DNA from: a virus
Reading direction: 5' to 3' (one strand)
DNA: 64,000 nucleotides
IMG/VR virus record: IMGVR_UViG_3300028372_000004
Coordinates: 1-64,000 of that record
The notes beneath the pieces were generated by a model. That model ran no database searches. It saw only the letters and a program-made list of their open reading frames with translations, and had not been told where the DNA came from. Numbering within the stretch: the first letter of the stretch is position 1; each line of letters starts with the position of its first letter. The translations under genes and the position numbers were made by a program. Shown piece after piece: positions 1 through 64,000 of this stretch.

Positions 1-15
1 CAGCGCATTTTCTTT

Positions 16-40
16 ACTAAACTAAACTAAACTAAATTAA
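16..40. repeat. pentanucleotide tandem repeat (ACTAA)
   Basis: Four perfect ACTAA units followed by one ATTAA unit lie immediately 5' of the ribosome binding site of the first gene. A simple repeat between promoter and ribosome binding site can vary in length by slippage, but no second allele is visible here. Confidence 0.7.
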
Positions 41-54
41 ACAGGAGAAGTACA

Positions 55-258
55 ATGCCACAGGCAAGAATCGCAGTAAAAAATGCTAAGAACCCGGTTA
101 TTCGTACCAAGGGCAAAATTGGCAGTCGCAAGATGACTAAATCCATGTTTGCTATGAACGATGACCAGCTTCTTGAAGCATACGCGGCAAGCAACACTCG
201 TGGGCGCGACCGTGCTATGATCAAGCGATTGATGGATCGGCGCGGGTTGTCTGCGTAA
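55..258 (+). CDS. small basic hypothetical protein
   Basis: A 67-residue lysine- and arginine-rich protein with no family I recognise. The start is set by GGAG nine bases upstream of ATG. The N-terminal third is strongly basic (motif KGKIGSRKMTKS) and the C-terminal half is a predicted helix with an acidic patch (MNDDQLLEAYAA) and a basic end. It precedes a tRNA gene by 7 bp, so it probably shares a transcript with the tRNA cluster. It could bind nucleic acid, judging only from composition. Confidence 0.7.
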   Translation: MPQARIAVKNAKNPVIRTKGKIGSRKMTKSMFAMNDDQLLEAYAASNTRGRDRAMIKRLMDRRGLSA

Positions 259-265
259 AGACACT

Positions 266-352
266 GCTCATGTGTCCAAACTGGTAAAGGAGCAACGTTG
301 AGAGCGTTGTGGTCATAAGACCTTGTGGGTTCGACCCCCTCCATGAGCACCA
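266..352 (+). tRNA. tRNA-Leu (GAG)
   Basis: Acceptor GCTCATG pairs with CATGAGC, followed by discriminator A and an encoded CCA. The anticodon arm is CAACG-TTGAGAG-CGTTG, giving anticodon GAG. A long variable arm (class II) fits leucine. Confidence 0.9.
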
Positions 353-369
353 TATAAGCAACAGTGAAG

Positions 370-453
370 ATGGTATGCGCTCCGGGCAATAGTAAAACAA
401 AGACTTGTAAGCCATCAAAGGCTAAATCGTACTTAAAGAAGAATTCGAAATGA
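370..453 (+). CDS. possible small Lys/Cys-rich peptide
   Basis: A 27-residue frame (starts MVCAPGNSKTKTCKPS) with two cysteines and many lysines, ending in TGA that overlaps the next ATG (ATGA). There is a weak GAAG ribosome site upstream. Coupling to the next frame is the main support; it may be spurious. Confidence 0.3.
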   Translation: MVCAPGNSKTKTCKPSKAKSYLKKNSK

Positions 454-569
454 TTAACCTTACTTTGGATGAAACGAACGCAGTTGACAACGCGGCTGAT
501 GTACTTGACGAAATTACGGACTGTGTGGCTAAAGATAAGAGTGTCCATGTTGTAATTGTCATGCATTAA
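450..569 (+). CDS. small acidic hypothetical protein
   Basis: A 39-residue acidic protein (MINLTLDETNAVDNAADVL at the N terminus) in the gap between two tRNA-Leu genes. No recognised domain. It begins with an ATGA overlap with the preceding small frame, so both may be translated together. Confidence 0.45.
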   Translation: MINLTLDETNAVDNAADVLDEITDCVAKDKSVHVVIVMH

Positions 570-604
570 CGACTACGTATTGCAGAAAGAATAAATAGTT
601 TTAT

Positions 605-689
605 GGGCTGGTGGCGGAACTGGTAGACGCGCTGGTTTTAGGTACCAGTACCGAAAGGTGTGGGGGTTCGAGTCCCCCCCGGCCCACCA
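605..689 (+). tRNA. tRNA-Leu (TAG)
   Basis: Acceptor GGGCTGG/CCGGCCC, discriminator A and CCA. The anticodon arm CTGGT-TTTAGGT-ACCAG gives anticodon TAG. Class II variable arm. Confidence 0.93.
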
Positions 690-690
690 A

Positions 691-891
691 ATGTACAACA
701 AATCAGACGTAAAAGAGGCGAAAGCCAAACTACATGTACTGCTCGATGAGAAAGACAAATTTATCGAGAGGTCTGAAACTATTCCTCAAAGTTTGTGGGA
801 TAATATCAAGACAGCATATGATCAAGCAGTCTACATCCAAAAACGATATTGTCTCGCTCTCGAAGACTACACAGTCTCCCGAAAATACTGA
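691..891 (+). CDS. small hypothetical protein
   Basis: A 66-residue mostly helical charged protein starting MYNKSDVKEAKAKLHVLLDE, with ATG two bases after a tRNA CCA end. No family recognised. Directly after its TGA, the +1 frame continues to 979 as a very acidic stretch (GCDDEFDDDDDDCGIDYLN), which looks more like protein than noise. A +1 shift near the end of this gene would fuse the two. Confidence 0.6.
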   Translation: MYNKSDVKEAKAKLHVLLDEKDKFIERSETIPQSLWDNIKTAYDQAVYIQKRYCLALEDYTVSRKY

Positions 892-980
892 CGATCTTAG
901 ACGATTAGATTTTGATGTGGGATGCGACGATGAGTTTGACGACGACGACGATGATTGTGGAATAGACTATCTAAATTAAT

Positions 981-1058
981 TGCAGAGTAGAGCAGGTTGG
1001 TCAGCTCGTCGGGTTCATAACCCGGAGGTCGGAGGTTCAAATCCTCCCTCTGCTACCA
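981..1058 (+). tRNA. initiator-type tRNA-Met (CAT)
   Basis: Anticodon loop TTCATAA on a stem with the three G-C pairs (GGG/CCC) diagnostic of initiator tRNA. Position 1-72 is an unpaired T-T, matching the initiator rule that this pair is mismatched. D-arm AGCAGGTTGGTCAGCT and the T-arm are normal, and CCA is encoded. The body closely resembles bacterial tRNA-fMet. Confidence 0.9.
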
Positions 1059-1062
1059 AATT

Positions 1063-1156
1063 TGGGGGTGCGCCGAAACAAGGTAAGGCGCGGCGCTCGT
1101 AATGGGTGATCGCGGTCTGAAATAATGACCCTGCGGGTTCGACTCCCGTCCCTCAT
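1063..1156 (+). tRNA. degenerate class II tRNA-like element
   Basis: A perfect D-arm (CGCC-loop-GGCG), a variable arm (GGTC/GACC), a T-arm (CGGG-TTCGACT-CCCG) and a mostly paired acceptor are present. I cannot draw a normal 5+7+5 anticodon arm and no CCA is encoded. Probably a decayed Leu- or Ser-type tRNA. Confidence 0.4.
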
Positions 1157-1228
1157 ATGAACAGTTCAGTGATAATTATCGACAATAAATGTTTTTGAAT
1201 CTCAGTTATTTTACTTAATTGTAAATAA

Positions 1229-1414
1229 GATAAATACTATCAGGATGTTAGCGTCGATGGTCTACAGGTAAGCGTTGGTCTAGGTCATTACCAGAGTGAG
1301 ACCGCTGTCAGCTTCATGATAGGTGGCAGGGTTAAAGAAAACCTATACATGAACGTCGGAATGACTGCCGGTGACGCAAAGGCATACGGGGGGGCAGCGT
1401 TACCTACCGTCTGA
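1229..1414 (+). pseudogene. remnant resembling YadA-type autotransporter anchor
   Basis: An open frame without a start codon reads VSVDGLQVSVGLGHYQSETA, then FMIGGRVKENLYMNVGMTAG, ending GGAALPTV and TGA. The alternating pattern with GLGHYQ.ETAVSFMIGGRV resembles the C-terminal membrane anchor of trimeric autotransporter adhesins (YadA family). An upstream in-frame TAA and the lack of ATG indicate a fragment. The family assignment rests on pattern recognition alone. Confidence 0.45.
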
Positions 1415-1444
1415 ATTAAGAGGTAAGATTCCCCAAAATGAGGC

Positions 1445-1473
1445 TTGACGAACAGGGTGCACTTAGGTATAGT
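1445..1473 (+). promoter_or_regulatory. sigma70-like promoter inside a palindrome
   Basis: TTGACG (1445-1450), 17-bp spacer, TATAGT (1468-1473). The -10 box sits in the 15-nt loop of a perfect 10-bp inverted repeat (1450-1459 with 1475-1484), so a dimeric repressor bound there would cover spacer, -10 and start site. The next gene is at 1683. Confidence 0.65.
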
Positions 1474-1484
1474 TCACCCTGTTC
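1450..1484. repeat. 10-bp perfect inverted repeat over promoter
   Basis: GAACAGGGTG / CACCCTGTTC separated by 15 nt, followed by TTGTTT. It could be an operator or, as RNA, an intrinsic terminator for upstream transcripts. The overlap with a near-consensus promoter favours an operator. Confidence 0.7.
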
Positions 1485-1515
1485 TTGTTTAGGGGCATAC
1501 AAAATTTAATGCGTC

Positions 1516-1529
1516 GTGGGATATCCCAC
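1516..1529. promoter_or_regulatory. palindrome GTGGGATATCCCAC (operator candidate)
   Basis: A perfect 14-bp palindrome about 36 bp after the expected start of the 1445 promoter. Its 12-bp core TGGGATATCCCA recurs exactly at 2673-2684 behind another promoter. Confidence 0.5.
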
Positions 1530-1682
1530 TTCAGCTAAGAATACGTCGTTAGACTAAAAGCGTAAAGTGTACAATTCTAGGAATTCTACATGCGGCTCCA
1601 CGTAGTCATGAAAAGTCCTCTGGCTTTATCCAGAATATCTTGCCTCGCAAGCAAGACGCCGTGCATATTATAGGGAGTGAAA

Positions 1683-2027
1683 ATGAATACTATCGCAGAA
1701 TTTAAAGAACACTTGAAGTATGGGATTGGTAAGTTTGGATCAGCTTTGACTATTCATGTTAAAGAAGAAAGTGCAACGGAACTGAGAATTGCACTTTATA
1801 CTACAAACAATGTCTACCACATTAATGCATATCAGACAGATGATGGTAAATATCTTGGGGCTACTATGTCACGTCGGATGCCTAATGTTGGAGAAACTCA
1901 TACTAGAGGAAGTGACATAGCGGATGGCGATCTTTCACTTGAGACGTGGAATGATATTCTAAGTGATATTGTTTCGTGTGAACTGCTTGAGATAAAGGTA
2001 CCACAAATTAGGACACTTGAAGTATAA
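1683..2027 (+). CDS. hypothetical protein
   Basis: 114 residues with alternating strands (ALTIHVKEES, YHINAYQTDDGKYLG) and an acidic C-terminal half. No family recognised. AGGGAG at the right distance favours ATG 1683; an in-frame GTG lies six bases earlier. The 1445 promoter and the palindrome at 1516 lie upstream, so this is the likely target of that control region. The next feature, tRNA-Arg, starts 8 bp after its stop. Confidence 0.8.
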   Translation: MNTIAEFKEHLKYGIGKFGSALTIHVKEESATELRIALYTTNNVYHINAYQTDDGKYLGATMSRRMPNVGETHTRGSDIADGDLSLETWNDILSDIVSCELLEIKVPQIRTLEV

Positions 2028-2034
2028 AATTAAT

Positions 2035-2112
2035 GCACTCGTAGCTCAGTCTGGACAGAGCACTCGCCTTCGAAGCGATTGGTCGTGGGTTCAAATCCTA
2101 CCGGGTGTGCCA
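2035..2112 (+). tRNA. tRNA-Arg (TCG)
   Basis: Acceptor GCACTCG/CGGGTGT (wobble pairs), discriminator G, CCA. The anticodon loop CTTCGAA gives TCG. D-arm GCTCAGTCTGGACAGAGC and T-arm GTGGGTTCAAATCCTAC are standard. Confidence 0.85.
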
Positions 2113-2116
2113 ACAC

Positions 2117-2345
2117 ATAAGGACTAGGCGGGTACAATCCCATGGGTTCTACTCAGGTAGTCGCCAGACTCTGAATCTGGAAAGGATAGTTTCGCACCTA
2201 TCTATGTGGTAGCATGGCATCATAGCCATCCTACAACGTGAGTTAGCAAAGAGACGGTCAGTGGGAAGGACCTGCTGTAAAAAGTGCGCCACCGATCGAA
2301 GGTGGAAATCGGTGCCTCGCAATCACCACTCACAACCAAATTCTA
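2117..2345 (+). other. gene-free stretch with tRNA-like fragments
   Basis: A clear anticodon arm CCAGA-CTCTGAA-TCTGG (2164-2180, anticodon CTG, glutamine) is followed by a possible T-arm GATAG/CTATC with an abnormal loop, but no matching acceptor is seen. Farther on, GTGAGT (about 2240) pairs with ACTCAC (about 2330) around two hairpins, one of them CACCGAT/ATCGGTG. No credible open frame. Read as decayed or rearranged tRNA genes, or an unnamed structured RNA. Confidence 0.35.
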
Positions 2346-2346
2346 A

Positions 2347-2478
2347 GTGCGCTTATGGTAGGTAGTCCGGTTTAATTCCGGTTAACTCTTGATAGAGATA
2401 GTGGTTCGAATCCACATTAATCATACGGCAGCAAAAGGGGCGATAGCCCGCCAGAAGGTTCGATTCCTTCAGCGCACA
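2347..2478 (+). tRNA. 132-nt tRNA-like element with two T-arms
   Basis: Outer acceptor GTGCGCT/AGCGCAC with a T-arm (GAAGG-TTCGATT-CCTTC) and a variable arm GGGC-GATA-GCCC encloses an inner block. The inner block has its own anticodon-like arm CCGG-TTTAATT-CCGG (anticodon TAA), a variable arm and a second T-arm GTGG-TTCGAAT-CCAC. No CCA. Either one tRNA gene inserted into another or a fusion by deletion. Confidence 0.35.
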
Positions 2479-2533
2479 CTTTTTATCAAAGAAGCCGGAT
2501 AAGATCAATGGGCTGACCATTCGTTTTATCTAG

Positions 2534-2608
2534 TAGGCGTAGCTTAATATGGAAAGGCACAGGGCTTAGGCTCTGGTATGCTGGTTCGATTCCAGCCGTC
2601 AGGGCTTC
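2534..2608 (+). tRNA. tRNA-like element, 6-nt anticodon loop
   Basis: T-arm GCTGG-TTCGATT-CCAGC is perfect. The best anticodon stem CAGGG/CTCTG leaves a six-base loop CTTAGG. The acceptor does not pair locally, but AAAGAAGCC near 2488 pairs with GGCTTCTTT at about 2603, so the element may have been split by an insertion near 2518-2530. No CCA. Confidence 0.3.
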
Positions 2609-2625
2609 TTTAATTATTAAAGTAG

Positions 2626-2654
2626 TTGACAATGTAGAAAGTTTCAAGTAATGT
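2626..2654 (+). promoter_or_regulatory. sigma70-like promoter
   Basis: TTGACA (2626-2631), 17-bp spacer, TAATGT (2649-2654). It is followed by the palindrome at 2672 and the perfect Shine-Dalgarno sequence at 2686. Confidence 0.55.
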
Positions 2655-2671
2655 AGCGACTTCTAAAGCGG

Positions 2672-2685
2672 TTGGGATATCCCAA
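2672..2685. promoter_or_regulatory. palindrome TTGGGATATCCCAA (operator candidate)
   Basis: A perfect 14-bp palindrome just downstream of the predicted start of the 2626 promoter. It shares the 12-bp core TGGGATATCCCA with 1516-1529. Confidence 0.5.
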
Positions 2686-2696
2686 TAAGGAGGTGA
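2686..2696 (+). promoter_or_regulatory. orphan full-length Shine-Dalgarno sequence
   Basis: TAAGGAGGTGA is complementary to the whole anti-SD tail of bacterial 16S rRNA. No open frame of more than a few codons follows: the nearby ATG and GTG frames stop within six codons. Confidence 0.5.
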
Positions 2697-2721
2697 GTTT
2701 TCTATAATTAATTGAATATAT

Positions 2722-2749
2722 GATATTTTATTTATGATATTTTATTTAT
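2722..2749. repeat. 14-bp direct repeat, two copies
   Basis: GATATTTTATTTAT is present twice head to tail and followed by a third, diverging start (GATGTTTTA). AT-rich, with no coding role seen. Confidence 0.6.
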
Positions 2750-2834
2750 GATGTTTTAGCAAGAGACTTAGGTAACGCTAAGTTGACCCGGACGGACAAC
2801 GGTACATACCCAGCCACCGATTGACCAAATCTTA

Positions 2835-2953
2835 ACCGGGGAGCGTTGGGGACTTTCGCCTTTAATCCAAGGACAAAGTTGTAATATATACTATACTAAA
2901 GTTGGAAAACTCTACAAAGTTACGATAATGGTAGAGGTCGTCGCTCTCCCGGT
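2835..2953 (+). ncRNA. structured RNA candidate in tRNA cluster
   Basis: An 11-bp closing stem with one bulged T (2835-2845 with 2942-2953) encloses several hairpins, including TTGG/CCAA near 2846-2872 and CTCTAC/GTAGAG near 2911-2936. The whole lies in an otherwise gene-free stretch (2610-2994). It does not fit a tRNA, and I do not recognise the fold. Confidence 0.4.
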
Positions 2954-2994
2954 GGGTGTTGCCACGATTCTTATAGGATAATCCCACCATCTAT

Positions 2995-3069
2995 TCTCTG
3001 GTAGCTCAATGGCAGAGCGTCCGCCTGTTAAGTGGAGGGTTGCTGGTTCGAGTCCAGCCCGGAGAGCCA
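2995..3069 (+). tRNA. tRNA-Asn (GTT)
   Basis: Acceptor TCTCTGG/CCGGAGA, discriminator G, CCA. The anticodon arm TCCGC-CTGTTAA-GTGGA gives GTT. Confidence 0.9.
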
Positions 3070-3093
3070 AACACAACTAATTGGAGAGTCATT

Positions 3094-3273
3094 ATGTAGT
3101 GTTACAATTGTGGTAGTGTAAACTTGTCTCAGGAACTTTCTGAAAACAATTCCAGTAATGGATATGTTGTTGATGAGTGCTTTGGTTATGATACTGAAGT
3201 TGCCGATGTTGTAGATTGCTATAGATGTGAAGACTGTTCTAAAGTTTCGTGGATTACCGCTGAGGATAAGTAA
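3094..3273 (+). CDS. zinc-ribbon-like protein with in-frame TAG at codon 2
   Basis: GGAGAG lies eight bases before ATG, and the second codon is TAG. Reading on gives CYNCGSVNLSQELSENNSSN and later DCYRCEDCSKVSWITAEDK before TAA: two CxxC pairs spaced as in a small zinc ribbon. The coding character is clear although a normal start reaches it only through the amber codon. It might instead be dead, start at an unrecognised codon, or be read by suppression. See the findings on in-frame stops. Confidence 0.5.
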
Positions 3274-3329
3274 AGAACCTGTCGTTGGGTAACTTGATAA
3301 GGCTGGCATCCTTTAGAAACTGCCACATT

Positions 3330-3408
3330 AGCTGTCTGATGGAAAAATGGCAAAGCCTCGTGGGGCGTCACTCACGGAATCTCGGTTCGAATCCGAGGGC
3401 AGCGACCA
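3330..3408 (+). tRNA. degenerate tRNA, identity uncertain
   Basis: Acceptor AGCTGTC/GGCAGCG (one mismatch at 1-72), perfect T-arm CTCGG-TTCGAAT-CCGAG, discriminator A and CCA. The anticodon region GCC-TCGTGG-GGC gives a short stem and a six-base loop, so the anticodon cannot be assigned. Confidence 0.45.
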
Positions 3409-3481
3409 AAGAAATGTTCCTTTCGTTATTGACATACTCCTTCCCATTGCTTATACTGGCATCACTTAGACAAAACTCTAC

Positions 3482-3509
3482 TTGACACAGTATATGCATT
3501 CTTTAAAAT
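3482..3509 (+). promoter_or_regulatory. sigma70-like promoter before DNA ligase
   Basis: TTGACA, 16-bp spacer, TAAAAT, ending 18 bp before the ligase start codon. Confidence 0.6.
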
Positions 3510-3527
3510 CAACAAGGATATTCATTT

Positions 3528-4649
3528 ATGCAAACTTTCCCCACCATTTACAAGCGAGATACCAACGGCAAGATTCGTGTATGGTTCATGGAACTTGACG
3601 AGAGCAGATTCCGAACTACCGCTGGTCTGAAAGACGGACAACTTGTCACGTCTGAATGGACGCTCTGTGAATCCAAAAATATTGGGCGAGCAAATCAAAC
3701 CAGCCCCGCAGAACAGGCGCTATCCGAAGTTGAATCTCACTACAAGAAAAAGCTGGAAGGTGAGTATCACGAGAGCGAATCAGATACCGACACTGCTAAA
3801 TGGTTCAAGCCTATGCTTGCTAAAAAATGGGAAGACCGCAAAGATAAAATTACGTTTCCATGTATCTTTCAACCTAAGCTAGATGGTATTCGCTGTATCG
3901 CAAACCGTGATGGACTATGGTCCAGAACCGGCAAGCCTATCACGGCATGCCCCCATGTATTTAATGAATTGAAATCGCTGTTTGACGAGAATCCAGATTT
4001 GGTTCTGGATGGTGAGCTTTACAACCATTACCTCAAAGACGACTTCAACGAAATTGTCTCGATGGTTCGAAAGACCAAGTTTTCTGAGGACGATCTTGAG
4101 AAATCTGTGAGCATGGTCCAGTATCATGTTTATGATATGCCAAGTGCGGATGGACGACCATTCATGGAACGATATAATGCGTTGTATGGATTGATGCGAT
4201 CACTCCAGATTAATATGCCCCAATCCATTATTCATGTGGTGTATTCATATCCATGTGAAGATATTGAAGCCGTGGATAGTAACTATGGTGCTGCACTTCT
4301 AGAAGGTTATGAAGGTGGCATTATTCGGGTAGATGCGCCCTATGAGCAGAAACGCTCTAACAACTTGCTCAAGCGCAAAGACTTCGATGATGACGAGTTC
4401 CTGATTATTGATGTTCAGGAAGGTAAGGGCAACTGGTCTGGTTGTGCGAAGAAGATTGTTATTCGCACTGCTGCTGGTCATGAATGTGAAGCTACGGTTC
4501 AGGGCTCAATGGACTACTGTCGCCATGTTCTCGCAACTGCTGATAACTATATCGGCAAGCAAGCAACGGTTAGATTTTTCGGATATACCCCAGATGGTGC
4601 TCTCCGATTCCCCGTAGCCAAAGTGCTCCACGAGGATAAGCGCTGGTGA
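3528..4649 (+). CDS. ATP-dependent DNA ligase
   Basis: A 373-residue nick-sealing enzyme of the nucleotidyltransferase family. Residues 1-90 resemble a WGR-type DNA-binding module (SKNIGRANQTSPAEQAL). The adenylation motif I is QPKLDGIR (about residues 114-121, lysine nucleophile), motif III DGELYN, motif IV EGGIIR and motif V LLKRKD, followed by an OB-like C terminus. ATG has AAGGA upstream and its own promoter 18 bp away. Length fits a compact phage ligase. It probably seals nicks in replication and repair. The next gene overlaps its stop by 4 bp. Confidence 0.92.
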   Translation: MQTFPTIYKRDTNGKIRVWFMELDESRFRTTAGLKDGQLVTSEWTLCESKNIGRANQTSPAEQALSEVESHYKKKLEGEYHESESDTDTAKWFKPMLAKKWEDRKDKITFPCIFQPKLDGIRCIANRDGLWSRTGKPITACPHVFNELKSLFDENPDLVLDGELYNHYLKDDFNEIVSMVRKTKFSEDDLEKSVSMVQYHVYDMPSADGRPFMERYNALYGLMRSLQINMPQSIIHVVYSYPCEDIEAVDSNYGAALLEGYEGGIIRVDAPYEQKRSNNLLKRKDFDDDEFLIIDVQEGKGNWSGCAKKIVIRTAAGHECEATVQGSMDYCRHVLATADNYIGKQATVRFFGYTPDGALRFPVAKVLHEDKRW

Positions 4650-4831
4650 AATACAAGGTAAGGGTACTAACCTTTCAGAACGAGCGTTGGGATGAAGATA
4701 GGTCACTGTCAGATGAGTTTGACAGTGACGAACAAGCTCAGATATACTTCGCACAGTGGTGTTCAGAGAAGTACTCACCAGAACTGTTTGAGGGTGAAGT
4801 AATGGCTTCCGGGTCCACAAGAAATTCGTGA
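4646..4831 (+). CDS. small hypothetical protein
   Basis: 61 residues, acidic in the middle (DEFDSDEQAQIYFAQW), overlapping the end of the DNA ligase gene by 4 bp, so probably translationally coupled to it. The pattern xxDSDEQAQIYFAQ resembles small phage proteins of unknown role. No domain recognised. Confidence 0.65.
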   Translation: MKYKVRVLTFQNERWDEDRSLSDEFDSDEQAQIYFAQWCSEKYSPELFEGEVMASGSTRNS

Positions 4832-4853
4832 TATTCGAGAATACAGAAAGAAG

Positions 4854-4861
4854 TATAAATA
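4854..4861 (+). promoter_or_regulatory. T4-late-type box TATAAATA
   Basis: An exact match to the T4 late promoter -10 octamer, 11 bp before tRNA-Leu(TAA). T4 late promoters need only this box, read by a gp55-type sigma factor. Confidence 0.5.
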
Positions 4862-4871
4862 ATTCTAATAT

Positions 4872-4957
4872 GCCCCGATGATGAAATTTGGTAGACATGG
4901 AGGTCTTAAAAACCTCTGCCGTATGGCGTGCGGGTTCGAGTCCCGCTCTGGGCACCA
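4872..4957 (+). tRNA. tRNA-Leu (TAA)
   Basis: Acceptor GCCCCGA/TCTGGGC (one mismatch), discriminator A, CCA. The anticodon arm GAGGT-CTTAAAA-ACCTC gives TAA. Class II variable arm. Confidence 0.9.
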
Positions 4958-4962
4958 ACAAT

Positions 4963-5039
4963 GGGTGTGTAGCTCAGTTGGTTAGAGCATAGTCCTGATA
5001 AGACTGGGGTCGGTGGTTCGAGTCCACCCTCACCCACCA
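4963..5039 (+). tRNA. tRNA-Ile (GAT)
   Basis: Acceptor GGGTGTG/CTCACCC (one mismatch), discriminator A, CCA. Anticodon loop CTGATAA. Confidence 0.92.
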
Positions 5040-5055
5040 ATTAATGGGAATGGTT

Positions 5056-5271
5056 ATGAAACCATATATAAAAGTCATTAAAGGGGAACACATTTTTTAC
5101 TTCAATGCGTTCACATATTGGCAATCGCTGAAGGATGATACAACCTCGTTTGAGGATTGTATTCGGTTAGCAGATTTTGTAGTTCATCGCAAAAATCAAC
5201 AGATTGTTAAATCACGCGATCCTATCGAAGAACTGATGGATAGCGCACTAAACTCACAGGAGAAAACATAA
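5056..5271 (+). CDS. hypothetical protein
   Basis: 71 residues starting MKPYIKVIKGEHIFYFNAF. ATG 5056 has GGGA at a good distance; an in-frame ATG at 5044 is also possible. Mixed alpha/beta composition, no recognised family. It is the first of three tightly packed small genes (5056-5745), likely one operon. Confidence 0.7.
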   Translation: MKPYIKVIKGEHIFYFNAFTYWQSLKDDTTSFEDCIRLADFVVHRKNQQIVKSRDPIEELMDSALNSQEKT

Positions 5272-5272
5272 G

Positions 5273-5473
5273 ATGTATTCAATTTTACAAAAAGAGGGTA
5301 GTTTGTTCCATGTACGTGTGGTAGACTTACTTACGAGAGAAGAAGGATATGATCGCCTAAGAACAGAATTCAACGATGACGAATCTTTTTATGTTGTAAA
5401 AACTTCTGATATCTTTCGTCTCACTGTCGATAAAGTCATCACGGATGAAGCAAGAGAAAGATTGGGCGAGTAA
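5273..5473 (+). CDS. hypothetical protein
   Basis: 66 residues; AGGAG lies 11 bases upstream and ATG comes 1 bp after the previous stop. The stop overlaps the next start as TAATG. Charged (LTREEGYDRLRTEFNDDESF) with no known domain. Confidence 0.72.
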   Translation: MYSILQKEGSLFHVRVVDLLTREEGYDRLRTEFNDDESFYVVKTSDIFRLTVDKVITDEARERLGE

Positions 5474-5745
5474 TGTCAGATAAACCAATGCATAGTATGT
5501 ACAATCGTACCGCCGATGAAAAGATTGAAGTCACTGAGCATTTAAGTGATGCTGAAAAAATGGAAGACTGGGCAATGATCGGGCTGGAATGGGGCTTGGT
5601 GCGTTGGCGTTTAAATGACATTGGCATTAAGTGGCGTATAGAGAATGAGGATGGTATTAGCCATGTATTGGAGTTGACTTCTGATAGCAATAGAGTTAAC
5701 GTAACGATTCAAAGTGGCTACGTCATGAGCTACTGGATAGGCTAA
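5473..5745 (+). CDS. hypothetical protein
   Basis: 90 residues, coupled by TAATG to the upstream gene. An acidic helical N-terminal half (DEKIEVTEHLSDAEKMEDWA) is followed by a likely beta-rich C-terminal half. No recognised family. Confidence 0.72.
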   Translation: MSDKPMHSMYNRTADEKIEVTEHLSDAEKMEDWAMIGLEWGLVRWRLNDIGIKWRIENEDGISHVLELTSDSNRVNVTIQSGYVMSYWIG

Positions 5746-5752
5746 TAATTCA

Positions 5753-5824
5753 ATGGGTGTGGCTCTGGGAGCAACAGAGGTTCCAAACTTCAGTAGCGCG
5801 GTTCGATTCCGTGTGTGCATGCCA
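5753..5824 (+). tRNA. second tRNA-Trp-like element (CCA), altered D-arm
   Basis: The anticodon loop TTCCAAA gives CCA (Trp). T-arm CGCGG-TTCGATT-CCGTG, discriminator G and CCA are present. The D-arm is cut to GCTC-TGG-GAGC, with almost no loop, and the acceptor is weakly paired. It may be decaying, or a variant with changed decoding. A normal tRNA-Trp follows 118 bp later. Confidence 0.5.
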
Positions 5825-5841
5825 ATCAACGGAGAAGCAAA

Positions 5842-5943
5842 ATGCGAAAGATTTATATAGCAACATGCACGCATCCAAAGGAACGTGACCGTGAATTGAA
5901 GCGTATGCTAGGCTTTTCACGTATCGGCGCAGATAACATATAG
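5842..5943 (+). CDS. small basic peptide between two tRNA-Trp genes
   Basis: 33 residues (MRKIYIATCTHPKERDREL at the start) with GGAG upstream. Its TAG overlaps the first bases of tRNA-Trp. The pattern resembles the start of a larger nucleotide-metabolism or HNH-type protein, but too little remains to tell. Possibly a truncated gene. Confidence 0.45.
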   Translation: MRKIYIATCTHPKERDRELKRMLGFSRIGADNI

Positions 5944-6016
5944 GGGTGTAGTTCAATTGGCAGAGCAGCAGTCTCCAAAACTGCAAATCGGGGTTCGAGT
6001 CCCTGCACCCCTGCCA
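5942..6016 (+). tRNA. tRNA-Trp (CCA)
   Basis: Acceptor AGGGGTG/CACCCCT, discriminator G, CCA. The anticodon arm GCAGT-CTCCAAA-ACTGC gives CCA. Normal D- and T-arms. Confidence 0.93.
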
Positions 6017-6047
6017 AGTACACTAGAAGAGAATGCGGGAAATTATT

Positions 6048-6182
6048 ATGGAATGTCCAAACTGTGAAATGACTGATAGGCAATTTGAAAACTCTACGTT
6101 TGATCTGACCTTCAATGATAGAGATACGGGGCAAGACATAACTTTTAACGCATATCTGCTTGATTACGAGGACTACCATTGA
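6048..6182 (+). CDS. small CxxC protein, possibly truncated
   Basis: 44 residues beginning MECPNCEMTDRQFENSTF, with one CxxC pair. The stop TGA overlaps the ATG of the HigA gene exactly where base composition turns GC-rich, so the 3' end of the original gene may have been lost when the foreign segment entered. Confidence 0.55.
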   Translation: MECPNCEMTDRQFENSTFDLTFNDRDTGQDITFNAYLLDYEDYH

Positions 6183-6475
6183 TGTCCATGCACAACCCTC
6201 CGCATCCCGGCGAGTTCATCCGGGCAACGTACATGGAGCCCTACGGGCTCAGTTGCCGGTATTTGGCAGAGCAGCTCGACGTTTCTCCATCCACCTTGAG
6301 TCGGATCCTGAAGCAGCAAAGCGGGATCAGCCCGGAGATGGCCTTGCGTCTGTCGAAAGCGCTCGGTCGAACGCCGCAGAGCTGGCTTTCGATGCAGGAT
6401 GCTCATGACCTGTGGCAAGCAGGAAAAAGCGTCAAACTGGACAGGGTTCACAAGATTGAGCTGACCGCTGCCTAA
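6182..6475 (+). CDS. higA: HigA-family antitoxin (orphan)
   Basis: 97 residues with the HigA signature: PPHPGEFIRATYMEPYGLS, then an HTH (AEQLDVSPSTLSRILKQ) and PEMALRLSKALGRTPQSWL. These proteins bind DNA and neutralise the RelE-like ribonuclease HigB. No HigB gene is present on either side. Codon and base composition (about 6180-6575) is clearly GC-richer than the phage around it, which marks recent transfer from a bacterial chromosome. It may protect the phage from a host HigB or simply be a passenger. Confidence 0.9.
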   Translation: MSMHNPPHPGEFIRATYMEPYGLSCRYLAEQLDVSPSTLSRILKQQSGISPEMALRLSKALGRTPQSWLSMQDAHDLWQAGKSVKLDRVHKIELTAA

Positions 6476-6624
6476 CCCCTCCATGCACGCGATCAGCAGC
6501 GCTGGTGCGCGACAGGCCGAAGGCGCTGAGACAGCGCCGAACCTCCCGGAAGTGCCGCGGAGTTGGTGCGGAGGATGGACTTATTCGTGTCACCTATAAG
6601 TTTGCAAAGCCGAAACCGGCGGTT

Positions 6625-6984
6625 ATGACATATGCGTCTGATATAATTCCGACATCATATTACCCACAAGGTATGCGAGGCGGAATCACAACCACAGCAA
6701 CATACTCATCGTCAATACATGATGGTGCTGCCGCATGTGATGTGGGAATTACGGTTGAGGGGTCAGTTTCAGATCAGAAGTTTCAGACCGTAGCAAGCTT
6801 CACCATGGAAGACACAGAATATGCAATGGTTATGAAGCTTGTGGGTGAGACTGCTGGTAACAAGTCCATTCGCGAACCGATCACGGTCAAGGCTAAGCCA
6901 ACGTGTAAAACTTGTGGTACCAAAAATAAGGCAACGAGTAAATTCTGCGCCGAATGCGGTACATCGCTACAGATCGTGGCATGA
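6625..6984 (+). CDS. protein with C-terminal zinc ribbon, 5' end disrupted
   Basis: The frame is open from a GTG at 6505, but residues before about 6575 come from the GC-rich HigA segment, so the native N terminus seems lost. ATG 6625 is the first start in native sequence (119 residues). The C terminus has CKTCGTKNKATSKFCAECG, a typical CxxC-CxxC zinc ribbon; the rest is Thr/Ser/Gly-rich (GGITTTATYSSSIHDGAAAC). A double hairpin terminator follows. Confidence 0.6.
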   Translation: MTYASDIIPTSYYPQGMRGGITTTATYSSSIHDGAAACDVGITVEGSVSDQKFQTVASFTMEDTEYAMVMKLVGETAGNKSIREPITVKAKPTCKTCGTKNKATSKFCAECGTSLQIVA

Positions 6985-6994
6985 TTTACAAAAT

Positions 6995-7057
6995 GAGGCT
7001 GTTCCCAGCCTCTTAGATCATAATATGGTTTTAGGGGGCTCTTCAGAGCCCCTTTTT
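6995..7057 (+). terminator. two hairpins, the second an intrinsic terminator
   Basis: GAGGCTG-TTCC-CAGCCTC (6995-7012), then GGGGCTC-TTCA-GAGCCCC plus TTTTT (7035-7057). The second is a classic Rho-independent terminator. Confidence 0.85.
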
Positions 7058-7089
7058 GTTACTTTACTGGAAAGGTTAAATGTGTTCTG

Positions 7090-7118
7090 TTGCAACCCCA
7101 TAACGCTTCTGGTATAGT
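7090..7118 (+). promoter_or_regulatory. sigma70-like promoter
   Basis: TTGCAA, 17-bp spacer, TATAGT, ending 17 bp before tRNA-Cys. It lies just after a terminator, so it starts a new unit (tRNA-Cys and the 2H protein). Confidence 0.6.
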
Positions 7119-7134
7119 GTGCGACTAATCAATA

Positions 7135-7210
7135 GATAGCGTGGCTCGAATGGTCAGGCACCTGACTGCAAATCAGGATTATGCGGGTTCAAATCCCGTC
7201 GCTATCTCCA
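7135..7210 (+). tRNA. tRNA-Cys (GCA)
   Basis: Acceptor GATAGCG/CGCTATC, discriminator T, CCA. The anticodon arm CCTGA-CTGCAAA-TCAGG gives GCA. Confidence 0.93.
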
Positions 7211-7227
7211 AACAAGGAAGTCGTGTC

Positions 7228-7644
7228 ATGTGGCACAAGACAGTAGGTAAAATTGTTTACGATCCGTTCCGTGGTGGAATGAAGCGTAAGACTCAGTGGT
7301 GGTGTGTGCTTGAGGTTGATCGTGAGATTACCCGGTACTATCGCTGGTGGATTATGCAAGAGTATCACGTAAAGGGATTGATCCAGCCTTCTTGGGACGC
7401 TCACGTTTCCATCATTCGTGGTGAGAAGCCTGCTCCCGAGTACATGAGCTTGTGGAAGAAGTACCATGGTCACAAGGTTGAGATTATGTATGAGCATCGT
7501 CCCCACATTGGACGCTCTTCTCGTGATCCCGGTTTCTGGATGGTTATGGTTGATGCCCCTGAGCTACTTGCCATTCGTGCGGAAATGGATAAGCCGAGCA
7601 ATTGGAGGCTTCACTTGACTGTTGGTAAGGACCAGTACGCCTGA
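7228..7644 (+). CDS. 2H phosphoesterase-like protein
   Basis: 138 residues with two H-x-S/T motifs 70 residues apart: DAHVSI (His59) and RLHLTV (His129). That is the signature of 2H phosphoesterases (LigT, cyclic phosphodiesterase and 2'-5' phosphodiesterase relatives), which act on 2',3'-cyclic or 2',5'-linked RNA ends and in some phages on cyclic nucleotide signals. ATG 7228 follows GGAA. It shares a promoter with tRNA-Cys. Substrate unknown: RNA-end repair beside three RNA ligases, or anti-CBASS cleavage, are the candidates. Assignment rests on the paired motifs. Confidence 0.6.
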   Translation: MWHKTVGKIVYDPFRGGMKRKTQWWCVLEVDREITRYYRWWIMQEYHVKGLIQPSWDAHVSIIRGEKPAPEYMSLWKKYHGHKVEIMYEHRPHIGRSSRDPGFWMVMVDAPELLAIRAEMDKPSNWRLHLTVGKDQYA

Positions 7645-7653
7645 TCTGTGCTG

Positions 7654-8283
7654 CTATGCTTCACAGATCAGGTTTCGTTTGTCAGCCCGACGTATTTTAT
7701 AAAAGTCTGGAAGTTCAGCTTTGATTCTGTATTCCATTTCGTCTGTTAGTGCTTCTAGTATGAGTAGTGGTTTGTAAGTGTTAATTAAGTTGATGGCCCC
7801 TTGAATTACTTTAGGTTCGAAGCCTTCCACGTCGGCCTTAATGGCAACAACATTTTCTAGATTTAATTGGTCCAATGTGATGACTTCTACCATTACTTTG
7901 TTGGTTCTTCGATTATTGGCACCACTTCCTGTAAGACTACCACCGCTGGTATTCCTAGCGTTGCTAAAATACAAAAAGGCCCTAGCAGCTTTATCTCCCA
8001 CTGCACACGCATGCGTCTCAATTTCTATATTATTCATACCAACGTTCTCTTGAATGCGATTATAGTTATCGGGTAGAGGTTCGAATGCTACTGCGGCGGC
8101 ACCCAACTGGGCTGCCCGAATAGAATATAACCCGTTATATGACCCGACATCAATGGCACATCCACCGTTACTCACTGCGGCTTCCCATGCTTTCATACTT
8201 TCGGGTTCAAATGCACCGTTCTTATGATAGTTATTGATAACTTTATCGTTTGTGATTACTAATTCCACATGATGTATTCGCAT
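7654..8283 (-). CDS. FkbM-family methyltransferase (1)
   Basis: A 209-residue SAM-dependent methyltransferase. SAM site AIDVGSYNGLYSIRAAQLGA, acidic ribose-binding region VAFEPLPDNYNRIQENV, and the FkbM C-terminal motif IKADVEGFEPKVIQGA. It lies on the minus strand back to back with a second FkbM gene at 8356. FkbM enzymes O-methylate sugars or peptides; here the target is probably a glycan. The opposite orientation to almost all neighbours suggests independent acquisition. Confidence 0.9.
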   Translation of the reverse strand: MRIHHVELVITNDKVINNYHKNGAFEPESMKAWEAAVSNGGCAIDVGSYNGLYSIRAAQLGAAAVAFEPLPDNYNRIQENVGMNNIEIETHACAVGDKAARAFLYFSNARNTSGGSLTGSGANNRRTNKVMVEVITLDQLNLENVVAIKADVEGFEPKVIQGAINLINTYKPLLILEALTDEMEYRIKAELPDFYKIRRADKRNLICEA

Positions 8284-8355
8284 GTTGTTCTCCGATATTA
8301 ACTATTTATGCATCACTCTAACGACACACTAAATATATTTAAAGGATACATTATC

Positions 8356-8997
8356 ATGGCATTTTGTTATAGGGAAGTCGGTATCGAAGGGGTAGATAAG
8401 CTTGCGTGGTATACTGGTGATGACTGGTCGTTTTATTACGTTCTAAAGGACTGGAAAAACCACAAAGAATATTTCTTTGAGCATATGACCAAGTTTGATA
8501 CCATTGTTCAGGCTGGTGGGCATTGTGGAATGTATCCAAGATTCTACGGCAATTACTTTTCCAACGTCTATACGTTTGAGCCAAATAAGCGTAGCTTTAA
8601 TTTACTTGATAAGAACTGTGTCGATAATGACGCGACAGCTTACCATAAATTTAACACCGGACTTGGTGCTGAAGAAAGTACTACTGCCTTCTTAGATGAT
8701 ACGTGTAGGGACAACACTGGCAAGCATAACATAGTTGATGGGAAGGTTGGTAAGCATAAAATCATAACTCTCGACAGTCTGGATTTACCGTCGTGTGATG
8801 TGATACATTTAGACGTTGAAGGGTATGAGGTACCCGCGTTACAAGGTGCTGAGAATACTATTAACAAGTTTAACCCCCTAATCATACTAGAAACATGCTT
8901 TGATAAGGATGCCGCTGTTGCACACATGGCAACTCTAGGTTATGATCCGGTCATCGAGTTAAAGAACGATACCGTATTTCTTCCAAAACAGGCTTGA
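8356..8997 (+). CDS. FkbM-family methyltransferase (2)
   Basis: 213 residues from ATG 8356 (AAAGGA upstream). SAM-binding region VQAGGHCGMYPRFYG, then VYTFEPNKRSFNLLDKN and the FkbM motif VIHLDVEGYEVPALQGAENT. It is divergently arranged with FkbM (1), sharing a 70-bp intergenic region. The two proteins are not close copies, so this is a cluster of related enzymes rather than a recent duplication. Confidence 0.9.
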   Translation: MAFCYREVGIEGVDKLAWYTGDDWSFYYVLKDWKNHKEYFFEHMTKFDTIVQAGGHCGMYPRFYGNYFSNVYTFEPNKRSFNLLDKNCVDNDATAYHKFNTGLGAEESTTAFLDDTCRDNTGKHNIVDGKVGKHKIITLDSLDLPSCDVIHLDVEGYEVPALQGAENTINKFNPLIILETCFDKDAAVAHMATLGYDPVIELKNDTVFLPKQA

Positions 8998-9020
8998 CGG
9001 TTCTATTTTTTTGTTATAGT
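8994..9020 (+). promoter_or_regulatory. sigma70-like promoter
   Basis: TTGACG overlapping the stop of the upstream gene, 15-bp spacer, TATAGT, then the ATG at 9045 with GGAGG between. Confidence 0.55.
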
Positions 9021-9044
9021 ATGGCCTCAAATGGAGGATATGTT

Positions 9045-9431
9045 ATGGATGTTCAGCTTCAAACTCTTGGAAGTATCGAAGAATTGGTTGGTGAAGTATC
9101 TTGTGGCGATTTCGAATTCGTCGTGGGTGAGTACAACGGTGCTCCATATTTGCAAATTTTCTTCGAAGCACTCGATGCCGTAACCTGTAAACTGGAAACT
9201 CAGGCTTGCCGTAAGTGGACGCTCCAGTACACCATGTGCGATACCGAGGTTGTTCGAACTGCATACAAGGCTGCCGAAGCTGCTGTAATTCACGAGCTTC
9301 AAGAAAGCTTTAGATTCAAAGGGGCACGAGTGTTTGATCCACATCTGGATATCAATTCACTTGCTGATTGGATTCGAGAAACTGGACTTCAGGACACTCG
9401 TATTGCAAAAACTACTAGCGTAGGAGCTTAA
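9045..9431 (+). CDS. conserved-looking hypothetical protein
   Basis: 128 residues from ATG 9045, preceded by GGAGGA and its own promoter. Beta-rich N terminus (FEFVVGEYNGAPYLQIFFEA), then a helical segment KAAEAAVIHELQESFRF. No family I can name. Own promoter and good ribosome site suggest early, strong expression. Confidence 0.75.
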   Translation: MDVQLQTLGSIEELVGEVSCGDFEFVVGEYNGAPYLQIFFEALDAVTCKLETQACRKWTLQYTMCDTEVVRTAYKAAEAAVIHELQESFRFKGARVFDPHLDINSLADWIRETGLQDTRIAKTTSVGA

Positions 9432-9438
9432 TTATACG

Positions 9439-10119
9439 GTGAGAATTCAGAAAGCATTAATCATAAGAATGACAAAGAATAAACTGTCAGTTGACTATGC
9501 TGCGCAGTGTGCTAGCTCATGTGAAGAGCATGGCCTGTCATATGAATATATCGATGCGGTAGATAAGCAGTATTTTGAAACACCCATACAAACATTCGCG
9601 AGCGTTGGGGTGACAAAAATTAATCCAAGCTATAGTAATGTGGGTTATGCGGGGTGCCACGCCTCTTCGATTAAATGTTGGAAACGAATTGTTGAACTGG
9701 ATGCACCATGAGTTATTTTGGAGCATGATGCATTGATAGTAGGTAAACTCAACACCGTTAACATTCCTGATATGGCTGTTGTGACATTCGGGCATCGCGT
9801 GCCTGACCGCGATTCGTATACTCCGATTGTAAATAAAGTAGACCACTTGATTGAAATTCCAAGAGCTATTGGCACGCACGCATATGGTCTTAGCCCAGTG
9901 ACCGCTAAATGGCTTGTCGATGATGCCATAAACGATGGGGTTAAGATGGAAGTAGATCGGTATCTCATGATGGATTGCAAATCGGGACTCCCCCCCTATA
10001 CGTGGCAGAACCACCACAGGCAGTGTGTTGGGTTAGAGAATCTACTATTAGGGGGTGCGCTAAACGAGACCTTATTAATTTTCCAGAGGCCCTATCTGCT
10101 TCTTGGTATCAGGGGTTGA
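9439..10119 (+). pseudogene. GT25 glycosyltransferase interrupted by in-frame TGA
   Basis: Starting at GTG 9439 the frame reads like LPS glycosyltransferase family 25: ALIIRM, then NVGYAGCHASSIKCWKRI. It meets TGA at 9709-9711 and continues in the same frame as VILEHDALIVG, the conserved acidic metal/nucleotide-sugar motif, and later GTHAYGLSPVTAKWLVD. The single stop sits between DAP and VILEHDA, where Trp is common in the family. Either a one-base nonsense mutation (TGG to TGA) or a readthrough site. Total 226 codons, a plausible full length. Confidence 0.8.
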
Positions 10120-10144
10120 CAAACAGTCGCTGATGACATACTTT
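10116..10144 (+). promoter_or_regulatory. sigma70-like promoter before tRNA-Val
   Basis: TTGACA, 17-bp spacer, TACTTT, 24 bp before the tRNA. Confidence 0.55.
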
Positions 10145-10168
10145 ATCGTCAAAGAGACACCAGAATAT

Positions 10169-10244
10169 AGTCCGGTAGCTCAGTTGGGAGAGCGGGTGCC
10201 TTACAAGCACTAGGTCGGGGGTTCGAACCCCTCTCGGACTACCA
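10169..10244 (+). tRNA. tRNA-Val (TAC)
   Basis: Acceptor AGTCCGG/TCGGACT, discriminator A, CCA. Anticodon loop CTTACAA. Confidence 0.93.
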
Positions 10245-10264
10245 AACACAATTATTATTCGACA

Positions 10265-10738
10265 TCATTTTTGGTGAAAATTACCAAGCTTATTGATTAC
10301 AAATTTTTGTAAACTTTTTTCCTTGGTATAAGCTTCAACTTCCCATGGATTAGATTTACTGTATCGCAGAAATTCGAAAGGCTCTCCATCCCATTCACCA
10401 GATATCTGACCTTTTTCAAAATTAAGAATGGCAAGTTTGCCCGATGCAAGTTGTTGGGCGTGAACCATCTCATGCGCCAGCGCACGGAGTTTTTCTCCGG
10501 TTGATATGTCCTTATCAACAAAGATGAATATCTTCTTAGGAGAGCGCCCTAGACCTATTGTAGCACCATATTGAGAAGCGTCTAGGTCGTATGGTGGATC
10601 GAACGTAATAGTAACCTCTCGATCATTTAAGTCTAGTTCATTTGATAACAGGTCAGCCGCTTTCTGAAGGTATTGCAATTCCTCAGATTCGGTGGCATTC
10701 TGTACTCTGGAACGTTCTAATATAGTTGAGATTTTCAT
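10265..10738 (-). CDS. zinc metallopeptidase-like protein (HExxH)
   Basis: 157 residues starting MKISTILERSRVQ. The motif LAHEMVHAQQ (HExxH) about two thirds along is the active-site helix of zinc metallopeptidases; ISGEWDGEPFEFLRYSK and WEVEA follow, where a third zinc ligand (Glu) may lie. The family resembles SprT/ImmA-like small phage peptidases. The N terminus MKISTILE contains I-L-E, which fits the (I/L)xE cleavage rule of T4-type prohead protease, so it may be packaged. Minus strand, divergent from 10749. Confidence 0.65.
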   Translation of the reverse strand: MKISTILERSRVQNATESEELQYLQKAADLLSNELDLNDREVTITFDPPYDLDASQYGATIGLGRSPKKIFIFVDKDISTGEKLRALAHEMVHAQQLASGKLAILNFEKGQISGEWDGEPFEFLRYSKSNPWEVEAYTKEKSLQKFVINKLGNFHQK

Positions 10739-10748
10739 AAGGATATTT

Positions 10749-11048
10749 ATGGTAAGAGAAACAAAAGTTGTAAATTCCAAAACAGCCGAATATGATGTGT
10801 ATATTGGTAGGTCTAGTAAATGGGGTAATCCGTTCATGATAAGTATGCACGGAACGCGAAGTCAAGTTATCAATAAATATCGATCATGGATTAAAAAGCA
10901 GCCTAAACTTCTAGAGTCTCTTGACGAGCTTGATGGAAAGGTGTTAGGATGTCACTGTAAACCGGAGGCATGCCATGGTGATGTGCTAGTTGATCTTCTT
11001 AGAGAGAAGAAACGGCGTGAAGGTATTACTGAATTATTTGAGGAATAA
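10749..11048 (+). CDS. DUF4326-like protein
   Basis: 99 residues with the DUF4326 pattern: YIGRSSKWGNPF, a Tyr/Trp middle (INKYRSWIKKQP) and the Cys/His end GKVLGCHCKPEACHGDVLVD. The family occurs in phages and b bacterial genomes; biochemical role unknown. ATG 10749 has AAGGAT upstream. The Cys/His cluster may bind a metal. Confidence 0.85.
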   Translation: MVRETKVVNSKTAEYDVYIGRSSKWGNPFMISMHGTRSQVINKYRSWIKKQPKLLESLDELDGKVLGCHCKPEACHGDVLVDLLREKKRREGITELFEE

Positions 11049-11051
11049 TAA

Positions 11052-11177
11052 ATGCATATTTGTCCACTTGAAATTGTCGCGGTTCTATCTGTAATCCAGA
11101 CAATAGTCCCGTATACTATGGCGTGGTGGAATCTTAATGTGGCACCACTTTTGAAAAAGAATAAATTGCATGATTGA
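11052..11177 (+). CDS. small membrane-like peptide
   Basis: 41 residues starting MHICPLEIVAVLSVIQTI, one hydrophobic segment (about residues 5-25) and a basic tail KKNKLHD. It overlaps the next gene's start by 8 bp. No family recognised. Confidence 0.5.
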   Translation: MHICPLEIVAVLSVIQTIVPYTMAWWNLNVAPLLKKNKLHD

Positions 11178-11577
11178 AATACCACTCAACGATGACATGC
11201 GGGCACTAGCCACTATCAAGGCGAAAGAACTTGGAAAGCTAAACAATTCTATCAGAAAAGGTAAAGGAAATAAGGTAGGGTTTTTGGGTGAAATTGCGGT
11301 TGCCTATCTTTTCAGTGGCTACCTACATAACACATATGATTACGATGTTCTCGCATTCGATTGTAGAATGGAAGTAAAAACCAAAGAAACTACCGTTGTG
11401 CCTTCTCTGGATTATGAGGGAAGCGTGGCATCCTGTAACCTCAAACAGGATTGTGATATTTATGTTTTCACTAGAGTCATGAAAGACTTGGAAACATGTT
11501 GGATATGCGGTATGATTAAGAACGATGACTTTTTGACGAAAGCTCGAAAGCTCACCAAAGGTCAAAAAGGATGGTAG
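11170..11577 (+). CDS. possible PD-(D/E)XK nuclease-fold protein
   Basis: 135 residues. GFLGEIAVAYLF, then YDVLAFDCRMEVKTKET, has the order Glu ... Asp ... ExK of PD-(D/E)XK nucleases, followed by a beta strand CDIYVFTRV typical of the core sheet. Function could be DNA cleavage or repair. Ends TGG TAG TAA, a tandem stop. Fold assignment is tentative. Confidence 0.6.
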   Translation: MIEIPLNDDMRALATIKAKELGKLNNSIRKGKGNKVGFLGEIAVAYLFSGYLHNTYDYDVLAFDCRMEVKTKETTVVPSLDYEGSVASCNLKQDCDIYVFTRVMKDLETCWICGMIKNDDFLTKARKLTKGQKGW

Positions 11578-11605
11578 TAACGGTTTTGTCGTGAAGCAAA
11601 ATTGT

Positions 11606-11695
11606 ATGAATATGTTTTATAGCGATATGGCTATTCCAGATAAAGTCTTGGACTACGCCGAGAAGTATGGATTTAAAACATTGTACCGTGGATAA
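11606..11695 (+). CDS. small hypothetical peptide
   Basis: 29 residues (MNMFYSDMAIPDKVLDYAEK, then YGFKTLYRG). Ordinary amino-acid composition but no ribosome site; weak support. Followed by an ATAAATA element. Confidence 0.3.
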   Translation: MNMFYSDMAIPDKVLDYAEKYGFKTLYRG

Positions 11696-11702
11696 ATAAT
11701 AG

Positions 11703-11818
11703 TATATGGTGGGGTGGCAGAGTCTGGCTTAAGGATAGTGTGTCCTAATTGTCATACTCAGACTGATACATATTGTAGTAAAAATGCACGGAAGAGTTAT
11801 CCGAAAGATTCAGGGTAG
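11703..11818 (+). pseudogene. tRNA 5' fragment joined to HNH endonuclease remnant
   Basis: GGTGGGGTGGCAGAG (about 11707-11721) resembles the 5' half of a class II tRNA, but no 3' half follows. From 11738 the frame reads VCPNCHTQTDTYCSKNARKS, the typical C-terminal Cys-rich end of HNH homing endonucleases (CPNCHxQT..Y..KN). It runs into tRNA-Ser. Most likely a homing endonuclease once inserted here and was then deleted down to its last codons. Confidence 0.6.
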
Positions 11819-11884
11819 CGGAGACGCTCTTGAAAAGCGTTTGTCGTAACCGGCGTGTGGGTTCGAATCCCACCTCTTCCGCCA
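11790..11884 (+). tRNA. tRNA-Ser (TGA)
   Basis: Acceptor GGAAGAG/CTCTTCC, discriminator G, CCA. The anticodon arm ACGCT-CTTGAAA-AGCGT gives TGA. Long variable arm. Confidence 0.92.
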
Positions 11885-11886
11885 AT

Positions 11887-11975
11887 AGAGAGTACGGTCC
11901 ACTGGAGGACAACCAGTTTCGAAAGCTGGCGGGCTGCTTAACGCGGTCGGAGTTCGATTCTTCTACTCTCTGCCA
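11887..11975 (+). tRNA. tRNA-Ser (CGA)
   Basis: Acceptor AGAGAGT/ACTCTCT, discriminator G, CCA. The anticodon arm CCAGT-TTCGAAA-GCTGG gives CGA. Starts 2 bp after the previous tRNA. Confidence 0.9.
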
Positions 11976-12077
11976 ACATAGGAGCAAAAGATGGTTCGCA
12001 CATTTGACATTCTTCACCTTAAATGACTCTAGCGTATGATTTCCCAACCGTTAGGGTCGTTGACTGGGAGAGTGAAA

Positions 12078-12386
12078 ATGAAGAACAAGAAGCGGGCCAT
12101 TCGTAGGCATCACCGTGAGCGTATGCTTGCAAAGCGTTATCTGCAAGCGAAATCCTATAGACCGTATACAGTTACGCACCAAGATGAATGGGATGCGTTT
12201 GAACGTCGGTGCTATTTGACGGCACACCACATGCTCCATACACCATGTTTGTGTTCGAATCCGGTATGTTGTGGCAATCCTCGAAGACTCAAGAGTCAGG
12301 AATCTTTGACTTTACAAGAGCGTCGTAACGTGCTATCGTTCGAAGAACAAATAGGAGATGCCGATGATATTCTGGTGGAAATATAA
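12078..12386 (+). CDS. basic Cys-containing hypothetical protein
   Basis: 102 residues from ATG 12078 (GGGAGAG upstream). Strongly basic N terminus (KNKKRAIRRHHRERMLAKR) and a Cys cluster CLCSNPVCCGNPRR, which could bind zinc. Similar small proteins occur in T4-like genomes without known function. It overlaps the next gene by 23 bp. Confidence 0.75.
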   Translation: MKNKKRAIRRHHRERMLAKRYLQAKSYRPYTVTHQDEWDAFERRCYLTAHHMLHTPCLCSNPVCCGNPRRLKSQESLTLQERRNVLSFEEQIGDADDILVEI

Positions 12387-12699
12387 ACCCGTTTACAGTG
12401 CAGTGCTGACCCATATAGGGCGCAGTACCAGTTCGTGGGATAATGTTACGGCTACTGTTGTTTTTCTTGAAAACGGATTCGGGGCGCGTGAGCTATTACT
12501 CGACGGAATTTATACTGCTGGTAGTGATACCAAGAATATTTGCAGCCACCCTTGGTATTTGGCTCTTGCCAATCCTTGGAAACATGGGACTCTGACACTA
12601 GATGATGTTCAGAATGGGCGTTCAGATGACATTCATCTGTTCCCAACAGGTAGAGTGACTCGTATAGCTGGACCGGGTATAAAAGATGACGAAGAGTAA
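12364..12699 (+). CDS. hypothetical protein
   Basis: 111 residues from ATG 12364 (AGGAG upstream). Beta-rich with many Trp/Tyr residues (MIFWWKYKPVYSAVLTH). No family recognised. It ends 10 bp before tRNA-Arg. Confidence 0.7.
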   Translation: MIFWWKYKPVYSAVLTHIGRSTSSWDNVTATVVFLENGFGARELLLDGIYTAGSDTKNICSHPWYLALANPWKHGTLTLDDVQNGRSDDIHLFPTGRVTRIAGPGIKDDEE

Positions 12700-12709
12700 T
12701 AACAATAAC

Positions 12710-12786
12710 AGGGGTGTAGTTTAGTCGGGAACAAACGTTGACCTCCTAAGTCAAAATCGTGGGTTCGAATCCCACCATCCCTACCA
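12710..12786 (+). tRNA. tRNA-Arg (CCT)
   Basis: Acceptor AGGGGTG/CATCCCT, discriminator A, CCA. The anticodon arm TTGAC-CTCCTAA-GTCAA gives CCT. Confidence 0.92.
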
Positions 12787-12802
12787 ATAGGATAATATCG
12801 AC

Positions 12803-12988
12803 ATGGACATTACTGAAATTATTACAGGGATTTTACTGGTTGTCCTGATCGCTATGATTGCTGTTAAAATGCAAATAATAGCAAGTGACGGTGACCGGTC
12901 ATATATCGATGAAGTCGATGCTCGCGATGAAGAGCTTCGAGGAAACAACGATATTACGCAGGAAAACCCCACTGTGCAGAAGGGCTAA
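12803..12988 (+). CDS. small single-pass membrane protein
   Basis: 61 residues. A hydrophobic N-terminal helix (ITGILLVVLIAMIAVKM, about residues 7-25) is followed by an acidic soluble tail. No family recognised. Confidence 0.65.
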   Translation: MDITEIITGILLVVLIAMIAVKMQIIASDGDRSYIDEVDARDEELRGNNDITQENPTVQKG

Positions 12989-12990
12989 AT

Positions 12991-13167
12991 ATGGTATATG
13001 ATCCGAAAGTTGTTAGGGCCAATCTTCTTAAATTGATAGAAGACGAGCCGGATGGGTTTCCCGGTATCATCGGCCCATACTTCAGCACACCAGAAGAGGC
13101 CGAAGCCTACCGACTTGAACAGTGGGAAGGTTACGCCGAACGTATGGCACCTGACTTCTGGATTTAA
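12991..13167 (+). CDS. small acidic hypothetical protein
   Basis: 58 residues, starting 2 bp after the previous stop. Pattern VVRANLLKLIEDEPDGFPG, then PYFSTPEEAEAYRLEQWEG. Well-formed protein composition, no family recognised. Ends 1 bp before a tRNA. Confidence 0.65.
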   Translation: MVYDPKVVRANLLKLIEDEPDGFPGIIGPYFSTPEEAEAYRLEQWEGYAERMAPDFWI

Positions 13168-13168
13168 T

Positions 13169-13248
13169 GCCCCCGTATCTCCTTGGCCTTCTAAGCCGTA
13201 GAAAGAGTAACTGGATTCATGCAGGTTCGACTCCTGTCGGGGGTGCCA
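13169..13248 (+). tRNA. aberrant tRNA-Arg-like (TCT), no D-arm
   Basis: Acceptor GCCCCCG/CGGGGGT, T-arm GCAGG-TTCGACT-CCTGT, discriminator G and CCA are good. Only seven bases separate the acceptor from the arm TTGGC-CTTCTAA-GCCGT (anticodon TCT), so the D-arm is missing, and an extra 20-nt segment follows the arm. Alternatively the whole centre is rearranged. Confidence 0.45.
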
Positions 13249-13346
13249 ACAAACAAGGATGTATAAATGAGTTGCATGAATGGTTCACGTGTGGTACTAT
13301 AATTAGATCATACATGGGTTTCATGCCCTCTTTATAGAACAAAAAT

Positions 13347-13439
13347 GGAAGGTGTGCCGGGATTGGCCTGTCCGGGGCTGTTTGCTAAACAGAAAGCTAC
13401 GTAAGTGGTATGAGGGTTCGAATCCCTCACCTTCCGCCA
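13347..13439 (+). tRNA. tRNA-Ser (GCT)
   Basis: Acceptor GGAAGGT/ACCTTCC, discriminator G, CCA. Anticodon arm CTGT-TTGCTAA-ACAG. Class II variable arm. Confidence 0.9.
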
Positions 13440-13472
13440 ACTTTATTTTTAATTAGGTATTAGGAGACAGAT

Positions 13473-13766
13473 ATGCCAACAATTAGACCCCTGCGTAACA
13501 TCCTCGTAATTGAGAAAGAAGAAGACGAAAAAACTTCCCCCGGTGGTATTCATTTGACGAAGATCGACAAAGATAAGCCACGTATCGGTAAGGTGTTAGC
13601 GGTAGGACCGGGCACATATACTGATGACGGTGAGTTTCGTGAGACTGGTATTGAGGTTGGGGACCGTATCGTGTATACTCTCGCACATGAAAAAACTTTT
13701 GAAATTGACCATGAAGAATTTGTGTGCGTATTGTCGAGTGGGGTTCTCGGTAAACTTCCAGTATGA
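13473..13766 (+). CDS. GroES-type co-chaperonin
   Basis: 97 residues, the length of bacterial GroES. MPTIRPLRNILVIEKEEDEK, a mobile-loop region with KTSPGGIHLT (the conserved GGI hydrophobic tripeptide that contacts GroEL) and GKVLAVGPG, then EVGDRIVYT. It caps GroEL or a phage chaperonin to fold proteins such as gp23. A second, more divergent gp31-like protein is encoded at 60725, so the phage has two candidate co-chaperonins. The next gene overlaps by 4 bp. Confidence 0.92.
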   Translation: MPTIRPLRNILVIEKEEDEKTSPGGIHLTKIDKDKPRIGKVLAVGPGTYTDDGEFRETGIEVGDRIVYTLAHEKTFEIDHEEFVCVLSSGVLGKLPV

Positions 13767-14203
13767 GCATCATAACACCGCAATTGAATCAATTGGGGCA
13801 ATTGATTCAATTGCATGCTCACTGGTATGAAATGTATGTTGTTACTACGAAACACTCTTGGCTAATTGAATCTAACTTTCAAATTACATTAAGCCACAAT
13901 TACTATGACCTTAAGTATAATATTCTCATTGAATTTAAAACTGATGATTTTTTCCGAAGCGTAAAAAATTATAGCGTACTATTAGATTACTTATATGATT
14001 GCTCGCTACGATTGACTATATTATCCAGTAATGATACAATGCGCCCCTTGAACTTAGGCTATCTTAATTTCGAAAAAGCTATACTGGGTTACAATGTTGG
14101 TCTTTTGTTTACAACGAATGAAGAAGCTTTACTCGACTACAATTTAATATTTGGAGATTTTAAATGGATACAACCCTACATGCCGGAAAGTTCGTGCAAC
14201 TAA
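13763..14203 (+). CDS. hypothetical protein with hairpin in its 5' codons
   Basis: 146 residues, coupled to the GroES gene by ATGA. Codons 7-17 form a perfect 15-bp inverted repeat encoding the low-complexity NQLGQLIQLH. The rest (KHSWLIESNFQITLSHNYYD, LLDYLYDCSLRLTILSSND) is unlike any family I know; base composition is more AT-rich than its neighbours. It overlaps the Nudix gene by 40 bp. Confidence 0.65.
   Translation: MSIITPQLNQLGQLIQLHAHWYEMYVVTTKHSWLIESNFQITLSHNYYDLKYNILIEFKTDDFFRSVKNYSVLLDYLYDCSLRLTILSSNDTMRPLNLGYLNFEKAILGYNVGLLFTTNEEALLDYNLIFGDFKWIQPYMPESSCN
13781..13813. repeat. perfect 15-bp inverted repeat, 3-nt loop
   Basis: CAATTGAATCAATTG-GGG-CAATTGATTCAATTG. Each arm is itself made of two CAATTG palindromes. 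It lies 18 bp inside the gene that starts at 13763. Confidence 0.9.
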
Positions 14204-14757
14204 AGCAACGTGATGGTGATGGGTACAGTTATGAATTCGTTCACGAGTCTCGGTGTGATGGCAACATTGTAGCTATCCTTCCTGTAAGTTTTAGCCGTGG
14301 GATGCTAGTGCGACATGAATTCACCCCCTGTTGGGGTGATGGGCTGAACGTCAGTTCGATCACTGGTGGTTGGGAGAAAGATAGACACCCCACCCCAATT
14401 GATACCGTACTTGAAGAGCTTCGCGAAGAAGCCGGTATCGTCCTAAACGATGAAAGTTGTATTATGAGTCTTGGTACGTGTCGTGGCACGAAGAGTAGTG
14501 ACACGCTATATCACTTGTTCGTAGTCGATCTTACAGAAGAAGATATGTGGGATCAGATTGAAATTGAAACTGATGGCTCCGTGCTTGAAGGTAAAGCCCA
14601 TAATGAATGGGTAACTGTCCCTGCGCCAATGAGTGATACTAACGCGGAAGATTGTCCGTGGCTTGTGGACGGGCAGGACCCACTCCTTTATGTTATGTTC
14701 ACGCGATGGATGACTGGTCTTCTACACAAGGATGTATCTCGCGCAGATTATGCTTGA
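14164..14757 (+). CDS. Nudix hydrolase
   Basis: 197 residues. Nudix box GGWEKDRHPTP then TVLEELREEAGI, i.e. G...E...REUxEExGU with a short insertion before the catalytic helix. Nudix enzymes hydrolyse nucleoside diphosphates linked to another group; substrates range from dNTPs and NAD to RNA caps. It is near other nucleotide and ADP-ribose-linked genes of this region, but the substrate cannot be told. Confidence 0.88.
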   Translation: MDTTLHAGKFVQLKQRDGDGYSYEFVHESRCDGNIVAILPVSFSRGMLVRHEFTPCWGDGLNVSSITGGWEKDRHPTPIDTVLEELREEAGIVLNDESCIMSLGTCRGTKSSDTLYHLFVVDLTEEDMWDQIEIETDGSVLEGKAHNEWVTVPAPMSDTNAEDCPWLVDGQDPLLYVMFTRWMTGLLHKDVSRADYA

Positions 14758-14782
14758 CAAAGACTCCAAGAAAGTCTAAAGT
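14754..14782 (+). promoter_or_regulatory. sigma70-like promoter
   Basis: TTGACA overlapping the Nudix stop codon, 17-bp spacer, TAAAGT; the next ATG is at 14807 with AGGAG. Confidence 0.65.
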
Positions 14783-14806
14783 GCGTGCATATTCAGGAGA
14801 CATACC

Positions 14807-15214
14807 ATGACTAATCGAATCTACCGCAGTCGCATGAAAGTTGATGAGCCTACTCCGAATAAGGGTTTGATCTTTCCCAAGATCATGTTGGAGGGTGCTA
14901 TCGAAACATATCTGGTTCGTGAAAATTTCATTGGCATGCTTGAAGATGAATCTGACGTAGATAAATACGATGTTAATCCGTCTAAGGTCAGCCATTGGGT
15001 TGATAATCTTTACATTGATTCTGAAGGTTATCTCTGTGCATCGATTCGTTTTCTTGATACCCCCGCAGGTAAAATGGCCGAGAATATGGCAGATGAGCTT
15101 TTGCTCACCCCAGTCTTTTTTGTTACCCCCGATTGGGATGACAAGACGTTGATTACTAGCTGTGAGGTACAGCACATCAACCTTCGTCCCCAAAATTTGT
15201 TGATAAGCGCATAG
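14807..15214 (+). CDS. hypothetical protein, weak prohead-protease-like pattern
   Basis: 135 residues, own promoter and AGGAG. The segment HWVDNLYIDSEGYLCASIRF followed by LDTPAGKMAENM resembles the strand pattern and LDTPxGK motif seen in T4 gp21-type prohead proteases, but no catalytic His/Ser can be identified and it lies far from the head genes. It may share only the fold. Ends TAG, with TAA three codons later. Confidence 0.6.
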   Translation: MTNRIYRSRMKVDEPTPNKGLIFPKIMLEGAIETYLVRENFIGMLEDESDVDKYDVNPSKVSHWVDNLYIDSEGYLCASIRFLDTPAGKMAENMADELLLTPVFFVTPDWDDKTLITSCEVQHINLRPQNLLISA

Positions 15215-15234
15215 TTGAAAGAATAAATATAATA

Positions 15235-15417
15235 ATGAACCCCCCTAAAAATAAAGAAATTTTTGATGACATGAAAGAAAATTGGGATGAAATACAATCC
15301 TTATGGTGTGAAGCGTATAGCACGAAAGAGCAACCCAGTCCCGAAGATCGTGACAAAATGGACAAGCTAATGCTCAAACGTGAAAATATGCGAATAGAAT
15401 TATTTAAACAGTTGTAG
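15235..15417 (+). CDS. small helical charged protein
   Basis: 60 residues, predominantly helical (EIFDDMKENWDEIQSLWCEA, then MDKLMLKRENMRIELFKQL). No family recognised. Preceded by AATAAATA, a weak late-type box, and ends with tandem stops TAG TAA. Confidence 0.65.
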   Translation: MNPPKNKEIFDDMKENWDEIQSLWCEAYSTKEQPSPEDRDKMDKLMLKRENMRIELFKQL

Positions 15418-15422
15418 TAATT

Positions 15423-15494
15423 GCTTCCTTAGTTTAGCTGGAAAAACGCGAACCTCGTAAGTTCAAATCGCCTGTTCGAATCAGGCAGGAAGCA
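15423..15494 (+). tRNA. tRNA-Thr (CGT), CCA not encoded
   Basis: Acceptor GCTTCCT/AGGAAGC, discriminator A followed by CCC rather than CCA. The anticodon arm GAAC-CTCGTAA-GTTC gives CGT. CCA must be added or repaired by a nucleotidyltransferase. Confidence 0.88.
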
Positions 15495-15559
15495 CCCAGA
15501 AATCAATAGCTAAGGCATGCTGGTGAGCGTATTACAAAAACTGTCTGAGGATACTGATT

Positions 15560-15781
15560 GTGGAAGATAATTTTAAAAAAAGTCAAATATGCGACTGTGA
15601 GTGTCATGGTAGTGAAAGTATAATGCACTGTATGCCATGTTGTGGCTTCACGTATAAAAGATATGTTAATGAGGATGGTAGTATTGACATTGGTCAGTGG
15701 AGCGCGATATTTAACAAGGTTCACGGCGTACTGCCTACAGTCATTGAGAGCGGCGGCAAATGGTACTGGATACATAAATAA
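15560..15781 (+). CDS. small Cys-rich protein
   Basis: 73 residues. CDCECHGSESIMHCMPCCGF has seven Cys/His residues in a row of CxC/CxxC pairs, typical of a compact zinc-binding knot; GGKWYWIHK ends the protein. The role is unknown. Similar small Cys-rich proteins are common in T4-like phages. Confidence 0.72.
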   Translation: MEDNFKKSQICDCECHGSESIMHCMPCCGFTYKRYVNEDGSIDIGQWSAIFNKVHGVLPTVIESGGKWYWIHK

Positions 15782-15820
15782 CTATAACACCGCCCCCCTA
15801 AGCATAAATGGCGATACACG

Positions 15821-15921
15821 GCACCAAGCACCAAGCACCAAGCACCAAGCACCAAGCACCAAGCACCAAGCACCAAGCACCAAGCACCAAGCACCAAGCA
15901 CCAAGCACCAAGCACCAAGCA
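15821..15921 (+). repeat. heptanucleotide tandem repeat (GCACCAA)14
   Basis: About 14.4 perfect copies of a 7-bp unit. It lies between an ATG at 15808 and an open frame (GVEVIFDFENKHEVCARLYI) that ends at 16006 and overlaps the FkbM start. A 7-bp unit changes frame with each gain or loss, the design of bacterial phase-variable genes. Confidence 0.95.
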
Positions 15922-16006
15922 GTCAATAGATGGTGTTGAGGTTATTTTTGATTTCGAAAATAAGCACGAAGTCTGTGCTAGGTTGTACATCGTTGGGAGA
16001 AATTGA
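15922..16006 (+). other. short coding-like frame after the 7-bp repeat
   Basis: Reads KQSIDGVEVIFDFENKHEVC and ends in TGA overlapping the FkbM ATG (TGATG). It has no start of its own; the nearest ATG (15808) is in a different frame at the present repeat number and would join it after loss of one unit or gain of two. Confidence 0.4.
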
Positions 16007-16707
16007 TGTCAGAAGCGATTGATTGCATTTTTGCAAAAAACAAATATGGGAACTATTGTATCCCTCGCTCTTCGAGTCACCGAACTGTTGCTGGAAGGGT
16101 ACTAGGTGGGCACACGTATGAAAAAGATACAATTGACTTCATTCTTGCAAACCGTGGCGATGGTGCTGTAGTTCATGCAGGTGCATACTTTGGTGATTTT
16201 CTCCCCGCACTTGCATCTGATAACGCAGTAGTGTATGCTTTTGAACCAGTGTTCGAAAACTATCGTTGTGCAAAGATCACCGTTGATCTAAACTACCATA
16301 CGCACCAAACGAAAGTTATTCATGCTGCCCTTGGCTCTACCCATGGTGAAACCATTCGCATGATTACTAAAGAACAGGGCAAGGATATCGGATGCGCAAG
16401 TAAGGTAGAATCTGATCGCTGGGTAGCTACAGAAGATAACTCAGAAGAGGTTCTAATCTTTATACTTGATTGGGCTATACATCCCAGACATCGGGTTAGT
16501 ATAATTCATTTGGACATTGAGGGATATGAAGAAGAAGCTTTGAAAGGTGCGACAGAATTGCTTAGGAGGGATCGTCCCATTTTGATTCTAGAAATGTGGC
16601 AAGATAGTTATCTTGATACTCCGTTCTTCAAGGACTTCATCTTTGGTGAATTGAATTACGTTAAAGGACAGAAACTGTATGAGAATACTGTTCTCATGCC
16701 AGCATAA
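16006..16707 (+). CDS. FkbM-family methyltransferase (3)
   Basis: 233 residues from ATG 16006. SAM region AVVHAGAYFGDFLPALASDN, then VYAFEPVFENYRCAKITVDL and the FkbM motif IIHLDIEGYEEEALKGATEL, ending ILILEMW. The start overlaps the stop of the repeat-bearing frame (TGATG), so its translation could be coupled to that frame. If so, slippage in the heptanucleotide repeat would switch this methyltransferase. Confidence 0.9.
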   Translation: MSEAIDCIFAKNKYGNYCIPRSSSHRTVAGRVLGGHTYEKDTIDFILANRGDGAVVHAGAYFGDFLPALASDNAVVYAFEPVFENYRCAKITVDLNYHTHQTKVIHAALGSTHGETIRMITKEQGKDIGCASKVESDRWVATEDNSEEVLIFILDWAIHPRHRVSIIHLDIEGYEEEALKGATELLRRDRPILILEMWQDSYLDTPFFKDFIFGELNYVKGQKLYENTVLMPA

Positions 16708-16719
16708 ATAAACGAATAT

Positions 16720-16795
16720 GCCGCTATAGCTCAGTTGGTAGAGCGTCTGACTTGTAATCAGAATGTCCGGGGTTCAAATCCTCGTGGCGGCACCA
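16720..16795 (+). tRNA. tRNA-Thr (TGT)
   Basis: Acceptor GCCGCTA/TGGCGGC, discriminator A, CCA. Anticodon arm TCTGA-CTTGTAA-TCAGA. Confidence 0.93.
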
Positions 16796-16902
16796 GTTTT
16801 CGAATCAGTACCAGTATCCTAAAAGTAAAATCCTTCATTTACACAAACAACGTATCTAAAATGGCTTAAGGTGCAGAATATGATTTCTTTTTCCTAACCA
16901 CA

Positions 16903-17133
16903 TTGTGTTTGTTTGCCACAATTTATATTAGACTTCGTACTGCTGAATTTATGGTGAATCATCTTGCTGATTATGTTGTTGAGTATGGGCTCACGAAAGA
17001 GGAATTCACTGAAAACTTCGCACTATACTATGACACTCTGAACCTACTGGATTGGTTTCCGAGTGCAAGGGCGAGACACGTTGCGAATGTAATTTATCTT
17101 AAGGCTCGCGGTGAATATTACGATGGACATTAA
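16903..17133 (+). CDS. small hypothetical protein, start uncertain
   Basis: The frame (MVNHLADYVVEYGLTKEEF, then FPSARARHVANVIYLKARGE) is convincing but has only TTG 16903 or an internal ATG at 16951 as start. Upstream, AAGGTG precedes ATG 16880 in another frame, ending at TAA 16895; a -1 slip on the run TTTCTTTTTCC would join the two. The hydrophobic stretch LTTLCLFATIYIRL would then form an N-terminal membrane helix. Frameshift, sequencing error and late start are all possible. Confidence 0.55.
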   Translation: MCLFATIYIRLRTAEFMVNHLADYVVEYGLTKEEFTENFALYYDTLNLLDWFPSARARHVANVIYLKARGEYYDGH

Positions 17134-17575
17134 ATCCGGTAGCGGATACCCCGCCGGAGCACTAAGTAACTTCGCCCCACACCCCTTTGTATTTCGTGGT
17201 GTGGCAGTTTCTTCTATGGAAGGGTTCCTACAATCACTTAAATTTAAAGAGCCCGATATGCAGCGACACATCTGCACGTTGACTGGATTAGCAGCTAAGC
17301 GTTCCGGGGCAAAGAAGAACTGGCAGCGCACGCAAATCTTGTGGTGGGATGGTGAGCCGCTTGAACGTGATTCTCAAGAATATCAAGACTTGCTCGATGA
17401 AGCGTACTCGACAATGTTCACACAAAACGAGAAGGCTCTTAATGCTTTGAAGGCAACCGGTAATGCTGTATTGAAGCACAGTATTGGTCGAACCAAACAG
17501 AATGAAACTGTATTGACTCGACAGGAGTTTTGTAGTAGACTACATAAGATTAGAGATTCTATCAGAAAGGATTAA
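17123..17575 (+). CDS. NADAR-domain protein (YbiA-like)
   Basis: 150 residues matching the NADAR fold along its length: GALSNFAPHPFVFRG, VSSMEGFLQSLKF, GLAAKRSGAKKNW and MFTQNEKALNALKATGNAVL. NADAR proteins are N-glycosidases acting on ADP-ribose conjugates, including ADP-ribosylated guanine in DNA. A phage copy could remove DarT-type or other ADP-ribose marks placed by host defences, or process products of the phage's own possible ADP-ribosyltransferase (30430). ATG 17123 chosen; a GTG lies 12 bases earlier. Confidence 0.85.
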   Translation: MDIKSGSGYPAGALSNFAPHPFVFRGVAVSSMEGFLQSLKFKEPDMQRHICTLTGLAAKRSGAKKNWQRTQILWWDGEPLERDSQEYQDLLDEAYSTMFTQNEKALNALKATGNAVLKHSIGRTKQNETVLTRQEFCSRLHKIRDSIRKD

Positions 17576-17579
17576 GAAA

Positions 17580-17945
17580 ATGGGAGACAACGATCCCTAT
17601 TACAGCACACGTATTAAGATTGGGCGATCCCATCCTCTGCCAGAATATAGGGCAACCGGTTGTATTACAGAAATGCGTCAATGTCTAGCAGACATAGAAT
17701 CATATGCGATTGATGAACTAGGCGCATGTGATTCAGAGAATATTGCAATAGCTTGGGATTTTGCAACTAATATTCATCACATTATGTATATGCGTTGGGA
17801 AAGCGATAAAGAAATGACAAAGCGAGTAGAGGCTACTCGCAAGCGTCGCAATAATAAAATCGCAAAAGAAAAGAGATTAAAAGAACAACGGGATAAGAAA
17901 GACAAGGCAGAATTCGAACGCCTTAAGCAGAAGTTCGGAACTTAA
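17580..17945 (+). CDS. hypothetical protein with basic coiled-coil tail
   Basis: 121 residues. ATG follows AAGGATTAAGAAA. The central part (CLADIESYAIDELGACDSEN) is mixed, while the last 40 residues are an almost pure Lys/Arg/Glu helix (RKRRNNKIAKEKRLKEQRDK). Nucleic-acid or ribosome binding is conceivable. Family not recognised. Confidence 0.72.
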   Translation: MGDNDPYYSTRIKIGRSHPLPEYRATGCITEMRQCLADIESYAIDELGACDSENIAIAWDFATNIHHIMYMRWESDKEMTKRVEATRKRRNNKIAKEKRLKEQRDKKDKAEFERLKQKFGT

Positions 17946-17974
17946 TGGAAAATTTACATGATCGATATCACATC

Positions 17975-18027
17975 AACATCATTTGAACATCATTTGAACA
18001 TCATTTGAACATCATTTGAACATCAAC
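17975..18027 (+). repeat. 11-bp tandem repeat (AACATCATTTG), 4.8 copies
   Basis: Four perfect units and a partial fifth. The repeat lies between an ATG at 17958 and the capsid-fragment gene, in the same frame, but the third unit places a TGA (18006-18008) in frame. Because 11 is not a multiple of 3, gain or loss of a unit shifts frame. Confidence 0.9.
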
Positions 18028-18053
18028 TATTCGGTAGTATCAAGCCGGGGAAT

Positions 18054-18551
18054 ATGGTAATTGCTACTGGACATTATAACAGTATCCGTGAGCAAACAGT
18101 CGAAGTCGAAGTCGAAAGCGAAGTGGTATTTTGTATTGATTTGGTATTTAAAAAGCAACTAATCATGAATACGCCCGTTGTTGATTTGGGTGATATCTCA
18201 CCATCAGGTCACTTTCCATTGGCTAAGGCGTTGGAGCAGGTAACGGATGGAGTACTAGCTTTAGTCGATACTAACGCACATAAGAAAGTGATTATTGCAT
18301 CTCCCGTTTTGGTATCAGTATTTCAGTCTGCTATGACTGGTAACTATGTTTTCTCTCCAGCACTTGAAGGTAGCTATACGGGATTTGGATATACAGGTCT
18401 TGCCGGTACACTAAATAACGATATCGATATGTATTACACACTACTGAACTACCCTGAATTGGGTGAAGTAGAGATTCAGGCAATTGTTTTGAACATAGCG
18501 GAGGATGGTTCTTATGAGAGCTTTCCAGTAGTATTTAATATTGATTTTTAA
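18054..18551 (+). CDS. gp23 capsid-fragment-like protein
   Basis: 165 residues. The segment IIASPVLVSVFQSAMTGNYV, FSPALEGSYTGF, AGTLNNDIDMYY aligns with the phage's own major capsid protein at VVSPMIVSVLQSAAKAVFAP, AVEGDFKG, VGTLNGRIKVYSYL (38259-38397). About 70 residues of the capsid fold are retained and the rest is unrelated. The frame upstream (HQLFGSIKPGN) is also coding-like and reaches ATG 17958 through the 11-bp repeats and one TGA. Role unknown: a decoy of capsid-sensing defence, an assembly modulator or a decayed duplicate. Confidence 0.75.
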   Translation: MVIATGHYNSIREQTVEVEVESEVVFCIDLVFKKQLIMNTPVVDLGDISPSGHFPLAKALEQVTDGVLALVDTNAHKKVIIASPVLVSVFQSAMTGNYVFSPALEGSYTGFGYTGLAGTLNNDIDMYYTLLNYPELGEVEIQAIVLNIAEDGSYESFPVVFNIDF

Positions 18552-18562
18552 GGAAAACGTAA

Positions 18563-18613
18563 ATGAAGAAAATGACACAACGAATACGACGCATTGGAAT
18601 TGAGCACGTTTAA
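18563..18613 (+). CDS. possible 16-residue leader peptide
   Basis: MKKMTQRIRRIGIEHV with AAGGAAAA upstream. Its coding region overlaps the left arm of a perfect 10-bp inverted repeat whose right arm overlaps the 5' end of tRNA-Ile(TAT). The peptide is rich in Ile and Arg codons, including one ATA. The arrangement resembles an attenuator but is unproven. Confidence 0.3.
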   Translation: MKKMTQRIRRIGIEHV

Positions 18614-18627
18614 AAAATCCAATGCGT
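18589..18627 (+). repeat. 10-bp inverted repeat abutting tRNA-Ile
   Basis: ACGCATTGGA (18589-18598) and TCCAATGCGT (18618-18627), loop 19 nt. The right arm includes the first four bases of the tRNA, so hairpin and tRNA acceptor exclude each other. Could serve processing or control. Confidence 0.7.
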
Positions 18628-18700
18628 CAGAAGCTGAAGTAGTAAAAGCGTCCGTCTTATAAGCGGAAGGCAGTGGGTGCAAGTCCCACCTGACGTACCA
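18624..18700 (+). tRNA. tRNA-Ile (TAT)
   Basis: Acceptor GCGTCAG/CTGACGT, discriminator A, CCA. The anticodon arm TCCGT-CTTATAA-GCGGA gives TAT, which reads AUA directly. Most bacteria use a CAT anticodon with lysidine for AUA, so a UAU tRNA frees the phage from that host modification. Confidence 0.88.
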
Positions 18701-18715
18701 AAAAAGCGAGTAAAA

Positions 18716-18922
18716 ATGATCAAAGAATCAAAAGATGTGGACTACACTATTGCCACGATGGAACAGCTTGAAAGGCTGGCCCGTGAAGAGGGTAGTGATA
18801 TTGAGCGTAAACTTAAAACAGCTGATCTGGTCTATGATGGGAATATCTTTCTTGCCATTGTTGAAGGTATAGGATATTCCATTCCAAAACTAGCAAGTCA
18901 AATAAACATTGATGCTCACTGA
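18716..18922 (+). CDS. small hypothetical protein
   Basis: 68 residues from ATG 18716 (GCGAG upstream), 15 bp after a tRNA. Pattern TIATMEQLERLAREEGSDIE followed by a beta strand and SIPKLASQINIDAH. No family recognised. Confidence 0.65.
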   Translation: MIKESKDVDYTIATMEQLERLAREEGSDIERKLKTADLVYDGNIFLAIVEGIGYSIPKLASQINIDAH

Positions 18923-18935
18923 TATAATTCCAGTA

Positions 18936-18943
18936 TATAAATA
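18936..18943 (+). promoter_or_regulatory. T4-late-type box TATAAATA
   Basis: Exact octamer, 13 bp before the ATG at 18957; AAAGGATAATAAT between serves as ribosome site. Confidence 0.6.
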
Positions 18944-18956
18944 AAGGATAATAATA

Positions 18957-19235
18957 ATGATAAACGTAATACCAATTGATTTAGGTGGCGATAAGACAGG
19001 TTATATATTCGACATAACGGTTAATGTTGGTGCAAGACCATCCCACCTTGTTAAAGAAAAGATAGAGGAAGTAGCTGATAAATTTAAAAATTCTGATTTA
19101 TACATAGAAATGCAGTCAAACAAAATTCCATTTCATTGTTTTTATCATACAGATACTCTCGCTCTTAAGGATACCAATAAGACTATAAGTGACTTAACTA
19201 GTGAGCTAAAAGAACTCAAAGAGTCTGTAGGATAA
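18957..19235 (+). CDS. hypothetical protein
   Basis: 92 residues, late box and ribosome site directly upstream. Beta-alpha N-terminal part (IPIDLGGDKTGYIFDITVNV) and a helical C terminus (KTISDLTSELKELKESVG) that may form a coiled coil. Probably a late gene. No family recognised. Confidence 0.72.
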   Translation: MINVIPIDLGGDKTGYIFDITVNVGARPSHLVKEKIEEVADKFKNSDLYIEMQSNKIPFHCFYHTDTLALKDTNKTISDLTSELKELKESVG

Positions 19236-19248
19236 AATAATTAACGAT

Positions 19249-19326
19249 TGCGGGGTAGAGCAGTTTGGTTAGCTCGCCAGTTTCATACGCTGGAGGTCGG
19301 AGGTTCAAATCCTCCCCCCGCTACCA
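19249..19326 (+). tRNA. initiator-like tRNA-Met (CAT) with altered anticodon stem
   Basis: The body (TGCGGGG...CCCCGCT, T-T at 1-72, D-arm AGCAGTTTGGTTAGCT, T-arm) is that of tRNA-fMet and close to the tRNA at 981. The anticodon stem is CCAGT/GCTGG, lacking the GGG/CCC signature needed for initiation. It may act in elongation, or as a weak initiator. Confidence 0.85.
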
Positions 19327-19341
19327 ACATAAAGAGTTTAT

Positions 19342-20172
19342 ATGCCAAAACAATTGCACTTCTGTGGGGGACTCCCTCGCTCAGGCTCTACAGTTTTAAT
19401 GAACGTCCTTCAGCAAAATCATCGTATCTTTACAACCGGAACGTGTCCTGTTCCTAACATCCTAAATCAAGTCGCAATTAACACTAGGGGTCGTGAAGAA
19501 TTCATGGCTATGCCTATAGAGCGGGCTGACGAAGCATTGCACGGATTTGCGATTGCCGGGGTCCATGGTTGGTTTGATGCACTTACTGATAAGCCAGTGG
19601 TCATTTCTAAGTCTAGAAATTGGTCGGGCTATTACCACCTGTTCCCCGAAGGTAAATACATTGCTATGATTCGTGATCTACGAGATATTGTCGAATCCTT
19701 TGATCGTGTAAATGCAAAAACAAAAATCATGCATACCTTTGATAAAACTCATGGGTTACTTCCGGGTATGACAGATCAAGAACGATATCGCTATTATTTC
19801 GAAACGGGAAACCCTTTGTCGGGGGCGTTCACCTATGAGCTTCCTCGTGTACTAGAGGCTGCACGCAAGCAGACCCGTGACGTTATTTTCATTCGATATG
19901 AAGACCTTATTGTCGATCCGTTCAAAGAGTTAAATAGGGTATACTCGTTCTTAGGTGAAGAAAAATTCGAACACGATTTTGACAATATTCAACAATCTGA
20001 AATCTATGAACACGATGCCGTCTATTTCCGAGAGCGGACTAGCCATAAGGTATCGCCCTCGCTGCTGACAAAGAAGAAAGAAAAGCGCGTAAGCGATCCT
20101 GCATTCCACAAGCAAATTATAGAACGCAACCTACCGTATTATGAAATGTTTTATCCAGAGGTATTGACATGA
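19342..20172 (+). CDS. sulfotransferase-family protein (1)
   Basis: 276 residues. The N-terminal PAPS-binding loop CGGLPRSGSTVLMNVLQQN and the 3'-phosphate region IAMIRDLRDIVESFDR are the two conserved sites of sulfotransferases; IFIRYEDLIVDPFKELNRVY is the C-terminal signature. It would transfer sulfate from PAPS to a glycan or peptide. The 3' end overlaps a 2OG oxygenase gene (ATGA), so both may act on one substrate. ATG 19342 follows a tRNA by 15 bp. Confidence 0.9.
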   Translation: MPKQLHFCGGLPRSGSTVLMNVLQQNHRIFTTGTCPVPNILNQVAINTRGREEFMAMPIERADEALHGFAIAGVHGWFDALTDKPVVISKSRNWSGYYHLFPEGKYIAMIRDLRDIVESFDRVNAKTKIMHTFDKTHGLLPGMTDQERYRYYFETGNPLSGAFTYELPRVLEAARKQTRDVIFIRYEDLIVDPFKELNRVYSFLGEEKFEHDFDNIQQSEIYEHDAVYFRERTSHKVSPSLLTKKKEKRVSDPAFHKQIIERNLPYYEMFYPEVLT

Positions 20173-21449
20173 CGCCCAGAGAATATTTTGAGAATAATTC
20201 ATATGTTCTGTTGCATGATGTGCTATCCAAAGATTTATGTGAAAATCTAACAAAGCGTATGTTCCAATTGTGTGAAGATGGTAAAATGGTGAAGGATGAC
20301 CAGTGTCCTAAGTCGGAAGCGATTTATGGTGATCCAGTGTTTGATGGATTGTTAGAAAAACTTGCTGAGCCAATTGGACAGCACATTGGAAAAGAGTTGA
20401 CCCCAACATATACCTATGCGCGTATCTATCGAACGGGTGAAGTGCTATCGCGACATACTGATCGCCCATCATGTGAGATTAGCGGTACACTAACGCTGGG
20501 ATTTGATGGCATGAATGTCTGGCCAATTTATCTAGCGGCTGACCCTAACGATGAACGCGGGAAACGTGTTGATCTTAAGATTGGTGACTTTTTGCTATAC
20601 CGTGGAGAAGACCTTGTACATTGGCGTCCAGAATTTAAAGGTGAATGGCAGTGCCAAGTATTTTTTCATTTCGTAGACGCCAACGGACCACACAAAGATA
20701 ATAAATTTGACGGCAGACCTGAGCTTGGGCTGGGTGCCGACACTAAGGCAGAAAATCAAAACCAAACTGTAGGGCAGCAAAGTCCTGACACTGGTAACGT
20801 AAAACAATCGCGACAAGGAGTATTCCCGATTTATAACGGTGTAATGATTCCAAGTTGGGACCTACAGATTCCCGGTTTAGCTAGTATTACGTCTACAACA
20901 CATCCAAACCTTGCGTTTACCCCAGAAGAGTGTGAACGGATCATTGGGTTTGCATCATCCATGTACGCGGAAGAAGGCAGTATAGGTGCTGGTGCTGATG
21001 GTCTAATTAAGAAAGATATTCGCAATGTAGACTTATATCAAATTCCAATGAACGATGATACACGTTGGGCATTTGATAAGCTAGCGCGTATTGTGAGTAT
21101 TGTAAACGCGGAACACTTTGATTATGAAATCATGGGGATTACGCATGAACTCCAGCTTCTACATTACGATTCTGGCGAAGACCCCGGCCACTATGAGTGG
21201 CATGTTGACGTGGGAAACATGACAAGTTCTACGCGGAAAATTAGTGTGTCGGTGCAACTAACCGCACCTGATCAATATACTGGTGGTGATTTGATGGTCA
21301 ATAGCAACGGTGAAATGCTAAATGCTTCGCGGGATCGGGGTGCTTTGGCACTGTTCCCAAGTTATTGTCTACATAAAGTAACACCAATGCAAGAAGGTGA
21401 ACGATGGGCCTTAGTTATTTGGGTCCATGGTTCCAAACGATTTAGATAA
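20169..21449 (+). CDS. tandem 2OG-Fe(II) oxygenase
   Basis: 426 residues with two oxygenase domains. Domain 1 (about 1-175): HxD in LSRHTDRPS near residue 96 and a distal His in LVHWRPEF. Domain 2 (about 240-426, prolyl-4-hydroxylase type): HxD in YEWHVDVG near residue 345, distal His in YCLHKVTP and Arg in EGERWAL. These enzymes hydroxylate proteins, sugars or lipids using 2-oxoglutarate and iron. A polar linker (KAENQNQTVGQQSPDTGN) joins the halves. Domain duplication in one chain is less common than single-domain phage versions. Confidence 0.88.
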   Translation: MTPREYFENNSYVLLHDVLSKDLCENLTKRMFQLCEDGKMVKDDQCPKSEAIYGDPVFDGLLEKLAEPIGQHIGKELTPTYTYARIYRTGEVLSRHTDRPSCEISGTLTLGFDGMNVWPIYLAADPNDERGKRVDLKIGDFLLYRGEDLVHWRPEFKGEWQCQVFFHFVDANGPHKDNKFDGRPELGLGADTKAENQNQTVGQQSPDTGNVKQSRQGVFPIYNGVMIPSWDLQIPGLASITSTTHPNLAFTPEECERIIGFASSMYAEEGSIGAGADGLIKKDIRNVDLYQIPMNDDTRWAFDKLARIVSIVNAEHFDYEIMGITHELQLLHYDSGEDPGHYEWHVDVGNMTSSTRKISVSVQLTAPDQYTGGDLMVNSNGEMLNASRDRGALALFPSYCLHKVTPMQEGERWALVIWVHGSKRFR

Positions 21450-21458
21450 GAGGCTATA

Positions 21459-22694
21459 ATGGACGAAGATAACAAAGAATTTGATGTACTACAGTCATCT
21501 GAACTAGAAGCTAACAACGCACAGACAACCGCATTGGAAGCTCTCGAAGATACAATGAGCTTGATAACATTGCCGGAGATTACACCTAAACACCTTCCGA
21601 CTCTGAAAGATAGTTTTGCTCGTGGCAAACTAGCAGAGCTAAAGAGTTTTGGTGGCCATTCTCTTGCATACAACATGGAACGTGTTGATTCTGCAATAAG
21701 CAAAACCAAAGAATTGTCTAATATTTACAACCGTAACCACTCGGAGTGGACCCGTCGCATGATCAACCTAGATCACTATGATCCTTGGTTCAACATGCGA
21801 CAGATCAGTGCCGAAATGTCCAGCCGCCGGTCTGCATTGAATGAGTCCAAGTACCGACACATGAAAAACGAAGTTAAGCTTCGTCGGTTGTTTAAAAAGA
21901 AAGATCGGTATCTTGAAATCATGCAGGAGCAAAATGCACCTGTCACCGAAGAATATATTTCGGCGGCAGAGATTAAGGACAAGCCAGTACCGTTCCACGT
22001 TTCGGTTTCAGATGGCGATAAGACCCGTGTTGAAATGATGGTTTATGATGAGAAGCTTGGTGAAGCCCGCCCCGCGAAAATTGATGAACTTCATCTTCAC
22101 GAACTGATGATTGAAATTAGTGAAATGCAGGAAGGCATTCTTAATGGTATGTCATTCATTGAAGGTGCTATGAAAGAAGTCTTGATTCTAGAAGATTTGT
22201 ATGATCAACTTAAACTACAGATCAATACGTTTAGTGAAGCTGACTACGAGGACCATAATGCGCGTGCACACCTTCGTCAAGCTATTGCACAGTCTTTACG
22301 TGATGTACGTGGTGGTGGTACTATCACAAAAGGTGAACAAAGATTGTTAGAACAGATTGGTGTCAATCCTACTCGTCTACAAAAAGAGCTTCGCGCATTT
22401 GTTGCAGATGCTAAAACTGGTGAGAATGGTGACGAACTATCTATTCTTCGGACGAAAGAGTTCATTGAGAGTGTAGCCGATATGTACCTGAAGGCGGGTG
22501 TTGTTGAAGCCAAGTCCGAGGCTTTTGGATTTAAATCTAAGCCGCGTACAGATTACATGTATACTGATAAAATTGGCAAGATTGAAAATAACACACAATC
22601 TCATGAACCGGGGCCAACAGTGGAGACGGGGGACGAAATACCCGGCTTCAGTTTCCAGATAACACCGGGAGACATCGATACGTCTGGTACGTAA
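21459..22694 (+). CDS. large helical hypothetical protein
   Basis: 411 residues, mostly charged helices with possible coiled coils (residues about 80-150 and 210-270) and an extended C-terminal tail (EPGPTVETGDEIPGFSFQIT). No family recognised; composition would suit a virion or scaffold component. A strong terminator follows. AGAGGC precedes the ATG. Confidence 0.8.
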   Translation: MDEDNKEFDVLQSSELEANNAQTTALEALEDTMSLITLPEITPKHLPTLKDSFARGKLAELKSFGGHSLAYNMERVDSAISKTKELSNIYNRNHSEWTRRMINLDHYDPWFNMRQISAEMSSRRSALNESKYRHMKNEVKLRRLFKKKDRYLEIMQEQNAPVTEEYISAAEIKDKPVPFHVSVSDGDKTRVEMMVYDEKLGEARPAKIDELHLHELMIEISEMQEGILNGMSFIEGAMKEVLILEDLYDQLKLQINTFSEADYEDHNARAHLRQAIAQSLRDVRGGGTITKGEQRLLEQIGVNPTRLQKELRAFVADAKTGENGDELSILRTKEFIESVADMYLKAGVVEAKSEAFGFKSKPRTDYMYTDKIGKIENNTQSHEPGPTVETGDEIPGFSFQITPGDIDTSGT

Positions 22695-22697
22695 TAA

Positions 22698-22730
22698 AGA
22701 AAAGCCCTCCGAAGAGGGCTTTTCTTTTTA
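22698..22730 (+). terminator. intrinsic terminator
   Basis: AGAAAAGCCCTC-CGAA-GAGGGCTTTTCT followed by TTTT. Confidence 0.92.
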
Positions 22731-22736
22731 GGGGGG

Positions 22737-22764
22737 TTGACAAACTCTATAAAATTGGTAGAAT
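22737..22764 (+). promoter_or_regulatory. sigma70-like promoter
   Basis: TTGACA, 16-bp spacer, TAGAAT, just after a terminator. It should drive the 22815-24456 unit, which includes an RNA ligase. Confidence 0.7.
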
Positions 22765-22814
22765 GTCCAAAGCCTTAAAGTATCCTTCAAGGCTTTGGTC
22801 ATTTAGGAGAAAAA

Positions 22815-23132
22815 ATGTTGGAAATTATTCTTGTGTTGGGAATGCTTCTTGGAGCAGCATCTGTAGTTATTGCACCTATTTGGGTAATCTATAGATACTT
22901 CAAGAATAGGGGCGACAGTGGCATCGTCACTGTAAACGCTGTACCATCGAAACCAACCATCATTGATGACGATGAAACTTCTGATGTTAAATACCCTAGA
23001 ACGCCGGATGAGCTAATCGAATGGTTGTCCGCTGATGGGGTGGATGTTAATCTTGAAACCCGTAAAGCCATTCGTAATCTTTTCTTGGAAGGTAAATTGA
23101 AAGGCATTCGCTTGGAGCAAGCTAAGCTATGA
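22815..23132 (+). CDS. membrane-anchored hypothetical protein
   Basis: 105 residues. One N-terminal transmembrane helix (IILVLGMLLGAASVVIAPIW, about 3-25) and a cytoplasmic tail with a helix-forming end (LEGKLKGIRLEQAKL). The tail ends in an SHOCT-like short helical pattern, not certain. It overlaps the RNA ligase gene by 4 bp. Confidence 0.78.
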   Translation: MLEIILVLGMLLGAASVVIAPIWVIYRYFKNRGDSGIVTVNAVPSKPTIIDDDETSDVKYPRTPDELIEWLSADGVDVNLETRKAIRNLFLEGKLKGIRLEQAKL

Positions 23133-23794
23133 CGTATGTTAAATATCCCCGCACCCCACATTTGCCTTGGTCTCCGGGTGCAGATGAAGACGATATCATT
23201 CTCGATACGACTACAGCCTTTGCGGGCATGGAAGTTGTTGTTACCGAGAAAATGGATGGGGAGTGCACCACCATGTATCGGGATCATATCCATGCTCGAT
23301 CTGTCAATAGTGGATACCACTGGTCTCGTGAATGGGTCAAAAACCTGTGGGGTTCTGTCTCCTTCAAACTGAAAGATGATGAACGAATCTGTGGTGAAAA
23401 TATGTTCGCTGTGCATTCTATTATCTACACGCAATTACCATCTTATTTTCTTGCCTTTTCGTGGTGGGAAGGTGACACTGCATTGTCGTGGGATGATACC
23501 GTTGAGCGCTGCAATAATACACAGTGGCATATCAAAACAGGTGAGCAGTATCATATGGATCATGTGCCGGTTCTTTATCGTGGCGTGTATGATGAGGAAG
23601 CGATCAAGGCTTTGTATACTGATGATATGCAAAAGACTGTTGAGGGCTACGTTATTCGTCCAGCTGGAAGCTTTCAACTTAAGGACTTCCAACAAAGTAT
23701 AGCTAAGTTTGTGCGTAAAGGCCATGTACAGACTGACCAGCATTGGATGTGGTCTGGGGGCGAGCGAAATATGTTGCGCCTTCAACGAAATTGA
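23129..23794 (+). CDS. RNA ligase (Rnl2-like family)
   Basis: 221 residues. Motif I TEKMDGE carries the adenylated lysine; motif III ICGENMFAVHS, motif IV EGYVIRP and motif V KFVRKGHV follow in the order of T4 Rnl2-type ligases. It seals nicked or 3'-OH/5'-phosphate RNA ends, typically repairing cleaved tRNA. This is the first of three RNA ligases in the window. ATG overlaps the upstream stop. Confidence 0.88.
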   Translation: MTYVKYPRTPHLPWSPGADEDDIILDTTTAFAGMEVVVTEKMDGECTTMYRDHIHARSVNSGYHWSREWVKNLWGSVSFKLKDDERICGENMFAVHSIIYTQLPSYFLAFSWWEGDTALSWDDTVERCNNTQWHIKTGEQYHMDHVPVLYRGVYDEEAIKALYTDDMQKTVEGYVIRPAGSFQLKDFQQSIAKFVRKGHVQTDQHWMWSGGERNMLRLQRN

Positions 23795-23820
23795 GCTAAT
23801 ATAAAACGGAAGGAGATAAT

Positions 23821-24456
23821 ATGAATAAGATAATTTTTACGATTACCGGCCCAACGTGTTCAGGAAAATCTACCTTAACCAAATTGATGGTAGACACTGG
23901 TAAGTTTACTGAAATTGTCTCGACCACAACTCGAATAAAGCGTGTAGGGGAAGTTGACGGGGAGAACTACCATTTTGTGACTCCCAACGAGTTTGACGAA
24001 ATTGAAATGTTGGAGACGGTTACATTCAATGGAAACTCGTATGGTGGCAGTGTCGCTGAATTTGAAGATAAGTTTGATAGTGGTTTGGTGCCAGTGATTG
24101 TAGTTGATCCTAATGGTATGTTTCAAATAAATCGCAATGCCACGGAAAAGGGGTGGACGGTCGTCAATATGTTCATCGATTGCCCTACCGAATTGCAGGC
24201 TCAGCGTTTCCTTGAAAGGTTCACTGAAGACTATCGTCGGCTCTTGGGTAACGGTGACATGGATGATTACTGTGATCTTATGACAGAATACGCAGGCCGC
24301 ATGACTACCATTATTGAAGTTGAAAGTGGCTGGGTTGACCAATATTTGCAAGGACGAACGCTAGAGGATAATCTTTATTTTAATCGGTTTATGCATGGTG
24401 ATGAGACAGAAGCCCTTAGTGATGTATTGGAAGTTCTTGACACCATTAATGCTTGA
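23821..24456 (+). CDS. guanylate kinase-like P-loop protein
   Basis: 211 residues. P-loop ITGPTCSGKSTLTKLM and a guanylate-kinase core (VSTTTRIKRVGEVDGENYHF, where TTR and the GENY/H segment match the GMP-binding domain). GGAGAT ribosome site. It could phosphorylate GMP/dGMP or another nucleotide. The C-terminal third is longer than in bacterial Gmk and not recognised. Confidence 0.82.
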   Translation: MNKIIFTITGPTCSGKSTLTKLMVDTGKFTEIVSTTTRIKRVGEVDGENYHFVTPNEFDEIEMLETVTFNGNSYGGSVAEFEDKFDSGLVPVIVVDPNGMFQINRNATEKGWTVVNMFIDCPTELQAQRFLERFTEDYRRLLGNGDMDDYCDLMTEYAGRMTTIIEVESGWVDQYLQGRTLEDNLYFNRFMHGDETEALSDVLEVLDTINA

Positions 24457-24481
24457 CAGCTTGCTTCTGCCACGGTAAGCT
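24453..24481 (+). promoter_or_regulatory. sigma70-like promoter
   Basis: TTGACA overlapping the kinase stop codon, 17-bp spacer, TAAGCT; GAAGGAG follows before ATG 24508. Confidence 0.6.
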
Positions 24482-24507
24482 CACTCGAAATTGAAGGAGA
24501 TTAACCA

Positions 24508-25695
24508 ATGTCAGAATTTAACGTCAAAGTAGTTAGACTAACCATCGAAGAGCATCCGAATGCTGATGCTCTCGAACTCGCTGTCGTTGGTGGATATCGT
24601 TCTATCGTGCGTAAGGGACAGTTCCAGACGGGCGACCTTGCCGTTTATATTCCTGAACAGGCTGTGTTGCCCCAGTGGCTTGTTAAAGAGCTTGGGCTGG
24701 AAGGTAGGCTTGCTGGTAAAAACAGTGACCGTGTGAAGGCTATCAAGCTTCGCGGTGTGCTGTCTCAAGGTCTGATTTACCCCTTGAAGAAGTGCGAGAC
24801 GACTGATGGCTCCGAATGGTATGACATGCATTTCATCGATCCTGATGAGGGTCCTACTGATCTTTATGTGCCTGAAGGTGCTGTTGTAACTCACTACCTT
24901 CGCATCGTAAAGTACGAGCCGCCGATTCCGGTGCATATGGCAGGGCAGGTTTGGAATGCTAGTGGCAAGACTCTCCGATTCGATATTGAGAATTGGAAAA
25001 ACAACCCGGATGTGATTCAGGATGGGGAGGAAGTTATCTTCACGGAGAAGGCGCACGGGACCTTTGTGTCCATGGGCATCTATGACCAGACTTACATTGT
25101 GAACTCGAAAGGTCTTGGCAAGCAGGGTCTAGCATTTAAGCTTAACCCGATGAATGCTTCCAACCTGTATGTGAAGATGTTCAATGACGTTGGTCAAGCT
25201 CTTGTCGATGAGCTTACTCACCTACTGGATACCGATAGCATCTTTGTTCTTGGTGAGATTTTCGGTAAAGGTGTGCAGGATTTGCACTATGGCTCTACGG
25301 AACCGGTGTTTAGGGTGTTTGACATTTACGTGGGCAATCCTAATGGCAATGGTGAGACGGGCCGTTACCTTAACTCCGATGAAGTACTTGATGCCCTAGA
25401 ATGGTTTGAGAATAGACTCCATGAATCGGACGATGGCATTGGTGACGAGATTAAATACGGTGGCTATGCGGTTGAGTACATGCCTGTTCTTTACAGTGGT
25501 CCGTTTTCGGTAGAGGTGATGCAGGAATACACCGATGGTAAGGAAACGCTGTCAGGAAAAGAGGCGCATATCCGTGAGGGTATTGTGATCAGAACCGCGA
25601 TTGAGCGTCGAGACAATGAGATTGGTCGTGTGATTCTCAAGAGTGTCAGTGCTGCATACTTGACTCGTAAGGGCGATGCTACTGAGTACCAGTAG
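24508..25695 (+). CDS. RNA ligase (DraRnl/Rnl5-like family)
   Basis: 395 residues. An N-terminal OB-like domain (residues about 1-150, HPNADALELAVVGGYRSIVR, VYIPEQAVLP) precedes the catalytic domain: motif I TEKAHGTF, motif III GEIFGKG, motif IV REGIVIR and motif V VILKSVSAAYL. This is the architecture of the Deinococcus DraRnl family, which seals 3'-OH/5'-phosphate ends in RNA/DNA duplexes. It has its own promoter. Ends TAG, with TAA six codons later. Confidence 0.9.
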   Translation: MSEFNVKVVRLTIEEHPNADALELAVVGGYRSIVRKGQFQTGDLAVYIPEQAVLPQWLVKELGLEGRLAGKNSDRVKAIKLRGVLSQGLIYPLKKCETTDGSEWYDMHFIDPDEGPTDLYVPEGAVVTHYLRIVKYEPPIPVHMAGQVWNASGKTLRFDIENWKNNPDVIQDGEEVIFTEKAHGTFVSMGIYDQTYIVNSKGLGKQGLAFKLNPMNASNLYVKMFNDVGQALVDELTHLLDTDSIFVLGEIFGKGVQDLHYGSTEPVFRVFDIYVGNPNGNGETGRYLNSDEVLDALEWFENRLHESDDGIGDEIKYGGYAVEYMPVLYSGPFSVEVMQEYTDGKETLSGKEAHIREGIVIRTAIERRDNEIGRVILKSVSAAYLTRKGDATEYQ

Positions 25696-25731
25696 CATTT
25701 GCTGTACAAAAACTAACTAGGTAATTTAAAA

Positions 25732-25995
25732 ATGAAAACAATCACAGCCATCATCATTATTCTGTTTGGTATATTGCTAAACGGATGTTCTGAAGGTAAC
25801 AAAATCTCTACTGTATACCATTTGACTTGCTATTTTGGGGCAGAACCAACGGTGGTTGTTGACCGAGACTTTGATTTTGTTCGGGAGCATCAAAATGTAT
25901 AGCGAGCATTTGATTATGCTGCTGACATGAGGTATCGGTATCCTGTTGAATCCTGTGTATATTCAAAGCGCAAAGTTACGGTTCTACGCCAGTAA
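25732..25995 (+). CDS. lipoprotein with in-frame TAG at codon 57
   Basis: MKTITAIIIILFGILLNGCS is a bacterial lipoprotein signal (lipobox LNGC, mature Cys19). The frame meets TAG at 25900-25902 and continues without stops as RAFDYAADMRYRYPVESCVY to TAA 25993. The part after TAG keeps protein-like composition and adds a second Cys, supporting a full length of 87 codons. With normal termination a 56-residue lipoprotein results. Phage lipoproteins often block superinfection at the cell envelope. Confidence 0.55.
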
Positions 25996-25996
25996 T

Positions 25997-26326
25997 TCAT
26001 AATATACTTTCGTAAAAGGATACCAATGACTTCATTTCACTTAGAGTTGCATTTGATTTTAGCTGATTTGCACGAAACGATACAATCACAAGGTTATCCT
26101 TCGTATATCCTTGTGACGAATCCAGTCTGTCAAAGCTTATTGAATCGTGCTGTGGATGACCTCGATGAAACTTCAGAGGAAACCCCAACACTGGACAAGT
26201 AATAGGGATTCCTATTTCGTCTATATCCGCAGTTGTGAGATTGAACTCTATATTTCTTTTTTTAGCACTTTCTTTAAGCTGATTTAGTAGTTGCTTGAGT
26301 TCTTTCTGTGTGATATGATATGTCAT
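25997..26326 (-). CDS. HNH/His-Me-finger endonuclease, likely mobile
   Basis: 109 residues on the minus strand, 2 bp from the end of the lipoprotein frame. Helical N terminus, then ITCPVLGFPLKF, DSISFDRLDSSQGYTKDNLV and SFRANQLKSNAT: the arrangement of small phage HNH-type endonucleases with a conserved C..., D-R-x-D-x5-Y and R-A-N segment. These behave as free-standing homing endonucleases and often sit in reverse orientation between unrelated genes, as here. Confidence 0.82.
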   Translation of the reverse strand: MTYHITQKELKQLLNQLKESAKKRNIEFNLTTADIDEIGIPITCPVLGFPLKFHRGHPQHDSISFDRLDSSQGYTKDNLVIVSFRANQLKSNATLSEMKSLVSFYESIL

Positions 26327-26379
26327 ACACTATGTATACAAATTTGTAGACTAGGCATCCGTTTTAATCGGAGAACACC

Positions 26380-26627
26380 ATGGATTTTCTAATCTTTATA
26401 TTGTGTTTTATAGTTTGGTATTGTTGGAATGCCCTCGAAGCAGTCTTAAATGGTGGCTCGGGAAATATGAACACGGCACATGGAGTAGCAAAGAGGTACC
26501 ACACATAACAGTAAGTCGTGGGGGCTGGGTATACGACCCTGCATACTATTACTTCAACGAAATAACTAAGGTATGTGATTATATTATTTTATGTAAACCC
26601 GGCAAACCGTGGCAATGGGATAAATAA
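26380..26627 (+). CDS. membrane protein split over two frames
   Basis: ATG 26380 (CGGAG upstream) gives MDFLIFILCFIVWYCWNALE, a transmembrane helix, and stops at 26506. The -1 frame, open from 26403 to 26627, reads LKWWLGKYEHGTWSSKEVPH and IILCKPGKPWQWDK, clearly coding but without its own good start. A -1 shift at CTTAAAT (about 26445) would give one membrane-anchored protein of about 80 residues. Frameshift mutation and programmed shift cannot be told apart here. Confidence 0.5.
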
Positions 26628-26650
26628 CATTAATACTAGAGGAAAGTAAA

Positions 26651-27328
26651 ATGAAACGCATTCTAGAAATTCACCCGGCAGAGGGTGGTAACGATTCCAA
26701 ACTATTTGTCAACGATCTAGCTGAAGCATACTCCCGCCTATCAACTACCTACGGTTGAAAGTGTGACGTTAAAGTTCATCCAAGCTTTACACAACTCGAC
26801 ATCACTGGTAAAGACCTACGTGGCCTTGATAATGAAGCCGGTGGGCACAGAATACAACGAATCCCTCCAACTGAGAAACGTGGTAGAGTCCACACTTCTA
26901 CGGTTACAGTATCCGTTGTTGACCCCAATCAGTTATCAGTAAACGATGCTTATCTATCCCTCGATGATAAAGACTTCCACGTTGAGTGGTTTTCAGGAAC
27001 CGGTAAAGGTGGGCAACATAGAAATAAAAAGCAGAACTCTTGTCGCCTCACCCACACGCCCACTGGACTTTGTGAAGCTCGTCAAGGTAGGAACCGTAAA
27101 AACAATTATGCTGAGGCCAAGCAAAGTCTATTGACACAGATTAGCGAAATGTTATATAATGACCAGTCTAAACAAACATCACAAATAACTAGGGAACAAC
27201 GGGGCTCTGGTATGCGTGGTGACAAAATAAGAACATATCGCTTTCAGGATGATCAAGTAATTGACCATCAAACAGGTAAGACTGCGAAAGCAACAAAAAT
27301 AATGAAAGGTGGAATGAATCTATTATGA
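26651..27328 (+). CDS. RF1-like release factor with in-frame TGA
   Basis: A 225-codon class I release factor lacking the N-terminal domain. Domain 2 has GGHRIQRIPPTEKRGRVHTS, where PPT matches the P-x-T stop-recognition motif of RF1 (UAA/UAG). The catalytic GGQ lies in GTGKGGQHRNKKQNS. At codon 36 (26756-26758) a TGA interrupts between AYSRLSTTYG and KCDVKV, where family members have Trp; the frame continues unshifted. This differs from bacterial prfB, where UGA needs a +1 shift. If read through, it encodes an RF1-type or rescue factor; otherwise it is dead. Confidence 0.7.
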
Positions 27329-27528
27329 AAATAATACCTGAAAAATTTGACGCAGTGAGAGACGCAATTATATTTGAGGAAGTAGAAAAAGGACTCATGA
27401 TCCTACAAGGGCTTGTGAATGATGGTACTATCTACGATTACGCAATGGCAGAATCAGTCCAGACTGATTATGCTGTTAAGTTTAGGGAAGGCGAAGATTT
27501 TTGGTTAATGATGGGCAAAAACGGATGA
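27325..27528 (+). CDS. small acidic hypothetical protein
   Basis: 67 residues, coupled to the release-factor gene by ATGA. MKIIPEKFDAVRDAIIFEEV, then a helix and a short strand end (DFWLMMGKNG). No family recognised. Confidence 0.65.
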   Translation: MKIIPEKFDAVRDAIIFEEVEKGLMILQGLVNDGTIYDYAMAESVQTDYAVKFREGEDFWLMMGKNG

Positions 27529-27556
27529 TGGTTATTTTATTGTGGAAGCAATAAAT

Positions 27557-27643
27557 ATGTTTGGTGGAACAGAAGAACAATACGAAACTTGTTCAGGGCC
27601 TAGCACTTTTCAAATCTCAAAGCCTAAAAAAATAAAAATGTAA
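27557..27643 (+). CDS. possible small peptide
   Basis: 28 residues (MFGGTEEQYETCSGPSTFQI, then SKPKKIKM). GGAAG lies upstream, and ATAAATA just before the ATG may be a late box. Weak support. Confidence 0.35.
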   Translation: MFGGTEEQYETCSGPSTFQISKPKKIKM

Positions 27644-27651
27644 GGTTTAAT

Positions 27652-27954
27652 ATGAGTCCAGAAGAAGAGTACCAACGTTACATTAAGCATCTGCGGAGTA
27701 CATATGCTGAAGCGCTCCATGATCCTGATACGCAAAAACAATTTGTAAAACAGGTCAAATCTAAGCTTGACAGTATGGTGTCAGTTGGTAGACTAGACAG
27801 TCATACCTTTACAGGTATTGATTTCGTCAATGAACGCTTTTCTTTTGAAGTAGTCTCTAGAGATGGTAGTGAAAATACGGTAGAGTTCGATATACCGGTC
27901 AACTATTACCATGGACGAACATACCCAGATGATGTGTTTAGTCACGGCGGCTAA
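27652..27954 (+). CDS. hypothetical protein
   Basis: 100 residues. Helical N-terminal half (SPEEEYQRYIKHLRSTYAEA), beta-rich C-terminal half (FEVVSRDGSENTVEFDIPVN). Family not recognised. Ends 13 bp before tRNA-Thr. Confidence 0.72.
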   Translation: MSPEEEYQRYIKHLRSTYAEALHDPDTQKQFVKQVKSKLDSMVSVGRLDSHTFTGIDFVNERFSFEVVSRDGSENTVEFDIPVNYYHGRTYPDDVFSHGG

Positions 27955-27967
27955 ATACCATTAGTCT

Positions 27968-28042
27968 GCTCCTATAGTTTAACGGGTAAAACACGACCTT
28001 GGTAAGGTCACATTCTCAGTTCAAGTCTGTGTAGGAGCACCA
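27968..28042 (+). tRNA. tRNA-Thr (GGT)
   Basis: Acceptor GCTCCTA/TAGGAGC, discriminator A, CCA. The anticodon arm GACC-TTGGTAA-GGTC gives GGT. The T-stem is weak (CAG/CTG). Confidence 0.85.
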
Positions 28043-28045
28043 ACA

Positions 28046-28197
28046 ATGAAAACAACTAAGCTGTTTTTAATGAAGACGATTACACTCCCACTAAACTGGG
28101 GCATTTCGTACTAGCAGTTGGCTCTATGACCATATTCATGATTTTATCTTTCATTCTCTCTAGACTTATACATTATGGTATGCTACTATGCTCTTAG
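28046..28197 (+). pseudogene. small membrane protein, frameshifted
   Basis: ATG 28046 opens MKTTKLF and would run to TAG 28112 in that frame. From about 28060 the -1 frame reads NEDDYTPTKLGHFVLAVGSM, then TIFMILSFILSRLIHYGMLL, an evident membrane protein ending at 28197. The run GTTTTTA (about 28061-28067) is where a -1 slip would join them. Indel, sequencing error or programmed shift. Confidence 0.4.
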
Positions 28198-28219
28198 CAA
28201 CTGACAAAGGAGAATTACT

Positions 28220-28771
28220 ATGGGTGAGTTTTTTGGTGCTATTTTGGGTTTTGGTGGAGGCATTCTGTTTAGCTTCTAGTTTCTGGTAGGTGTTGTCTGT
28301 TTTGGGCTTTTGAATGAAAGCAAACAAAACACCGGCTTCTCTATCTTCTTCGGCATTCTTGCCACAGTGTCTGCCTTCGGGTTCTTCAACATTGGGGCAC
28401 TGTCGGGCATTGGCTGGGGTGTACTTGCGGTGGCCTATATCGGTATCGGCTCGGTATACTCACTTTGGCGTTGGCATCGCCACGCAGTTACGATTACGAA
28501 GGAATTCAACAAGCGTACAGACGGTATGACACAAACTGGTGCCCCTTTTAGTACGCTGAGAGAAGCATACTTAAACGACACAAACTTTCGTAAGAATAAA
28601 CCGACTCTTGGTTATTGGTTTGCAATGTGGCCCCTGAACGGTATTGCACATCTTGCGGGTGACTTGGTTATTGCCGTAGAGAAGTTCCTCACGACCTTCG
28701 TTGGCGGCATCTACGACCAGATCAGTGAGCGTGCGCGCCGCGATGCGAATATCGATCTGAACAAGTACTGA
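28220..28771 (+). CDS. membrane protein with in-frame TAG at codon 20
   Basis: AAAGGAG precedes ATG 28220. The frame runs MGEFFGAILGFGGGILFSF, TAG (28277-28279), FLVGVVCFGLLNESKQNTGF and on for 164 more codons, with further helices (IFFGILATVSAFGFFNIGAL, IGWGVLAVAYIGIGSVYSLW) and a C terminus FVGGIYDQISERARRDANID. The amber codon falls inside the first hydrophobic helix, so TAG readthrough would make one normal membrane protein of about 183 residues. A TTG at 28310 could start a shorter form. No family recognised. Confidence 0.65.
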
Positions 28772-28796
28772 TATATATTTTACAAAGGAGTTTATT

Positions 28797-28928
28797 ATGA
28801 AAGTTAATGGTGTATAGATTTTAGACGGTTGGTAGATAGTATTCATCCGTGGTCCCCCTAAATTGAATGATTTTATTAGCATCAGGTCATTCAATCAAAA
28901 CAAAGGAGGATTAAATAATGACTACTAA
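28797..28928 (+). CDS. small protein frame with two in-frame TAG codons
   Basis: AAAGGAG lies seven bases before ATG 28797. The frame reads MKVNGV, TAG, ILDGW, TAG, IVFIRGPPKLNDFISIRSF and ends TAA inside the next gene. Strong ribosome site and coherent composition argue for a gene; two amber codons argue for decay or for suppression. With normal termination only a hexapeptide is made. Confidence 0.4.
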
Positions 28929-29445
28929 CGAAAAAATTAAGAACGAATTGTTTGAAACGAAAGAAGATTATTTGGCATTTCGCAAAGCTTGGGCAGACTA
29001 CATCAACAGTGGTAAGCACAGGCCAACTTACGAAGAGACTGAGATTAGAACATGGTGTCCTATCGACAAGGCTATGCGCCCCCAGAAGCACACCGCAAAG
29101 ACCTGCCACTTAGACGCAAGTCAGCAGTTGCTCTTCTGTCTCTTGGCTGGTAAAGATTTGTCTGTGACATTTAAACCGTCACCCACTAATCGTAAGGACG
29201 GCTTTACGAGTGCGAAGGAAAAGTTGTATTTGAGAATTAATGAAGCCAAGTTTTTGGTAGATCATGATACTAGCAATAAGCAAGTCAATGAACACCAGTT
29301 ATGGTTTATCAATAGGGATCGCATGAAGTTATCAAAATTCATAGAACCTTTTGGTATTACAATTGAAACGCTAGCGTCGCTCCATTTATACGCATCGCGT
29401 ATGTTATTGCTGACGAACGAAGAAGTAACCAAGGAAGCGGCGTAA
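28918..29445 (+). CDS. hypothetical protein
   Basis: 175 residues with a perfect AAAGGAGG ribosome site. A central segment has WCPIDKAMRPQKHTAKTCHL (two Cys and His residues, possibly metal binding). The rest is helical. Family not recognised. A stable hairpin spans the stop codon. Confidence 0.8.
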   Translation: MTTNEKIKNELFETKEDYLAFRKAWADYINSGKHRPTYEETEIRTWCPIDKAMRPQKHTAKTCHLDASQQLLFCLLAGKDLSVTFKPSPTNRKDGFTSAKEKLYLRINEAKFLVDHDTSNKQVNEHQLWFINRDRMKLSKFIEPFGITIETLASLHLYASRMLLLTNEEVTKEAA

Positions 29446-29455
29446 GCCGCTTTCC
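29433..29455 (+). terminator. hairpin over stop codon
   Basis: GGAAGCGGC-GTAA-GCCGCTTTCC; the loop holds the TAA stop. It lacks a long T run and may instead separate the mRNA from tRNA-Val. Confidence 0.55.
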
Positions 29456-29457
29456 AT

Positions 29458-29534
29458 GGGTGTATAGCTCAGTTGGGAGAGCGCCACGTTGACATCGTGG
29501 AGGTTCGCAGGTTCAAACCCTGCTACACCCACCA
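29458..29534 (+). tRNA. tRNA-Val (GAC)
   Basis: Acceptor GGGTGTA/TACACCC, discriminator A, CCA. The anticodon arm CCACG-TTGACAT-CGTGG gives GAC. Confidence 0.93.
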
Positions 29535-29539
29535 ACTCC

Positions 29540-29547
29540 TATAAATA
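29540..29547 (+). promoter_or_regulatory. T4-late-type box TATAAATA
   Basis: Exact octamer, 23 bp before the start at 29571; GGAGAAC between serves as ribosome site. Confidence 0.6.
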
Positions 29548-29570
29548 CTTTCAAACTGGAGAACATTATT

Positions 29571-30428
29571 GTGAAAATAACATCTATTCTTGAAAGTGTG
29601 ATATCAGAAGTTCCTCTGAAGGACTTCGAACCTATTGGAGATTTCTCAAAAGGATCATCTTTCAGAGACCCCCGTGATCGGAAGATGATCACCAATCCTA
29701 AGTTTAAAGAAATTGTTGCCAAGAAATTCGGTAAGACCGAATTCGATATCAATCTGTATTTTGTAAACACCCCGAAAGGTAGAAATCATATTGAGGTAGG
29801 TGCCGTTGATTTAGATTGGGTTCGTGAAAATCTTGGAGACGAAGTAGCTGACAAGGTTGAACCTAACTTTGGCGACGAAGATGAAATAAATGTCATCTTC
29901 ACTAATAATAGTGGCGCAGAACGAATCAATATGACCCCATGGATCATGGCACATCGAATAGGCCATGCCCTTTCTCGATTCAGCATGACGCATGGTGGTG
30001 GGCGTCAATTCAGATCATATCAAGAAGTTGTCGATTACATCGGCAATGAATTCAATACATTCTTCCAAGACGTATACGGTATTAAGGGCTTTAATGCAAA
30101 GGGTAAGTTCGGTCCATATGCCCGTCGAGACCAATTGTTGTTTAAGCACTTGGCGCATAATCTTGGAACGTTCAAGTCTGCTCGCGATAACAACATGCGA
30201 GAATACTTTGAACTATACAATGAGTTGTTTGCGCAGTATTTGATAACAGGTAAGGTTACAATGAATGATCTTCCCGAGAGATTTAAAGCTGGCAATTTCG
30301 GATATGTATCCGTCCGCGATAAAGAGGCGTATGAAGAATTGAAAGACTTGGGTAGTTTTGAAAATACCTTGAATCATTATTTCCAAGAACTGCTTTTTGA
30401 AGCCCAACAACATATATTGGTGATGTAA
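29571..30428 (+). CDS. hypothetical late protein, degenerate HExxH-like motif
   Basis: 285 residues from GTG 29571 behind a late box. The N terminus KITSILESVISEVPL contains I-L-E near the start, like the peptidase at 10738. Centrally, WIMAHRIGHALSRFS lines up with a zinc-peptidase helix in which Glu is Arg or lost (HRxGH), so activity is doubtful. A second helical region ELYNELFAQYLITG follows. Possibly a packaged internal protein or an inactive peptidase relative. Confidence 0.7.
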   Translation: MKITSILESVISEVPLKDFEPIGDFSKGSSFRDPRDRKMITNPKFKEIVAKKFGKTEFDINLYFVNTPKGRNHIEVGAVDLDWVRENLGDEVADKVEPNFGDEDEINVIFTNNSGAERINMTPWIMAHRIGHALSRFSMTHGGGRQFRSYQEVVDYIGNEFNTFFQDVYGIKGFNAKGKFGPYARRDQLLFKHLAHNLGTFKSARDNNMREYFELYNELFAQYLITGKVTMNDLPERFKAGNFGYVSVRDKEAYEELKDLGSFENTLNHYFQELLFEAQQHILVM

Positions 30429-30429
30429 T

Positions 30430-31077
30430 ATGCTATTAGAAGATTTTAAAGGCAATGTCTTACTTAGTTATCTGAAACCACTTGAGACCCCCCACGTAAC
30501 TTCATTTGATTTGATGGATAATCATAATGTAGATGGTTCTTACCCTAAAAAAATTGCTCAACTTGTTGAAAAATACAGTGGTTCGTGGCTACATGAAATT
30601 GGTGGTAAGCAGGAAATGTTCTATCGGGGTATAGGCAGTATGACCAAGGAGCAGGCATCTAAAGATGCGGTCGTATCACAACGTGTCAATATGTCACGTA
30701 ATGAACCAAGTGATGAAAGGCTACATCAGTTTCTAATCAAAAATATCAATGATTGCTCCAATGGTAAGGCTGTAGCGAATAGGCACAATTCAGTATTTGT
30801 TACTTCAAATAGACTTCAAGCTCGTGGGTATGGTATCATTTATGTGGCGCTACCCATGGGAGAGTACCATTATACGTGGCATAAAAAATATCGCGATATG
30901 GTTGCCGTAGAAAAAGAAATCGATAACGATTTTGATCGAGAGGAATTTTGTAAAGGTCTAGTCATCGATCAGGGTATTAAAGAAGCCCATGCTTCTCAAC
31001 ACGAAGTTATGGTGCATGCTAACTCTATTTTACTTATCCACGAACCAGCTTATGACTTATACAGGGATTATGGGTAG
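30430..31077 (+). CDS. possible ADP-ribosyltransferase
   Basis: 215 residues. Motifs in order: MFYRGIGSM (Arg of an R-S-E triad), NSVFVTSNRLQARGYG (the S-T-S-type strand) and ASQHEVMVHANS (Q-x-E catalytic turn). This order fits the R-S-E class of ADP-ribosyltransferases, as in T4 Alt and ModA, which modify host RNA polymerase and other proteins. The late-box gene immediately upstream and the N terminus MLLEDF suggest late expression and perhaps packaging. Ends GGG TAG TGA. Fold assignment tentative. Confidence 0.5.
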   Translation: MLLEDFKGNVLLSYLKPLETPHVTSFDLMDNHNVDGSYPKKIAQLVEKYSGSWLHEIGGKQEMFYRGIGSMTKEQASKDAVVSQRVNMSRNEPSDERLHQFLIKNINDCSNGKAVANRHNSVFVTSNRLQARGYGIIYVALPMGEYHYTWHKKYRDMVAVEKEIDNDFDREEFCKGLVIDQGIKEAHASQHEVMVHANSILLIHEPAYDLYRDYG

Positions 31078-31673
31078 TGATACTATCTAGAAAAAATAAG
31101 TACGTCTTTATTTCAACCCCGAAGACTGGATCGCATTCTTTTTTTAAGCTGCTAACTGAAGAGTTTGATGGTGAGAGATTAGGGCCTCAATTTCATAGAA
31201 CTGAACTTCCGAAAGCCGTTGATGGTTACACGGTATTTTCTACCTGTAGGAATCCTTATGAGCGGCTTGTGGCATTATGGAATTCTCTGTTGTTTTCTAA
31301 GAACGACAAGCACGCATATCGCGATACTTGGCTCCGTGTTATAAAGAAGGATGATTTTGGTACGTTCTGTAAATTCGCAGCAGAAAATACACACAACATA
31401 GAAACTCTACCAGCATTAAGGCTTCCCATTCTTATGATGCCCCAGTATAGATGGTATAGACGACTTCCACCAAACGTGCTACCATTGCATCTTGAAAATA
31501 TAAATGAAGAATTTAATGCGCTTTCGTTCGTAGATCGAGAAGTTGAAATTCCAAGAGTCCTCCACCGCCCACATGCCAATTGGGACGAGTTGAAAACTGA
31601 CGAAATCATACACCATGCAAATATTTGGGCTGGGGAAGATTTCGAGAAGTTTGGATATTCAAAAGAGACATAA
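31077..31673 (+). CDS. sulfotransferase-family protein (2)
   Basis: 198 residues. PAPS loop FISTPKTGSHSFFKLLTEE and the 3'-phosphate segment VFSTCRNPYERLVALWNSLL are characteristic of the carbohydrate (Sulfotransfer_2-like) group. GTG start overlaps the stop of the ART-like gene. Probably modifies a glycan. A different subgroup from the enzymes at 19342 and 61960. Confidence 0.85.
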   Translation: MILSRKNKYVFISTPKTGSHSFFKLLTEEFDGERLGPQFHRTELPKAVDGYTVFSTCRNPYERLVALWNSLLFSKNDKHAYRDTWLRVIKKDDFGTFCKFAAENTHNIETLPALRLPILMMPQYRWYRRLPPNVLPLHLENINEEFNALSFVDREVEIPRVLHRPHANWDELKTDEIIHHANIWAGEDFEKFGYSKET

Positions 31674-31731
31674 ATATAGTATGTAAAGGGGGGCAGCTAT
31701 GTTTAATCGAATTTAACTATGAGGATTAAAC

Positions 31732-32340
31732 ATGAAGCCGAAAACCTATCAGATCAAGCCATATCGCGTGGTATACCGCGTTTGGGATGACTGGAAGAAG
31801 ACCTTTGTCTTTGAAACTGATGACCGTAAAGTTCTTCACGATACCTATCGTAAGGACTACTGGAATATCCCATACGCAAAGAGCATCTATGATGAGCCTC
31901 AACCGCGATTCATCATCTATAATCAGTATGGCGAATTGTGTGACTTTAATGCGTTCCTGAAAGAATTCCGTGAACCATATGCACCTCACCGTCGTGGTAG
32001 AGATAGGGCACCCGACGTTCGCTACAAAAAGGGTAATCCCAATAAGATTAAGCGGGGCTACTATGAGTGGGCTAGATTTTGGTATGGAGTTGGGTGGCAC
32101 CAGCCTTACGATTGGTATGAAGTGCCTTATAAGGTGAATGGGGTTTACCGTGCAGTGAGAACGACGAACGAGATTCGTCAGAACGCTGCACATGAACATG
32201 ACATTGGTCCACAGTATGTGCGCCGCAGTCGCTCAGCAAGAAGCTTGCCCTCGTCGTGGGATGATAAGTCCAACAGTGCCCAGCGAAGCATTAAAAGTTG
32301 GAAGACTCATTCGAAGCGCCGTAAGCAGTGGAAAGTATAA
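31732..32340 (+). CDS. basic Tyr/Trp-rich hypothetical protein
   Basis: 202 residues, very basic and rich in Tyr and Trp (YRVVYRVWDDWKKTFVFETD, GYYEWARFWYGVGWHQPYDW). The C-terminal 50 residues are Arg/Ser/Lys-rich (RRSRSARSLPSSWDDKSN). ATAAATA precedes. It may bind nucleic acid in the virion, but no family is recognised. Confidence 0.78.
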   Translation: MKPKTYQIKPYRVVYRVWDDWKKTFVFETDDRKVLHDTYRKDYWNIPYAKSIYDEPQPRFIIYNQYGELCDFNAFLKEFREPYAPHRRGRDRAPDVRYKKGNPNKIKRGYYEWARFWYGVGWHQPYDWYEVPYKVNGVYRAVRTTNEIRQNAAHEHDIGPQYVRRSRSARSLPSSWDDKSNSAQRSIKSWKTHSKRRKQWKV

Positions 32341-32343
32341 ATA
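32336..32343 (+). promoter_or_regulatory. T4-late-type box TATAAATA
   Basis: Exact octamer overlapping the stop of the gene at 31732 and 47 bp before the next ATG, with GGGGGAGG between. Confidence 0.55.
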
Positions 32344-32389
32344 TACTTAGGTTAATAGTACTTCCTATTACCACAATGGGGGAGGGCTT

Positions 32390-32683
32390 ATGATAAAGAT
32401 AATCATTGCCTTTGTATTTTTAGTATTAAGCTCAGTAGCTATGCCTGATGATGATGTGAATTTTAGGATCTCCATCCCCATAGATAGTGCATCTGGGCCA
32501 ATTTTCGGAAAGCCAAAAATTGGCATGAGAGCAAACAAATTTACGATAGACTTTAAGTCGTCTAATCATTTTGTTTTTAGTTTGGGTCGAGTAACGCTTG
32601 ATACCTCTCATGAAAATTGGATTGTTCAAGAGAATGAAATGGTTGACATTGACCTAACAAACATATATAATTATAATCCTTAA
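32390..32683 (+). CDS. small secreted or periplasmic protein
   Basis: 97 residues. A signal peptide MIKIIIAFVFLVLSSVAMPD (cleavage likely after Ala17) and a beta-rich mature part (FRISIPIDSASGPIFGKPKI). Strong ribosome site. Role unknown; exported phage proteins often act at the cell envelope. Confidence 0.75.
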   Translation: MIKIIIAFVFLVLSSVAMPDDDVNFRISIPIDSASGPIFGKPKIGMRANKFTIDFKSSNHFVFSLGRVTLDTSHENWIVQENEMVDIDLTNIYNYNP

Positions 32684-32684
32684 T

Positions 32685-32761
32685 GGTGAGGAATGCAAAC
32701 TGGCCGAGCAGTTCGCCTCATAAGCGAATGATTGTGGGTTCAAGTCCCTCCCTCACTACCA
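32685..32761 (+). tRNA. tRNA with CAT anticodon (elongator Met or Ile2)
   Basis: Acceptor GGTGAGG/CCTCACT, discriminator A, CCA. Anticodon arm TTCGC-CTCATAA-GCGAA. No initiator features. It could be elongator methionine or the lysidine-modified isoleucine tRNA; the presence of tRNA-Ile(TAT) makes methionine more likely. Confidence 0.85.
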
Positions 32762-32782
32762 ACAATAGGATGTCATAAAAAT

Positions 32783-33061
32783 ATGATTGAGATAATTGAG
32801 AGTTCTGAACACGAAGGATTTGTATGTGTGGTATATGAGGGCACGCCATTAGCAGTTGGATTTCGTCCTAAAGATTATAATGATATGAGTATGCTTCATG
32901 GTACGGACGTTTCTCAAGAACTATCTAAGGCAGTTGGTTTTGAGAGTTCGGTGGAGCTTGAACGTCTTCGTATGATTTCCACTGAAGCGGAAGTCATTAA
33001 CGCTGTAGCCGAAGATGTAAAATGCGCAATTGAAGATTACATGGAAGCATATAATACGTAA
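32783..33061 (+). CDS. hypothetical protein
   Basis: 92 residues from ATG 32783 (AGGATG upstream). IEIIESSEHEGFVCVVYEGT then a helical C terminus (EVINAVAEDVKCAIEDYMEA). Family not recognised. Flanked by two tRNA genes. Confidence 0.72.
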   Translation: MIEIIESSEHEGFVCVVYEGTPLAVGFRPKDYNDMSMLHGTDVSQELSKAVGFESSVELERLRMISTEAEVINAVAEDVKCAIEDYMEAYNT

Positions 33062-33066
33062 ACAAT

Positions 33067-33154
33067 AGTAGGGTGGCAGAGCGGCCTATTGCCTCACATT
33101 GGAAATGTGATGGTCGGAAACGGCACGAGGGTTCGAATCCCTCCCCTACTGCCA
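33067..33154 (+). tRNA. tRNA-Ser (GGA)
   Basis: Acceptor AGTAGGG/CCCTACT, discriminator G, CCA. The anticodon arm TCACA-TTGGAAA-TGTGA gives GGA. Class II. Confidence 0.92.
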
Positions 33155-33171
33155 ATTTGAAGGAAGCTTGC

Positions 33172-33420
33172 ATGTTCACTATCAACGAATCAGAAAATTT
33201 CAAAGGTGAACTTTCATTGTACTGGAATGATGAAGAAATTGTATCAGTACCTCGTGACATGTTTAGTGTTATTAAAAATGCAGAAGATGGTGGATTTAAC
33301 ATTGCCGATATCTGCGCGACTGGACTATGCGGGGCCTTAGCTGAGATGCCACAATTTCAGATCACTCGCAACACGCATGCATCCATAAGAGAAACATTAC
33401 TATCATATACTGAGAGTTGA
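33172..33420 (+). CDS. hypothetical protein
   Basis: 82 residues from ATG 33172 (AAGGAAG upstream). MFTINESENFKGELSLYWND; central CATGLCGALAEM. Family not recognised. Five bp before the glycosyltransferase gene, likely one transcript. Confidence 0.72.
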   Translation: MFTINESENFKGELSLYWNDEEIVSVPRDMFSVIKNAEDGGFNIADICATGLCGALAEMPQFQITRNTHASIRETLLSYTES

Positions 33421-33424
33421 ATAC

Positions 33425-34477
33425 ATGAGTACACCAACTAAGCGTATTGTTTTAGTTACTGATGCGTGGTCACCTCAAGTAAATGGTGTTGTCACGACGC
33501 TCACCCAACTTACGAAACAACTTCTAGACATGGACTATATGGTGGGTATTGTCGAGCCATCCCAGTTTAAATGCTATAGGTTCCCCCTCTATAAAGAAGT
33601 TTTAATGCCATGGAATATGGTTAAAGTATACAGAACTGTAGCTACGCAGATTAAGTTTGCCCAGTACGTCCATATAGCCACTGAAGGGCCTATTGGTCTT
33701 ATGGCACGACTATATTGTCATCGCCACAACATCCCATACATCACGTCATATCATACTCGCTTTCCAGAATATGCTAACGCCCGATGGAGTTTTCTAAAAC
33801 TCTCATGGGGATATGCTGTAATGCGATGGATGCATAACCGCGCATCATCTGTTTTAGTAACTACTAAATCTATGCAAGAAGAATTAACCGAATGGGGTAT
33901 TAATAACACCGTGGTTTGGAACCGAGGGGTTGATACTGGCGTATTTAGACCGGTTCAACATTTACAGAACGGGTCGAGAAGCTTGGACTATCCTGACCTA
34001 CCCAATCTAGGATATGTTGGTCGAGTATCGGTCGAGAAAAACATGGAAGCCTTCTTGGACCTTCCAGATTATCTTGGTAAAAAAATTGTTGTGGGGGATG
34101 GCCCCGACCGTAAACGTTTGGAAAAAAAGTATCCCAATGTGCGGTTTGTTGGATATAAATTTGGCAAGAATCTTGTGGCAGAATACAACAAGATGGATAT
34201 CATGGTGTTCCCGTCAAAAACCGATACCTTTGGGCTTGTAAATTTGGAGGCGATGGCGTGTGGGACGCCTGTTGCGGCCTTCCCGGTTACAGGACCAAAG
34301 GATATCATTCAAGAGGGAGTAACCGGTTCCATGAACGATGACTTGGCAGTAGCTGTCAAGAATGCTTTGCTAATTGATCGCAACCAGTGTATGCTAGCAA
34401 CTCGCAATAACCACTCGTGGGATAATGCATTGCTACCCTATTTGGGTGCAATCGTTGACAAGGAGGGCACATCATGA
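33425..34477 (+). CDS. GT4-family glycosyltransferase
   Basis: 350 residues, GT-B fold. N-terminal VLVTDAWSPQVNGVVTTLTQ has the glycine-rich acceptor loop of GT4 enzymes, and YITSYHTRFPEYA is typical of the MgtA/PimB-like mannosyltransferases. The donor domain shows LGYVGRVSVEKNMEAFLDLP, GDGPDRKRLEKKYPNVRFVG and VFPSKTDTFGLVNLEAMACG (E-x7-E). It transfers a sugar from a nucleotide donor; likely targets are virion or host glycans. Confidence 0.92.
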   Translation: MSTPTKRIVLVTDAWSPQVNGVVTTLTQLTKQLLDMDYMVGIVEPSQFKCYRFPLYKEVLMPWNMVKVYRTVATQIKFAQYVHIATEGPIGLMARLYCHRHNIPYITSYHTRFPEYANARWSFLKLSWGYAVMRWMHNRASSVLVTTKSMQEELTEWGINNTVVWNRGVDTGVFRPVQHLQNGSRSLDYPDLPNLGYVGRVSVEKNMEAFLDLPDYLGKKIVVGDGPDRKRLEKKYPNVRFVGYKFGKNLVAEYNKMDIMVFPSKTDTFGLVNLEAMACGTPVAAFPVTGPKDIIQEGVTGSMNDDLAVAVKNALLIDRNQCMLATRNNHSWDNALLPYLGAIVDKEGTS

Positions 34478-34656
34478 CGCCTATGACGATTATTACAATA
34501 TTGAGCGAAATTTACGAAAATGGGCCAGCATGGGAATATTTTGATTACCCATACTATGCAGGCTTGACTTCCGTAGACTCAAATCAATTGACTTCTGAAT
34601 TTGTTGATGCTGTTCAGCATGTGTGGGACGACGTTGGCAAAATGAAAAAAAATTGA
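34474..34656 (+). CDS. small hypothetical protein
   Basis: 60 residues, ATGA overlap with the glycosyltransferase. Acidic-aromatic middle (ENGPAWEYFDYPYYAGLTSV). The stop precedes the RNA-ligase ATG with no gap. Family not recognised. Confidence 0.65.
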   Translation: MTPMTIITILSEIYENGPAWEYFDYPYYAGLTSVDSNQLTSEFVDAVQHVWDDVGKMKKN

Positions 34657-35313
34657 ATGGATGGAATCTGCCATTACGGAGATGAAACGCTTAGGCGGTT
34701 AAAAAATGAAAACGTACCCTACAATTCCGAAAAAATTCAAGACGTAGAGGTCTACGCCTTTGATAAACTCGATGGCTCTAACATCAGAGCCGAGTGGTCA
34801 AAGAAGCGGGGCTTTTATAAGTATGGCACTCGTAAAAGACTACTTGATGCAAACGAGCAACCGTTTGGTCAAGCGGTTGAGCTTATCAACGACGTATACG
34901 GCCAGCGACTAAATCGTAGATTTACCGACCGTAAGTTTGAAAGAGCAATTGCATTCTTTGAATTCTTTGGACCCAATTCTTTTGCTGGCTTCCATGAAGA
35001 AGATGATACTTTCGATGTTGTTTTATTTGATGTTGCAGTATATCGAAAGGGTATCATGCCCCCTAAAGATTTTCTCAACATGGTGTCTGGATTGAAAGTA
35101 CCCGATCTTGTTCATGTTGGGAAGGCTGATGATTCATTCATCCAGCAAGTACGCAGTGGTCAGCATCCCAAAGTGACTCATGAGGGTGTTGTTTGTAAGT
35201 ATGTTGTTCGTAAAGAACAGGTAGGTATGTTCAAGATTAAAACGCAAGACTGGCTAGATAGCCTTAAAACAAAATGTGGTGATGATGATAAAATGTTTGA
35301 GAAACTAGCATGA
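34657..35313 (+). CDS. RNA ligase (third in the window)
   Basis: 218 residues. Motif I AFDKLDGSNIRAEW (Lys nucleophile), motif III FFEFFGPNSFAG, motif IV HEGVVCKY and motif V MFKIKT. The set fits the Rnl2-like nucleotidyltransferase group but differs from both other RNA ligases. Overlaps the next gene by 4 bp. Together the three ligases suggest repair of several kinds of RNA breaks. Confidence 0.85.
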   Translation: MDGICHYGDETLRRLKNENVPYNSEKIQDVEVYAFDKLDGSNIRAEWSKKRGFYKYGTRKRLLDANEQPFGQAVELINDVYGQRLNRRFTDRKFERAIAFFEFFGPNSFAGFHEEDDTFDVVLFDVAVYRKGIMPPKDFLNMVSGLKVPDLVHVGKADDSFIQQVRSGQHPKVTHEGVVCKYVVRKEQVGMFKIKTQDWLDSLKTKCGDDDKMFEKLA

Positions 35314-35837
35314 CAACAATTGTATTTAAAGGTGTTGATGATCAAATAGAAGTCACTTGCTTCGGTGAAGTGGTGTGTCTAGTCAATGACATTGTAAAGG
35401 AAGAGCTTAAATCTATGTCCGCCATGGATTTCAGGTCAATCGTTCGTAAAAAAATTGTAGATAAATTAGGTGCAGAGTATGAATTCGACCTCAGCGACTT
35501 CTGGTTAGGTGTTGCCGTAATTGAGAGCTTTGGAGATTACGGTCATCCAGATGAAGAGCCTTTACGAGCAATTACATTAAAAGACGCTGATGACGAAATT
35601 GAACTTACATGTTTTGACAAAGTGTTGGGCACAATTGCCAAGCCTACCATCGAAAACTTAAAGGGGTGGAATGGTCTAGATATTGAATATGAAATTGTGA
35701 AAATTATTCGCACAAAAATTGCAGACGAATTTGGTGATAAGTTTGGTTTCACAGCTAATGATTTCTGGTTGGTCGTTGTAGGCTGTGAAGCTCTTTCCAA
35801 ATACCTTAAAGATGAACTTGATCGTTGTGATCAATAA
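35310..35837 (+). CDS. two-repeat hypothetical protein
   Basis: 175 residues made of two homologous halves. Half 1: IVFKGVDDQIEVTCFGEVVC ... FDLSDFWLGVAVIES. Half 2: ITLKDADDEIELTCFDKVLG ... FTANDFWLVVVGCEA. Each half is about 75 residues of beta strand plus helices. Family unknown; the duplication suggests an internal dimer. It overlaps the minus-strand gene at its 3' end. Confidence 0.8.
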   Translation: MTTIVFKGVDDQIEVTCFGEVVCLVNDIVKEELKSMSAMDFRSIVRKKIVDKLGAEYEFDLSDFWLGVAVIESFGDYGHPDEEPLRAITLKDADDEIELTCFDKVLGTIAKPTIENLKGWNGLDIEYEIVKIIRTKIADEFGDKFGFTANDFWLVVVGCEALSKYLKDELDRCDQ

Positions 35838-36033
35838 TCCCCAGTAGTCTGACCACCGAAGTACGTAACCTCGCCAATTCTGATGGGTGAGCTTTCTTTT
35901 CAGAGAGCTTACGAATCATCCCCTCGACTTTATTAACTTCAGCCTGAAGATTTTGCTTTAGAAGTTTTCGATCATCGTCGGGAACCTCTTTCTCTTTGAA
36001 GTACTTCGACTGAATTTCCCCAATATACGACAT
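35806..36033 (-). CDS. small helical minus-strand protein
   Basis: 75 residues, two long helices (KLLKQNLQAEVNKVEGMIRK, LARLRTSVVRLLGIIDHNDQ) that suit a coiled-coil hairpin. AGGAG at the correct distance and its own consensus-like promoter at 36060-36088 support it. Its 3' end overlaps the 3' end of the gene at 35310 by 32 bp. Family not recognised. Confidence 0.72.
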   Translation of the reverse strand: MSYIGEIQSKYFKEKEVPDDDRKLLKQNLQAEVNKVEGMIRKLSEKKAHPSELARLRTSVVRLLGIIDHNDQVHL

Positions 36034-36059
36034 ATAAACTCCTATCTAAACAATCACTT

Positions 36060-36088
36060 ATTCTACTACACCCCCCAATTTTTGTCAA
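36060..36088 (-). promoter_or_regulatory. sigma70-like promoter, minus strand
   Basis: On the minus strand: TTGACA (36088-36083), 17-bp spacer, TAGAAT (36065-36060), 27 bp before the ATG at 36033. The remaining 36089-36275 is AT-rich and gene-free, with a CATAAATA box near 36209 that may start the capsid operon. Confidence 0.7.
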
Positions 36089-36275
36089 TACGCCATTGGG
36101 TGTACAAGCTTTTTCGAATTTTTTAGAATTTATTTATAATTAATTTCTTAACAAAATCAATTACTTATCAATTTACCCCCTAATACTTTAGGAAATGATT
36201 CAACCTTGCATAAATAATTATGTAGATTTAATAAGTCTATTATTGTAATTATCCCATAATGTTAAGGAGTTAGCT

Positions 36276-37238
36276 ATGGAAGAGTTGCTTCAACAGTTGG
36301 TAGAAAGTGATCTACTAACGGAAGATACAAAGAAAGAGCTTACGGAAGCTATCAGCAAGCAAATCGAAGAAGCTAAAGAAGCTGCGATTGTTGAAGCAAA
36401 GGCGGAAGTAGAAGCTCAGGTTCGCGTTGATCTGCAAGAGCAGTATCAGGCTGACCGAGAGGCTCTAATCGAGGCTCTAGATACTAAGACCGAAGAGTAC
36501 CTAAAAGAAGAACTAGAAGAACTGCGTGACGACATTGAGCGTTTCCGTGATCTAGAAGTTGAATATGCTGACAAGCTAGAGGAAGCCAAAGAAGAACTTG
36601 CACAAGTTCTTAAGGGTGACCTAGAAGAGCTAGTCGAGACAATCGACCAGTTCCTAGATATGGCACTAGAAAACGAAATGTCTGAACTAAAAGAGGACCT
36701 AAAAAACGTCCAGCGTCTACAGTTCGGTAAAGAAGTATACGAAGCATTCGAGGGTGTTTTCTCCAAGAAATTTGTTGATGAGGATGGCCTAGAAAGCGAT
36801 TTGAAAGAAAAGGAAGAGCGTCTAACTGACCTATCCGATCAGCTTGAGGAAGCATCCAAAGAGCTTGAGACGATGCGCCGAGAGAACAAGATGACTGAAG
36901 TTCTGTCATCGCTACACGGACGCTCCCGCGATGTTATGGAAGCAGTGCTTCGCAACATTCCAACCAATAAGTTGGTTGAAGCATACGAACACTACATTCC
37001 AAAAGTTCTGAACGAGAGCGCTGAAGAGCCTGTCGTTGAGTCGGAGAAGGAAAACGAGAAGTCGTCAGTACTAGCCGAGGGTGATGATTCTGCGAAAGCA
37101 GATGAATTGAAAAAAGGTGAGGTCGTCTCAACGGGCGACACAGAATCTCAGCAGCTTGAAGAAGCAGTTGAGGATGAAGTGCCAGCAAGTGTACGTGCCG
37201 AGATTGCTCGTCTACGTCATCTAAGCGGCATTCATTAA
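36276..37238 (+). CDS. prohead scaffold (gp22-like)
   Basis: 320 residues, about 70% Glu/Lys/Leu-rich helix forming long coiled coils (residues about 10-190), a helix-loop region (VLSSLHGRSRDVMEAVLRNI) and an acidic C terminus ending in VRAEIARLRHLSGIH. It lies directly upstream of the capsid gene, the place and composition of T4 gp22, the core around which gp23 assembles and which the prohead protease degrades. AAGGAG precedes ATG. Confidence 0.85.
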   Translation: MEELLQQLVESDLLTEDTKKELTEAISKQIEEAKEAAIVEAKAEVEAQVRVDLQEQYQADREALIEALDTKTEEYLKEELEELRDDIERFRDLEVEYADKLEEAKEELAQVLKGDLEELVETIDQFLDMALENEMSELKEDLKNVQRLQFGKEVYEAFEGVFSKKFVDEDGLESDLKEKEERLTDLSDQLEEASKELETMRRENKMTEVLSSLHGRSRDVMEAVLRNIPTNKLVEAYEHYIPKVLNESAEEPVVESEKENEKSSVLAEGDDSAKADELKKGEVVSTGDTESQQLEEAVEDEVPASVRAEIARLRHLSGIH

Positions 37239-37277
37239 AAAAGAATTATTACCCCATAGGTTAGGAGAAATATAACA

Positions 37278-38675
37278 ATGGACAATTCACTATTTGAAAA
37301 CTGGGACGTTACTAAAGAGGCTCTTCTCGACGGTCTTAAGCCGTCCCAAAAAGAAGTTGTAGGTCCTCTTCTAGAGAACCAGAAGCAGTACATGCTACGT
37401 GAATCAGCGGCAGCTGGCTCCGTACAGGCGCACGATATCGCAAACTTCCGTAAGACTCTACTACCGATGATCCGTCGTATTATTCCGGGCACCATCGCAA
37501 CAGAGCTTGTCGGTGTTCAGCCAATGAGCGGACCAGTTGGTCTTATCTACACGCTTCGTTACAAGTACGAAGAAGCTATGGCCCACACCACGGCAAATTC
37601 GCAGTTTGGTGGCTTTGACATCGCAGCAGGCGAAGAAGCTTTCGGTAACGACAAGCCAATCCGCCAGTTCTACGCTGGTAACACGGGCGCGGCTGAAGAA
37701 GCTGGTGCTTCCGGTATTGCACACGATGCTGCTGCAACTACAGACATTGCTGCGGCAACGGCTGAAGGTGGCGCATGGGAGTCCTCGCAGGACGTAACAA
37801 CCTACGACACAGGCACGACCGACTTCTCGGGTTACTCCGTAAACGTTGGTGGTTCTATGCTTGGTGGTTCGGGTTCCTTCATCGAAGGTTCTGGTGGTCG
37901 TAAGATGAGCCTAGAAGTTATCTCGCAGGCAGTTGAAGCTGGTAGCCGTAAGCTACAGAGTGGTTGGACAATCGAAGCTATGCAGGACCTAAACAGTCAG
38001 CATGGTCTAGACCTTGAGTCCGAAATCACGAAGGCACTATCTGCAGAGATTGTGCAGGAAATTGACGCGGAAATCATCAACGACCTTCTAGCTCTTGCTG
38101 GTACGGTTCGTACATTTGACTTCTCCGCAACCGGTGGTACGACTTACGCTCCCGCGTTCGTTGGTGACCGTTTCGCTAACCTTGGTGTTCGCATCAACGA
38201 AGTAGCAAACGTCATCGCTCGTAAGACGCGTCGTGGTTCGGGTAACTTCATTGTGGTTTCCCCAATGATCGTTTCCGTACTACAGTCGGCAGCCAAGGCA
38301 GTGTTTGCCCCAGCAGTTGAAGGTGACTTCAAGGGTCCAAACAACACCGAGCTAGTCGGTACGCTTAACGGACGTATCAAGGTTTACTCCTACCTGTGGA
38401 ACCAAGCAGGACCGGGTTCATCTTCGCCAAACGGCGACGACAAGATTCTTGTCGGTTACAAAGGTGGCAACGGTGAGGTTGATGCCGGTTACTTCTACGC
38501 ACCATACGTTCCTCTAATGAGCAGCGGTGTAGTTGTTAACCCAGTTACCTTCCAGCCAGTTGTTTCTCTAATGACTCGTTACGGTAAGGTTGCACTAACC
38601 GATCCAACGACCTCCCTCGGCAATAGCGCCGACTATTATGGGCGTATAAATGTTACTAACCTTGAGTTCCTATAA
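37278..38675 (+). CDS. 23: major capsid protein gp23
   Basis: 465 residues, HK97-fold capsid subunit of T4 type. Recognisable segments: DIANFRKTLLPMIRRIIPGT and ATELVGVQPMSGPVGLIYTL near the N-terminal arm, SLEVISQAVEAGSRKLQSGW, the long spine helix LESEITKALSAEIVQEIDAE, and VVSPMIVSVLQSAAKA in the axial domain. The first 50 or so residues probably form the propeptide cut by the prohead protease. Its codon usage is distinctly biased (GGT, CTA, CGT), as for a highly expressed gene. A terminator follows. Confidence 0.97.
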   Translation: MDNSLFENWDVTKEALLDGLKPSQKEVVGPLLENQKQYMLRESAAAGSVQAHDIANFRKTLLPMIRRIIPGTIATELVGVQPMSGPVGLIYTLRYKYEEAMAHTTANSQFGGFDIAAGEEAFGNDKPIRQFYAGNTGAAEEAGASGIAHDAAATTDIAAATAEGGAWESSQDVTTYDTGTTDFSGYSVNVGGSMLGGSGSFIEGSGGRKMSLEVISQAVEAGSRKLQSGWTIEAMQDLNSQHGLDLESEITKALSAEIVQEIDAEIINDLLALAGTVRTFDFSATGGTTYAPAFVGDRFANLGVRINEVANVIARKTRRGSGNFIVVSPMIVSVLQSAAKAVFAPAVEGDFKGPNNTELVGTLNGRIKVYSYLWNQAGPGSSSPNGDDKILVGYKGGNGEVDAGYFYAPYVPLMSSGVVVNPVTFQPVVSLMTRYGKVALTDPTTSLGNSADYYGRINVTNLEFL

Positions 38676-38721
38676 GGTCTAGTAGCTAGTAGTAACACGG
38701 CAACTAAAGTTGCTAACTCCG

Positions 38722-38751
38722 AAAAGCCCCGCTCCGTGCGGGGCTTTTTTT
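38722..38751 (+). terminator. intrinsic terminator after capsid gene
   Basis: AAAAGCCCCGC-TCCGT-GCGGGGC followed by seven T residues. Confidence 0.95.
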
Positions 38752-38844
38752 GTGCTTAAGGAAACTTACAAACAATAGCATGGCTTGAAAATGCTACTAA
38801 ATACAAGTCATAAACAATTATGAATGATCTAGATGGTTTGGTAT

Positions 38845-38982
38845 ATGAATAACTTTGACATTGAACATGAATTAACAAAGATAATGGCTGCTGAAATAGC
38901 TAAAGATATTGATGAAAAAATAATGAAAGATATTCTTGAAGCTTCAGGTGGAGTGGAGTGGAAGACCACATTGACCGATTAG
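38845..38982 (+). CDS. 45-residue gp23 spine-helix mimic
   Basis: MNNFDIEHELTKIMAAEIAK and DIDEKIMKDILEASGG align without gaps to the capsid protein's own LESEITKALSAEIVQEIDAE and IINDLLALAG. About half the positions in a 33-residue stretch are identical or close. It lies 93 bp after the capsid terminator and ends in TAG. It has no clear ribosome site. Either a small functional capsid mimic or a partial duplicate. Confidence 0.6.
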   Translation: MNNFDIEHELTKIMAAEIAKDIDEKIMKDILEASGGVEWKTTLTD

Positions 38983-39125
38983 ATTTTTCTAAATTTCTTG
39001 AGGAAGCCGATGGTAATATGCGCCAAGCGAGCGCTAACTATAATGAAGCGCTCAGTATTGGCATTATTTACTGTCCATATGTTCCAATATATTCCACTAA
39101 TGTTTTCATAGGATATAAATATTGA
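38958..39125 (+). CDS. small hypothetical protein
   Basis: 55 residues from GTG 38958, overlapping the previous frame. EDHIDRLDFSKFLEEADGNM, then IIYCPYVPIYSTNVFIGYKY, clearly coding. GGAG-like purine run precedes the GTG. A perfect late box lies in its last codons. It could alternatively be the shifted continuation of the 45-residue protein. Confidence 0.5.
   Translation: MEDHIDRLDFSKFLEEADGNMRQASANYNEALSIGIIYCPYVPIYSTNVFIGYKY
39114..39121 (+). promoter_or_regulatory. T4-late-type box TATAAATA
   Basis: Exact octamer, 20 bp before the endolysin-candidate ATG, with AGGAG between. Confidence 0.7.
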
Positions 39126-39141
39126 AAACAGGAGTTGTGTA

Positions 39142-39543
39142 ATGTACAAATTTGGACCCACATCCCAACGACGTTTAGATACATGCCATCCAAAACTACA
39201 AGAAATCCTTAACGAAGCTATTAAACATGTTGATTTCAGTGTTTTATGTGGGCACCGAAATGAAGCAGATCAGACCACTGCGTTTCAATCTGAAAACAGT
39301 AAGGTACAGTGGCCAAACAGCAAGCATAATAGTATGCCTTCACGTGCAGTAGACATTGCACCGTATCCAATTGATTGGGAAGACCTTAAAAGGTTTGCAC
39401 ACCTTGGTGGATTGATTAGAGGCATCGCGGTTGTTAAGGGTATTAAATTACGTTTCGGTTTTGATTGGGACGTAGACGGTGATATTACGGACCATAAGTT
39501 TATGGACTGGCCGCACATCGAACTAGCAGACGATGAAGAGTAA
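39142..39543 (+). CDS. M15-type peptidase, endolysin candidate
   Basis: 133 residues. CGHRNEADQ, then SKHNSMPSRAVDIAPYP (H...D zinc ligands) and MDWPHIEL (second His) match the VanY/L-alanoyl-D-glutamate peptidase group, which includes the endolysin of phage T5. It would cut peptidoglycan stem peptides at lysis. A late promoter directly upstream fits that timing. No signal peptide, so a holin would be needed. Confidence 0.82.
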   Translation: MYKFGPTSQRRLDTCHPKLQEILNEAIKHVDFSVLCGHRNEADQTTAFQSENSKVQWPNSKHNSMPSRAVDIAPYPIDWEDLKRFAHLGGLIRGIAVVKGIKLRFGFDWDVDGDITDHKFMDWPHIELADDEE

Positions 39544-39544
39544 T

Positions 39545-39877
39545 ATGAAACGATTAAGCTTTAGTGAGTACTATGTTTCTAAGAAGAAGCTTTTATCAGC
39601 GTGTGATAGTGTACCACGTATTCGGAATGAATACACGTTGAAAAAGTATTGTAAGTTCCCGGTGTTTGAAGCACTGGACAACGATGATCGAAGTTATGTA
39701 TCCTTCCGACCAAAGGACAGAATTGAAGTCCTTTGGGAAAAGGTAGATGAATTTGATGATTACCCGACTGCAAAACGTATTGTTCTTATATCCGAAGATG
39801 GTGATAAAGAAGTGTACCCCTGCTGGAACAACAAAAAAATCCACAAGTGGATCAACAGTAATACCATTGAAAGTTAA
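39545..39877 (+). CDS. hypothetical protein
   Basis: 110 residues from ATG 39545; an in-frame ATG at 39533 is possible. MKRLSFSEYYVSKKKLLSAC, beta-rich middle (YVSFRPKDRIEVLWEKVDEF, KRIVLISEDGDKEVYPCW). It follows the endolysin candidate with a 1-bp gap. Family not recognised. Confidence 0.72.
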   Translation: MKRLSFSEYYVSKKKLLSACDSVPRIRNEYTLKKYCKFPVFEALDNDDRSYVSFRPKDRIEVLWEKVDEFDDYPTAKRIVLISEDGDKEVYPCWNNKKIHKWINSNTIES

Positions 39878-39878
39878 T

Positions 39879-40187
39879 ATGAACCAACTCATTGACGAGT
39901 GGCATGTCTGTCCGTATGAAGACAACGTTGACGAATTATTTGCTAGCTTTAAACATTGTGTTGAAGCCTATCTTGCCACTGACCCTCTGACTACAAAGAC
40001 AAGAGTCAACATCGTTCAAGATTTACGCACGTTTCTCAACCCTCATGAAAATAAAAACTTAGCATATTTTACGGATATAATTTGTGATACAATTCTTAGT
40101 AAGTTCCATGGAATTGAAAGGGATGGCTTGCCTTTATTGCTGGAATTCATTCAAGAGTGTGAGGAACACGTTTATCTCAAACTCTAG
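39879..40187 (+). CDS. hypothetical helical protein
   Basis: 102 residues from ATG 39879. MNQLIDEWHVCPYEDNVDEL, helices throughout (VNIVQDLRTFLNPHENKNLA). Ends TAG, with TAA four codons later. Family not recognised. Confidence 0.68.
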   Translation: MNQLIDEWHVCPYEDNVDELFASFKHCVEAYLATDPLTTKTRVNIVQDLRTFLNPHENKNLAYFTDIICDTILSKFHGIERDGLPLLLEFIQECEEHVYLKL

Positions 40188-40232
40188 TTACCCTATCCAT
40201 AAATAATTAAGGAAGCAAAAGGAGTTTCTTTA

Positions 40233-40895
40233 ATGTTTAATGATGCCATGAGGGTACTACATGATTACGGGTGGGCAGCACTCTTTTTGTTTGTGTGTGG
40301 CATTGCGTTGTTGCGCTACGTTAGCAACCGCATGAAGGTATGGAGTGATCGAGATATTGCGCGAATTCAAATTGCTAAGGACGAGCTTTTAGCTAATCAG
40401 CTGTTTGCTAACATAGAGTTTAAACTTTCAAACGAAATACCCTCAATGTCGTTCAATGGGAATTTGAAACCGATCAGACAGAAAATGTTTCGCAAACTTT
40501 TGGAAATTAAAGTTGTATGCTTAAAAGAAATTGCACTGTCATTGATTAATGAAAACATTGAAGACATGACACCTGCCCAATGGATGGCACTCGTTCATGA
40601 AAAACTGTCTACAGGTGATAGGACTTTACATGACCGTGCAATATCAGCAGGCGTTCCTGAACTTGTTATAAATAAATTTATGATGTTCCGGCAGCCAACT
40701 CAAATATTACTGTATAACTATGTTAAAGACCTTACCGTGTCAACATTTTACGAAAGCAATGTTGTTCGAACAAATACTCTATTGTATTTGCTAAATCTAA
40801 AACTGGTAACTGTAATTGGTGATTCTGAGCGGAATTTGATACGCATCAACGGTGAGATTACGGGCCTGATGTTTGAGGGTAACCCACTAGAATAA
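40233..40895 (+). CDS. membrane-anchored protein
   Basis: 220 residues. One N-terminal transmembrane helix (YGWAALFLFVCGIALLRYVS, about 11-30), then a soluble helical domain with conserved-looking YNYVKDLTVSTFYESN. AAGGAG and a CATAAATA box upstream. It lies between the lysis gene and the structural genes, so a lysis or virion accessory role is possible but not shown. Confidence 0.78.
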   Translation: MFNDAMRVLHDYGWAALFLFVCGIALLRYVSNRMKVWSDRDIARIQIAKDELLANQLFANIEFKLSNEIPSMSFNGNLKPIRQKMFRKLLEIKVVCLKEIALSLINENIEDMTPAQWMALVHEKLSTGDRTLHDRAISAGVPELVINKFMMFRQPTQILLYNYVKDLTVSTFYESNVVRTNTLLYLLNLKLVTVIGDSERNLIRINGEITGLMFEGNPLE

Positions 40896-40910
40896 CTGAA
40901 CTTAAATGGG

Positions 40911-40948
40911 AAAACTTCACGGGGGGCAAGCCTATGTGGAGTTTTTTT
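40911..40948 (+). terminator. intrinsic terminator
   Basis: AAAACTTCAC and GTGGAGTTTT (one G-T pair), 15-nt loop, followed by TTT. Confidence 0.75.
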
Positions 40949-40989
40949 ATGCGCAGTGATAAATATCCATAGACCCAAAAGGATATCAA

Positions 40990-43900
40990 ATGGCTATTTA
41001 CGATAAGCATGCAGACTCTCCAGAGCGCCTCAAGAATGAAGCGGAGGATATTACCCTCAAGCTTGTTCGCAATGGCGACGGAACTGCAACCATCAAGTGG
41101 AACATTCCGAGCATTTCTGGTTGCAGTGTCGAAGATTTGATTTACGATGGTATCGTAGTCACGGTAAGCAGTCGCCCAGCAAATTATATCAGTTCATCCC
41201 CCCAGAACGGTGAGTACTATGATGCTGATACAACATTTGATTCTGACCTACATACAGGTGACAAGATAAATGTAGCATCTGTGGTGGGAGCATTTTACCA
41301 TGATCGCACGACAACTGAGATTACTGTAACTGATGTTGCCAACAAGACACCATACTATGTGTCAGCTTACGCGGTAGATCAGGTTGGTAACTATTATCGT
41401 CAAGGGGTCCACGCATATAGCTTACCTACCGGTGAATCTGAAACGGATAAGTCTGGCCCAGAGCAGCCAGCATTTCATGATCTTCAGATCGACACCCCGG
41501 AAGGTATTACAGTAAAGACTAGAACAGGACTTGCCAAGGGAGCAACGTATACCTTTCGCGTAGAAATAAATGGTGACTGCTACAGTTTCGATGACCTTCG
41601 GGGAAGCGATATGCAGACCTACGAGGATATTGCATCAGTTTTAAACAAGCGTCTCAAGTTGCTTGTTAAGCCCATTTTAGGTCCCAATTTCCCCAATACG
41701 GGAAAGTTTCAAGTAGACGAGTCGAATAAGAAAGTATATCAGTGGGATGGTTCGCAGAACATTGAACAGGATGCTATCTTTTTAGATGAAGACCCTGCAC
41801 TACCTGTAATTGGTACATATTGGTATAAGCCTTCCACCAAAGAACTTCGTATACGAGAAACCGCCGGGTGGGCACTTGTAAGTGCAATTATTGAATTTGC
41901 AACTGATCCATCAAATCCATCTGACGGTACCGTGTGGTTAGATAAAGTTCTCGAAAGTAATGGGGGCTTGGACGCAACAAACACTACTGCATGGGTATGG
42001 GAAGCTGGTACATGGTGCAAGCGTAATACTATTATCCAAGTCCGTAATCCGCTACTTCCGCCTATTCTATCATCTGGAACGTATTGGTACAACGAAACTG
42101 ACGGCACCGTAAGTGGCCGCAATGTTGATGGTCGTAAGTGGGATGAAGTCGATCCAATTGTTTGGGACACTGACCCCAACACAATTTCCGATGGAGATTT
42201 TTGGTACAGTGGTGCAACCGAATTAGCATTTGTTCGTATTGCTGGTGAGTGGTCCGATGTGACCAACATCCGATACGAGGCTACAGAGCCGACTAATCCG
42301 GTTGCCAATCATTACTGGTTCGATACAACAGAACAGCGCCTGTATCAGCGCAATGGTGCGAATGATGCGTGGGTAGAAATTAATGTTGTTATTGCTGCAA
42401 CTGATCCTGCTACTCGTGAAAGCTGTGATCTATGGTGGAATGTTGATGTTGGTATAGATACGCTATTTAAGTGGGACGACGTTAACAATGAGTGGGATGA
42501 AGTGGACGCATTTTTCCAGAGCGTTGATGATCCTGCTAGTCCTTCAGCGCTGCCGGGTGGTACGATATGGTATAACCCTGAAACTGAAGTTATGCAGCAG
42601 ATCACTGGTCTGAACTGTTCAAATGTTTCGTTCATTTGTTCAATGTATGACCCCTCCAACCTTCCTATAGGTGTCGTATGGCTCAATACGGCAGACGGCA
42701 CCTTCTTTATTTGGGATGGTGTGGAGTTTGTTTCAATTGAAGCTATACGTGACGAAGATGACCCATACGGTGTGTCTGACGGCATTCTATGGTTTGATGG
42801 CGACGATGACCAGCTTTTCTTGCGAGAAGTGGGAGCGTGGGTTGAACAGGTATACAGCCGGGATTCACTGGCCTCCGAGGTAGATACCTACTTCTTCAAC
42901 ACGGTTGAGGATGAGTTGTATCAATGGAACGGTACGATGTGGTTAGTATCGTGCGGGTTGGCATCAGTAGAGTTGTTATTCGACCGTGCAGTGTGCTTTG
43001 ATAATGTCCCCAACATAAACATTGATCAATTTGGACAATTCAATGATTTCGATAAATTTGGTCGTGATATTGTTAGATTTAAGACGTGCGCCACCGGTTG
43101 CGATCAGCGAATTGAAGTTGATTCAACCCAATCCGATGCTATATTTGTAAAAATAAACAAGCCAGTTATTCGCTATGCGCCAGCTACTGGGCGTAGCACT
43201 AACAACAATGGTCCGATGTATCGTGAGCTTGGTGTAGGTACAGATGGATCACCTGATGAGCGACGTAAATTACAAGAGCAGATTCGTGTAGCTCTTGGTA
43301 CTGTAAGCACAACTGTTGAGCTTACTAAGCAGCAGCTGGATGAGTGTATTGACAACTCATTATTGATGGTGCGGAAGTATTCAAGCTACTCTTACGAGCA
43401 TGTGTTGTTCTTCTTAGACGTGCTTCCTAATCAACAAAAATATTCATTGACGAACGCGTGTGTTGGGTTCAATAAAATTGTAAACATCAATGCGGTCCAT
43501 CGTATGCGAGGTGGATTCTTGGGCACGGGTACTGGTGGATTTGGTGGAAACGATATTTATGGATACGCCGCGTTGCAGCAATTGTATTCACTGGGTACGT
43601 TTGATATGTTGTCTTACCATATGGTGTCTAGCTATATCGAAGATTTGCAGTACTTGTTTGCAGACCAGTTGGTGTACACTTTCTACGAGGATAATAGAAC
43701 ACTTAGCTTCCATCAAATATTTTATAGCAATGAGCGCGTCATGCTTGATGCGTTTATTGAGGTATCGGAACAAAAGCTTATTACAAACCGTTACTTGTCA
43801 CTTTGGATTAAGAAGTGGGCTATTGCTGAGGCTAAGATGATGCTATCTCAGGTTCGTGGTAAATACCAGTCGCTACCGGGTCCAAATGGATCAACAACAT

Positions 43901-44022
43901 TGAACTCACAGGAATTGATCACACAGGCCGAGAACGAGAAGGTCGAGTTGAGAGAAGAGCTATTCGACCGTTCAATGCAGGATCACAATGCCGATGTACA
44001 ATCACAGTTCTTTATTGGATAA
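40990..44022 (+). CDS. 1010-residue structural protein with beta repeats
   Basis: N-terminal part (about 20-155) resembles an Fn3-like beta sandwich (GTATIKWNIPSISGCSVED, TPYYVSAYAVDQVGNYYRQG). Residues about 255-665 contain eight or nine diverged units of about 45 residues with the pattern DP..P..GTYWY....EL.....W (e.g. VWDTDPNTISDGDFWY, SVDDPASPSALPGGTIWYNP). The C-terminal 250 residues are a different, helical domain (KKWAIAEAKMMLSQVRGKYQ, SLPGPNGSTTLNSQELITQA) that resembles T4-superfamily neck proteins. Likely a neck or whisker-like component with adhesive repeats. Confidence 0.85.
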   Translation: MAIYDKHADSPERLKNEAEDITLKLVRNGDGTATIKWNIPSISGCSVEDLIYDGIVVTVSSRPANYISSSPQNGEYYDADTTFDSDLHTGDKINVASVVGAFYHDRTTTEITVTDVANKTPYYVSAYAVDQVGNYYRQGVHAYSLPTGESETDKSGPEQPAFHDLQIDTPEGITVKTRTGLAKGATYTFRVEINGDCYSFDDLRGSDMQTYEDIASVLNKRLKLLVKPILGPNFPNTGKFQVDESNKKVYQWDGSQNIEQDAIFLDEDPALPVIGTYWYKPSTKELRIRETAGWALVSAIIEFATDPSNPSDGTVWLDKVLESNGGLDATNTTAWVWEAGTWCKRNTIIQVRNPLLPPILSSGTYWYNETDGTVSGRNVDGRKWDEVDPIVWDTDPNTISDGDFWYSGATELAFVRIAGEWSDVTNIRYEATEPTNPVANHYWFDTTEQRLYQRNGANDAWVEINVVIAATDPATRESCDLWWNVDVGIDTLFKWDDVNNEWDEVDAFFQSVDDPASPSALPGGTIWYNPETEVMQQITGLNCSNVSFICSMYDPSNLPIGVVWLNTADGTFFIWDGVEFVSIEAIRDEDDPYGVSDGILWFDGDDDQLFLREVGAWVEQVYSRDSLASEVDTYFFNTVEDELYQWNGTMWLVSCGLASVELLFDRAVCFDNVPNINIDQFGQFNDFDKFGRDIVRFKTCATGCDQRIEVDSTQSDAIFVKINKPVIRYAPATGRSTNNNGPMYRELGVGTDGSPDERRKLQEQIRVALGTVSTTVELTKQQLDECIDNSLLMVRKYSSYSYEHVLFFLDVLPNQQKYSLTNACVGFNKIVNINAVHRMRGGFLGTGTGGFGGNDIYGYAALQQLYSLGTFDMLSYHMVSSYIEDLQYLFADQLVYTFYEDNRTLSFHQIFYSNERVMLDAFIEVSEQKLITNRYLSLWIKKWAIAEAKMMLSQVRGKYQSLPGPNGSTTLNSQELITQAENEKVELREELFDRSMQDHNADVQSQFFIG

Positions 44023-44025
44023 CAG

Positions 44026-45717
44026 ATGAGTATAACAAGTCAATTAGATGCATTACTAAACAGTGGTAATTGTCCTGTAGATGGGGATGGTAATTTTATT
44101 GCCCCGCCACAGAATGATGCACTCTCTAAGATATGTAAGTCCTTGAATCCGGCGTTAAACTGTGCGAGTGATGATCCGACCCCAGCATGGGAGCTTACCG
44201 AAGGCGCAGACTCTTGTGTCATTGATGCTTATATTAGTGAGTCTATCACTATCGGTGGTGCTGTAGTCAACGTATATCGCATGCTTGGTGTGCATGAACA
44301 AGGCTATCTACAGGACTTGACTGGGAGAAGTGGTGTTGCGGTTTCAAATGGCTCGCACCCCAATTTCCCAGCTACGAATGCATTCACTTTATTCCCAACG
44401 CAATGGCGTTCTATTCAGCTTGGGGCTGAAGTTACGTCGTCTGCTTATATTGGATATGATTTCGGTGAATTACTACTCGACAATGGAAGGAAACGTTACG
44501 GTCTAGAAACGTTTGTCAAGCATGATGTAGCGGCGATTAAGATTAGACAGGGATGCCGCTCAGAGAATCGTGTCACTAAGGCTCGTGTAGAGCGTTCTAG
44601 TGATGGTGAGAAGTGGTTTGGTGTACAGGTTGTCGATCTTCCAGATTGTGAGGGTGCGGCTCGTGTGAATTTCAAGCGTAGCGTGCCTTCACGCTTCTGG
44701 CGTCTAAGACCTATCGCGTTCAACGGTACTGAGACTGATGCTTGGGAAATTCAAGCATTGCAACTTCTTGACTATGAAGCAACTCGTGTAGACAACATAC
44801 AGGACCGTATCTTTCTAGAGAATAGGGATCGAGATTATGATGAGAACCCCATTCGAATGAAAGGTTCTTATCAGCCAATTGACATTCAGTCCAATCAATC
44901 CAAGTGGGGCTTCGGTACTCAATTCTCTGGAGACGAGTGGATTATTGAAGTAAGCTTTTCATCTGCGATATCGTTACTTGGGCGTCCTTTTGTTATTGGT
45001 GACATTCTCCAACTCCCGTCAGAAACGCAGTATACTCCGAGCTTGAAGCCAGTGCTTCGTTATTTGGAAGTCAGTGATGTTGCATGGAGCACGAATGGTT
45101 ACACTCCAAACTGGATTCCAACCATGCAGCGTTTGATCGCACGTCCGGTGATGGCGTCACAAGAAACGCAAGATATCATGGGTAAGCTCACTCAGGATAC
45201 TGATAATCTTGGAACGGTCGATATTGACGATGGTTCAAGTGATAAAAAGTATCAAGATTTATCGAATATATCCCAAACGATTGACGCTGATGCGAACACT
45301 CAGACTCCAGTACGAGGCGTAGACTATGCCGATATTGCCAAGATTTCAGATGAATTTTACGATTGGGCAGAAGATCAGGGCAGTCGTGATGTTGCGAAGC
45401 GCATTGATCGTGTTCGGGCACAGTTTGGTGTGGATGCTATGCCTCCTAATGGTGAGGATTATACTCAGGGTGACGACTTCCCTGCTAAGCCAAAAGATGG
45501 GGACTACCACCGACTAACGTATACTTCTATTCGTTCAGGTATCCCTGCACGCCTACATCGTTGGTCTTCTGCGAAAAGCCGTTGGATATTCTTGGAGAAG
45601 GATCGTCGCGCCGAATTCAAGAACACTGAACCGAAGCTTCAGAATAAATTGAATCCAAACGAATCCACAGTAACCAACCCAGATGATAAGGATGCTTTTC
45701 TAGATGATGAAACGTAA
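44026..45717 (+). CDS. virion protein with galactose-binding-like domain
   Basis: 563 residues, 3 bp after the neck-like gene. Residues about 90-250 (TNAFTLFPTQWRSIQL, IKIRQGCRSENRVTKARVER, SRFWRLRPIAFNGTETDAWE) match a discoidin/F5-F8 C-type beta sandwich that binds sugars. The remainder has DRIFLENRDRDYDENPIRMK and YTPNWIPTMQRLIARPVMAS, typical of T4-like neck or head-completion proteins. Probably a structural partner of the upstream protein and perhaps a carbohydrate contact. Confidence 0.78.
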   Translation: MSITSQLDALLNSGNCPVDGDGNFIAPPQNDALSKICKSLNPALNCASDDPTPAWELTEGADSCVIDAYISESITIGGAVVNVYRMLGVHEQGYLQDLTGRSGVAVSNGSHPNFPATNAFTLFPTQWRSIQLGAEVTSSAYIGYDFGELLLDNGRKRYGLETFVKHDVAAIKIRQGCRSENRVTKARVERSSDGEKWFGVQVVDLPDCEGAARVNFKRSVPSRFWRLRPIAFNGTETDAWEIQALQLLDYEATRVDNIQDRIFLENRDRDYDENPIRMKGSYQPIDIQSNQSKWGFGTQFSGDEWIIEVSFSSAISLLGRPFVIGDILQLPSETQYTPSLKPVLRYLEVSDVAWSTNGYTPNWIPTMQRLIARPVMASQETQDIMGKLTQDTDNLGTVDIDDGSSDKKYQDLSNISQTIDADANTQTPVRGVDYADIAKISDEFYDWAEDQGSRDVAKRIDRVRAQFGVDAMPPNGEDYTQGDDFPAKPKDGDYHRLTYTSIRSGIPARLHRWSSAKSRWIFLEKDRRAEFKNTEPKLQNKLNPNESTVTNPDDKDAFLDDET

Positions 45718-45822
45718 TCGTAGAAATAACATCCGCTATTGAACCGCCATACATACCCCTTACTATCGAATGGGTTGAATGTTTGATGGGAGTTTGATAT
45801 AATTCTGCTCACAGGAGTAAGT

Positions 45823-47301
45823 ATGGCAAATAACAAAAAACAAAAACTAATTATACAAGATTTACTTTCATCCCCTGAAATATACACGCGAACGTCTGGA
45901 ATTTTAAAACCTTCTTATTTTGATCAGGAATACGAACCCATTGTAGCATTTATTCACGAGTACTATGGTAAATATAGTGCAACTCCAGCGGTTGACCAAA
46001 TAGCCGCCGAGTTTGATCTAGAAATAGAAGCAACTGTTAAAGTGTCACGTGATCGCGTAGAATCAACTTGTGATGATATCGAAAAGTTCTGTAAAGAGAC
46101 GGCAGTTAAAGAGGCCATTTATAATTCTTTAGAAGATATCGAGAACCAAGAAATGAGTCGGGTTCTGGCCCGCGTTACGGAGGCTGTAAATATAAGCCTT
46201 CAGCGTGATATGGGTGTTGATTTATTCAATAACCCCGAAGAGCTTTTACGAAGTCTTATTGACGATTTCACACCCATACCCACGGGTATTGACGGCATTG
46301 ATGGACCACTTGATGGTGGCCTTATTCGGCAGCAATTTACACTATTCTCGGCTAATTCGGGTGGTGGTAAGTCTGTAATGCTGGCCAACATCGGAGCTAA
46401 TTATGCGTTACGTGGTTACGACGTACTGTATATTTCATTGGAGCTTCCTGCTGAAATGGTGTTCTTGCGATTAGCGTCTATCATTTCCGGCTATGATACT
46501 TCTAACTGGAAGGGGCACATACCGGAAATAAGTTCTGGAATTATACACGCAAAGAATAGTGCTGGGGGTGGATCATACATTATCAAGAAAATGTCACAAC
46601 ATTCTACTGCCGCAGATTTTCGTTCATACTTATCGTTTTATGAAATGGAATATGGTAAACTGCCAGATGTATTTCTGGTTGACTATCTTGATCTTATGGA
46701 CCCAAACTCTGGTGCGGGTAATCTTGGAATCTTCGAACAAGATAAGAGAAAGTCCGAGGAAGTAGTTGATATATTACAAGAATATGATATGATAGGTATA
46801 TCGGCATCACAGCAAAACCGTGATGCGATTAGCATGACTTCACCTAATCAGTCTATTATTGCTGGTGGTATCTCAAAGGTCAACACCGTGGACAATTATA
46901 TTTCACTGTTCATGGATGACACCATGCGTCTTGAAGGTGAAATGAATGCTTACTTCCTAAAGACTCGTTCAAGTCGTGGTGTTGGTCATTGTTCAATCCT
47001 GAATTTCAACTCAACTAATCTGAGAATTAGTAATTTGGACGGGGGTGGTTCAGGCGTCATGCCACGTAAAAGAAAAGCTAAGGCTGACATGGAAGATGCT
47101 TTGGCCAAGATAAACGAACCCAAAGTACCGGAAGAAATTTTGGTTAACGGACTTCCGGGTATGCCGGAAGATGATGAGCCGGAGGTTAGGCCGATGTTTG
47201 ATGATGCGGACCAGCCCCCAATCATGCCTAAAATAAAGGCAACACACGAAGATTTTGATGAACTTCAAAATCTAATAAAAGACTTCGCAGGAGAAGATTA
47301 A
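45823..47301 (+). CDS. 41: replicative DNA helicase gp41 (DnaB family)
   Basis: 492 residues. A helical N-terminal domain, Walker A FSANSGGGKSVMLANIG (about 176-192), YISLELPAEMVFLRLASI, Walker B VFLVDYLDLMDP and IGISASQQNRDA are the RecA-core motifs of DnaB-type helicases. It unwinds the fork 5' to 3' and works with a primase (gp61, not in the window). The C-terminal tail is acidic. GGAG precedes ATG. Confidence 0.93.
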   Translation: MANNKKQKLIIQDLLSSPEIYTRTSGILKPSYFDQEYEPIVAFIHEYYGKYSATPAVDQIAAEFDLEIEATVKVSRDRVESTCDDIEKFCKETAVKEAIYNSLEDIENQEMSRVLARVTEAVNISLQRDMGVDLFNNPEELLRSLIDDFTPIPTGIDGIDGPLDGGLIRQQFTLFSANSGGGKSVMLANIGANYALRGYDVLYISLELPAEMVFLRLASIISGYDTSNWKGHIPEISSGIIHAKNSAGGGSYIIKKMSQHSTAADFRSYLSFYEMEYGKLPDVFLVDYLDLMDPNSGAGNLGIFEQDKRKSEEVVDILQEYDMIGISASQQNRDAISMTSPNQSIIAGGISKVNTVDNYISLFMDDTMRLEGEMNAYFLKTRSSRGVGHCSILNFNSTNLRISNLDGGGSGVMPRKRKAKADMEDALAKINEPKVPEEILVNGLPGMPEDDEPEVRPMFDDADQPPIMPKIKATHEDFDELQNLIKDFAGED

Positions 47302-47302
47302 T

Positions 47303-47596
47303 ATGATTAAAGTTGAACCTGTCCAGTCAGTTGCGGTGAATATGGGTGATAGAACTATCACTCTACCACGATCTGAACTGGATCAAGACCCGGCACTGAA
47401 ACAGTGCCTTGAGCAATTTGATCGTTTACGACAAGAGATTGTAGATGAAGAATATGAACGTCAAAAGTTGACGCACGCAAGTATGTCAATGCAGGCCCAA
47501 TTGAACAGGCTTGGACTGAAGTATGCGGAACAGAAGTATGGTGATCTTATGGGCAACACGGAAACTAAAACCGAAAAGGACTCTGATGATGAGTGA
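47303..47596 (+). CDS. hypothetical protein
   Basis: 97 residues, 1 bp after gp41. A short beta N terminus (VEPVQSVAVNMGDRTITLPR) and a long charged helix (DEEYERQKLTHASMSMQAQL). Possibly a helicase partner by position only. Family not recognised. Confidence 0.78.
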   Translation: MIKVEPVQSVAVNMGDRTITLPRSELDQDPALKQCLEQFDRLRQEIVDEEYERQKLTHASMSMQAQLNRLGLKYAEQKYGDLMGNTETKTEKDSDDE

Positions 47597-47846
47597 TTTA
47601 TACGAAGATATTGATGATGTAGTGGAGCAGGCAGAAGCCGAATTTGATCAATTTCTAACGCGACAAACCGAATATTCCAATTATGTTGCTGAAAAGTTTA
47701 ATACAGTATACAGTTTTAAAGAATGGTATCAGCAGACATATGGTGAATCACTTCCGCAGGAGGCTATTGACTCATCGATTGAAGGTGTCAGGGATGATGT
47801 TTTAGAATTGATTGAAGAGCACCTTATGGAGCTAAACGGTCAGTAA
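47589..47846 (+). CDS. acidic hypothetical protein
   Basis: 85 residues, overlapping the previous stop (ATGATGAG). Acidic helices (SDLYEDIDDVVEQAEAEFDQ, DDVLELIEEHLMELNGQ). Family not recognised. Confidence 0.75.
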   Translation: MSDLYEDIDDVVEQAEAEFDQFLTRQTEYSNYVAEKFNTVYSFKEWYQQTYGESLPQEAIDSSIEGVRDDVLELIEEHLMELNGQ

Positions 47847-47883
47847 GACATAAATACCCATACAGAATGTAGGTGCGGGAATT

Positions 47884-48336
47884 ATGTCAGACGAAAATAA
47901 AGTAGTAAAAACAATTGAGCATCCACTCGAAGAAGTCTTTGATATCGAAACAGGTACTACGGAAGTAGAAGTTTACGAGCGGGAAGGTGAACTTGTTAAC
48001 GCCCGTGAGTATGACGATAAAGACAAAGAGATTGATTCACAGTATCAGGAAATTTACGACAGCGCCATGGACGGCTTTGATCTGCTATCCGACGAACTTC
48101 ATACAGTTGAAGGTAAGTTTAAGGCGAGAGTTGGTGAAGTATCGGTTCAGCACTTAAATGCTGCTCTAAACGCCGCCTCGCATAAAGCGAGGCTTAAAGA
48201 GCACAAGGATAAGCTTGAAGCAAAGAAAACAAGTGGACCATCCCATGTGACAAATAACAATACTTTGATCGTAGATGATCGAACGGCATTGTTAACCCAG
48301 TTGCGTAGGAATATGGAAGGTGATAAGACAGAATGA
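47884..48336 (+). CDS. small terminase subunit gp16-like
   Basis: 150 residues. Acidic N terminus (EVFDIETGTTEVEVYEREGE), a central helical pair (QEIYDSAMDGFDLLSDELHT, AALNAASHKARLKEHKDKLE) and a C-terminal segment NNNTLIVDDRTALLTQLRRN, which parallels the layout of T4 gp16. Small terminases recognise DNA and regulate the motor. It precedes gp17 by 3.5 kb with two genes between plus a terminase paralogue. Homology is by layout and weak motif similarity. Confidence 0.65.
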   Translation: MSDENKVVKTIEHPLEEVFDIETGTTEVEVYEREGELVNAREYDDKDKEIDSQYQEIYDSAMDGFDLLSDELHTVEGKFKARVGEVSVQHLNAALNAASHKARLKEHKDKLEAKKTSGPSHVTNNNTLIVDDRTALLTQLRRNMEGDKTE

Positions 48337-49436
48337 CAAGTTTCTTAACCGAAATACACAGGCCAGTTGTGCCACAGGAAACCCTAGATGACGCAGCATG
48401 TGTTGTTTTGGCATACTGTGTGGCTAGTGCATTCTTGACGAAGAACCAAGGTGTGCCAGTTATGCCGTCTCACTTTATACGGATGCTGAGTTATTTGCGT
48501 GAAGGAAGGAGCACCATTAATTTTACAAACATGGAAAGCGCACATAACACTTACGACCAAATTACACTTCGTGCCCCAGCCTCCGAAGCTACTAGAAACT
48601 ACATTCTAACCAAACTCTCAGATCGTATGTCACCCGACTTTTGCATGGTTCGGAGCATACTTGATTATTTGAATAATGATTCTGATTTCGGTGCCATGGT
48701 TGAAACTGTAACAAATAATGGCGTTATGAATCGTATTATAATTGATGTAGATAATATGTCAGTGGGTGAGCCGAAGGCCACTTCAATAATGATTGACAAT
48801 GAGCATGTTAAATTGTTCAACACTGTGATGCCAATATATGATCATCGAACTGGTATTGGTGGTGTAGGTCAGAAAGAATTAGAAAAAGATTATGGATTCG
48901 AAACGCAACGCCAATTTGTTTTGAGTAACTTAGGAGTTGACGTTGGTCCTGATTCTGCGGTATACTACCAAACTGCACATAATAATGGTTCACCGAGTGT
49001 AGCGTCCGTTGAACTTGCGACGCGAGGTCTCTACAATAATGTGTGTCGGAAAATAAATGATGGATTGGCGGGCGCAAACGACACCGCACTATATGACTTT
49101 AGAATGCAGTTAATAGCCAAGATGCTTGGTTGCTGCTATGGCGTTACTCCCAAAACAGGTCTAGACCTGCACGACGTTAGCGATTGCACATGCTTGGTTA
49201 TTCCAAGCAACAAGATAAAACATAAAAGCTTTGCTGTCAACCCACTTGTGGATAAACTATATAATTGTGATCTTTTGGCTACATGCCCAGAAAATGTTAA
49301 TCCATCAATTAGAATCATGGATGGAAAGACAGAACTGTTTCAGGTCAGGTTTAAGAAAGAGCGGTATAGTGGAAATTTGACGGATCATCGCTACAAGATG
49401 TATTTCAAACCCAGCCGCTTGGAAGAATACTTCTAA
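48333..49436 (+). CDS. hypothetical protein in packaging region
   Basis: 367 residues, ATGA overlap with the gp16-like gene. Alpha/beta composition with several Cys pairs (MLGCCYGVTPKT, HDVSDCTCLVIPSN). The C-terminal segment IRIMDGKTELFQVRFKKERY has a D-x7-ExK-like spacing that hints at a nuclease-type core, but this is weak. Position suggests a link to packaging. Family not recognised. Confidence 0.75.
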   Translation: MTSFLTEIHRPVVPQETLDDAACVVLAYCVASAFLTKNQGVPVMPSHFIRMLSYLREGRSTINFTNMESAHNTYDQITLRAPASEATRNYILTKLSDRMSPDFCMVRSILDYLNNDSDFGAMVETVTNNGVMNRIIIDVDNMSVGEPKATSIMIDNEHVKLFNTVMPIYDHRTGIGGVGQKELEKDYGFETQRQFVLSNLGVDVGPDSAVYYQTAHNNGSPSVASVELATRGLYNNVCRKINDGLAGANDTALYDFRMQLIAKMLGCCYGVTPKTGLDLHDVSDCTCLVIPSNKIKHKSFAVNPLVDKLYNCDLLATCPENVNPSIRIMDGKTELFQVRFKKERYSGNLTDHRYKMYFKPSRLEEYF

Positions 49437-49463
49437 TAAAAACAAATAATAAAAGGGGATTCA

Positions 49464-51164
49464 ATGAGTAGTATTGCTAAAAAAGAATTCGTAGCGCGAT
49501 ATCGCGCTGCGCTAAAAGCCAAGTTCACCCGCGAAGAATTCGCAGCCTACTTGGGGGTCAAGCCGGATAGCGCAATTCGCAGACGACTTGAAATCAAAAC
49601 TTCCACTGGTCTAGACTTACCCTACTTAAAAAGTGATCCTACCTTCAACGGTCAATTAGAGGTTGCCAAAGTTGAAAAGTTTGAAGATTTCTTTAGTGAA
49701 TTAATGAGTAAGGATGCTCCCAAGACGATTAACGCCCCCAATACGCAGCAAGTATATGTAATCACATCAGCGCAAAATGCAACTCCTGTTCATGATGGAT
49801 TCCTTGCTACACTTCTCCAATACTGTTCTCTTAGAAACGCGCAACTTATGGTGATTCCGTATCGGTACAAGAATCCAACATCTATTTGGAACGAGCATAA
49901 TGAAGACGCGGATTATTGGTGGGAATCCATCAAGCCCTATATTGTTGACTCCAAGACTCGCATGTGCAAGGGGCTACAGCTTCTAGCTCAGATTAAGAGT
50001 CAGCCTACTGGAGTAACTCCTCTTTCAGGATTTGATGCTTTTACGGGTAGCGATTCTGCTATCCTTGGTCATCCTAAAATCCAACTCAAGACTGTTGCCA
50101 CGCCAAGTAAGAACATGCCAAAGATTCTTACCACAACCGGCGCATGCACAATTGAGAACTATACTGATTCTAAGGCCGGACACAAAGGCCGATTCCACCA
50201 CAATATCAGCGCACTGATCGTCGAAGTTGATGGTGACAAGTTCCATATGCGCCATGTGCATGGTGAGGACGATGGGTCCTTTTATGACTTAGAGTATTAC
50301 TACACTCCACATGGTCGCGAGACTTATGGTCGCGTCGCAGGTTTTGTGCCGGGTGATATTCATGCTGAGTTCATTGATCCAAATGTTGAGTCGGCTATGT
50401 TCGACGGTCCAAATTCTATTGTGGAGGTATTGAATCCTGAAGTTATGGTATATCATGACCTAGAAGACTTCTACCGCCGCAACCACCATCACCGTGGCAA
50501 TGATATCGTCGCATATGGCAAGCACCATTACAAGCAGGATAACGTTGAGGAAGGTTTGCAACTGTCTGCTGATTTCATTGACCGGCATACTCGTGCTGAA
50601 ATGTTGAACCTCATCGTCAGATCAAACCACGATGAAGCCTTCGAGCGATGGTTGAAAGAATCTGATCCTAAAGATGATCCTGAGAATGCACGATTCTACT
50701 ACTACATGAAGTTTAATCAGCTATCCAATGTCAAGCGTACTAAGACTGGCTATAAGACAATCAATGCATTCAAGTTCTGGTGTGAGAACCCGCTTGAACA
50801 GAGAGGGCTTACATCCGTAGACAATACTAAGTTTCTTGGACGTGATGAAAGCTTCGTTGTTGGAGGAATTGAAATTGGATTCCATGGTGACAGTGGTATC
50901 AATGGTTCGCGAGGCAGCATTCAGGCTTTCTCGAAAATTGGACCGAAGACAGTTATTGGTCATTCACACTCGCCGGGTATCGTTGAGGGAGCGTATCAGG
51001 TAGGACTATGTGCTTACCTTGACCTAGAATATGCTTCAGGACCGTCCAGTTGGCTCCATACGCACTGTGTAATCTATCCGAATGGCTCACGAGCACTTAT
51101 AAATGTAATCAATGGAGAATGGCGTGCAAGCTACTATAATCGAGAGTTTGAAGCAGCAGCTTGA
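49464..51164 (+). CDS. calcineurin-like metallophosphoesterase
   Basis: 566 residues. An N-terminal HTH-like helical region (TREEFAAYLGVKPDSAIRRR, about 20-45), then a metallophosphatase core with MVYHDLEDFYRRNHHHRGND, RSNHDEAFERW (NHD), GFHGDSGINGS and IGHSHSPGIVEG (GHxH), the metal-binding sites in order. The enzyme could cleave phosphodiesters in DNA or nucleotides; phage T5 A1 is a known phage member of this superfamily. GGGG ribosome site. It overlaps the terminase paralogue. Confidence 0.82.
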   Translation: MSSIAKKEFVARYRAALKAKFTREEFAAYLGVKPDSAIRRRLEIKTSTGLDLPYLKSDPTFNGQLEVAKVEKFEDFFSELMSKDAPKTINAPNTQQVYVITSAQNATPVHDGFLATLLQYCSLRNAQLMVIPYRYKNPTSIWNEHNEDADYWWESIKPYIVDSKTRMCKGLQLLAQIKSQPTGVTPLSGFDAFTGSDSAILGHPKIQLKTVATPSKNMPKILTTTGACTIENYTDSKAGHKGRFHHNISALIVEVDGDKFHMRHVHGEDDGSFYDLEYYYTPHGRETYGRVAGFVPGDIHAEFIDPNVESAMFDGPNSIVEVLNPEVMVYHDLEDFYRRNHHHRGNDIVAYGKHHYKQDNVEEGLQLSADFIDRHTRAEMLNLIVRSNHDEAFERWLKESDPKDDPENARFYYYMKFNQLSNVKRTKTGYKTINAFKFWCENPLEQRGLTSVDNTKFLGRDESFVVGGIEIGFHGDSGINGSRGSIQAFSKIGPKTVIGHSHSPGIVEGAYQVGLCAYLDLEYASGPSSWLHTHCVIYPNGSRALINVINGEWRASYYNREFEAAA

Positions 51165-51744
51165 TAAAGCTGATCCTAACTTTGAATACGAATATATTCC
51201 TAACGAAATACTGAAATTCATTAGGGATGAGTGCTATCTAAAGCCTGCTGATCTTGAATTCTTGATCCCGGCCCAAGAGCAAGAATTTTTAAACAAAGTT
51301 CATCATGGGCAGCCCATAAACGTCCGTCGCGCCGCAAGGCAGACGGGAGGTACGACTCTTATGTTTTTGATCGCAGTGTACTATACAATCAAGTACGATA
51401 AGACATGCGTTTATGTATCTGAAAACAACAGAATGATACAACATGCAATAGATCAAGCATTATATACTATCGGTCTTTTTAAATATAAACTTAGCGGTTT
51501 CAACAAAGGCAAAATCGGAATAGATATTCATCCAACAACTTCGGCAGCGTGGATTACGAGATCAATTCACACATTTGGTGGCATCGAAAATGCTATTGTT
51601 AAGATGCGTGGTGGGCCATCATACGATATAATTCTGGTTGATTCAAGCTTTCGTAACACACAATCCAGAGATGAATATCTAATACATCTTAGGAGCAATT
51701 TGAATTATCCCGGTGCTAAGATGATTGTAAACGAATCACCATAA
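51124..51744 (+). CDS. terminase-ATPase paralogue without nuclease, Walker A lost
   Basis: 206 residues from GTG 51124 (GGAG six bases before; ATG 51112 is less likely). It matches the N-terminal ATPase of the real gp17 next door: INVRRAARQTGGTTLMFLIA versus YNIVLSARQTGKTETSCAFM, then KTCVYVSENNRMIQHAI versus KTVLVVSKDSDAAKEII, and a Walker B-like DIILVDSS at the same spacing (about 98 versus 95 residues). The catalytic Lys of Walker A is Gly, so ATP hydrolysis is unlikely. No nuclease domain follows. Confidence 0.75.
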   Translation: MQATIIESLKQQLDKADPNFEYEYIPNEILKFIRDECYLKPADLEFLIPAQEQEFLNKVHHGQPINVRRAARQTGGTTLMFLIAVYYTIKYDKTCVYVSENNRMIQHAIDQALYTIGLFKYKLSGFNKGKIGIDIHPTTSAAWITRSIHTFGGIENAIVKMRGGPSYDIILVDSSFRNTQSRDEYLIHLRSNLNYPGAKMIVNESP

Positions 51745-51786
51745 TTTACACTGATAAATACTATTAAACCAGTTAGGGGAAATAGT

Positions 51787-53349
51787 ATGCGTCGGGGTAA
51801 TCCAAATCTAAAAGCTGCTCATGAGACGATGGAAATCACTTATGAGCAGATCATAGAAATGCAGCGATGCATGCGCGATCCGCTTTACTTCATCAAGAAT
51901 TATGTACATATTGTGCACCCTAAAAAGGGTCGTATCAAGTTTGACTTATACGATTATCAGGAAGAGCTTGTACAAAATTACCATGATGAGATATACAACA
52001 TTGTATTGTCAGCTAGACAGACTGGGAAGACTGAAACTTCGTGTGCATTCATGGTGTGGTGGGCAATTTTTCAGGAAGAGAAAACAGTTCTCGTTGTATC
52101 GAAGGACTCTGACGCTGCAAAAGAAATTATCAAGCGCGTCCAACAGATTTACGAAGAACTTCCCAACTGGTTAAAGCCGGGTATTCAGGACGACGATTGG
52201 AACAAGCACACCGCAGCTTTTGACAACCGTTCACGTATCGTAGCACGTACAACTACAGCGGGCTCTGGTCGTGGTCTTTCCATTTCACTACTATATTGTG
52301 ATGAGCTTGCGTTCGTAAAGCCAAGCATTCAAGAAGAGTTCTGGACTTCGGTATTCCCCACATTGTCCACTGGTGGTAAGTGTATTATCACTTCTACTCC
52401 AAATGGTGACAATGATCTGTTCTCTACACTGTGGAGAGGTTCCGAAGCTGAGACGAATTCATTCAAGTCCAACCGGATATATTGGGATCAACCTCCGGGT
52501 CGAGATGAAGAATTCAAAAATAAACAGATTGGTGTTATTGGTGAAAGACAGTGGCTTCAGGAATATGAGTGTGAGTTCATTTCGTCCGACAACTCGCTAT
52601 TTGATACAAGGTTGATTCAGATTGCACAGAAGAAGTTTGCTATGGATGAGCCTGCATACTTGATAAATAACGAGCAAGGATTTTTTAAACCTATATCACA
52701 GGATATGACATACATTGTGGGGGTTGATCCATCTACTGGTAACGGAAATGATTCTTCAGTTATTGAGGTATTTGAATTTCCTACAATGCAACAAGTAATG
52801 GAATTTAGGGACAACACTGTAAGTGAAGTTGTGTTATACTCTCACCTCAAGAAAGTGATTGGATTTTTGGAAAAGTATTCAGACGATGTTTATTTCAGTG
52901 TTGAATCAAATGGTGTAGGTCGAGCGTTGATAGCATTGTATATGCAGGACGAAAACCCACCGATGTATGCCCACTTTATGAGTGAGCAGGGAAAGAATAA
53001 GATGGGGTACACTACTACAAGTACAACAAAGAGAGATTGTGCCCTTAGATTCAAGAATATGTTTGAGCGTCGTGAAATGGTTATTTATTCGACGCAGTTG
53101 TACAACGAAATGAAAAGCTATATACGTAAGGGTGATGGCTTTGAGGCACAGACCGGTGCAACAGATGACTGTATCTCTGCTACCTTTATGGTCATGCGTA
53201 TGCTAGATGAAATCGCAATGTATGATCCACGGGCATATCAGAAGCTATATCGCTTTGACGATCAAGCTCGTGGAGACGAGTGGTATACGGAGGGAAGTCC
53301 TAAACCATCAGATTACGATAGTATGCCTATTCCGGGTGGTTTGCTATAA
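51787..53349 (+). CDS. 17: large terminase gp17
   Basis: 520 residues. The ATPase domain has Walker A LSARQTGKTETS (about 75-86), Walker B SLLYCDELAF with catalytic Glu, and coupling motif CIITSTPNG. The RNase H-like nuclease has YIVGVDPSTGNGNDSS, VYFSVESNGVG and GATDDCISATFM with the metal-binding Asp/Glu residues. It drives DNA into the prohead and makes the cuts. GGGGAA ribosome site, with GATAAATA upstream as a late-type box. Confidence 0.97.
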   Translation: MRRGNPNLKAAHETMEITYEQIIEMQRCMRDPLYFIKNYVHIVHPKKGRIKFDLYDYQEELVQNYHDEIYNIVLSARQTGKTETSCAFMVWWAIFQEEKTVLVVSKDSDAAKEIIKRVQQIYEELPNWLKPGIQDDDWNKHTAAFDNRSRIVARTTTAGSGRGLSISLLYCDELAFVKPSIQEEFWTSVFPTLSTGGKCIITSTPNGDNDLFSTLWRGSEAETNSFKSNRIYWDQPPGRDEEFKNKQIGVIGERQWLQEYECEFISSDNSLFDTRLIQIAQKKFAMDEPAYLINNEQGFFKPISQDMTYIVGVDPSTGNGNDSSVIEVFEFPTMQQVMEFRDNTVSEVVLYSHLKKVIGFLEKYSDDVYFSVESNGVGRALIALYMQDENPPMYAHFMSEQGKNKMGYTTTSTTKRDCALRFKNMFERREMVIYSTQLYNEMKSYIRKGDGFEAQTGATDDCISATFMVMRMLDEIAMYDPRAYQKLYRFDDQARGDEWYTEGSPKPSDYDSMPIPGGLL

Positions 53350-53357
53350 ATAGTATT

Positions 53358-53894
53358 ATGAGAACAATTATTATCCCAGCGCAAATATTGGAAGAGACTA
53401 GTCTCGATCAGCTATATAGTAATACGGTTAGTAGCTTTTCGACCAACCGTCAGCAGAATCAGGGAAGGGTTCAAGTCGTAAGTAAGATTTTTCTTCCGGC
53501 TCCTAGAAATGGTTTGGTGACAGTTAATGCTAAGACTCGATCCAGTGCTAAGAATTATGAGACACGTATGGCCTTTGAGGTCGTGTATCTAGATGAAGAA
53601 GATGCTCGTCTGAGTAATCAGGCAGTAACTTTTGATTCTCAAGATGGTCAGGCATATACGATTGAGCCTGTGCAATACCGTGGTACGGATGTACAGGTAA
53701 GTTGTAATTGTCTTGACTTTTACTATCGCTTTTCCGCATGGAATCATGGCGATGGTAGTTTGCTTGGAGACCCGCCGCCGCCTTATGTAAAGAAGACGGA
53801 TAGTGAGCCGGTTAATCCGAATGAAGTACCGGGGCTTTGCAAGCATTTGATGGCTCTAACGAACGAACTTAAACGAGAAAGAATTATCAGATAA
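53358..53894 (+). CDS. SWIM-type zinc-finger protein
   Basis: 178 residues. The C-terminal half contains VSCNCLDFYYRFSAW and GLCKHLMALTNELK, a CxC...CxH pattern as in SWIM zinc fingers. The N-terminal part is beta-rich. TATAAATA lies 6 bp before the ATG, too close for a normal leader, so real use of that box is doubtful. It sits between gp17 and gp32; a DNA-binding accessory role is likely but unproven. Confidence 0.75.
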   Translation: MRTIIIPAQILEETSLDQLYSNTVSSFSTNRQQNQGRVQVVSKIFLPAPRNGLVTVNAKTRSSAKNYETRMAFEVVYLDEEDARLSNQAVTFDSQDGQAYTIEPVQYRGTDVQVSCNCLDFYYRFSAWNHGDGSLLGDPPPPYVKKTDSEPVNPNEVPGLCKHLMALTNELKRERIIR

Positions 53895-53898
53895 GATC

Positions 53899-53950
53899 GT
53901 AGTAAGAGCGTAGTAAGAATATAGTAAGAATGTATTAAGAGTATAAGTAA
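53899..53950 (+). repeat. degenerate 11-12-bp repeats in gp32 leader region
   Basis: Four or five diverged copies of GTAGTAAGAAT lie between the SWIM gene and gp32. An AU-rich repeated leader could be the site at which gp32 binds its own mRNA, as in T4. Confidence 0.5.
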
Positions 53951-53953
53951 GTG

Positions 53954-53982
53954 TTGTATTGTAAGGGCAAATAGTGTACAAT
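53954..53982 (+). promoter_or_regulatory. possible promoter before gp32
   Basis: TTGTAT, 17-bp spacer, TACAAT, 75 bp before the gp32 start. The -35 box is weak; T4 uses middle promoters at this gene. Confidence 0.4.
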
Positions 53983-54056
53983 TTGTTTGTCTCTTACGCA
54001 GATTATAATAAGAACGTAATACAAGAATATAACAATAAGAAAAGGAGAATATATTT

Positions 54057-55031
54057 ATGGCTAGACGTTCATTGAAAGCATTGCAGGATAAGATTAACAA
54101 CGAGGGAAAGGACAGCAACAACTCAGGAAGCCTTTTCTACCCGCACTGGAAACTCCCCTTCGACGGTACTACGAAAGTTCGAATTCTCGAAGACCCGAAT
54201 GAAGATAACCCCCTTGCAGTATATGTGACATTCATGGAGCACCGTCTTCACATTGGTGATGATGTCGTCCGTGTCCCGTGTCTTCGAAACAAAGGTAAAG
54301 ATCATAACTGCCCGATCTGTGATTTGGCAAAGAAGTTCTATGACGCCGGTAACGAAGATAAGGGCAAGTACTACTATCGCGATATGTACGCAGTGCTGCG
54401 TGCTGTTGTAACCAAGGACGGTCTTGAATATAGTGATGGTGAAGAGACTGCCAAGGGTAAGGTAAAGGTATTCAAGTTCAGCTATCAGATTTTCAACAAG
54501 CTCAAGGCAGAGATTGCTAAGCTTGAGGATGATGATCTGTTCTGGGACTTGGAAGAAGGTCTTGACTTTGCTATCGTTAAAGATAAGCAAATAGGCAAGG
54601 GTGGTCAAGAATACGGCAAGTATGACTTGTCCAGTGGATTTGTCCGTAAGCCTTCTGCTGTGCCTGATGATTGGCGCAGTGAAATTCCCGAAGAGCCTCT
54701 CTCTGCACTTCTATCTGAAATCCCGTCTTACGATGAGGCCGACGCAACACTTCAGAAGCATCTGAAGTCGTTGATGGGTGAATCTGACGATGGTGATGGT
54801 GATGATAAAACGACCTCTGAAGACGATTTGATGGAAAAACTCAAGCGTCAACAGAGCAAGAATAAAAAGGCTGAAGAGCCTGTGGCAGAAGAGGAAAAGG
54901 AAAAGGAAAAGGACGAACCTGTGTCTAAAGATACGCCCGATGATGATTCTGATAACCCTCTTGCTGGTTTGGTGGATGGTGATGACGATGATGATGATGA
55001 TGATGATATTTTGTCTCAGCTTCGTAGTTAA
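54057..55031 (+). CDS. 32: single-stranded DNA-binding protein gp32
   Basis: 324 residues. N-terminal basic region (RRSLKALQDKI; T4 gp32 binds cooperatively through such a segment), an OB-fold core with the zinc cluster CLRNKGKDHNCPICDLAKKF (Cys, His, CxxC) and DMYAVLRAVVTKDGLEYSDG, and a very acidic C-terminal tail (GDDDDDDDDDILSQL) that binds partner proteins. It coats ssDNA and coordinates replication and recombination. AAGGAG ribosome site; a terminator follows. Confidence 0.95.
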   Translation: MARRSLKALQDKINNEGKDSNNSGSLFYPHWKLPFDGTTKVRILEDPNEDNPLAVYVTFMEHRLHIGDDVVRVPCLRNKGKDHNCPICDLAKKFYDAGNEDKGKYYYRDMYAVLRAVVTKDGLEYSDGEETAKGKVKVFKFSYQIFNKLKAEIAKLEDDDLFWDLEEGLDFAIVKDKQIGKGGQEYGKYDLSSGFVRKPSAVPDDWRSEIPEEPLSALLSEIPSYDEADATLQKHLKSLMGESDDGDGDDKTTSEDDLMEKLKRQQSKNKKAEEPVAEEEKEKEKDEPVSKDTPDDDSDNPLAGLVDGDDDDDDDDDILSQLRS

Positions 55032-55050
55032 TCGTTAGTAGTAACTACAT

Positions 55051-55078
55051 GAAGGGGGCGGAAACGCCCCCTTCTGTT
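55051..55078 (+). terminator. intrinsic terminator after gp32
   Basis: GAAGGGGGCG-GAAA-CGCCCCCTTC followed by TGTT. Frames that start at 55049 inside it are not genes. Confidence 0.85.
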
Positions 55079-55105
55079 CTACAACAATCATTCATTGGAG
55101 ATAAT

Positions 55106-56260
55106 ATGTCAGATTTTATGAAGAAGTATAAGAAAGCAGTTGAAAAAGATAAGGCCCGCAATGCAAAATTACTACCCGACCCAACCTATTACCTACATAC
55201 TGGAAGCTATTCTCTCAACAGACTAATGTCTGGTAAATTCGAGGGTGGTGCTCCACAGGGAAGGATTGTATCATTTGGTGGACACTCAAGCTCTGGTAAG
55301 AGTTTGGTAGGAGCATCTATTTTGGCACATAACCTAAAAAACGGTGGTATCGGTATTGTAATAGATAGTGAAGGCGCTATTGATAATCGTTTCTTGGCGG
55401 GTGTTGGTATTGATGTTACTGATGAAGATACGATGAGCCGTTTTTTGCGTGAAGGCACGTCAGAAATTACCCATTGTAGTAGGATCGTTAATAACTTTAT
55501 CCGTGACTATGCGGAATCGGGTGATGACACGCGAGTAGTTATTTTCGTTGATTCGTTGGATAACTTGTTCACAGACAGTGAGACGAAAGATATCAATACT
55601 GTAGGTGATCTTGGTGGTGATCAGGGTCAGCGAGCAAAGCAGCTTAAGCGCATGCTACTGTCTTGGACTCATTCTATAAGTACACTGAACATTACAATCA
55701 TTTGTTCTAAGCAGGTATATGTTGAGCAGGATAAATTCAAAGCCTATGAAGAACCTTGGGTGTTTACGGAATCGCTGAAGTATCCGTGCTCACAAATTAT
55801 AGTTGTCGAAAAGCTTCAGTTCAAGGACAAGGCGACTAAAGAGCACAAGGGCTTCACACTGAAAGCTAAGAGTTACAAGAATCGCCATACTAAAGAAAAG
55901 CAAGTTGCAAAAATTGAAGTACCGTTTAAAGATGGACTTGATCCGTATGCGGGTCTTCTTGAAATTGCTGAGCAGCTTGGCGTAGTTATAAAAAATAACG
56001 CATGGTACTCATTCGCAAATGATAATGCTGATATGCCTAAGTTCCAGCGTAAAACAGCAGAGAATGATCCAGATACGATGGAAGCTATTCTCACATTGTG
56101 CTGTAAGGCTAATGATGAAGAATTGGTTCTAGAGCCAATTCTAGATGAATATTTGTCTGAACTTGATAAACCAAGCGAAGAAACACAGGAGTCTGGTAAG
56201 GCACGGCGTCAACGTAAAGCTAATGAAGCGCTTGAGGATTCTGATGACGATTCTGAATGA
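55106..56260 (+). CDS. uvsX: UvsX recombinase (RecA-like)
   Basis: 384 residues from ATG 55106 (GGAG upstream). Walker A FGGHSSSGKSLVGASIL, GIVIDSEGAIDNRFL, Walker B VVIFVDSLDNLF and an L2-type segment near ICSKQVYVEQDK place it in the RecA/UvsX family. It forms filaments on ssDNA with UvsY and displaces gp32 for strand exchange. The C terminus is charged, as in T4 UvsX. It overlaps the next gene by 17 bp. Confidence 0.94.
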   Translation: MSDFMKKYKKAVEKDKARNAKLLPDPTYYLHTGSYSLNRLMSGKFEGGAPQGRIVSFGGHSSSGKSLVGASILAHNLKNGGIGIVIDSEGAIDNRFLAGVGIDVTDEDTMSRFLREGTSEITHCSRIVNNFIRDYAESGDDTRVVIFVDSLDNLFTDSETKDINTVGDLGGDQGQRAKQLKRMLLSWTHSISTLNITIICSKQVYVEQDKFKAYEEPWVFTESLKYPCSQIIVVEKLQFKDKATKEHKGFTLKAKSYKNRHTKEKQVAKIEVPFKDGLDPYAGLLEIAEQLGVVIKNNAWYSFANDNADMPKFQRKTAENDPDTMEAILTLCCKANDEELVLEPILDEYLSELDKPSEETQESGKARRQRKANEALEDSDDDSE

Positions 56261-56804
56261 TCTAAAAATAAAAGAGAAGTTTGAAAAGAGAACACTTAAT
56301 AAGTATGAAGACCTTCTCTATAAAACATTTCAGGTCATTTATGAAGTGGATGCATTTATTGAGTGGGAGAGAATCTTTCGGTTCTCTCCCACCAGTAACT
56401 TTATAATGGTATCTGGAACCGCTCTTGTGGCAGAAGGTCAGAAACTACCATCTGGTACAAACATTGACAATGATTTAGTACTTGAGGTTAGCTTCACGGT
56501 TCCATGGGAAATGTTGGATGACGGTTCTAGTGCTTATCAAATAGCAGATGCCGCTAAGTCCATTGGCGTCGCCCGTAGTGTTTCTACACCAAAAGAATTC
56601 CACAATAATCTACGCGATGTGAACTTTACAATGGCCACGTTGCAAGAACTGCTTCCCGATATTGAAAAGTTAGCGAAGCAAGCACAGGAGGAACCAGATA
56701 TTACTACAATAAAGCTCCCACCACACTTAGACGGATTTGATTTAAGTGGTCTCACAGAAGAACAAAAACAAAGCCTAATGCTTAGTGAAGTAACCCGTAA
56801 ATGA
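56244..56804 (+). CDS. hypothetical protein in uvsX operon
   Basis: 186 residues from ATG 56244, overlapping uvsX. TILNDLKIKEKFEKRTLNKY, FIMVSGTALVAEGQKLPSGT and a C-terminal helical end LSGLTEEQKQSLMLSEVTRK. Located between uvsX and the uvsY-like gene, so a recombination or replication role is likely. Family not recognised. Confidence 0.8.
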   Translation: MTILNDLKIKEKFEKRTLNKYEDLLYKTFQVIYEVDAFIEWERIFRFSPTSNFIMVSGTALVAEGQKLPSGTNIDNDLVLEVSFTVPWEMLDDGSSAYQIADAAKSIGVARSVSTPKEFHNNLRDVNFTMATLQELLPDIEKLAKQAQEEPDITTIKLPPHLDGFDLSGLTEEQKQSLMLSEVTRK

Positions 56805-57307
56805 AAGATATTGCAAAAATTCGTAAAACCATACATTTGCTCAAGCCGAGTGCGTTGAATGATCTTGAGAATGACTTATCCAATTTGACAGAAATTTTGG
56901 ATGAGTATGACAAAATCTCGTCCGTTTCTAAGGACTTGGTTGCACTCCCCAACAAGCATTTGTCCGAGGCGTTGGCAACGCAGCCGTCTGAATACCTATT
57001 TTTTAAGCGCTGTTGCGTAAACTTGAAGGGAATATTAGATGCGCTTGAGGCAAACGTAAGGTACATGCGGGGTGTGAAATATGAGAGTATTCGCAGAGGT
57101 GAATCTCGCGAGTTGAACGATAGGGCAATTAACTCAATTATTGATGGTGATGCGGATATTCGTCAAGCGCAATTTAATGCTCTGCTGGTCAAAGATATGT
57201 ACGACCGCTTTCATGCTATTGTTGAATCATATCAGCAGCGTGGATATGCGTTGAATAACATCACGAAGTCATTAGAAATATCAGCAATAGATTACCTAAT
57301 ACAATGA
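56801..57307 (+). CDS. UvsY-like recombination mediator
   Basis: 168 residues. The C-terminal two thirds, LEANVRYMRGVKYESIRRGE, LNDRAINSIIDGDADIRQAQ and VKDMYDRFHAIVESYQQRGY, follows the pattern of T4 UvsY (Y.sG...........SA.....V.....qy.g.l...... sRGfai). Helical, basic, 30 residues longer than T4 UvsY. It would load UvsX onto gp32-coated DNA. Gene order uvsX-x-uvsY-uvsW supports the call. Confidence 0.75.
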   Translation: MKDIAKIRKTIHLLKPSALNDLENDLSNLTEILDEYDKISSVSKDLVALPNKHLSEALATQPSEYLFFKRCCVNLKGILDALEANVRYMRGVKYESIRRGESRELNDRAINSIIDGDADIRQAQFNALLVKDMYDRFHAIVESYQQRGYALNNITKSLEISAIDYLIQ

Positions 57308-58797
57308 AGCAAGCATCTGTATACATTGTCGATGAAGTATATGCAACCGTTCAGGGCCTATCTGTGGGTGATATGGATGAACTTTATAACCGTCATGCTA
57401 TCCATGCAAAGGGATATCGGCACAACCCCAAATTCAAGCTCGGGATATGGGACGGTCGCATTGCGTTTTTCAAGAAGCCTTTAGGTAAGACTTATGTAAA
57501 GCTGCTTCCTGAAATCATTGACTATCTTAGGATGCGTGATTATGATATCACTCTTACGGATAATCGCAAGAGCGTAGACCTTGTATGTAAGCCCGTCACT
57601 AAAGATTATTTAAAGGATATGGGGTATGATATTGAACTTGGTGAGCATCAAGTTCGAGGCATAAATGCTCTTATAGGTGAAGCGGGAGGCATCTTTGAAG
57701 GAGGCACTGGTGCAGGAAAAACGATAATGACTGCGGCTCTGGCTCATACATACGAACAGGAGCACGGGTTTAGAACAATAACTATTGTTCCAACGTCTGA
57801 TCTTATTGACCAAACGTACAATGAAATGGTAGAATACGGAGTTGATGTAGGGCGCTATGGTGGTAACACAAAAGATATAGAGCACCATCACCTAGTTAGT
57901 ACATGGCAGTCCTTGAATAACAACAAAGGTATCATTGGTCAATTCGAAGTTGTCATTGTGGATGAGTGCCACGGAGTGCGTGGGCAAATTCTACAAGAAC
58001 TCATGAATGACCACGCAAAGAAAGCTGTTGTTCGTATGGGATTGACAGGTACTATACCTGAAGATGAAATTGACCAGATGCATGTACGAGTCACTTTGGG
58101 TGACGTTGTTGAAAAGGTAGAAGCATCCGAATTGATTGCCAGTGGTTGGCTTGCACGGCTGAAATTATACTCGTATGAATTGGTCGAAGACTTACGGGCA
58201 GAGTATCATGAATTTTGTAATGACAACCCAGAGCAGGCGGCAGACCTAACATACAACAAGTTTCGAGAAAAGTATCTTCCTGATTACCAGTCTGAAAAGA
58301 AGTTCATTCAAAAGCGCGAAGAGCGTCTAGACTTTTTGGCTAAGTTAATAAGTAAGCCAACGAAGAATACATTAGTTCTTGTCCCCAATGTAGAATTTGG
58401 TAAGAAGATTACAAAGAGGATACCCGGTGCGATTTTCTTCTACGGACAAGATTCAAAAGCAGTAAGAGCACAGATATATGATTCGTATAAAGACAACGAT
58501 GATATCGTTGCCATTACAACTTTTTCGTTAGCATCAACTGGATTGAATATCAAGAGAGTGTTTAATCTATTCTTGATTGATGCGGGTAAAAGCTATGTTC
58601 AGGTTATTCAAAGTATTGGTCGAGGGTTACGCCGTGCTCACGACAAGTATACAGTAAGGGTCTATGACGTTTACAGTGATTTAAAATTCTCTAAGAGACA
58701 CGGTGCTAACAGAAAAAAACATTATAAAAATAAGAACTACCCATTTAAGACAGACAAGATCGACTATCTGGGATGGTTCCAAGGAGAAAATGATTAA
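57304..58797 (+). CDS. uvsW: UvsW helicase
   Basis: 497 residues, SF2 helicase. Walker A IFEGGTGAGKTIMTAALA (about 130-147), TIVPTSDLIDQ (Ia), DECH box VVIVDECHGVRGQ, MGLTGTIPEDE (III), NTLVLVPNVEFGKKI (IV), ITTFSLASTGLNIKRVFNL (V) and VQVIQSIGRGLRR (VI). It unwinds D-loops, R-loops and forks during recombination-dependent replication. Coupled to uvsY by ATGA. Confidence 0.95.
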   Translation: MKQASVYIVDEVYATVQGLSVGDMDELYNRHAIHAKGYRHNPKFKLGIWDGRIAFFKKPLGKTYVKLLPEIIDYLRMRDYDITLTDNRKSVDLVCKPVTKDYLKDMGYDIELGEHQVRGINALIGEAGGIFEGGTGAGKTIMTAALAHTYEQEHGFRTITIVPTSDLIDQTYNEMVEYGVDVGRYGGNTKDIEHHHLVSTWQSLNNNKGIIGQFEVVIVDECHGVRGQILQELMNDHAKKAVVRMGLTGTIPEDEIDQMHVRVTLGDVVEKVEASELIASGWLARLKLYSYELVEDLRAEYHEFCNDNPEQAADLTYNKFREKYLPDYQSEKKFIQKREERLDFLAKLISKPTKNTLVLVPNVEFGKKITKRIPGAIFFYGQDSKAVRAQIYDSYKDNDDIVAITTFSLASTGLNIKRVFNLFLIDAGKSYVQVIQSIGRGLRRAHDKYTVRVYDVYSDLKFSKRHGANRKKHYKNKNYPFKTDKIDYLGWFQGEND

Positions 58798-59294
58798 TGG
58801 TAATTTCAGATGAAAACTCGTATCCAATATTGATTGAGAGTATTGACACACCTACTCTAACAGATTATTTTTGGGTACTGCAACTATCCATGGATGGCAT
58901 GATGGATTTTACTCTACAGCCACTGAATATGTTTGAAGAACAGACCACTCGCACTCTTGAGTTTTTGATCGATGGTTATTTGATCGAAGCCCCAACAAAC
59001 TGGAATATTCTGGTCTTCTCAGAAGAGACTGCACAGCTTGACGTTGCTGAAATTTCTGATTTGACACGGGCAAAGTTTACGGGTGTCGTTTATCACCACA
59101 AGACTGGTAAAATAACTGCGGGTCCTATTACTGTGGTAGATTATCATGCAGAAGCTCACATTAGAAATCCGACGCTAAATAAACATACCATGTTGTGTCA
59201 CCATGTGGGTCCTGATGCTTGGGTGTGTTTGGCACCAACAGACAACTATAACAAGTACCTGAAAGGCGCACTTGTTGGTGATTTAATGGTATAG
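58797..59294 (+). CDS. hypothetical protein
   Basis: 165 residues, overlapping the uvsW stop. Beta-rich (YFWVLQLSMDGMMDFTLQPL, KFTGVVYHHKTGKITAGPIT). Ends with tandem stops TAG TGA. Family not recognised. Confidence 0.78.
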   Translation: MVISDENSYPILIESIDTPTLTDYFWVLQLSMDGMMDFTLQPLNMFEEQTTRTLEFLIDGYLIEAPTNWNILVFSEETAQLDVAEISDLTRAKFTGVVYHHKTGKITAGPITVVDYHAEAHIRNPTLNKHTMLCHHVGPDAWVCLAPTDNYNKYLKGALVGDLMV

Positions 59295-59304
59295 TGAGGG
59301 AATT

Positions 59305-59736
59305 ATGGCTAGTAGAAAAAAAAGAGTAAAGAAAGTAACTATCGCAGAACTTCAGTCGTATGTCCAAGGTGCAATTGACCTGAACGATGAAGACTGGCAT
59401 CCCGATAAAACTCAATGGGAAAAGATAGTTGACATGTTGATGAATGTAAAGGTTGATCCCCCAAAAGTTGAGCGGATTGTTGAGCAGACTCCAGTACAAC
59501 AACCCTATTATGCGCAGCAGGGGCCAAATGCAAATGCGGATAGTGCATTGACTGGAGAATCGTTAGATGGTAATACTAAGCGTCCTCGGCAGCTTGATTT
59601 ACGTGAAGGTAAAGGTTATGAAATTAAACATGATGGCACTTTCGAAAAGCAAGGGGATGTGTTAAAATCGGGTATTAAGGTTAAGACACCAACAATTGAT
59701 ACGTCGGTTGATGACTACGATTCACCATTTGGGTAA
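59305..59736 (+). CDS. hypothetical protein
   Basis: 143 residues. Basic N terminus (ASRKKRVKKVTIAEL), a helical patch (YVQGAIDLNDEDWHPDKTQW), and a low-complexity polar C-terminal half (VEQTPVQQPYYAQQGPNAN). Likely a flexible linker protein. ATG follows GAGGGAATT. Family not recognised. Confidence 0.75.
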   Translation: MASRKKRVKKVTIAELQSYVQGAIDLNDEDWHPDKTQWEKIVDMLMNVKVDPPKVERIVEQTPVQQPYYAQQGPNANADSALTGESLDGNTKRPRQLDLREGKGYEIKHDGTFEKQGDVLKSGIKVKTPTIDTSVDDYDSPFG

Positions 59737-59737
59737 T

Positions 59738-60298
59738 ATGGCACTCGATAACTTTCATACAATATTGGATGGTAGAATCCTTTGCGGGGACGGTGACTCT
59801 ATTGCTGAGTTGCCGTTTCTGTATCAACATCTGCTCGATGGTGGTGATGCGTCGGATTTATTCGTTTCCAAAGAAGATTACGAATCTGATGAAATACAGA
59901 CGTATAACAAAAAATTCAAGAATGATGTTGTTAAATATAAAACATCATTCAATTCCATATCAACCGAATGGAATATTCCTAAACGATACAAAGACTTAGA
60001 TGTAGCAGACTACATCTGGAAAAGGTTACAGAAAGAAGCTAAGCGCGCGAAGCTTTCTCCAGACGAATATCAAGAACGTCTATCCCGCACTAAAATGGAG
60101 CTTCGCATTTGGAAGAAACGAGACTTACTTGGGTTGTTGCGTACACTGATCTACGTTGTGAATATATTTGAGGAAAATAAGGTTGTGTGGGGTACCGGGA
60201 GAGGTAGTTCTTGTGCATCATATATACTATACTTAATTGGCATTCATCAAGTAGACAGTGTAAAATATGATTTAGACCTTGGTGAATTTTTCCGTTAA
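59738..60298 (+). CDS. small protein with DNA polymerase III alpha-like motif
   Basis: 186 residues from ATG 59738. N-terminal acidic/helical part unknown; the C-terminal 50 residues read VVWGTGRGSSCASYILYLIG then DSVKYDLDLGEFFR. This matches the PHP-proximal GRGSAAGSLVAYxLGIT..DP.xYDLLFERFL motif of bacterial Pol III alpha (C-family). The rest of that polymerase is absent. It may be a domain fragment with a structural or regulatory role in replication. Confidence 0.7.
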   Translation: MALDNFHTILDGRILCGDGDSIAELPFLYQHLLDGGDASDLFVSKEDYESDEIQTYNKKFKNDVVKYKTSFNSISTEWNIPKRYKDLDVADYIWKRLQKEAKRAKLSPDEYQERLSRTKMELRIWKKRDLLGLLRTLIYVVNIFEENKVVWGTGRGSSCASYILYLIGIHQVDSVKYDLDLGEFFR

Positions 60299-60306
60299 AG
60301 GTCTAG

Positions 60307-60314
60307 TATAAATA
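60307..60314 (+). promoter_or_regulatory. T4-late-type box TATAAATA
   Basis: Exact octamer, 26 bp before the ATG at 60341. Confidence 0.65.
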
Positions 60315-60340
60315 TAAGCACAACAACAAGAGGTATTATA

Positions 60341-60715
60341 ATGTCGAATAACCGTAAATCTCAAAGCATTCGTGGACAATCTGTAGACTTTGACCTTCTA
60401 CGAGTCAAAGCTGCTATTGAAACCAACGATAAGCCGGACAGCGTAGAAATGCGTGAGAAGTATATTGATATTCGTCGCCGTCGTAATCCTCGCCGCAATG
60501 TTTCTGATTTAGAAAACGAACAGCGCGGTAACGAATCTGATGCCCGTGAAAAGATACAGAAAAGCCGCGAAGCACGGTTGCAGCGTGAAGCAGAGGAAAC
60601 GACAGTCGATGATATTCTGGGAGATTCGTCTCCAACTCCAATTCAGGAAGCTTCTTCCGAACCAAAACGAACTAGCCGTAAGAAAATTGTACGACGCAGC
60701 AAAACAGAAGACTAA
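60341..60715 (+). CDS. basic hypothetical late protein
   Basis: 124 residues, strongly charged and Arg-rich (DIRRRRNPRRNVSDLENEQR, PKRTSRKKIVRRSK). Behind a late box, so a late, possibly virion or DNA-associated protein. Family not recognised. Confidence 0.72.
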   Translation: MSNNRKSQSIRGQSVDFDLLRVKAAIETNDKPDSVEMREKYIDIRRRRNPRRNVSDLENEQRGNESDAREKIQKSREARLQREAEETTVDDILGDSSPTPIQEASSEPKRTSRKKIVRRSKTED

Positions 60716-60724
60716 GGAGATTTT

Positions 60725-61060
60725 ATGAAGCAGCGTTCAGAAGTTGATCCGATCAATGATCAGATTGTATTTGAATTTTTAGAAGACACCACGCAGGGTA
60801 AGTTCAACGAAAAAACTAGTGGTGGTGTTTTGATTGTAGAACAGGCAGATAAACAAGTTCAAGGCAGCCGTTGGGTGCGAGTACTTGCCAAAGGCCCCAA
60901 TGTATCAGAAGGAATCGCTCCCGGTAATATTGTTTTGATTCAGAATTTGAAATGGACTAGTAAGTTTAGACTCACTGATAAAGATTATTGGGTTACAAAC
61001 GAAGAGTCAATTCTCGCAACATGGGATGATATGGTTAATCTTCCGGGTGAAGTTGCGTAA
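60725..61060 (+). CDS. gp31/GroES-like co-chaperonin
   Basis: 111 residues, AAGGAG upstream. Beta-barrel GroES pattern: INDQIVFEFLEDTTQGKFNE, a mobile-loop region KTSGGVLIVEQA (GGV instead of GGI), VRVLAKGPNVSEGIAPGNIV, and SILATWDD. The insertion and longer loop resemble T4 gp31, which replaces GroES for gp23 folding. Second co-chaperonin candidate besides 13473. Confidence 0.85.
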   Translation: MKQRSEVDPINDQIVFEFLEDTTQGKFNEKTSGGVLIVEQADKQVQGSRWVRVLAKGPNVSEGIAPGNIVLIQNLKWTSKFRLTDKDYWVTNEESILATWDDMVNLPGEVA

Positions 61061-61069
61061 CATACCGTT

Positions 61070-61939
61070 ATGAAGCCGTATATTTTTCCATCACTAGCTA
61101 TGCTCGTGGCGCTGGCAATTGCTGCTGGCGCTGCGCTGTTTACAGTTCTTGGATTTCGGGAACTGTTTGAACCTAGCCTCAAGATTATGTACATGGCTGC
61201 GGTTATTGAGGTTGGAAAAGTTATGGCAGTATCGGCATTATATCAATTTCGTGATATCATAGGATGGGCGTGGAAAAGCGTACTATTCATACTTATCATT
61301 ATCGCTATGGCTGTAACTTCAATGGGTGTGTATGGCTATCTGGCAAGCTCGTATCAAAAAGATACTCTAGCAATTACCCAGAACGATGCTCGTATAGAGC
61401 TAATGGACAGCCGTAGAGAGCGATTAGAGCAACGTTTAGAGAATATTGATGCACAGATTGCCGAAGTACCAGAAACTTACGTATCGAAGCGTATGGAGCT
61501 TATAGCCACGTTTGCACCCGAGAAAGAGTCCGTTGTACAGGAACTCGATCAATTAGCACGAGAAGAATCCGAAATAAAGCTTGAACGCATTGAGCAACAA
61601 ACTGAGTTTGGTGCTATCCTTTTATTGGCAGAGTCGGTAGACTGGCTTGACCCAACTAATGCGATGCTGTATTTCATACTTGCAGTTATATTCATATTTG
61701 ACCCCATGGCTGTTGTATTAACCTATGTGGCGAATGTGGGCTTTGCCAATATCTCTAATAAAAAGCAACAGGAAATGGATATTGATACTATCAATTCAGT
61801 CATGAGTCAGATAAAGAGTGATCAAGTTGACATTACGGATGCACTAACTAAAGCACTTGAAAAGGTTGATAGTATTCAATCACCCTCACCCAATTCCCGT
61901 TCAGGGATTATTGATTCTATGAGAAAACAAGAAGATTAA
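61070..61939 (+). CDS. membrane protein with central coiled coil
   Basis: 289 residues. Three N-terminal transmembrane helices (LAMLVALAIAAGAALFTVLG, VLFILIIIAMAVTSMGVYGY) and one near residue 200 (MLYFILAVIFIFDPMAVVLT), with a cytoplasmic or periplasmic coiled coil between (RIELMDSRRERLEQRLENID). Late or early timing unclear. A similar layout occurs in T4-like marine phages without assigned role. Confidence 0.8.
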   Translation: MKPYIFPSLAMLVALAIAAGAALFTVLGFRELFEPSLKIMYMAAVIEVGKVMAVSALYQFRDIIGWAWKSVLFILIIIAMAVTSMGVYGYLASSYQKDTLAITQNDARIELMDSRRERLEQRLENIDAQIAEVPETYVSKRMELIATFAPEKESVVQELDQLAREESEIKLERIEQQTEFGAILLLAESVDWLDPTNAMLYFILAVIFIFDPMAVVLTYVANVGFANISNKKQQEMDIDTINSVMSQIKSDQVDITDALTKALEKVDSIQSPSPNSRSGIIDSMRKQED

Positions 61940-61959
61940 TACCTAATGGAGACGTGTTG

Positions 61960-62577
61960 ATGGACTATGTGGTGGTTGGTACGGGCCGAGGTGGCACGGG
62001 TTACATGTCTCATTTGCTCCGACATAACGGAATCGCGTGTGGTCATGAGCAGGTATGTAACTGGAGAAACGATGACTATGGTTTGGTGATTAGAGATACT
62101 ACATGGCAAGCTGAAAGCTCATGGTTCGTTGCCCCACAACTTGCACGAATCGAAGAGTGCAATCCAAACTTGATAGCTCTCCATGTTTGGCGCGATCCGG
62201 TTCTTGTAGTGAAATCCTTTCTTGACCTTGGTCAAGTAATTGAAGAATGTAAAAGTTTGCAGTACATAGCAAAATATTTGCAGCATCAACCCGGCCAAAA
62301 CTATGTAGATTTTTTTACTCGCTATTGGATCACATGGCATAATATGATCATAGAATCAACCATTAATAAATTGGTAGTTCCACTTCACGACATTAATATA
62401 GACAGGATATCCACGTTTCTAGGCAGGGAAATGAAACCTTTCTCAGAAGTCGTTAATACGAAAAGCAATGCAAAGAAGCACAACTATTCTTACACAGAAA
62501 TCGAGGATAGAATTATTTCAACTGGTCTTAGAGCCGAAGTCGATCAAATGCTATGTAGACTAGAAGAATACTCTTGA
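61960..62577 (+). CDS. sulfotransferase-like protein (3)
   Basis: 205 residues from ATG 61960 (GGAG eight bases earlier). PAPS-type loop VGTGRGGTGYMSHLLRHNG and the 3'-phosphate segment ALHVWRDPVLVVKSFLD, with INKLVVPLHDINIDRISTFL later. Third member of the family here, from a different subgroup, lying between the membrane protein and clamp loader. Confidence 0.78.
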   Translation: MDYVVVGTGRGGTGYMSHLLRHNGIACGHEQVCNWRNDDYGLVIRDTTWQAESSWFVAPQLARIEECNPNLIALHVWRDPVLVVKSFLDLGQVIEECKSLQYIAKYLQHQPGQNYVDFFTRYWITWHNMIIESTINKLVVPLHDINIDRISTFLGREMKPFSEVVNTKSNAKKHNYSYTEIEDRIISTGLRAEVDQMLCRLEEYS

Positions 62578-62631
62578 TTTCTTCCTTACAATAACGTATA
62601 ATCCTTCGCCTAAACAACAAGGATAACAAAT

Positions 62632-63573
62632 ATGCCAAAGAAGCTTTGGGTTGAAAAATATCGCCCAAGTACTCTCGACGGATTCTTGTTCCAGAGCGAA
62701 GCTCACCAGAAAGCATTTGAACAATACATTGAGGATAAATCTATTCCTCATCTATTGCTGAAAGGTCATCGTGGAACAGGTAAAACTACCTTAGCCTTTA
62801 TCTTGAAGACAGAACTAGATATTCCAGATGCAGACTTTAAAGTCATCAATGCGTCTGATGATAATAGTGTAGATACGGTGCGCAATAGTGTCAAGGGGTT
62901 TGCCCAGACAATGCCTATGGGAGACTTCAAGATTGTCTTTCTGGATGAAGCAGATTATCTAACACAGAATGCACAAGCTGCACTTCGCAGAATGATGGAA
63001 GAGTTTTCTGATTCAGTGCGTTTCATTCTGACATGTAATAAGCCACACAAGATCATACCTGAGTTGAAGTCTCGCTGCAAAGAATTCACCTTCAATGAAT
63101 TCGATAAGGAAGGTATGGCAGTCCATGCATATAGCATCCTGAAAAAGGAAGGTGTGAAGCTTCATGAAAAAGATGTTCAGATTTTAAAAGATTATGTTGA
63201 GGATGCATATCCTGATATGCGTAAGCTACTCATGAATATGGAAGGAAACGTTCGTGATGGTGTACTCTACGAAGCATTCGAATCAACCGATAAGGACAAG
63301 GCTCTAGTAGGAATGATCGAACAACTCAACAAAGGTAAGTGGTTGGATGTTCGTGAAGGTATTGTCCAGAGTGTCGAGAATGATGAATGGGAAGATATCT
63401 ATCGGTTCTTCTATGACAACCTAGATCAGGTCGAAGGATTTGATGGGAACACTAAGAATTGGATGAAGGGTATTATTTTGATTGCGGAGCATCTTCGCTT
63501 CCATGGTCAGGTAGCCGATCCAGAAATAAATTTCAGTGCGTTTATGATTAAATTATCAGGAGTAGTAGAATGA
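62632..63573 (+). CDS. 44: clamp-loader large subunit gp44
   Basis: 313 residues, AAA+ ATPase. WVEKYRPSTLDGFLFQ, Walker A LKGHRGTGKTTLAFIL, Walker B IVFLDEADYLTQNAQAALRR and the SRC motif PELKSRCKEFTFNEF are diagnostic of gp44/RFC-type clamp loaders. It loads the gp45 sliding clamp with gp62 for processive replication. AAGGAT ribosome site. Confidence 0.95.
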   Translation: MPKKLWVEKYRPSTLDGFLFQSEAHQKAFEQYIEDKSIPHLLLKGHRGTGKTTLAFILKTELDIPDADFKVINASDDNSVDTVRNSVKGFAQTMPMGDFKIVFLDEADYLTQNAQAALRRMMEEFSDSVRFILTCNKPHKIIPELKSRCKEFTFNEFDKEGMAVHAYSILKKEGVKLHEKDVQILKDYVEDAYPDMRKLLMNMEGNVRDGVLYEAFESTDKDKALVGMIEQLNKGKWLDVREGIVQSVENDEWEDIYRFFYDNLDQVEGFDGNTKNWMKGIILIAEHLRFHGQVADPEINFSAFMIKLSGVVE

Positions 63574-63878
63574 CTAAAGTAATAGATGATGAAACTGTAC
63601 AACATCAGATTGAAGCTGCCTCAAAAGAAGCAGACAAGAATATGCGGTTAGCATGGCGTCGTAAAGAAAAAAAGATGGAAGACCTTCTGGGAGAGCTTGA
63701 GCCTCTGAACCAAGAAGCTCTTGATACCGTCTTGAAAAAGCAACCTATTCTAGACGAGATTACCGATCTTCGATCCAAAATGGTTCACGAATGCGTCCAT
63801 CCTGCCAGAACTCTGGTTCATAAGGGCGACCATATTCAGTGCAAGTTCTGCAACAAGAAACTCAAGATTAATGAGTGA
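63570..63878 (+). CDS. hypothetical protein with C-terminal zinc ribbon
   Basis: 102 residues, ATGA overlap with gp44. Charged helices (EADKNMRLAWRRKEKKMEDL, DEITDLRSKMVHECVHPART) and a zinc-ribbon end HIQCKFCNKKLKINE. It lies between the two clamp-loader genes, so it may be a late-transcription or replication accessory. Family not recognised. Confidence 0.78.
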   Translation: MTKVIDDETVQHQIEAASKEADKNMRLAWRRKEKKMEDLLGELEPLNQEALDTVLKKQPILDEITDLRSKMVHECVHPARTLVHKGDHIQCKFCNKKLKINE

Positions 63879-64000
63879 AAACAAAGTTGACATTTTTGAG
63901 GTGTTGACAAAAGTAGATCAGTTTGATCTGGCCTACTTTCGTGAACTCAATGATGCGCAGAAAAAATCACTCGCACCATATACGTTGATGCTCTGGATGA
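63871..64000 (+). CDS. 62: clamp-loader small subunit gp62-like (partial)
   Basis: 43 codons visible before the window ends. MSENKVDIFEVLTKVDQFDL, then FRELNDAQKKSLAPYTLMLW resembles the start of gp62 in T4-like phages of marine hosts. The start overlaps the upstream stop. Its place after gp44 is the main support. Confidence 0.65.
   Translation, partial: MSENKVDIFEVLTKVDQFDLAYFRELNDAQKKSLAPYTLMLWM

Follow-up and report, generated by a model that had tools for sequence, protein, structure and literature searches.

Why would a phage carry a release-factor gene that is itself interrupted by a stop codon? The question is raised by a gene in a 64,000-base stretch of viral DNA (the window; positions 1-64,000 of the 72,927-base IMG/VR virus record IMGVR_UViG_3300028372_000004). 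We read this gene as a stop-gated spare class-I release factor, made by tryptophan readthrough of UGA when termination is slow. We regard this reading as probable; the gating is shown by comparative genomics, and the readthrough and the sensing are inferred. The gene lies on the plus strand (26651-27334 at its longest) and was identified as a short RF1-like factor without domain 1, read through UGA, from its reading frame, Pfam matches, relatives and predicted fold. It starts with an ATG at 26651, seven bases after a Shine-Dalgarno-like AGGA that can be read from the sequence (26640-26643, plus strand), and runs for 225 codons to a TGA at 27326-27328 with one internal stop, a TGA at codon 36 (26756-26758, plus strand). 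As the original prediction had stated, the same frame continues unshifted for 189 codons beyond this stop (the surrounding codons are GGT TGA AAG, in the zero frame).

The protein fulfills the PxT criterion of RF1 (prfA) with PPT, the RF1-type codon-recognition motif (residues 72-74; 26864-26872, plus strand), and the GGQ criterion with the peptidyl-tRNA hydrolysis motif at residues 120-122 (27008-27016, plus strand); among 165 short members of the wider family described below, PPT is found in 155 and GGQ in all. Pfam PCRF matches the readthrough product at residues 4-87 (6.6e-20), spanning the internal stop, and Pfam RF-1 matches residues 102-206 (1.2e-17), 3' of the stop. Among the NCBIfam models the RF1 models score best (168.6 bits, versus 102 for RF2 and 36 for PrfH), although the curated RF1 cut-offs are missed by far (168.6 versus 400 bits and 166.4 versus 423.25 bits). 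The prediction of an RF1-type factor with PPT and GGQ therefore holds, with one refinement: residue 4 aligns to RF1 profile position 107 or 115, so that the N-terminal domain 1 of RF1 is missing and the gene begins at domain 2. AlphaFold2 gave a model of the readthrough protein with a mean pLDDT of 93.7 (alignment of 42 rows), and its top Foldseek match is ribosome-bound RF1 (TM-score by query length 0.81-0.83 for the top three). The gene product is thus an RF1-type release factor that lacks domain 1; release at UAA and UAG is inferred. In the model, the part before the UGA comprises one strand and one helix (residues 2-33), from which we infer that the 35-residue product made when ribosomes stop at the UGA would be incapable of a release-factor role.

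The original prediction would have been refuted by relatives with TGG at this codon and a decaying copy here, and the opposite was found: the relatives carry TGA, and the gene is otherwise intact. Two further IMG/VR contigs (L001 and L002) contain this gene, TGA included, and a first scan of viral contigs returned two relatives (56% and 53% identity) that also have TGA at this codon. A second viral scan used an alignment of those two relatives, with the best 80 of 367 kept; because its search patterns sat in the C-terminal half, it did not select for the stop. The codon aligned to codon 36 is TGA in 82/82 viral rows (copies included; best 80 of 367 kept), and these rows contain no other in-frame stop. 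Four rows are duplicates (L017 and L018 of the window gene, L024 of L004, and L064, which adjoins L063); without them, the codon at the Trp36 place is TGA in 78/78 and that for Trp113 is TGG in 78/78. The place is occupied by tryptophan in 9/9 full-length RF1 rows, as had been expected. The clade of the window gene comprises 92 distinct rows; clustering at 60% identity gives 11 clusters, and the most distant pair shares 40%.

At the terminal tryptophan, 77/77 other non-duplicate rows have TGG, and the window alone has TGA (27326-27328, plus strand, by alignment): its gene ends TTA TGA AAA TAA, and the counterpart in L003 ends TTA TGG AAG TGA. This TGA is either a second UGA of the same gene or a sign that the last two residues were lost. 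If it is also read, the coding frame may run to 27334 (stop TAA at 27332-27334) and the product would have 227 residues instead of 225 (to 27325). A UGA that is kept at one tryptophan place and absent from the others (except for the last one in the window) excludes decay and speaks against a general use of UGA for tryptophan. On this comparative evidence, the internal UGA is neither an error nor part of a decaying gene.

The stop also stands in a particular context. In 102 distinct genes with a single zero-frame UGA, the base after the UGA is A in 76, G in 15, C in 11 and U in none, as compared to U in 46/146 TGA ends of ORFs of at least 150 aa in the same loci; a +4 U reduces readthrough in E. 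coli, according to the part of PMC5289835 that was available. Directly 5' of the UGA, 65 of the 102 genes have the codon GGC and 19 have GGT. Synonymous-codon identity, corrected for amino acid and pair relatedness (3880 pairs, 92 loci), is 2.0-2.9 times the expectation at codons +1 to +5 and 1.6 times at codon -1, whereas it is 1.0 times in the median 7-codon window of the gene; the seven highest windows start between codons -3 and +3. In the window gene, the six codons 3' of the UGA (26759-26776, plus strand) mark this clade-wide maximum of synonymous constraint, where +4 is never U. As shown by comparison, the stop at codon 36 is selected for, site-specific and set in a leaky context. Three criteria for programmed readthrough (a conserved stop, a leaky context, and an open frame under selection after the stop) are met at the level of sequence, with the readthrough product itself inferred.

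A second, weaker peak of constraint is found at codons +26 to +32 (most columns 1.3-1.8), and the two constrained places pair with each other: nucleotides 12-20 after the UGA and a segment about 50 nucleotides on form the best of 3569 registers, with 67.1% paired (register median 37%; 1000 shuffles reach at most 62.2%). The stem was counted on 41 equal-length rows hand-picked from 62, with eligible rows such as L045 and L060 left out, and it is therefore taken as a property of only part of the clade. In the 41 rows, 71.2% of the cells of stem 11-21/62-72 are paired, versus 62.7% shuffled (0/500), and both sides vary somewhat at 9/11 pairs (2/500 shuffles). Slid registers reach at most 53.4% paired; however, the slide by +1 is slightly ahead in both-sided cells (34 versus 31) and in further pair types (23 versus 19), and kinship of the rows alone can beat shuffles without any structure. 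In 74 genes, the 95 nucleotides after the UGA form more stable folds than other parts of the gene do (mean z -1.69) and are the most stable stretch of all in 40.5%. Single folds show local hairpins beginning 3-6 nucleotides after the UGA in L004, L046 and L097, and the stem itself in L021, L028 and L093 and partly in L036; L032 favors another fold, and the single fold of L003 has no such stem. RNAalifold gave no consensus structure for 65 clade rows, and 29 of them gave only a small unrelated one. The window's own mRNA has no stable structure or hairpin after the UGA (z +0.68; -0.5 within its gene). We conclude that a putative RNA stem after the UGA is conserved in part of the clade and that the window copy is without it.

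Stops in this stretch are not confined to the clade of the window gene. A scan with an alignment including huge-phage members found at least 488 relatives (best 80 kept), and 29 loci came from one scan of bacterial and archaeal genomes; gene classes were assigned by separate N-terminal and C-terminal profiles in three frames. The resulting 178 distinct entries contain 9 ordinary full-length RF1 genes, 2 entries without the N part (L005 and L016, left out) and 167 short genes (these counts describe the kept sets, i.e. the best 80 of 367 and the best 80 of at least 488, and many rows are related). An early stop that must be recoded, which we call a gate, is present in 160 of the 167 short genes. 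The zero-frame gates include TGA (102 genes), TGA+TGA (11), TGA+TAG (2) and TAG (2), and the +1-frame gates, 42 in total, include CTT-TGA (28), CTT-TAG (13) and CTT-TAA (1). One phage gene (L170, 1501-2155) has a zero-frame UGA followed by a CUU-UAG +1 shift, both of which are needed. Six short members are without a stop (L012, L159, L172, L173, L177 and L193). The gene of L120 (~4001, Nannocystis pusilla Na p29) shows two one-base differences from its sister species, at and before the CTT-TGA site; these are probably assembly errors, and L120 was counted as neither gated nor ungated. Where the position of the gate relative to the start codon could be assigned, it falls at codons 35-54; the gates of huge-phage members lie past codon 36 (e.g. 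39+52, 44, 46+54 or 52), which implies that the gate moved or arose more than once.

An SD-like four-mer is found directly 5' of the CUU in 35/40 +1 sites, against a background rate of 8.7% per codon position over the C-terminal part of these genes, and the stop with its next base after the CUU is UGAC in 18 sites, UAGC in 12, UGAG in 8, UAAC in 1 and UAGT in 1. The Trp36 column holds leucine in 28/28 +1:TGA rows and 10/13 +1:TAG rows, so the CUU mostly occupies the Trp36 place. The +1 forms come from records of Nannocystis, Minicystis, Pyxidicoccus and other myxobacteria and from viral contigs. Close short relatives were found in 10/377 Myxococcota genomes (E <= 1e-40), and all ten genes are of the +1 form (8 CTT-TGA and 2 CTT-TAG; some are already in the main counts). 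The zero-frame UGA is also found in Thalassospira and Rhodovibrio records (bacterial or prophage origin not settled). Full-length RF1/RF2-type genes coexist with the short factor in four bacterial genomes. As controls, samples of matched genes (open frames of at least 356 codons) had inside stops in 0/10 cases for Alphaproteobacteria and 0/46 for Gammaproteobacteria, and the 39 of these 56 genes that are readable by the profiles are all uninterrupted. Comparison across these records shows a stop codon in this stretch to be selected for in many lineages, putatively via two recoding routes.

In a tree of 174 rows (quick IQ-TREE; many deep branches are weak, and rows marked long are uncertain), the RF1 rows form one separate clade with support 100, and the gate labels require at least 25 changes. 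The +1:TAG label takes 12 changes for 13 rows, and as few changes were seen in 130/500 shuffles, which implies that UGA and UAG swap readily at +1 sites. The closest pair with differing stops is 71% identical. A gene of a Hahella MAG (L098, 4001-4661) has TGG at codon 36 followed by CTT TAG C and the +1 frame; in the tree it is placed next to the window gene (row L001), within the clade of zero-frame UGA genes (support 88), and readthrough has likely been changed to frameshifting there, as far as the sequence can tell. We note that this UAG-gated RF1-like gene is in a bacterial contig and has no clear SD-like element.

How would such a gate work? With the host release factors working well, ribosomes would stop at the UGA of codon 36 and only a 35-residue fragment would be made. 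If termination at UGA became slow, with RF2 short or overloaded by phage translation, a near-cognate tRNA-Trp would read the UGA, and the tryptophan at codon 36 would restore the RF1 residue and allow the full factor to be made. With its RF1-type PPT motif, the spare factor would then terminate at UAA and UAG and take the UAA load off RF2, and the RF2 thus freed would let readthrough drop again. This would be an indirect feedback loop, because a factor with an RF1-type motif is not expected to read UGA; the 13 CTT-TAG relatives would be directly autogenous. Four steps are inferred: the readthrough itself, the insertion of tryptophan, the response of the level to termination capacity, and termination by the protein at UAA/UAG. 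Against this explanation stand the absence of expression, peptide or ribosome-profiling data, the lack of a stable structure after the UGA in the window's own mRNA, and the six short members without a stop. UGA readthrough tuning a factor for UAA/UAG, as the original prediction had put it, is likewise an inference for which no experiment was found.

A broader proposal takes in the whole family: the short RF1-like proteins of phages and bacteria would be termination-failure response factors that use their own stop as the sensor (UGA, UAG or UAA, by readthrough or a +1 shift, sometimes two in series) and are made only when stops go unread, whichever release factor is short. We put this forward tentatively, as a proposal that may just as easily fail as hold and perhaps a little more so. 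That UGA and UAG are freely interchanged at +1 sites would be consistent with a factor that, in spite of its PxT motif, can act on all three stop codons. The gene set as a whole would suit a backup factor for failing termination, by analogy with ArfA, which is made when tmRNA rescue fails and resembles the present case in logic only (a backup gene senses failure of the main pathway; PMC10107115, seen in part), the protein and the gate being unrelated.

The sensing part is open to challenge, as a fixed low readthrough rate without sensing would yield the same sequences. UGA is commonly regarded as the leakiest of the stop codons, and a constant low leak could serve as a dosage limiter that keeps a potentially harmful factor scarce. 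The constraint on the +4 base and the 3' codons fits a limiter of this kind, and the accessible text of PMC12421855 reports that excess RF2 and, more mildly, excess RF1 slows the growth of B. subtilis. A weak promoter or ribosome site would, however, be a simpler way to the same end, and the gated members employ UGA, UAG or UAA in two recoding modes, yet always a stop codon, which points to termination as the variable; we therefore think it unlikely, if still conceivable, that the gate does no more than limit dosage. A different kind of regulation would be a switch timed by the phage, in which the phage supplies a tRNA that increases UGA reading late in infection and thereby turns the factor on. 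The tRNA search did find two tRNA-Trp(CCA) genes in the window: an ordinary one with a 5-bp anticodon stem (5942-6016, plus strand) and an odd one (5753-5824, plus strand) whose 27-43 mismatch (A27.A43) leaves only 4 bp in the anticodon stem, and which also has a weak acceptor stem and a very short D loop. In the ordinary one, position 24, which we take to be the Hirsh-type site in tRNA-Trp, is G24 by eye, and no Hirsh-type A24 was seen. Mismatched 27-43 pairs have been linked to UGA reading in other tRNAs, and such tRNAs are discussed as RF2 competitors at UGA, in the portion of PMC13092985 at hand; similar 27-43 mismatches are found near the gene in L026, L072 and L093. It is possible but unproven that the odd tRNA-Trp helps UGA reading, and we treat this as a lead only. 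A UCA anticodon is found in 0/497 tRNAs (L001-L205 and the window, overlapping loci included), the odd tRNA-Trp has its weak acceptor stem against it, and a switch of this kind cannot serve the UAG- and UAA-gated members, all of which makes it improbable that the phage times the factor in this way.

If UGA were a general tryptophan codon in these phages (code 4), the second UGA at a tryptophan place in the window gene would be accounted for; however, the 33 window ORFs of at least 200 aa end in TAA (18), TGA (12) and TAG (3), only the release-factor gene among the window ORFs spans a TGA convincingly, TerL was found in 14/16 phage records with the best match free of inside stops in all 14, and Trp113 is TGG throughout the 78 rows, so a changed code is very hard to uphold. 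(ORF coverage under codes 11, 4 and 15 was undecisive, since dropping a stop lengthens ORFs anyway.) Selenocysteine insertion has a similarly slim chance: a UGA followed by a 3' hairpin does occur in part of the clade, but there is no match to any Rfam element, SECIS or other, in 26400-27600 of the window (E up to 5), the place is tryptophan in RF1, and sister genes use UAG or a +1 shift, with TGG at the place in Hahella. A broken gene or a sequencing error, which a conserved domain interrupted by a stop would at first suggest, can hardly be maintained when the same base recurs in two further contigs and all 82 rows, the rest of the gene is conserved, and the codons around the stop are under synonymous constraint. 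Equally little remains of the notion of two polypeptides with the second begun afresh after the UGA. An in-frame ATG, GTG or TTG follows soon after the UGA in some relatives (4 to 148 codons on, in 78 rows), but the first such start in the window comes 125 codons on, past GGQ, and is therefore not a conserved feature, and protein conservation is unbroken across the stop.

Two other TGA-containing frames were seen. A second TGA-spanning window ORF (34474-35349) was rejected, as an ATG directly follows the TGA and the downstream part alone matches RNA ligase. In record G011 (that of L089), a TerL match comes in two pieces (337772-339156, minus strand), the second with one in-frame TGA, perhaps owing to an intron or a split gene.

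With the window gene read as a stop-gated spare factor, a close bacterial comparison is the autoregulatory +1 frameshift of prfB (RF2), likewise a release-factor gene with an early in-frame stop that needs recoding; the cassette of an SD-like element, CUU and a stop is shared by myxobacterial and some phage relatives. The window gene is of RF1 type and in the zero frame, without a shift, and the criterion of CUU plus stop with a +1 shift is not met. This bears out the claim that its arrangement is not that of prfB, but UAG, UAA and +1 sites do exist in the wider family. The stop of the window gene also falls within domain 2, at codon 36 of a protein without domain 1, unlike that of E. coli prfB, which is at codon 26 of a full-length gene (PMC5009743, in part). 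The CTT-TAG of 13 short relatives is a further difference, as the RF1-specific TAG is absent from the prfB motif in what could be consulted of PMC12421855; the same text, which surveys annotated prfA and prfB genes, gives no programmed frameshift in prfA, and the short genes may be absent from its survey. Full-length RF1 (prfA) is the nearest match in sequence and structure and shares PxT and GGQ, but has domain 1, has no inside stop in 56/56 matched genes, and forms its separate clade. PrfH (RF-H) also lacks domain 1 (PMC1586002, as far as its text was at hand; the profile has 200 positions), but the window protein reaches only 36.3 bits versus a cut-off of 166.65.

The class-I release factor of Mimivirus and Megavirus (R726/mg280) is also viral and combines UGA readthrough with a frameshift at UAG or UAA, but it is of eukaryotic/archaeal type, in viruses of amoebae (PMC3521657, consulted in part); L170 repeats this combination (UGA readthrough and a CUU-UAG shift) in a bacterial-type factor. 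In the literature searched, only this giant-virus eRF1 is similar. The sections available of a 2016 recoding review (PMC5009743) cite the giant virus as an example in which readthrough and frameshifting are combined. According to this review, zero-frame UGA readthrough was considered for RF2 before the gene was sequenced, none of the bacterial RF2 genes sequenced carries a zero-frame UGA this early, and an equivalent UAG arrangement in an RF1 gene is unknown. No phage release factor of this kind appears in the parts of PMC6514570 and PMC7824862 that were accessible. The original prediction held this logic to be undescribed, and we likewise found no published description of a stop-gated short RF1-like family in the open-access literature (titles and abstract openings; subscription papers and preprints were outside the scope). 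As a single protein family contains a zero-frame UGA in an RF1-type factor, a UAG version and a +1 form, it becomes possible to test directly how recoding gates evolve and what the gate senses. The family also suggests that phages treat a shortage of release factors as a hazard deserving a dedicated backup, and annotation pipelines would split such genes or call them broken.

The neighborhood of the window gene fits a phage that defends translation. The window contains 21 tRNA genes and three copies of RNA ligase (PF09414; 23129-23791, 24508-25692 and 34657-35310), which can be viewed as a tRNA/RNA repair set around the release factor; these ligases belong to a family other than RtcB. No RtcB, the neighbor expected for PrfH, was found near the short factors among 10 window and 10 bacterial neighbor proteins (part of the neighbors only), and the 10 bacterial neighbor proteins revealed no shared partner gene beside the short factors. 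tRNAs with a CUA (amber) anticodon lie a few kb from the release-factor gene in L038, L062, L139, L142 and L149.
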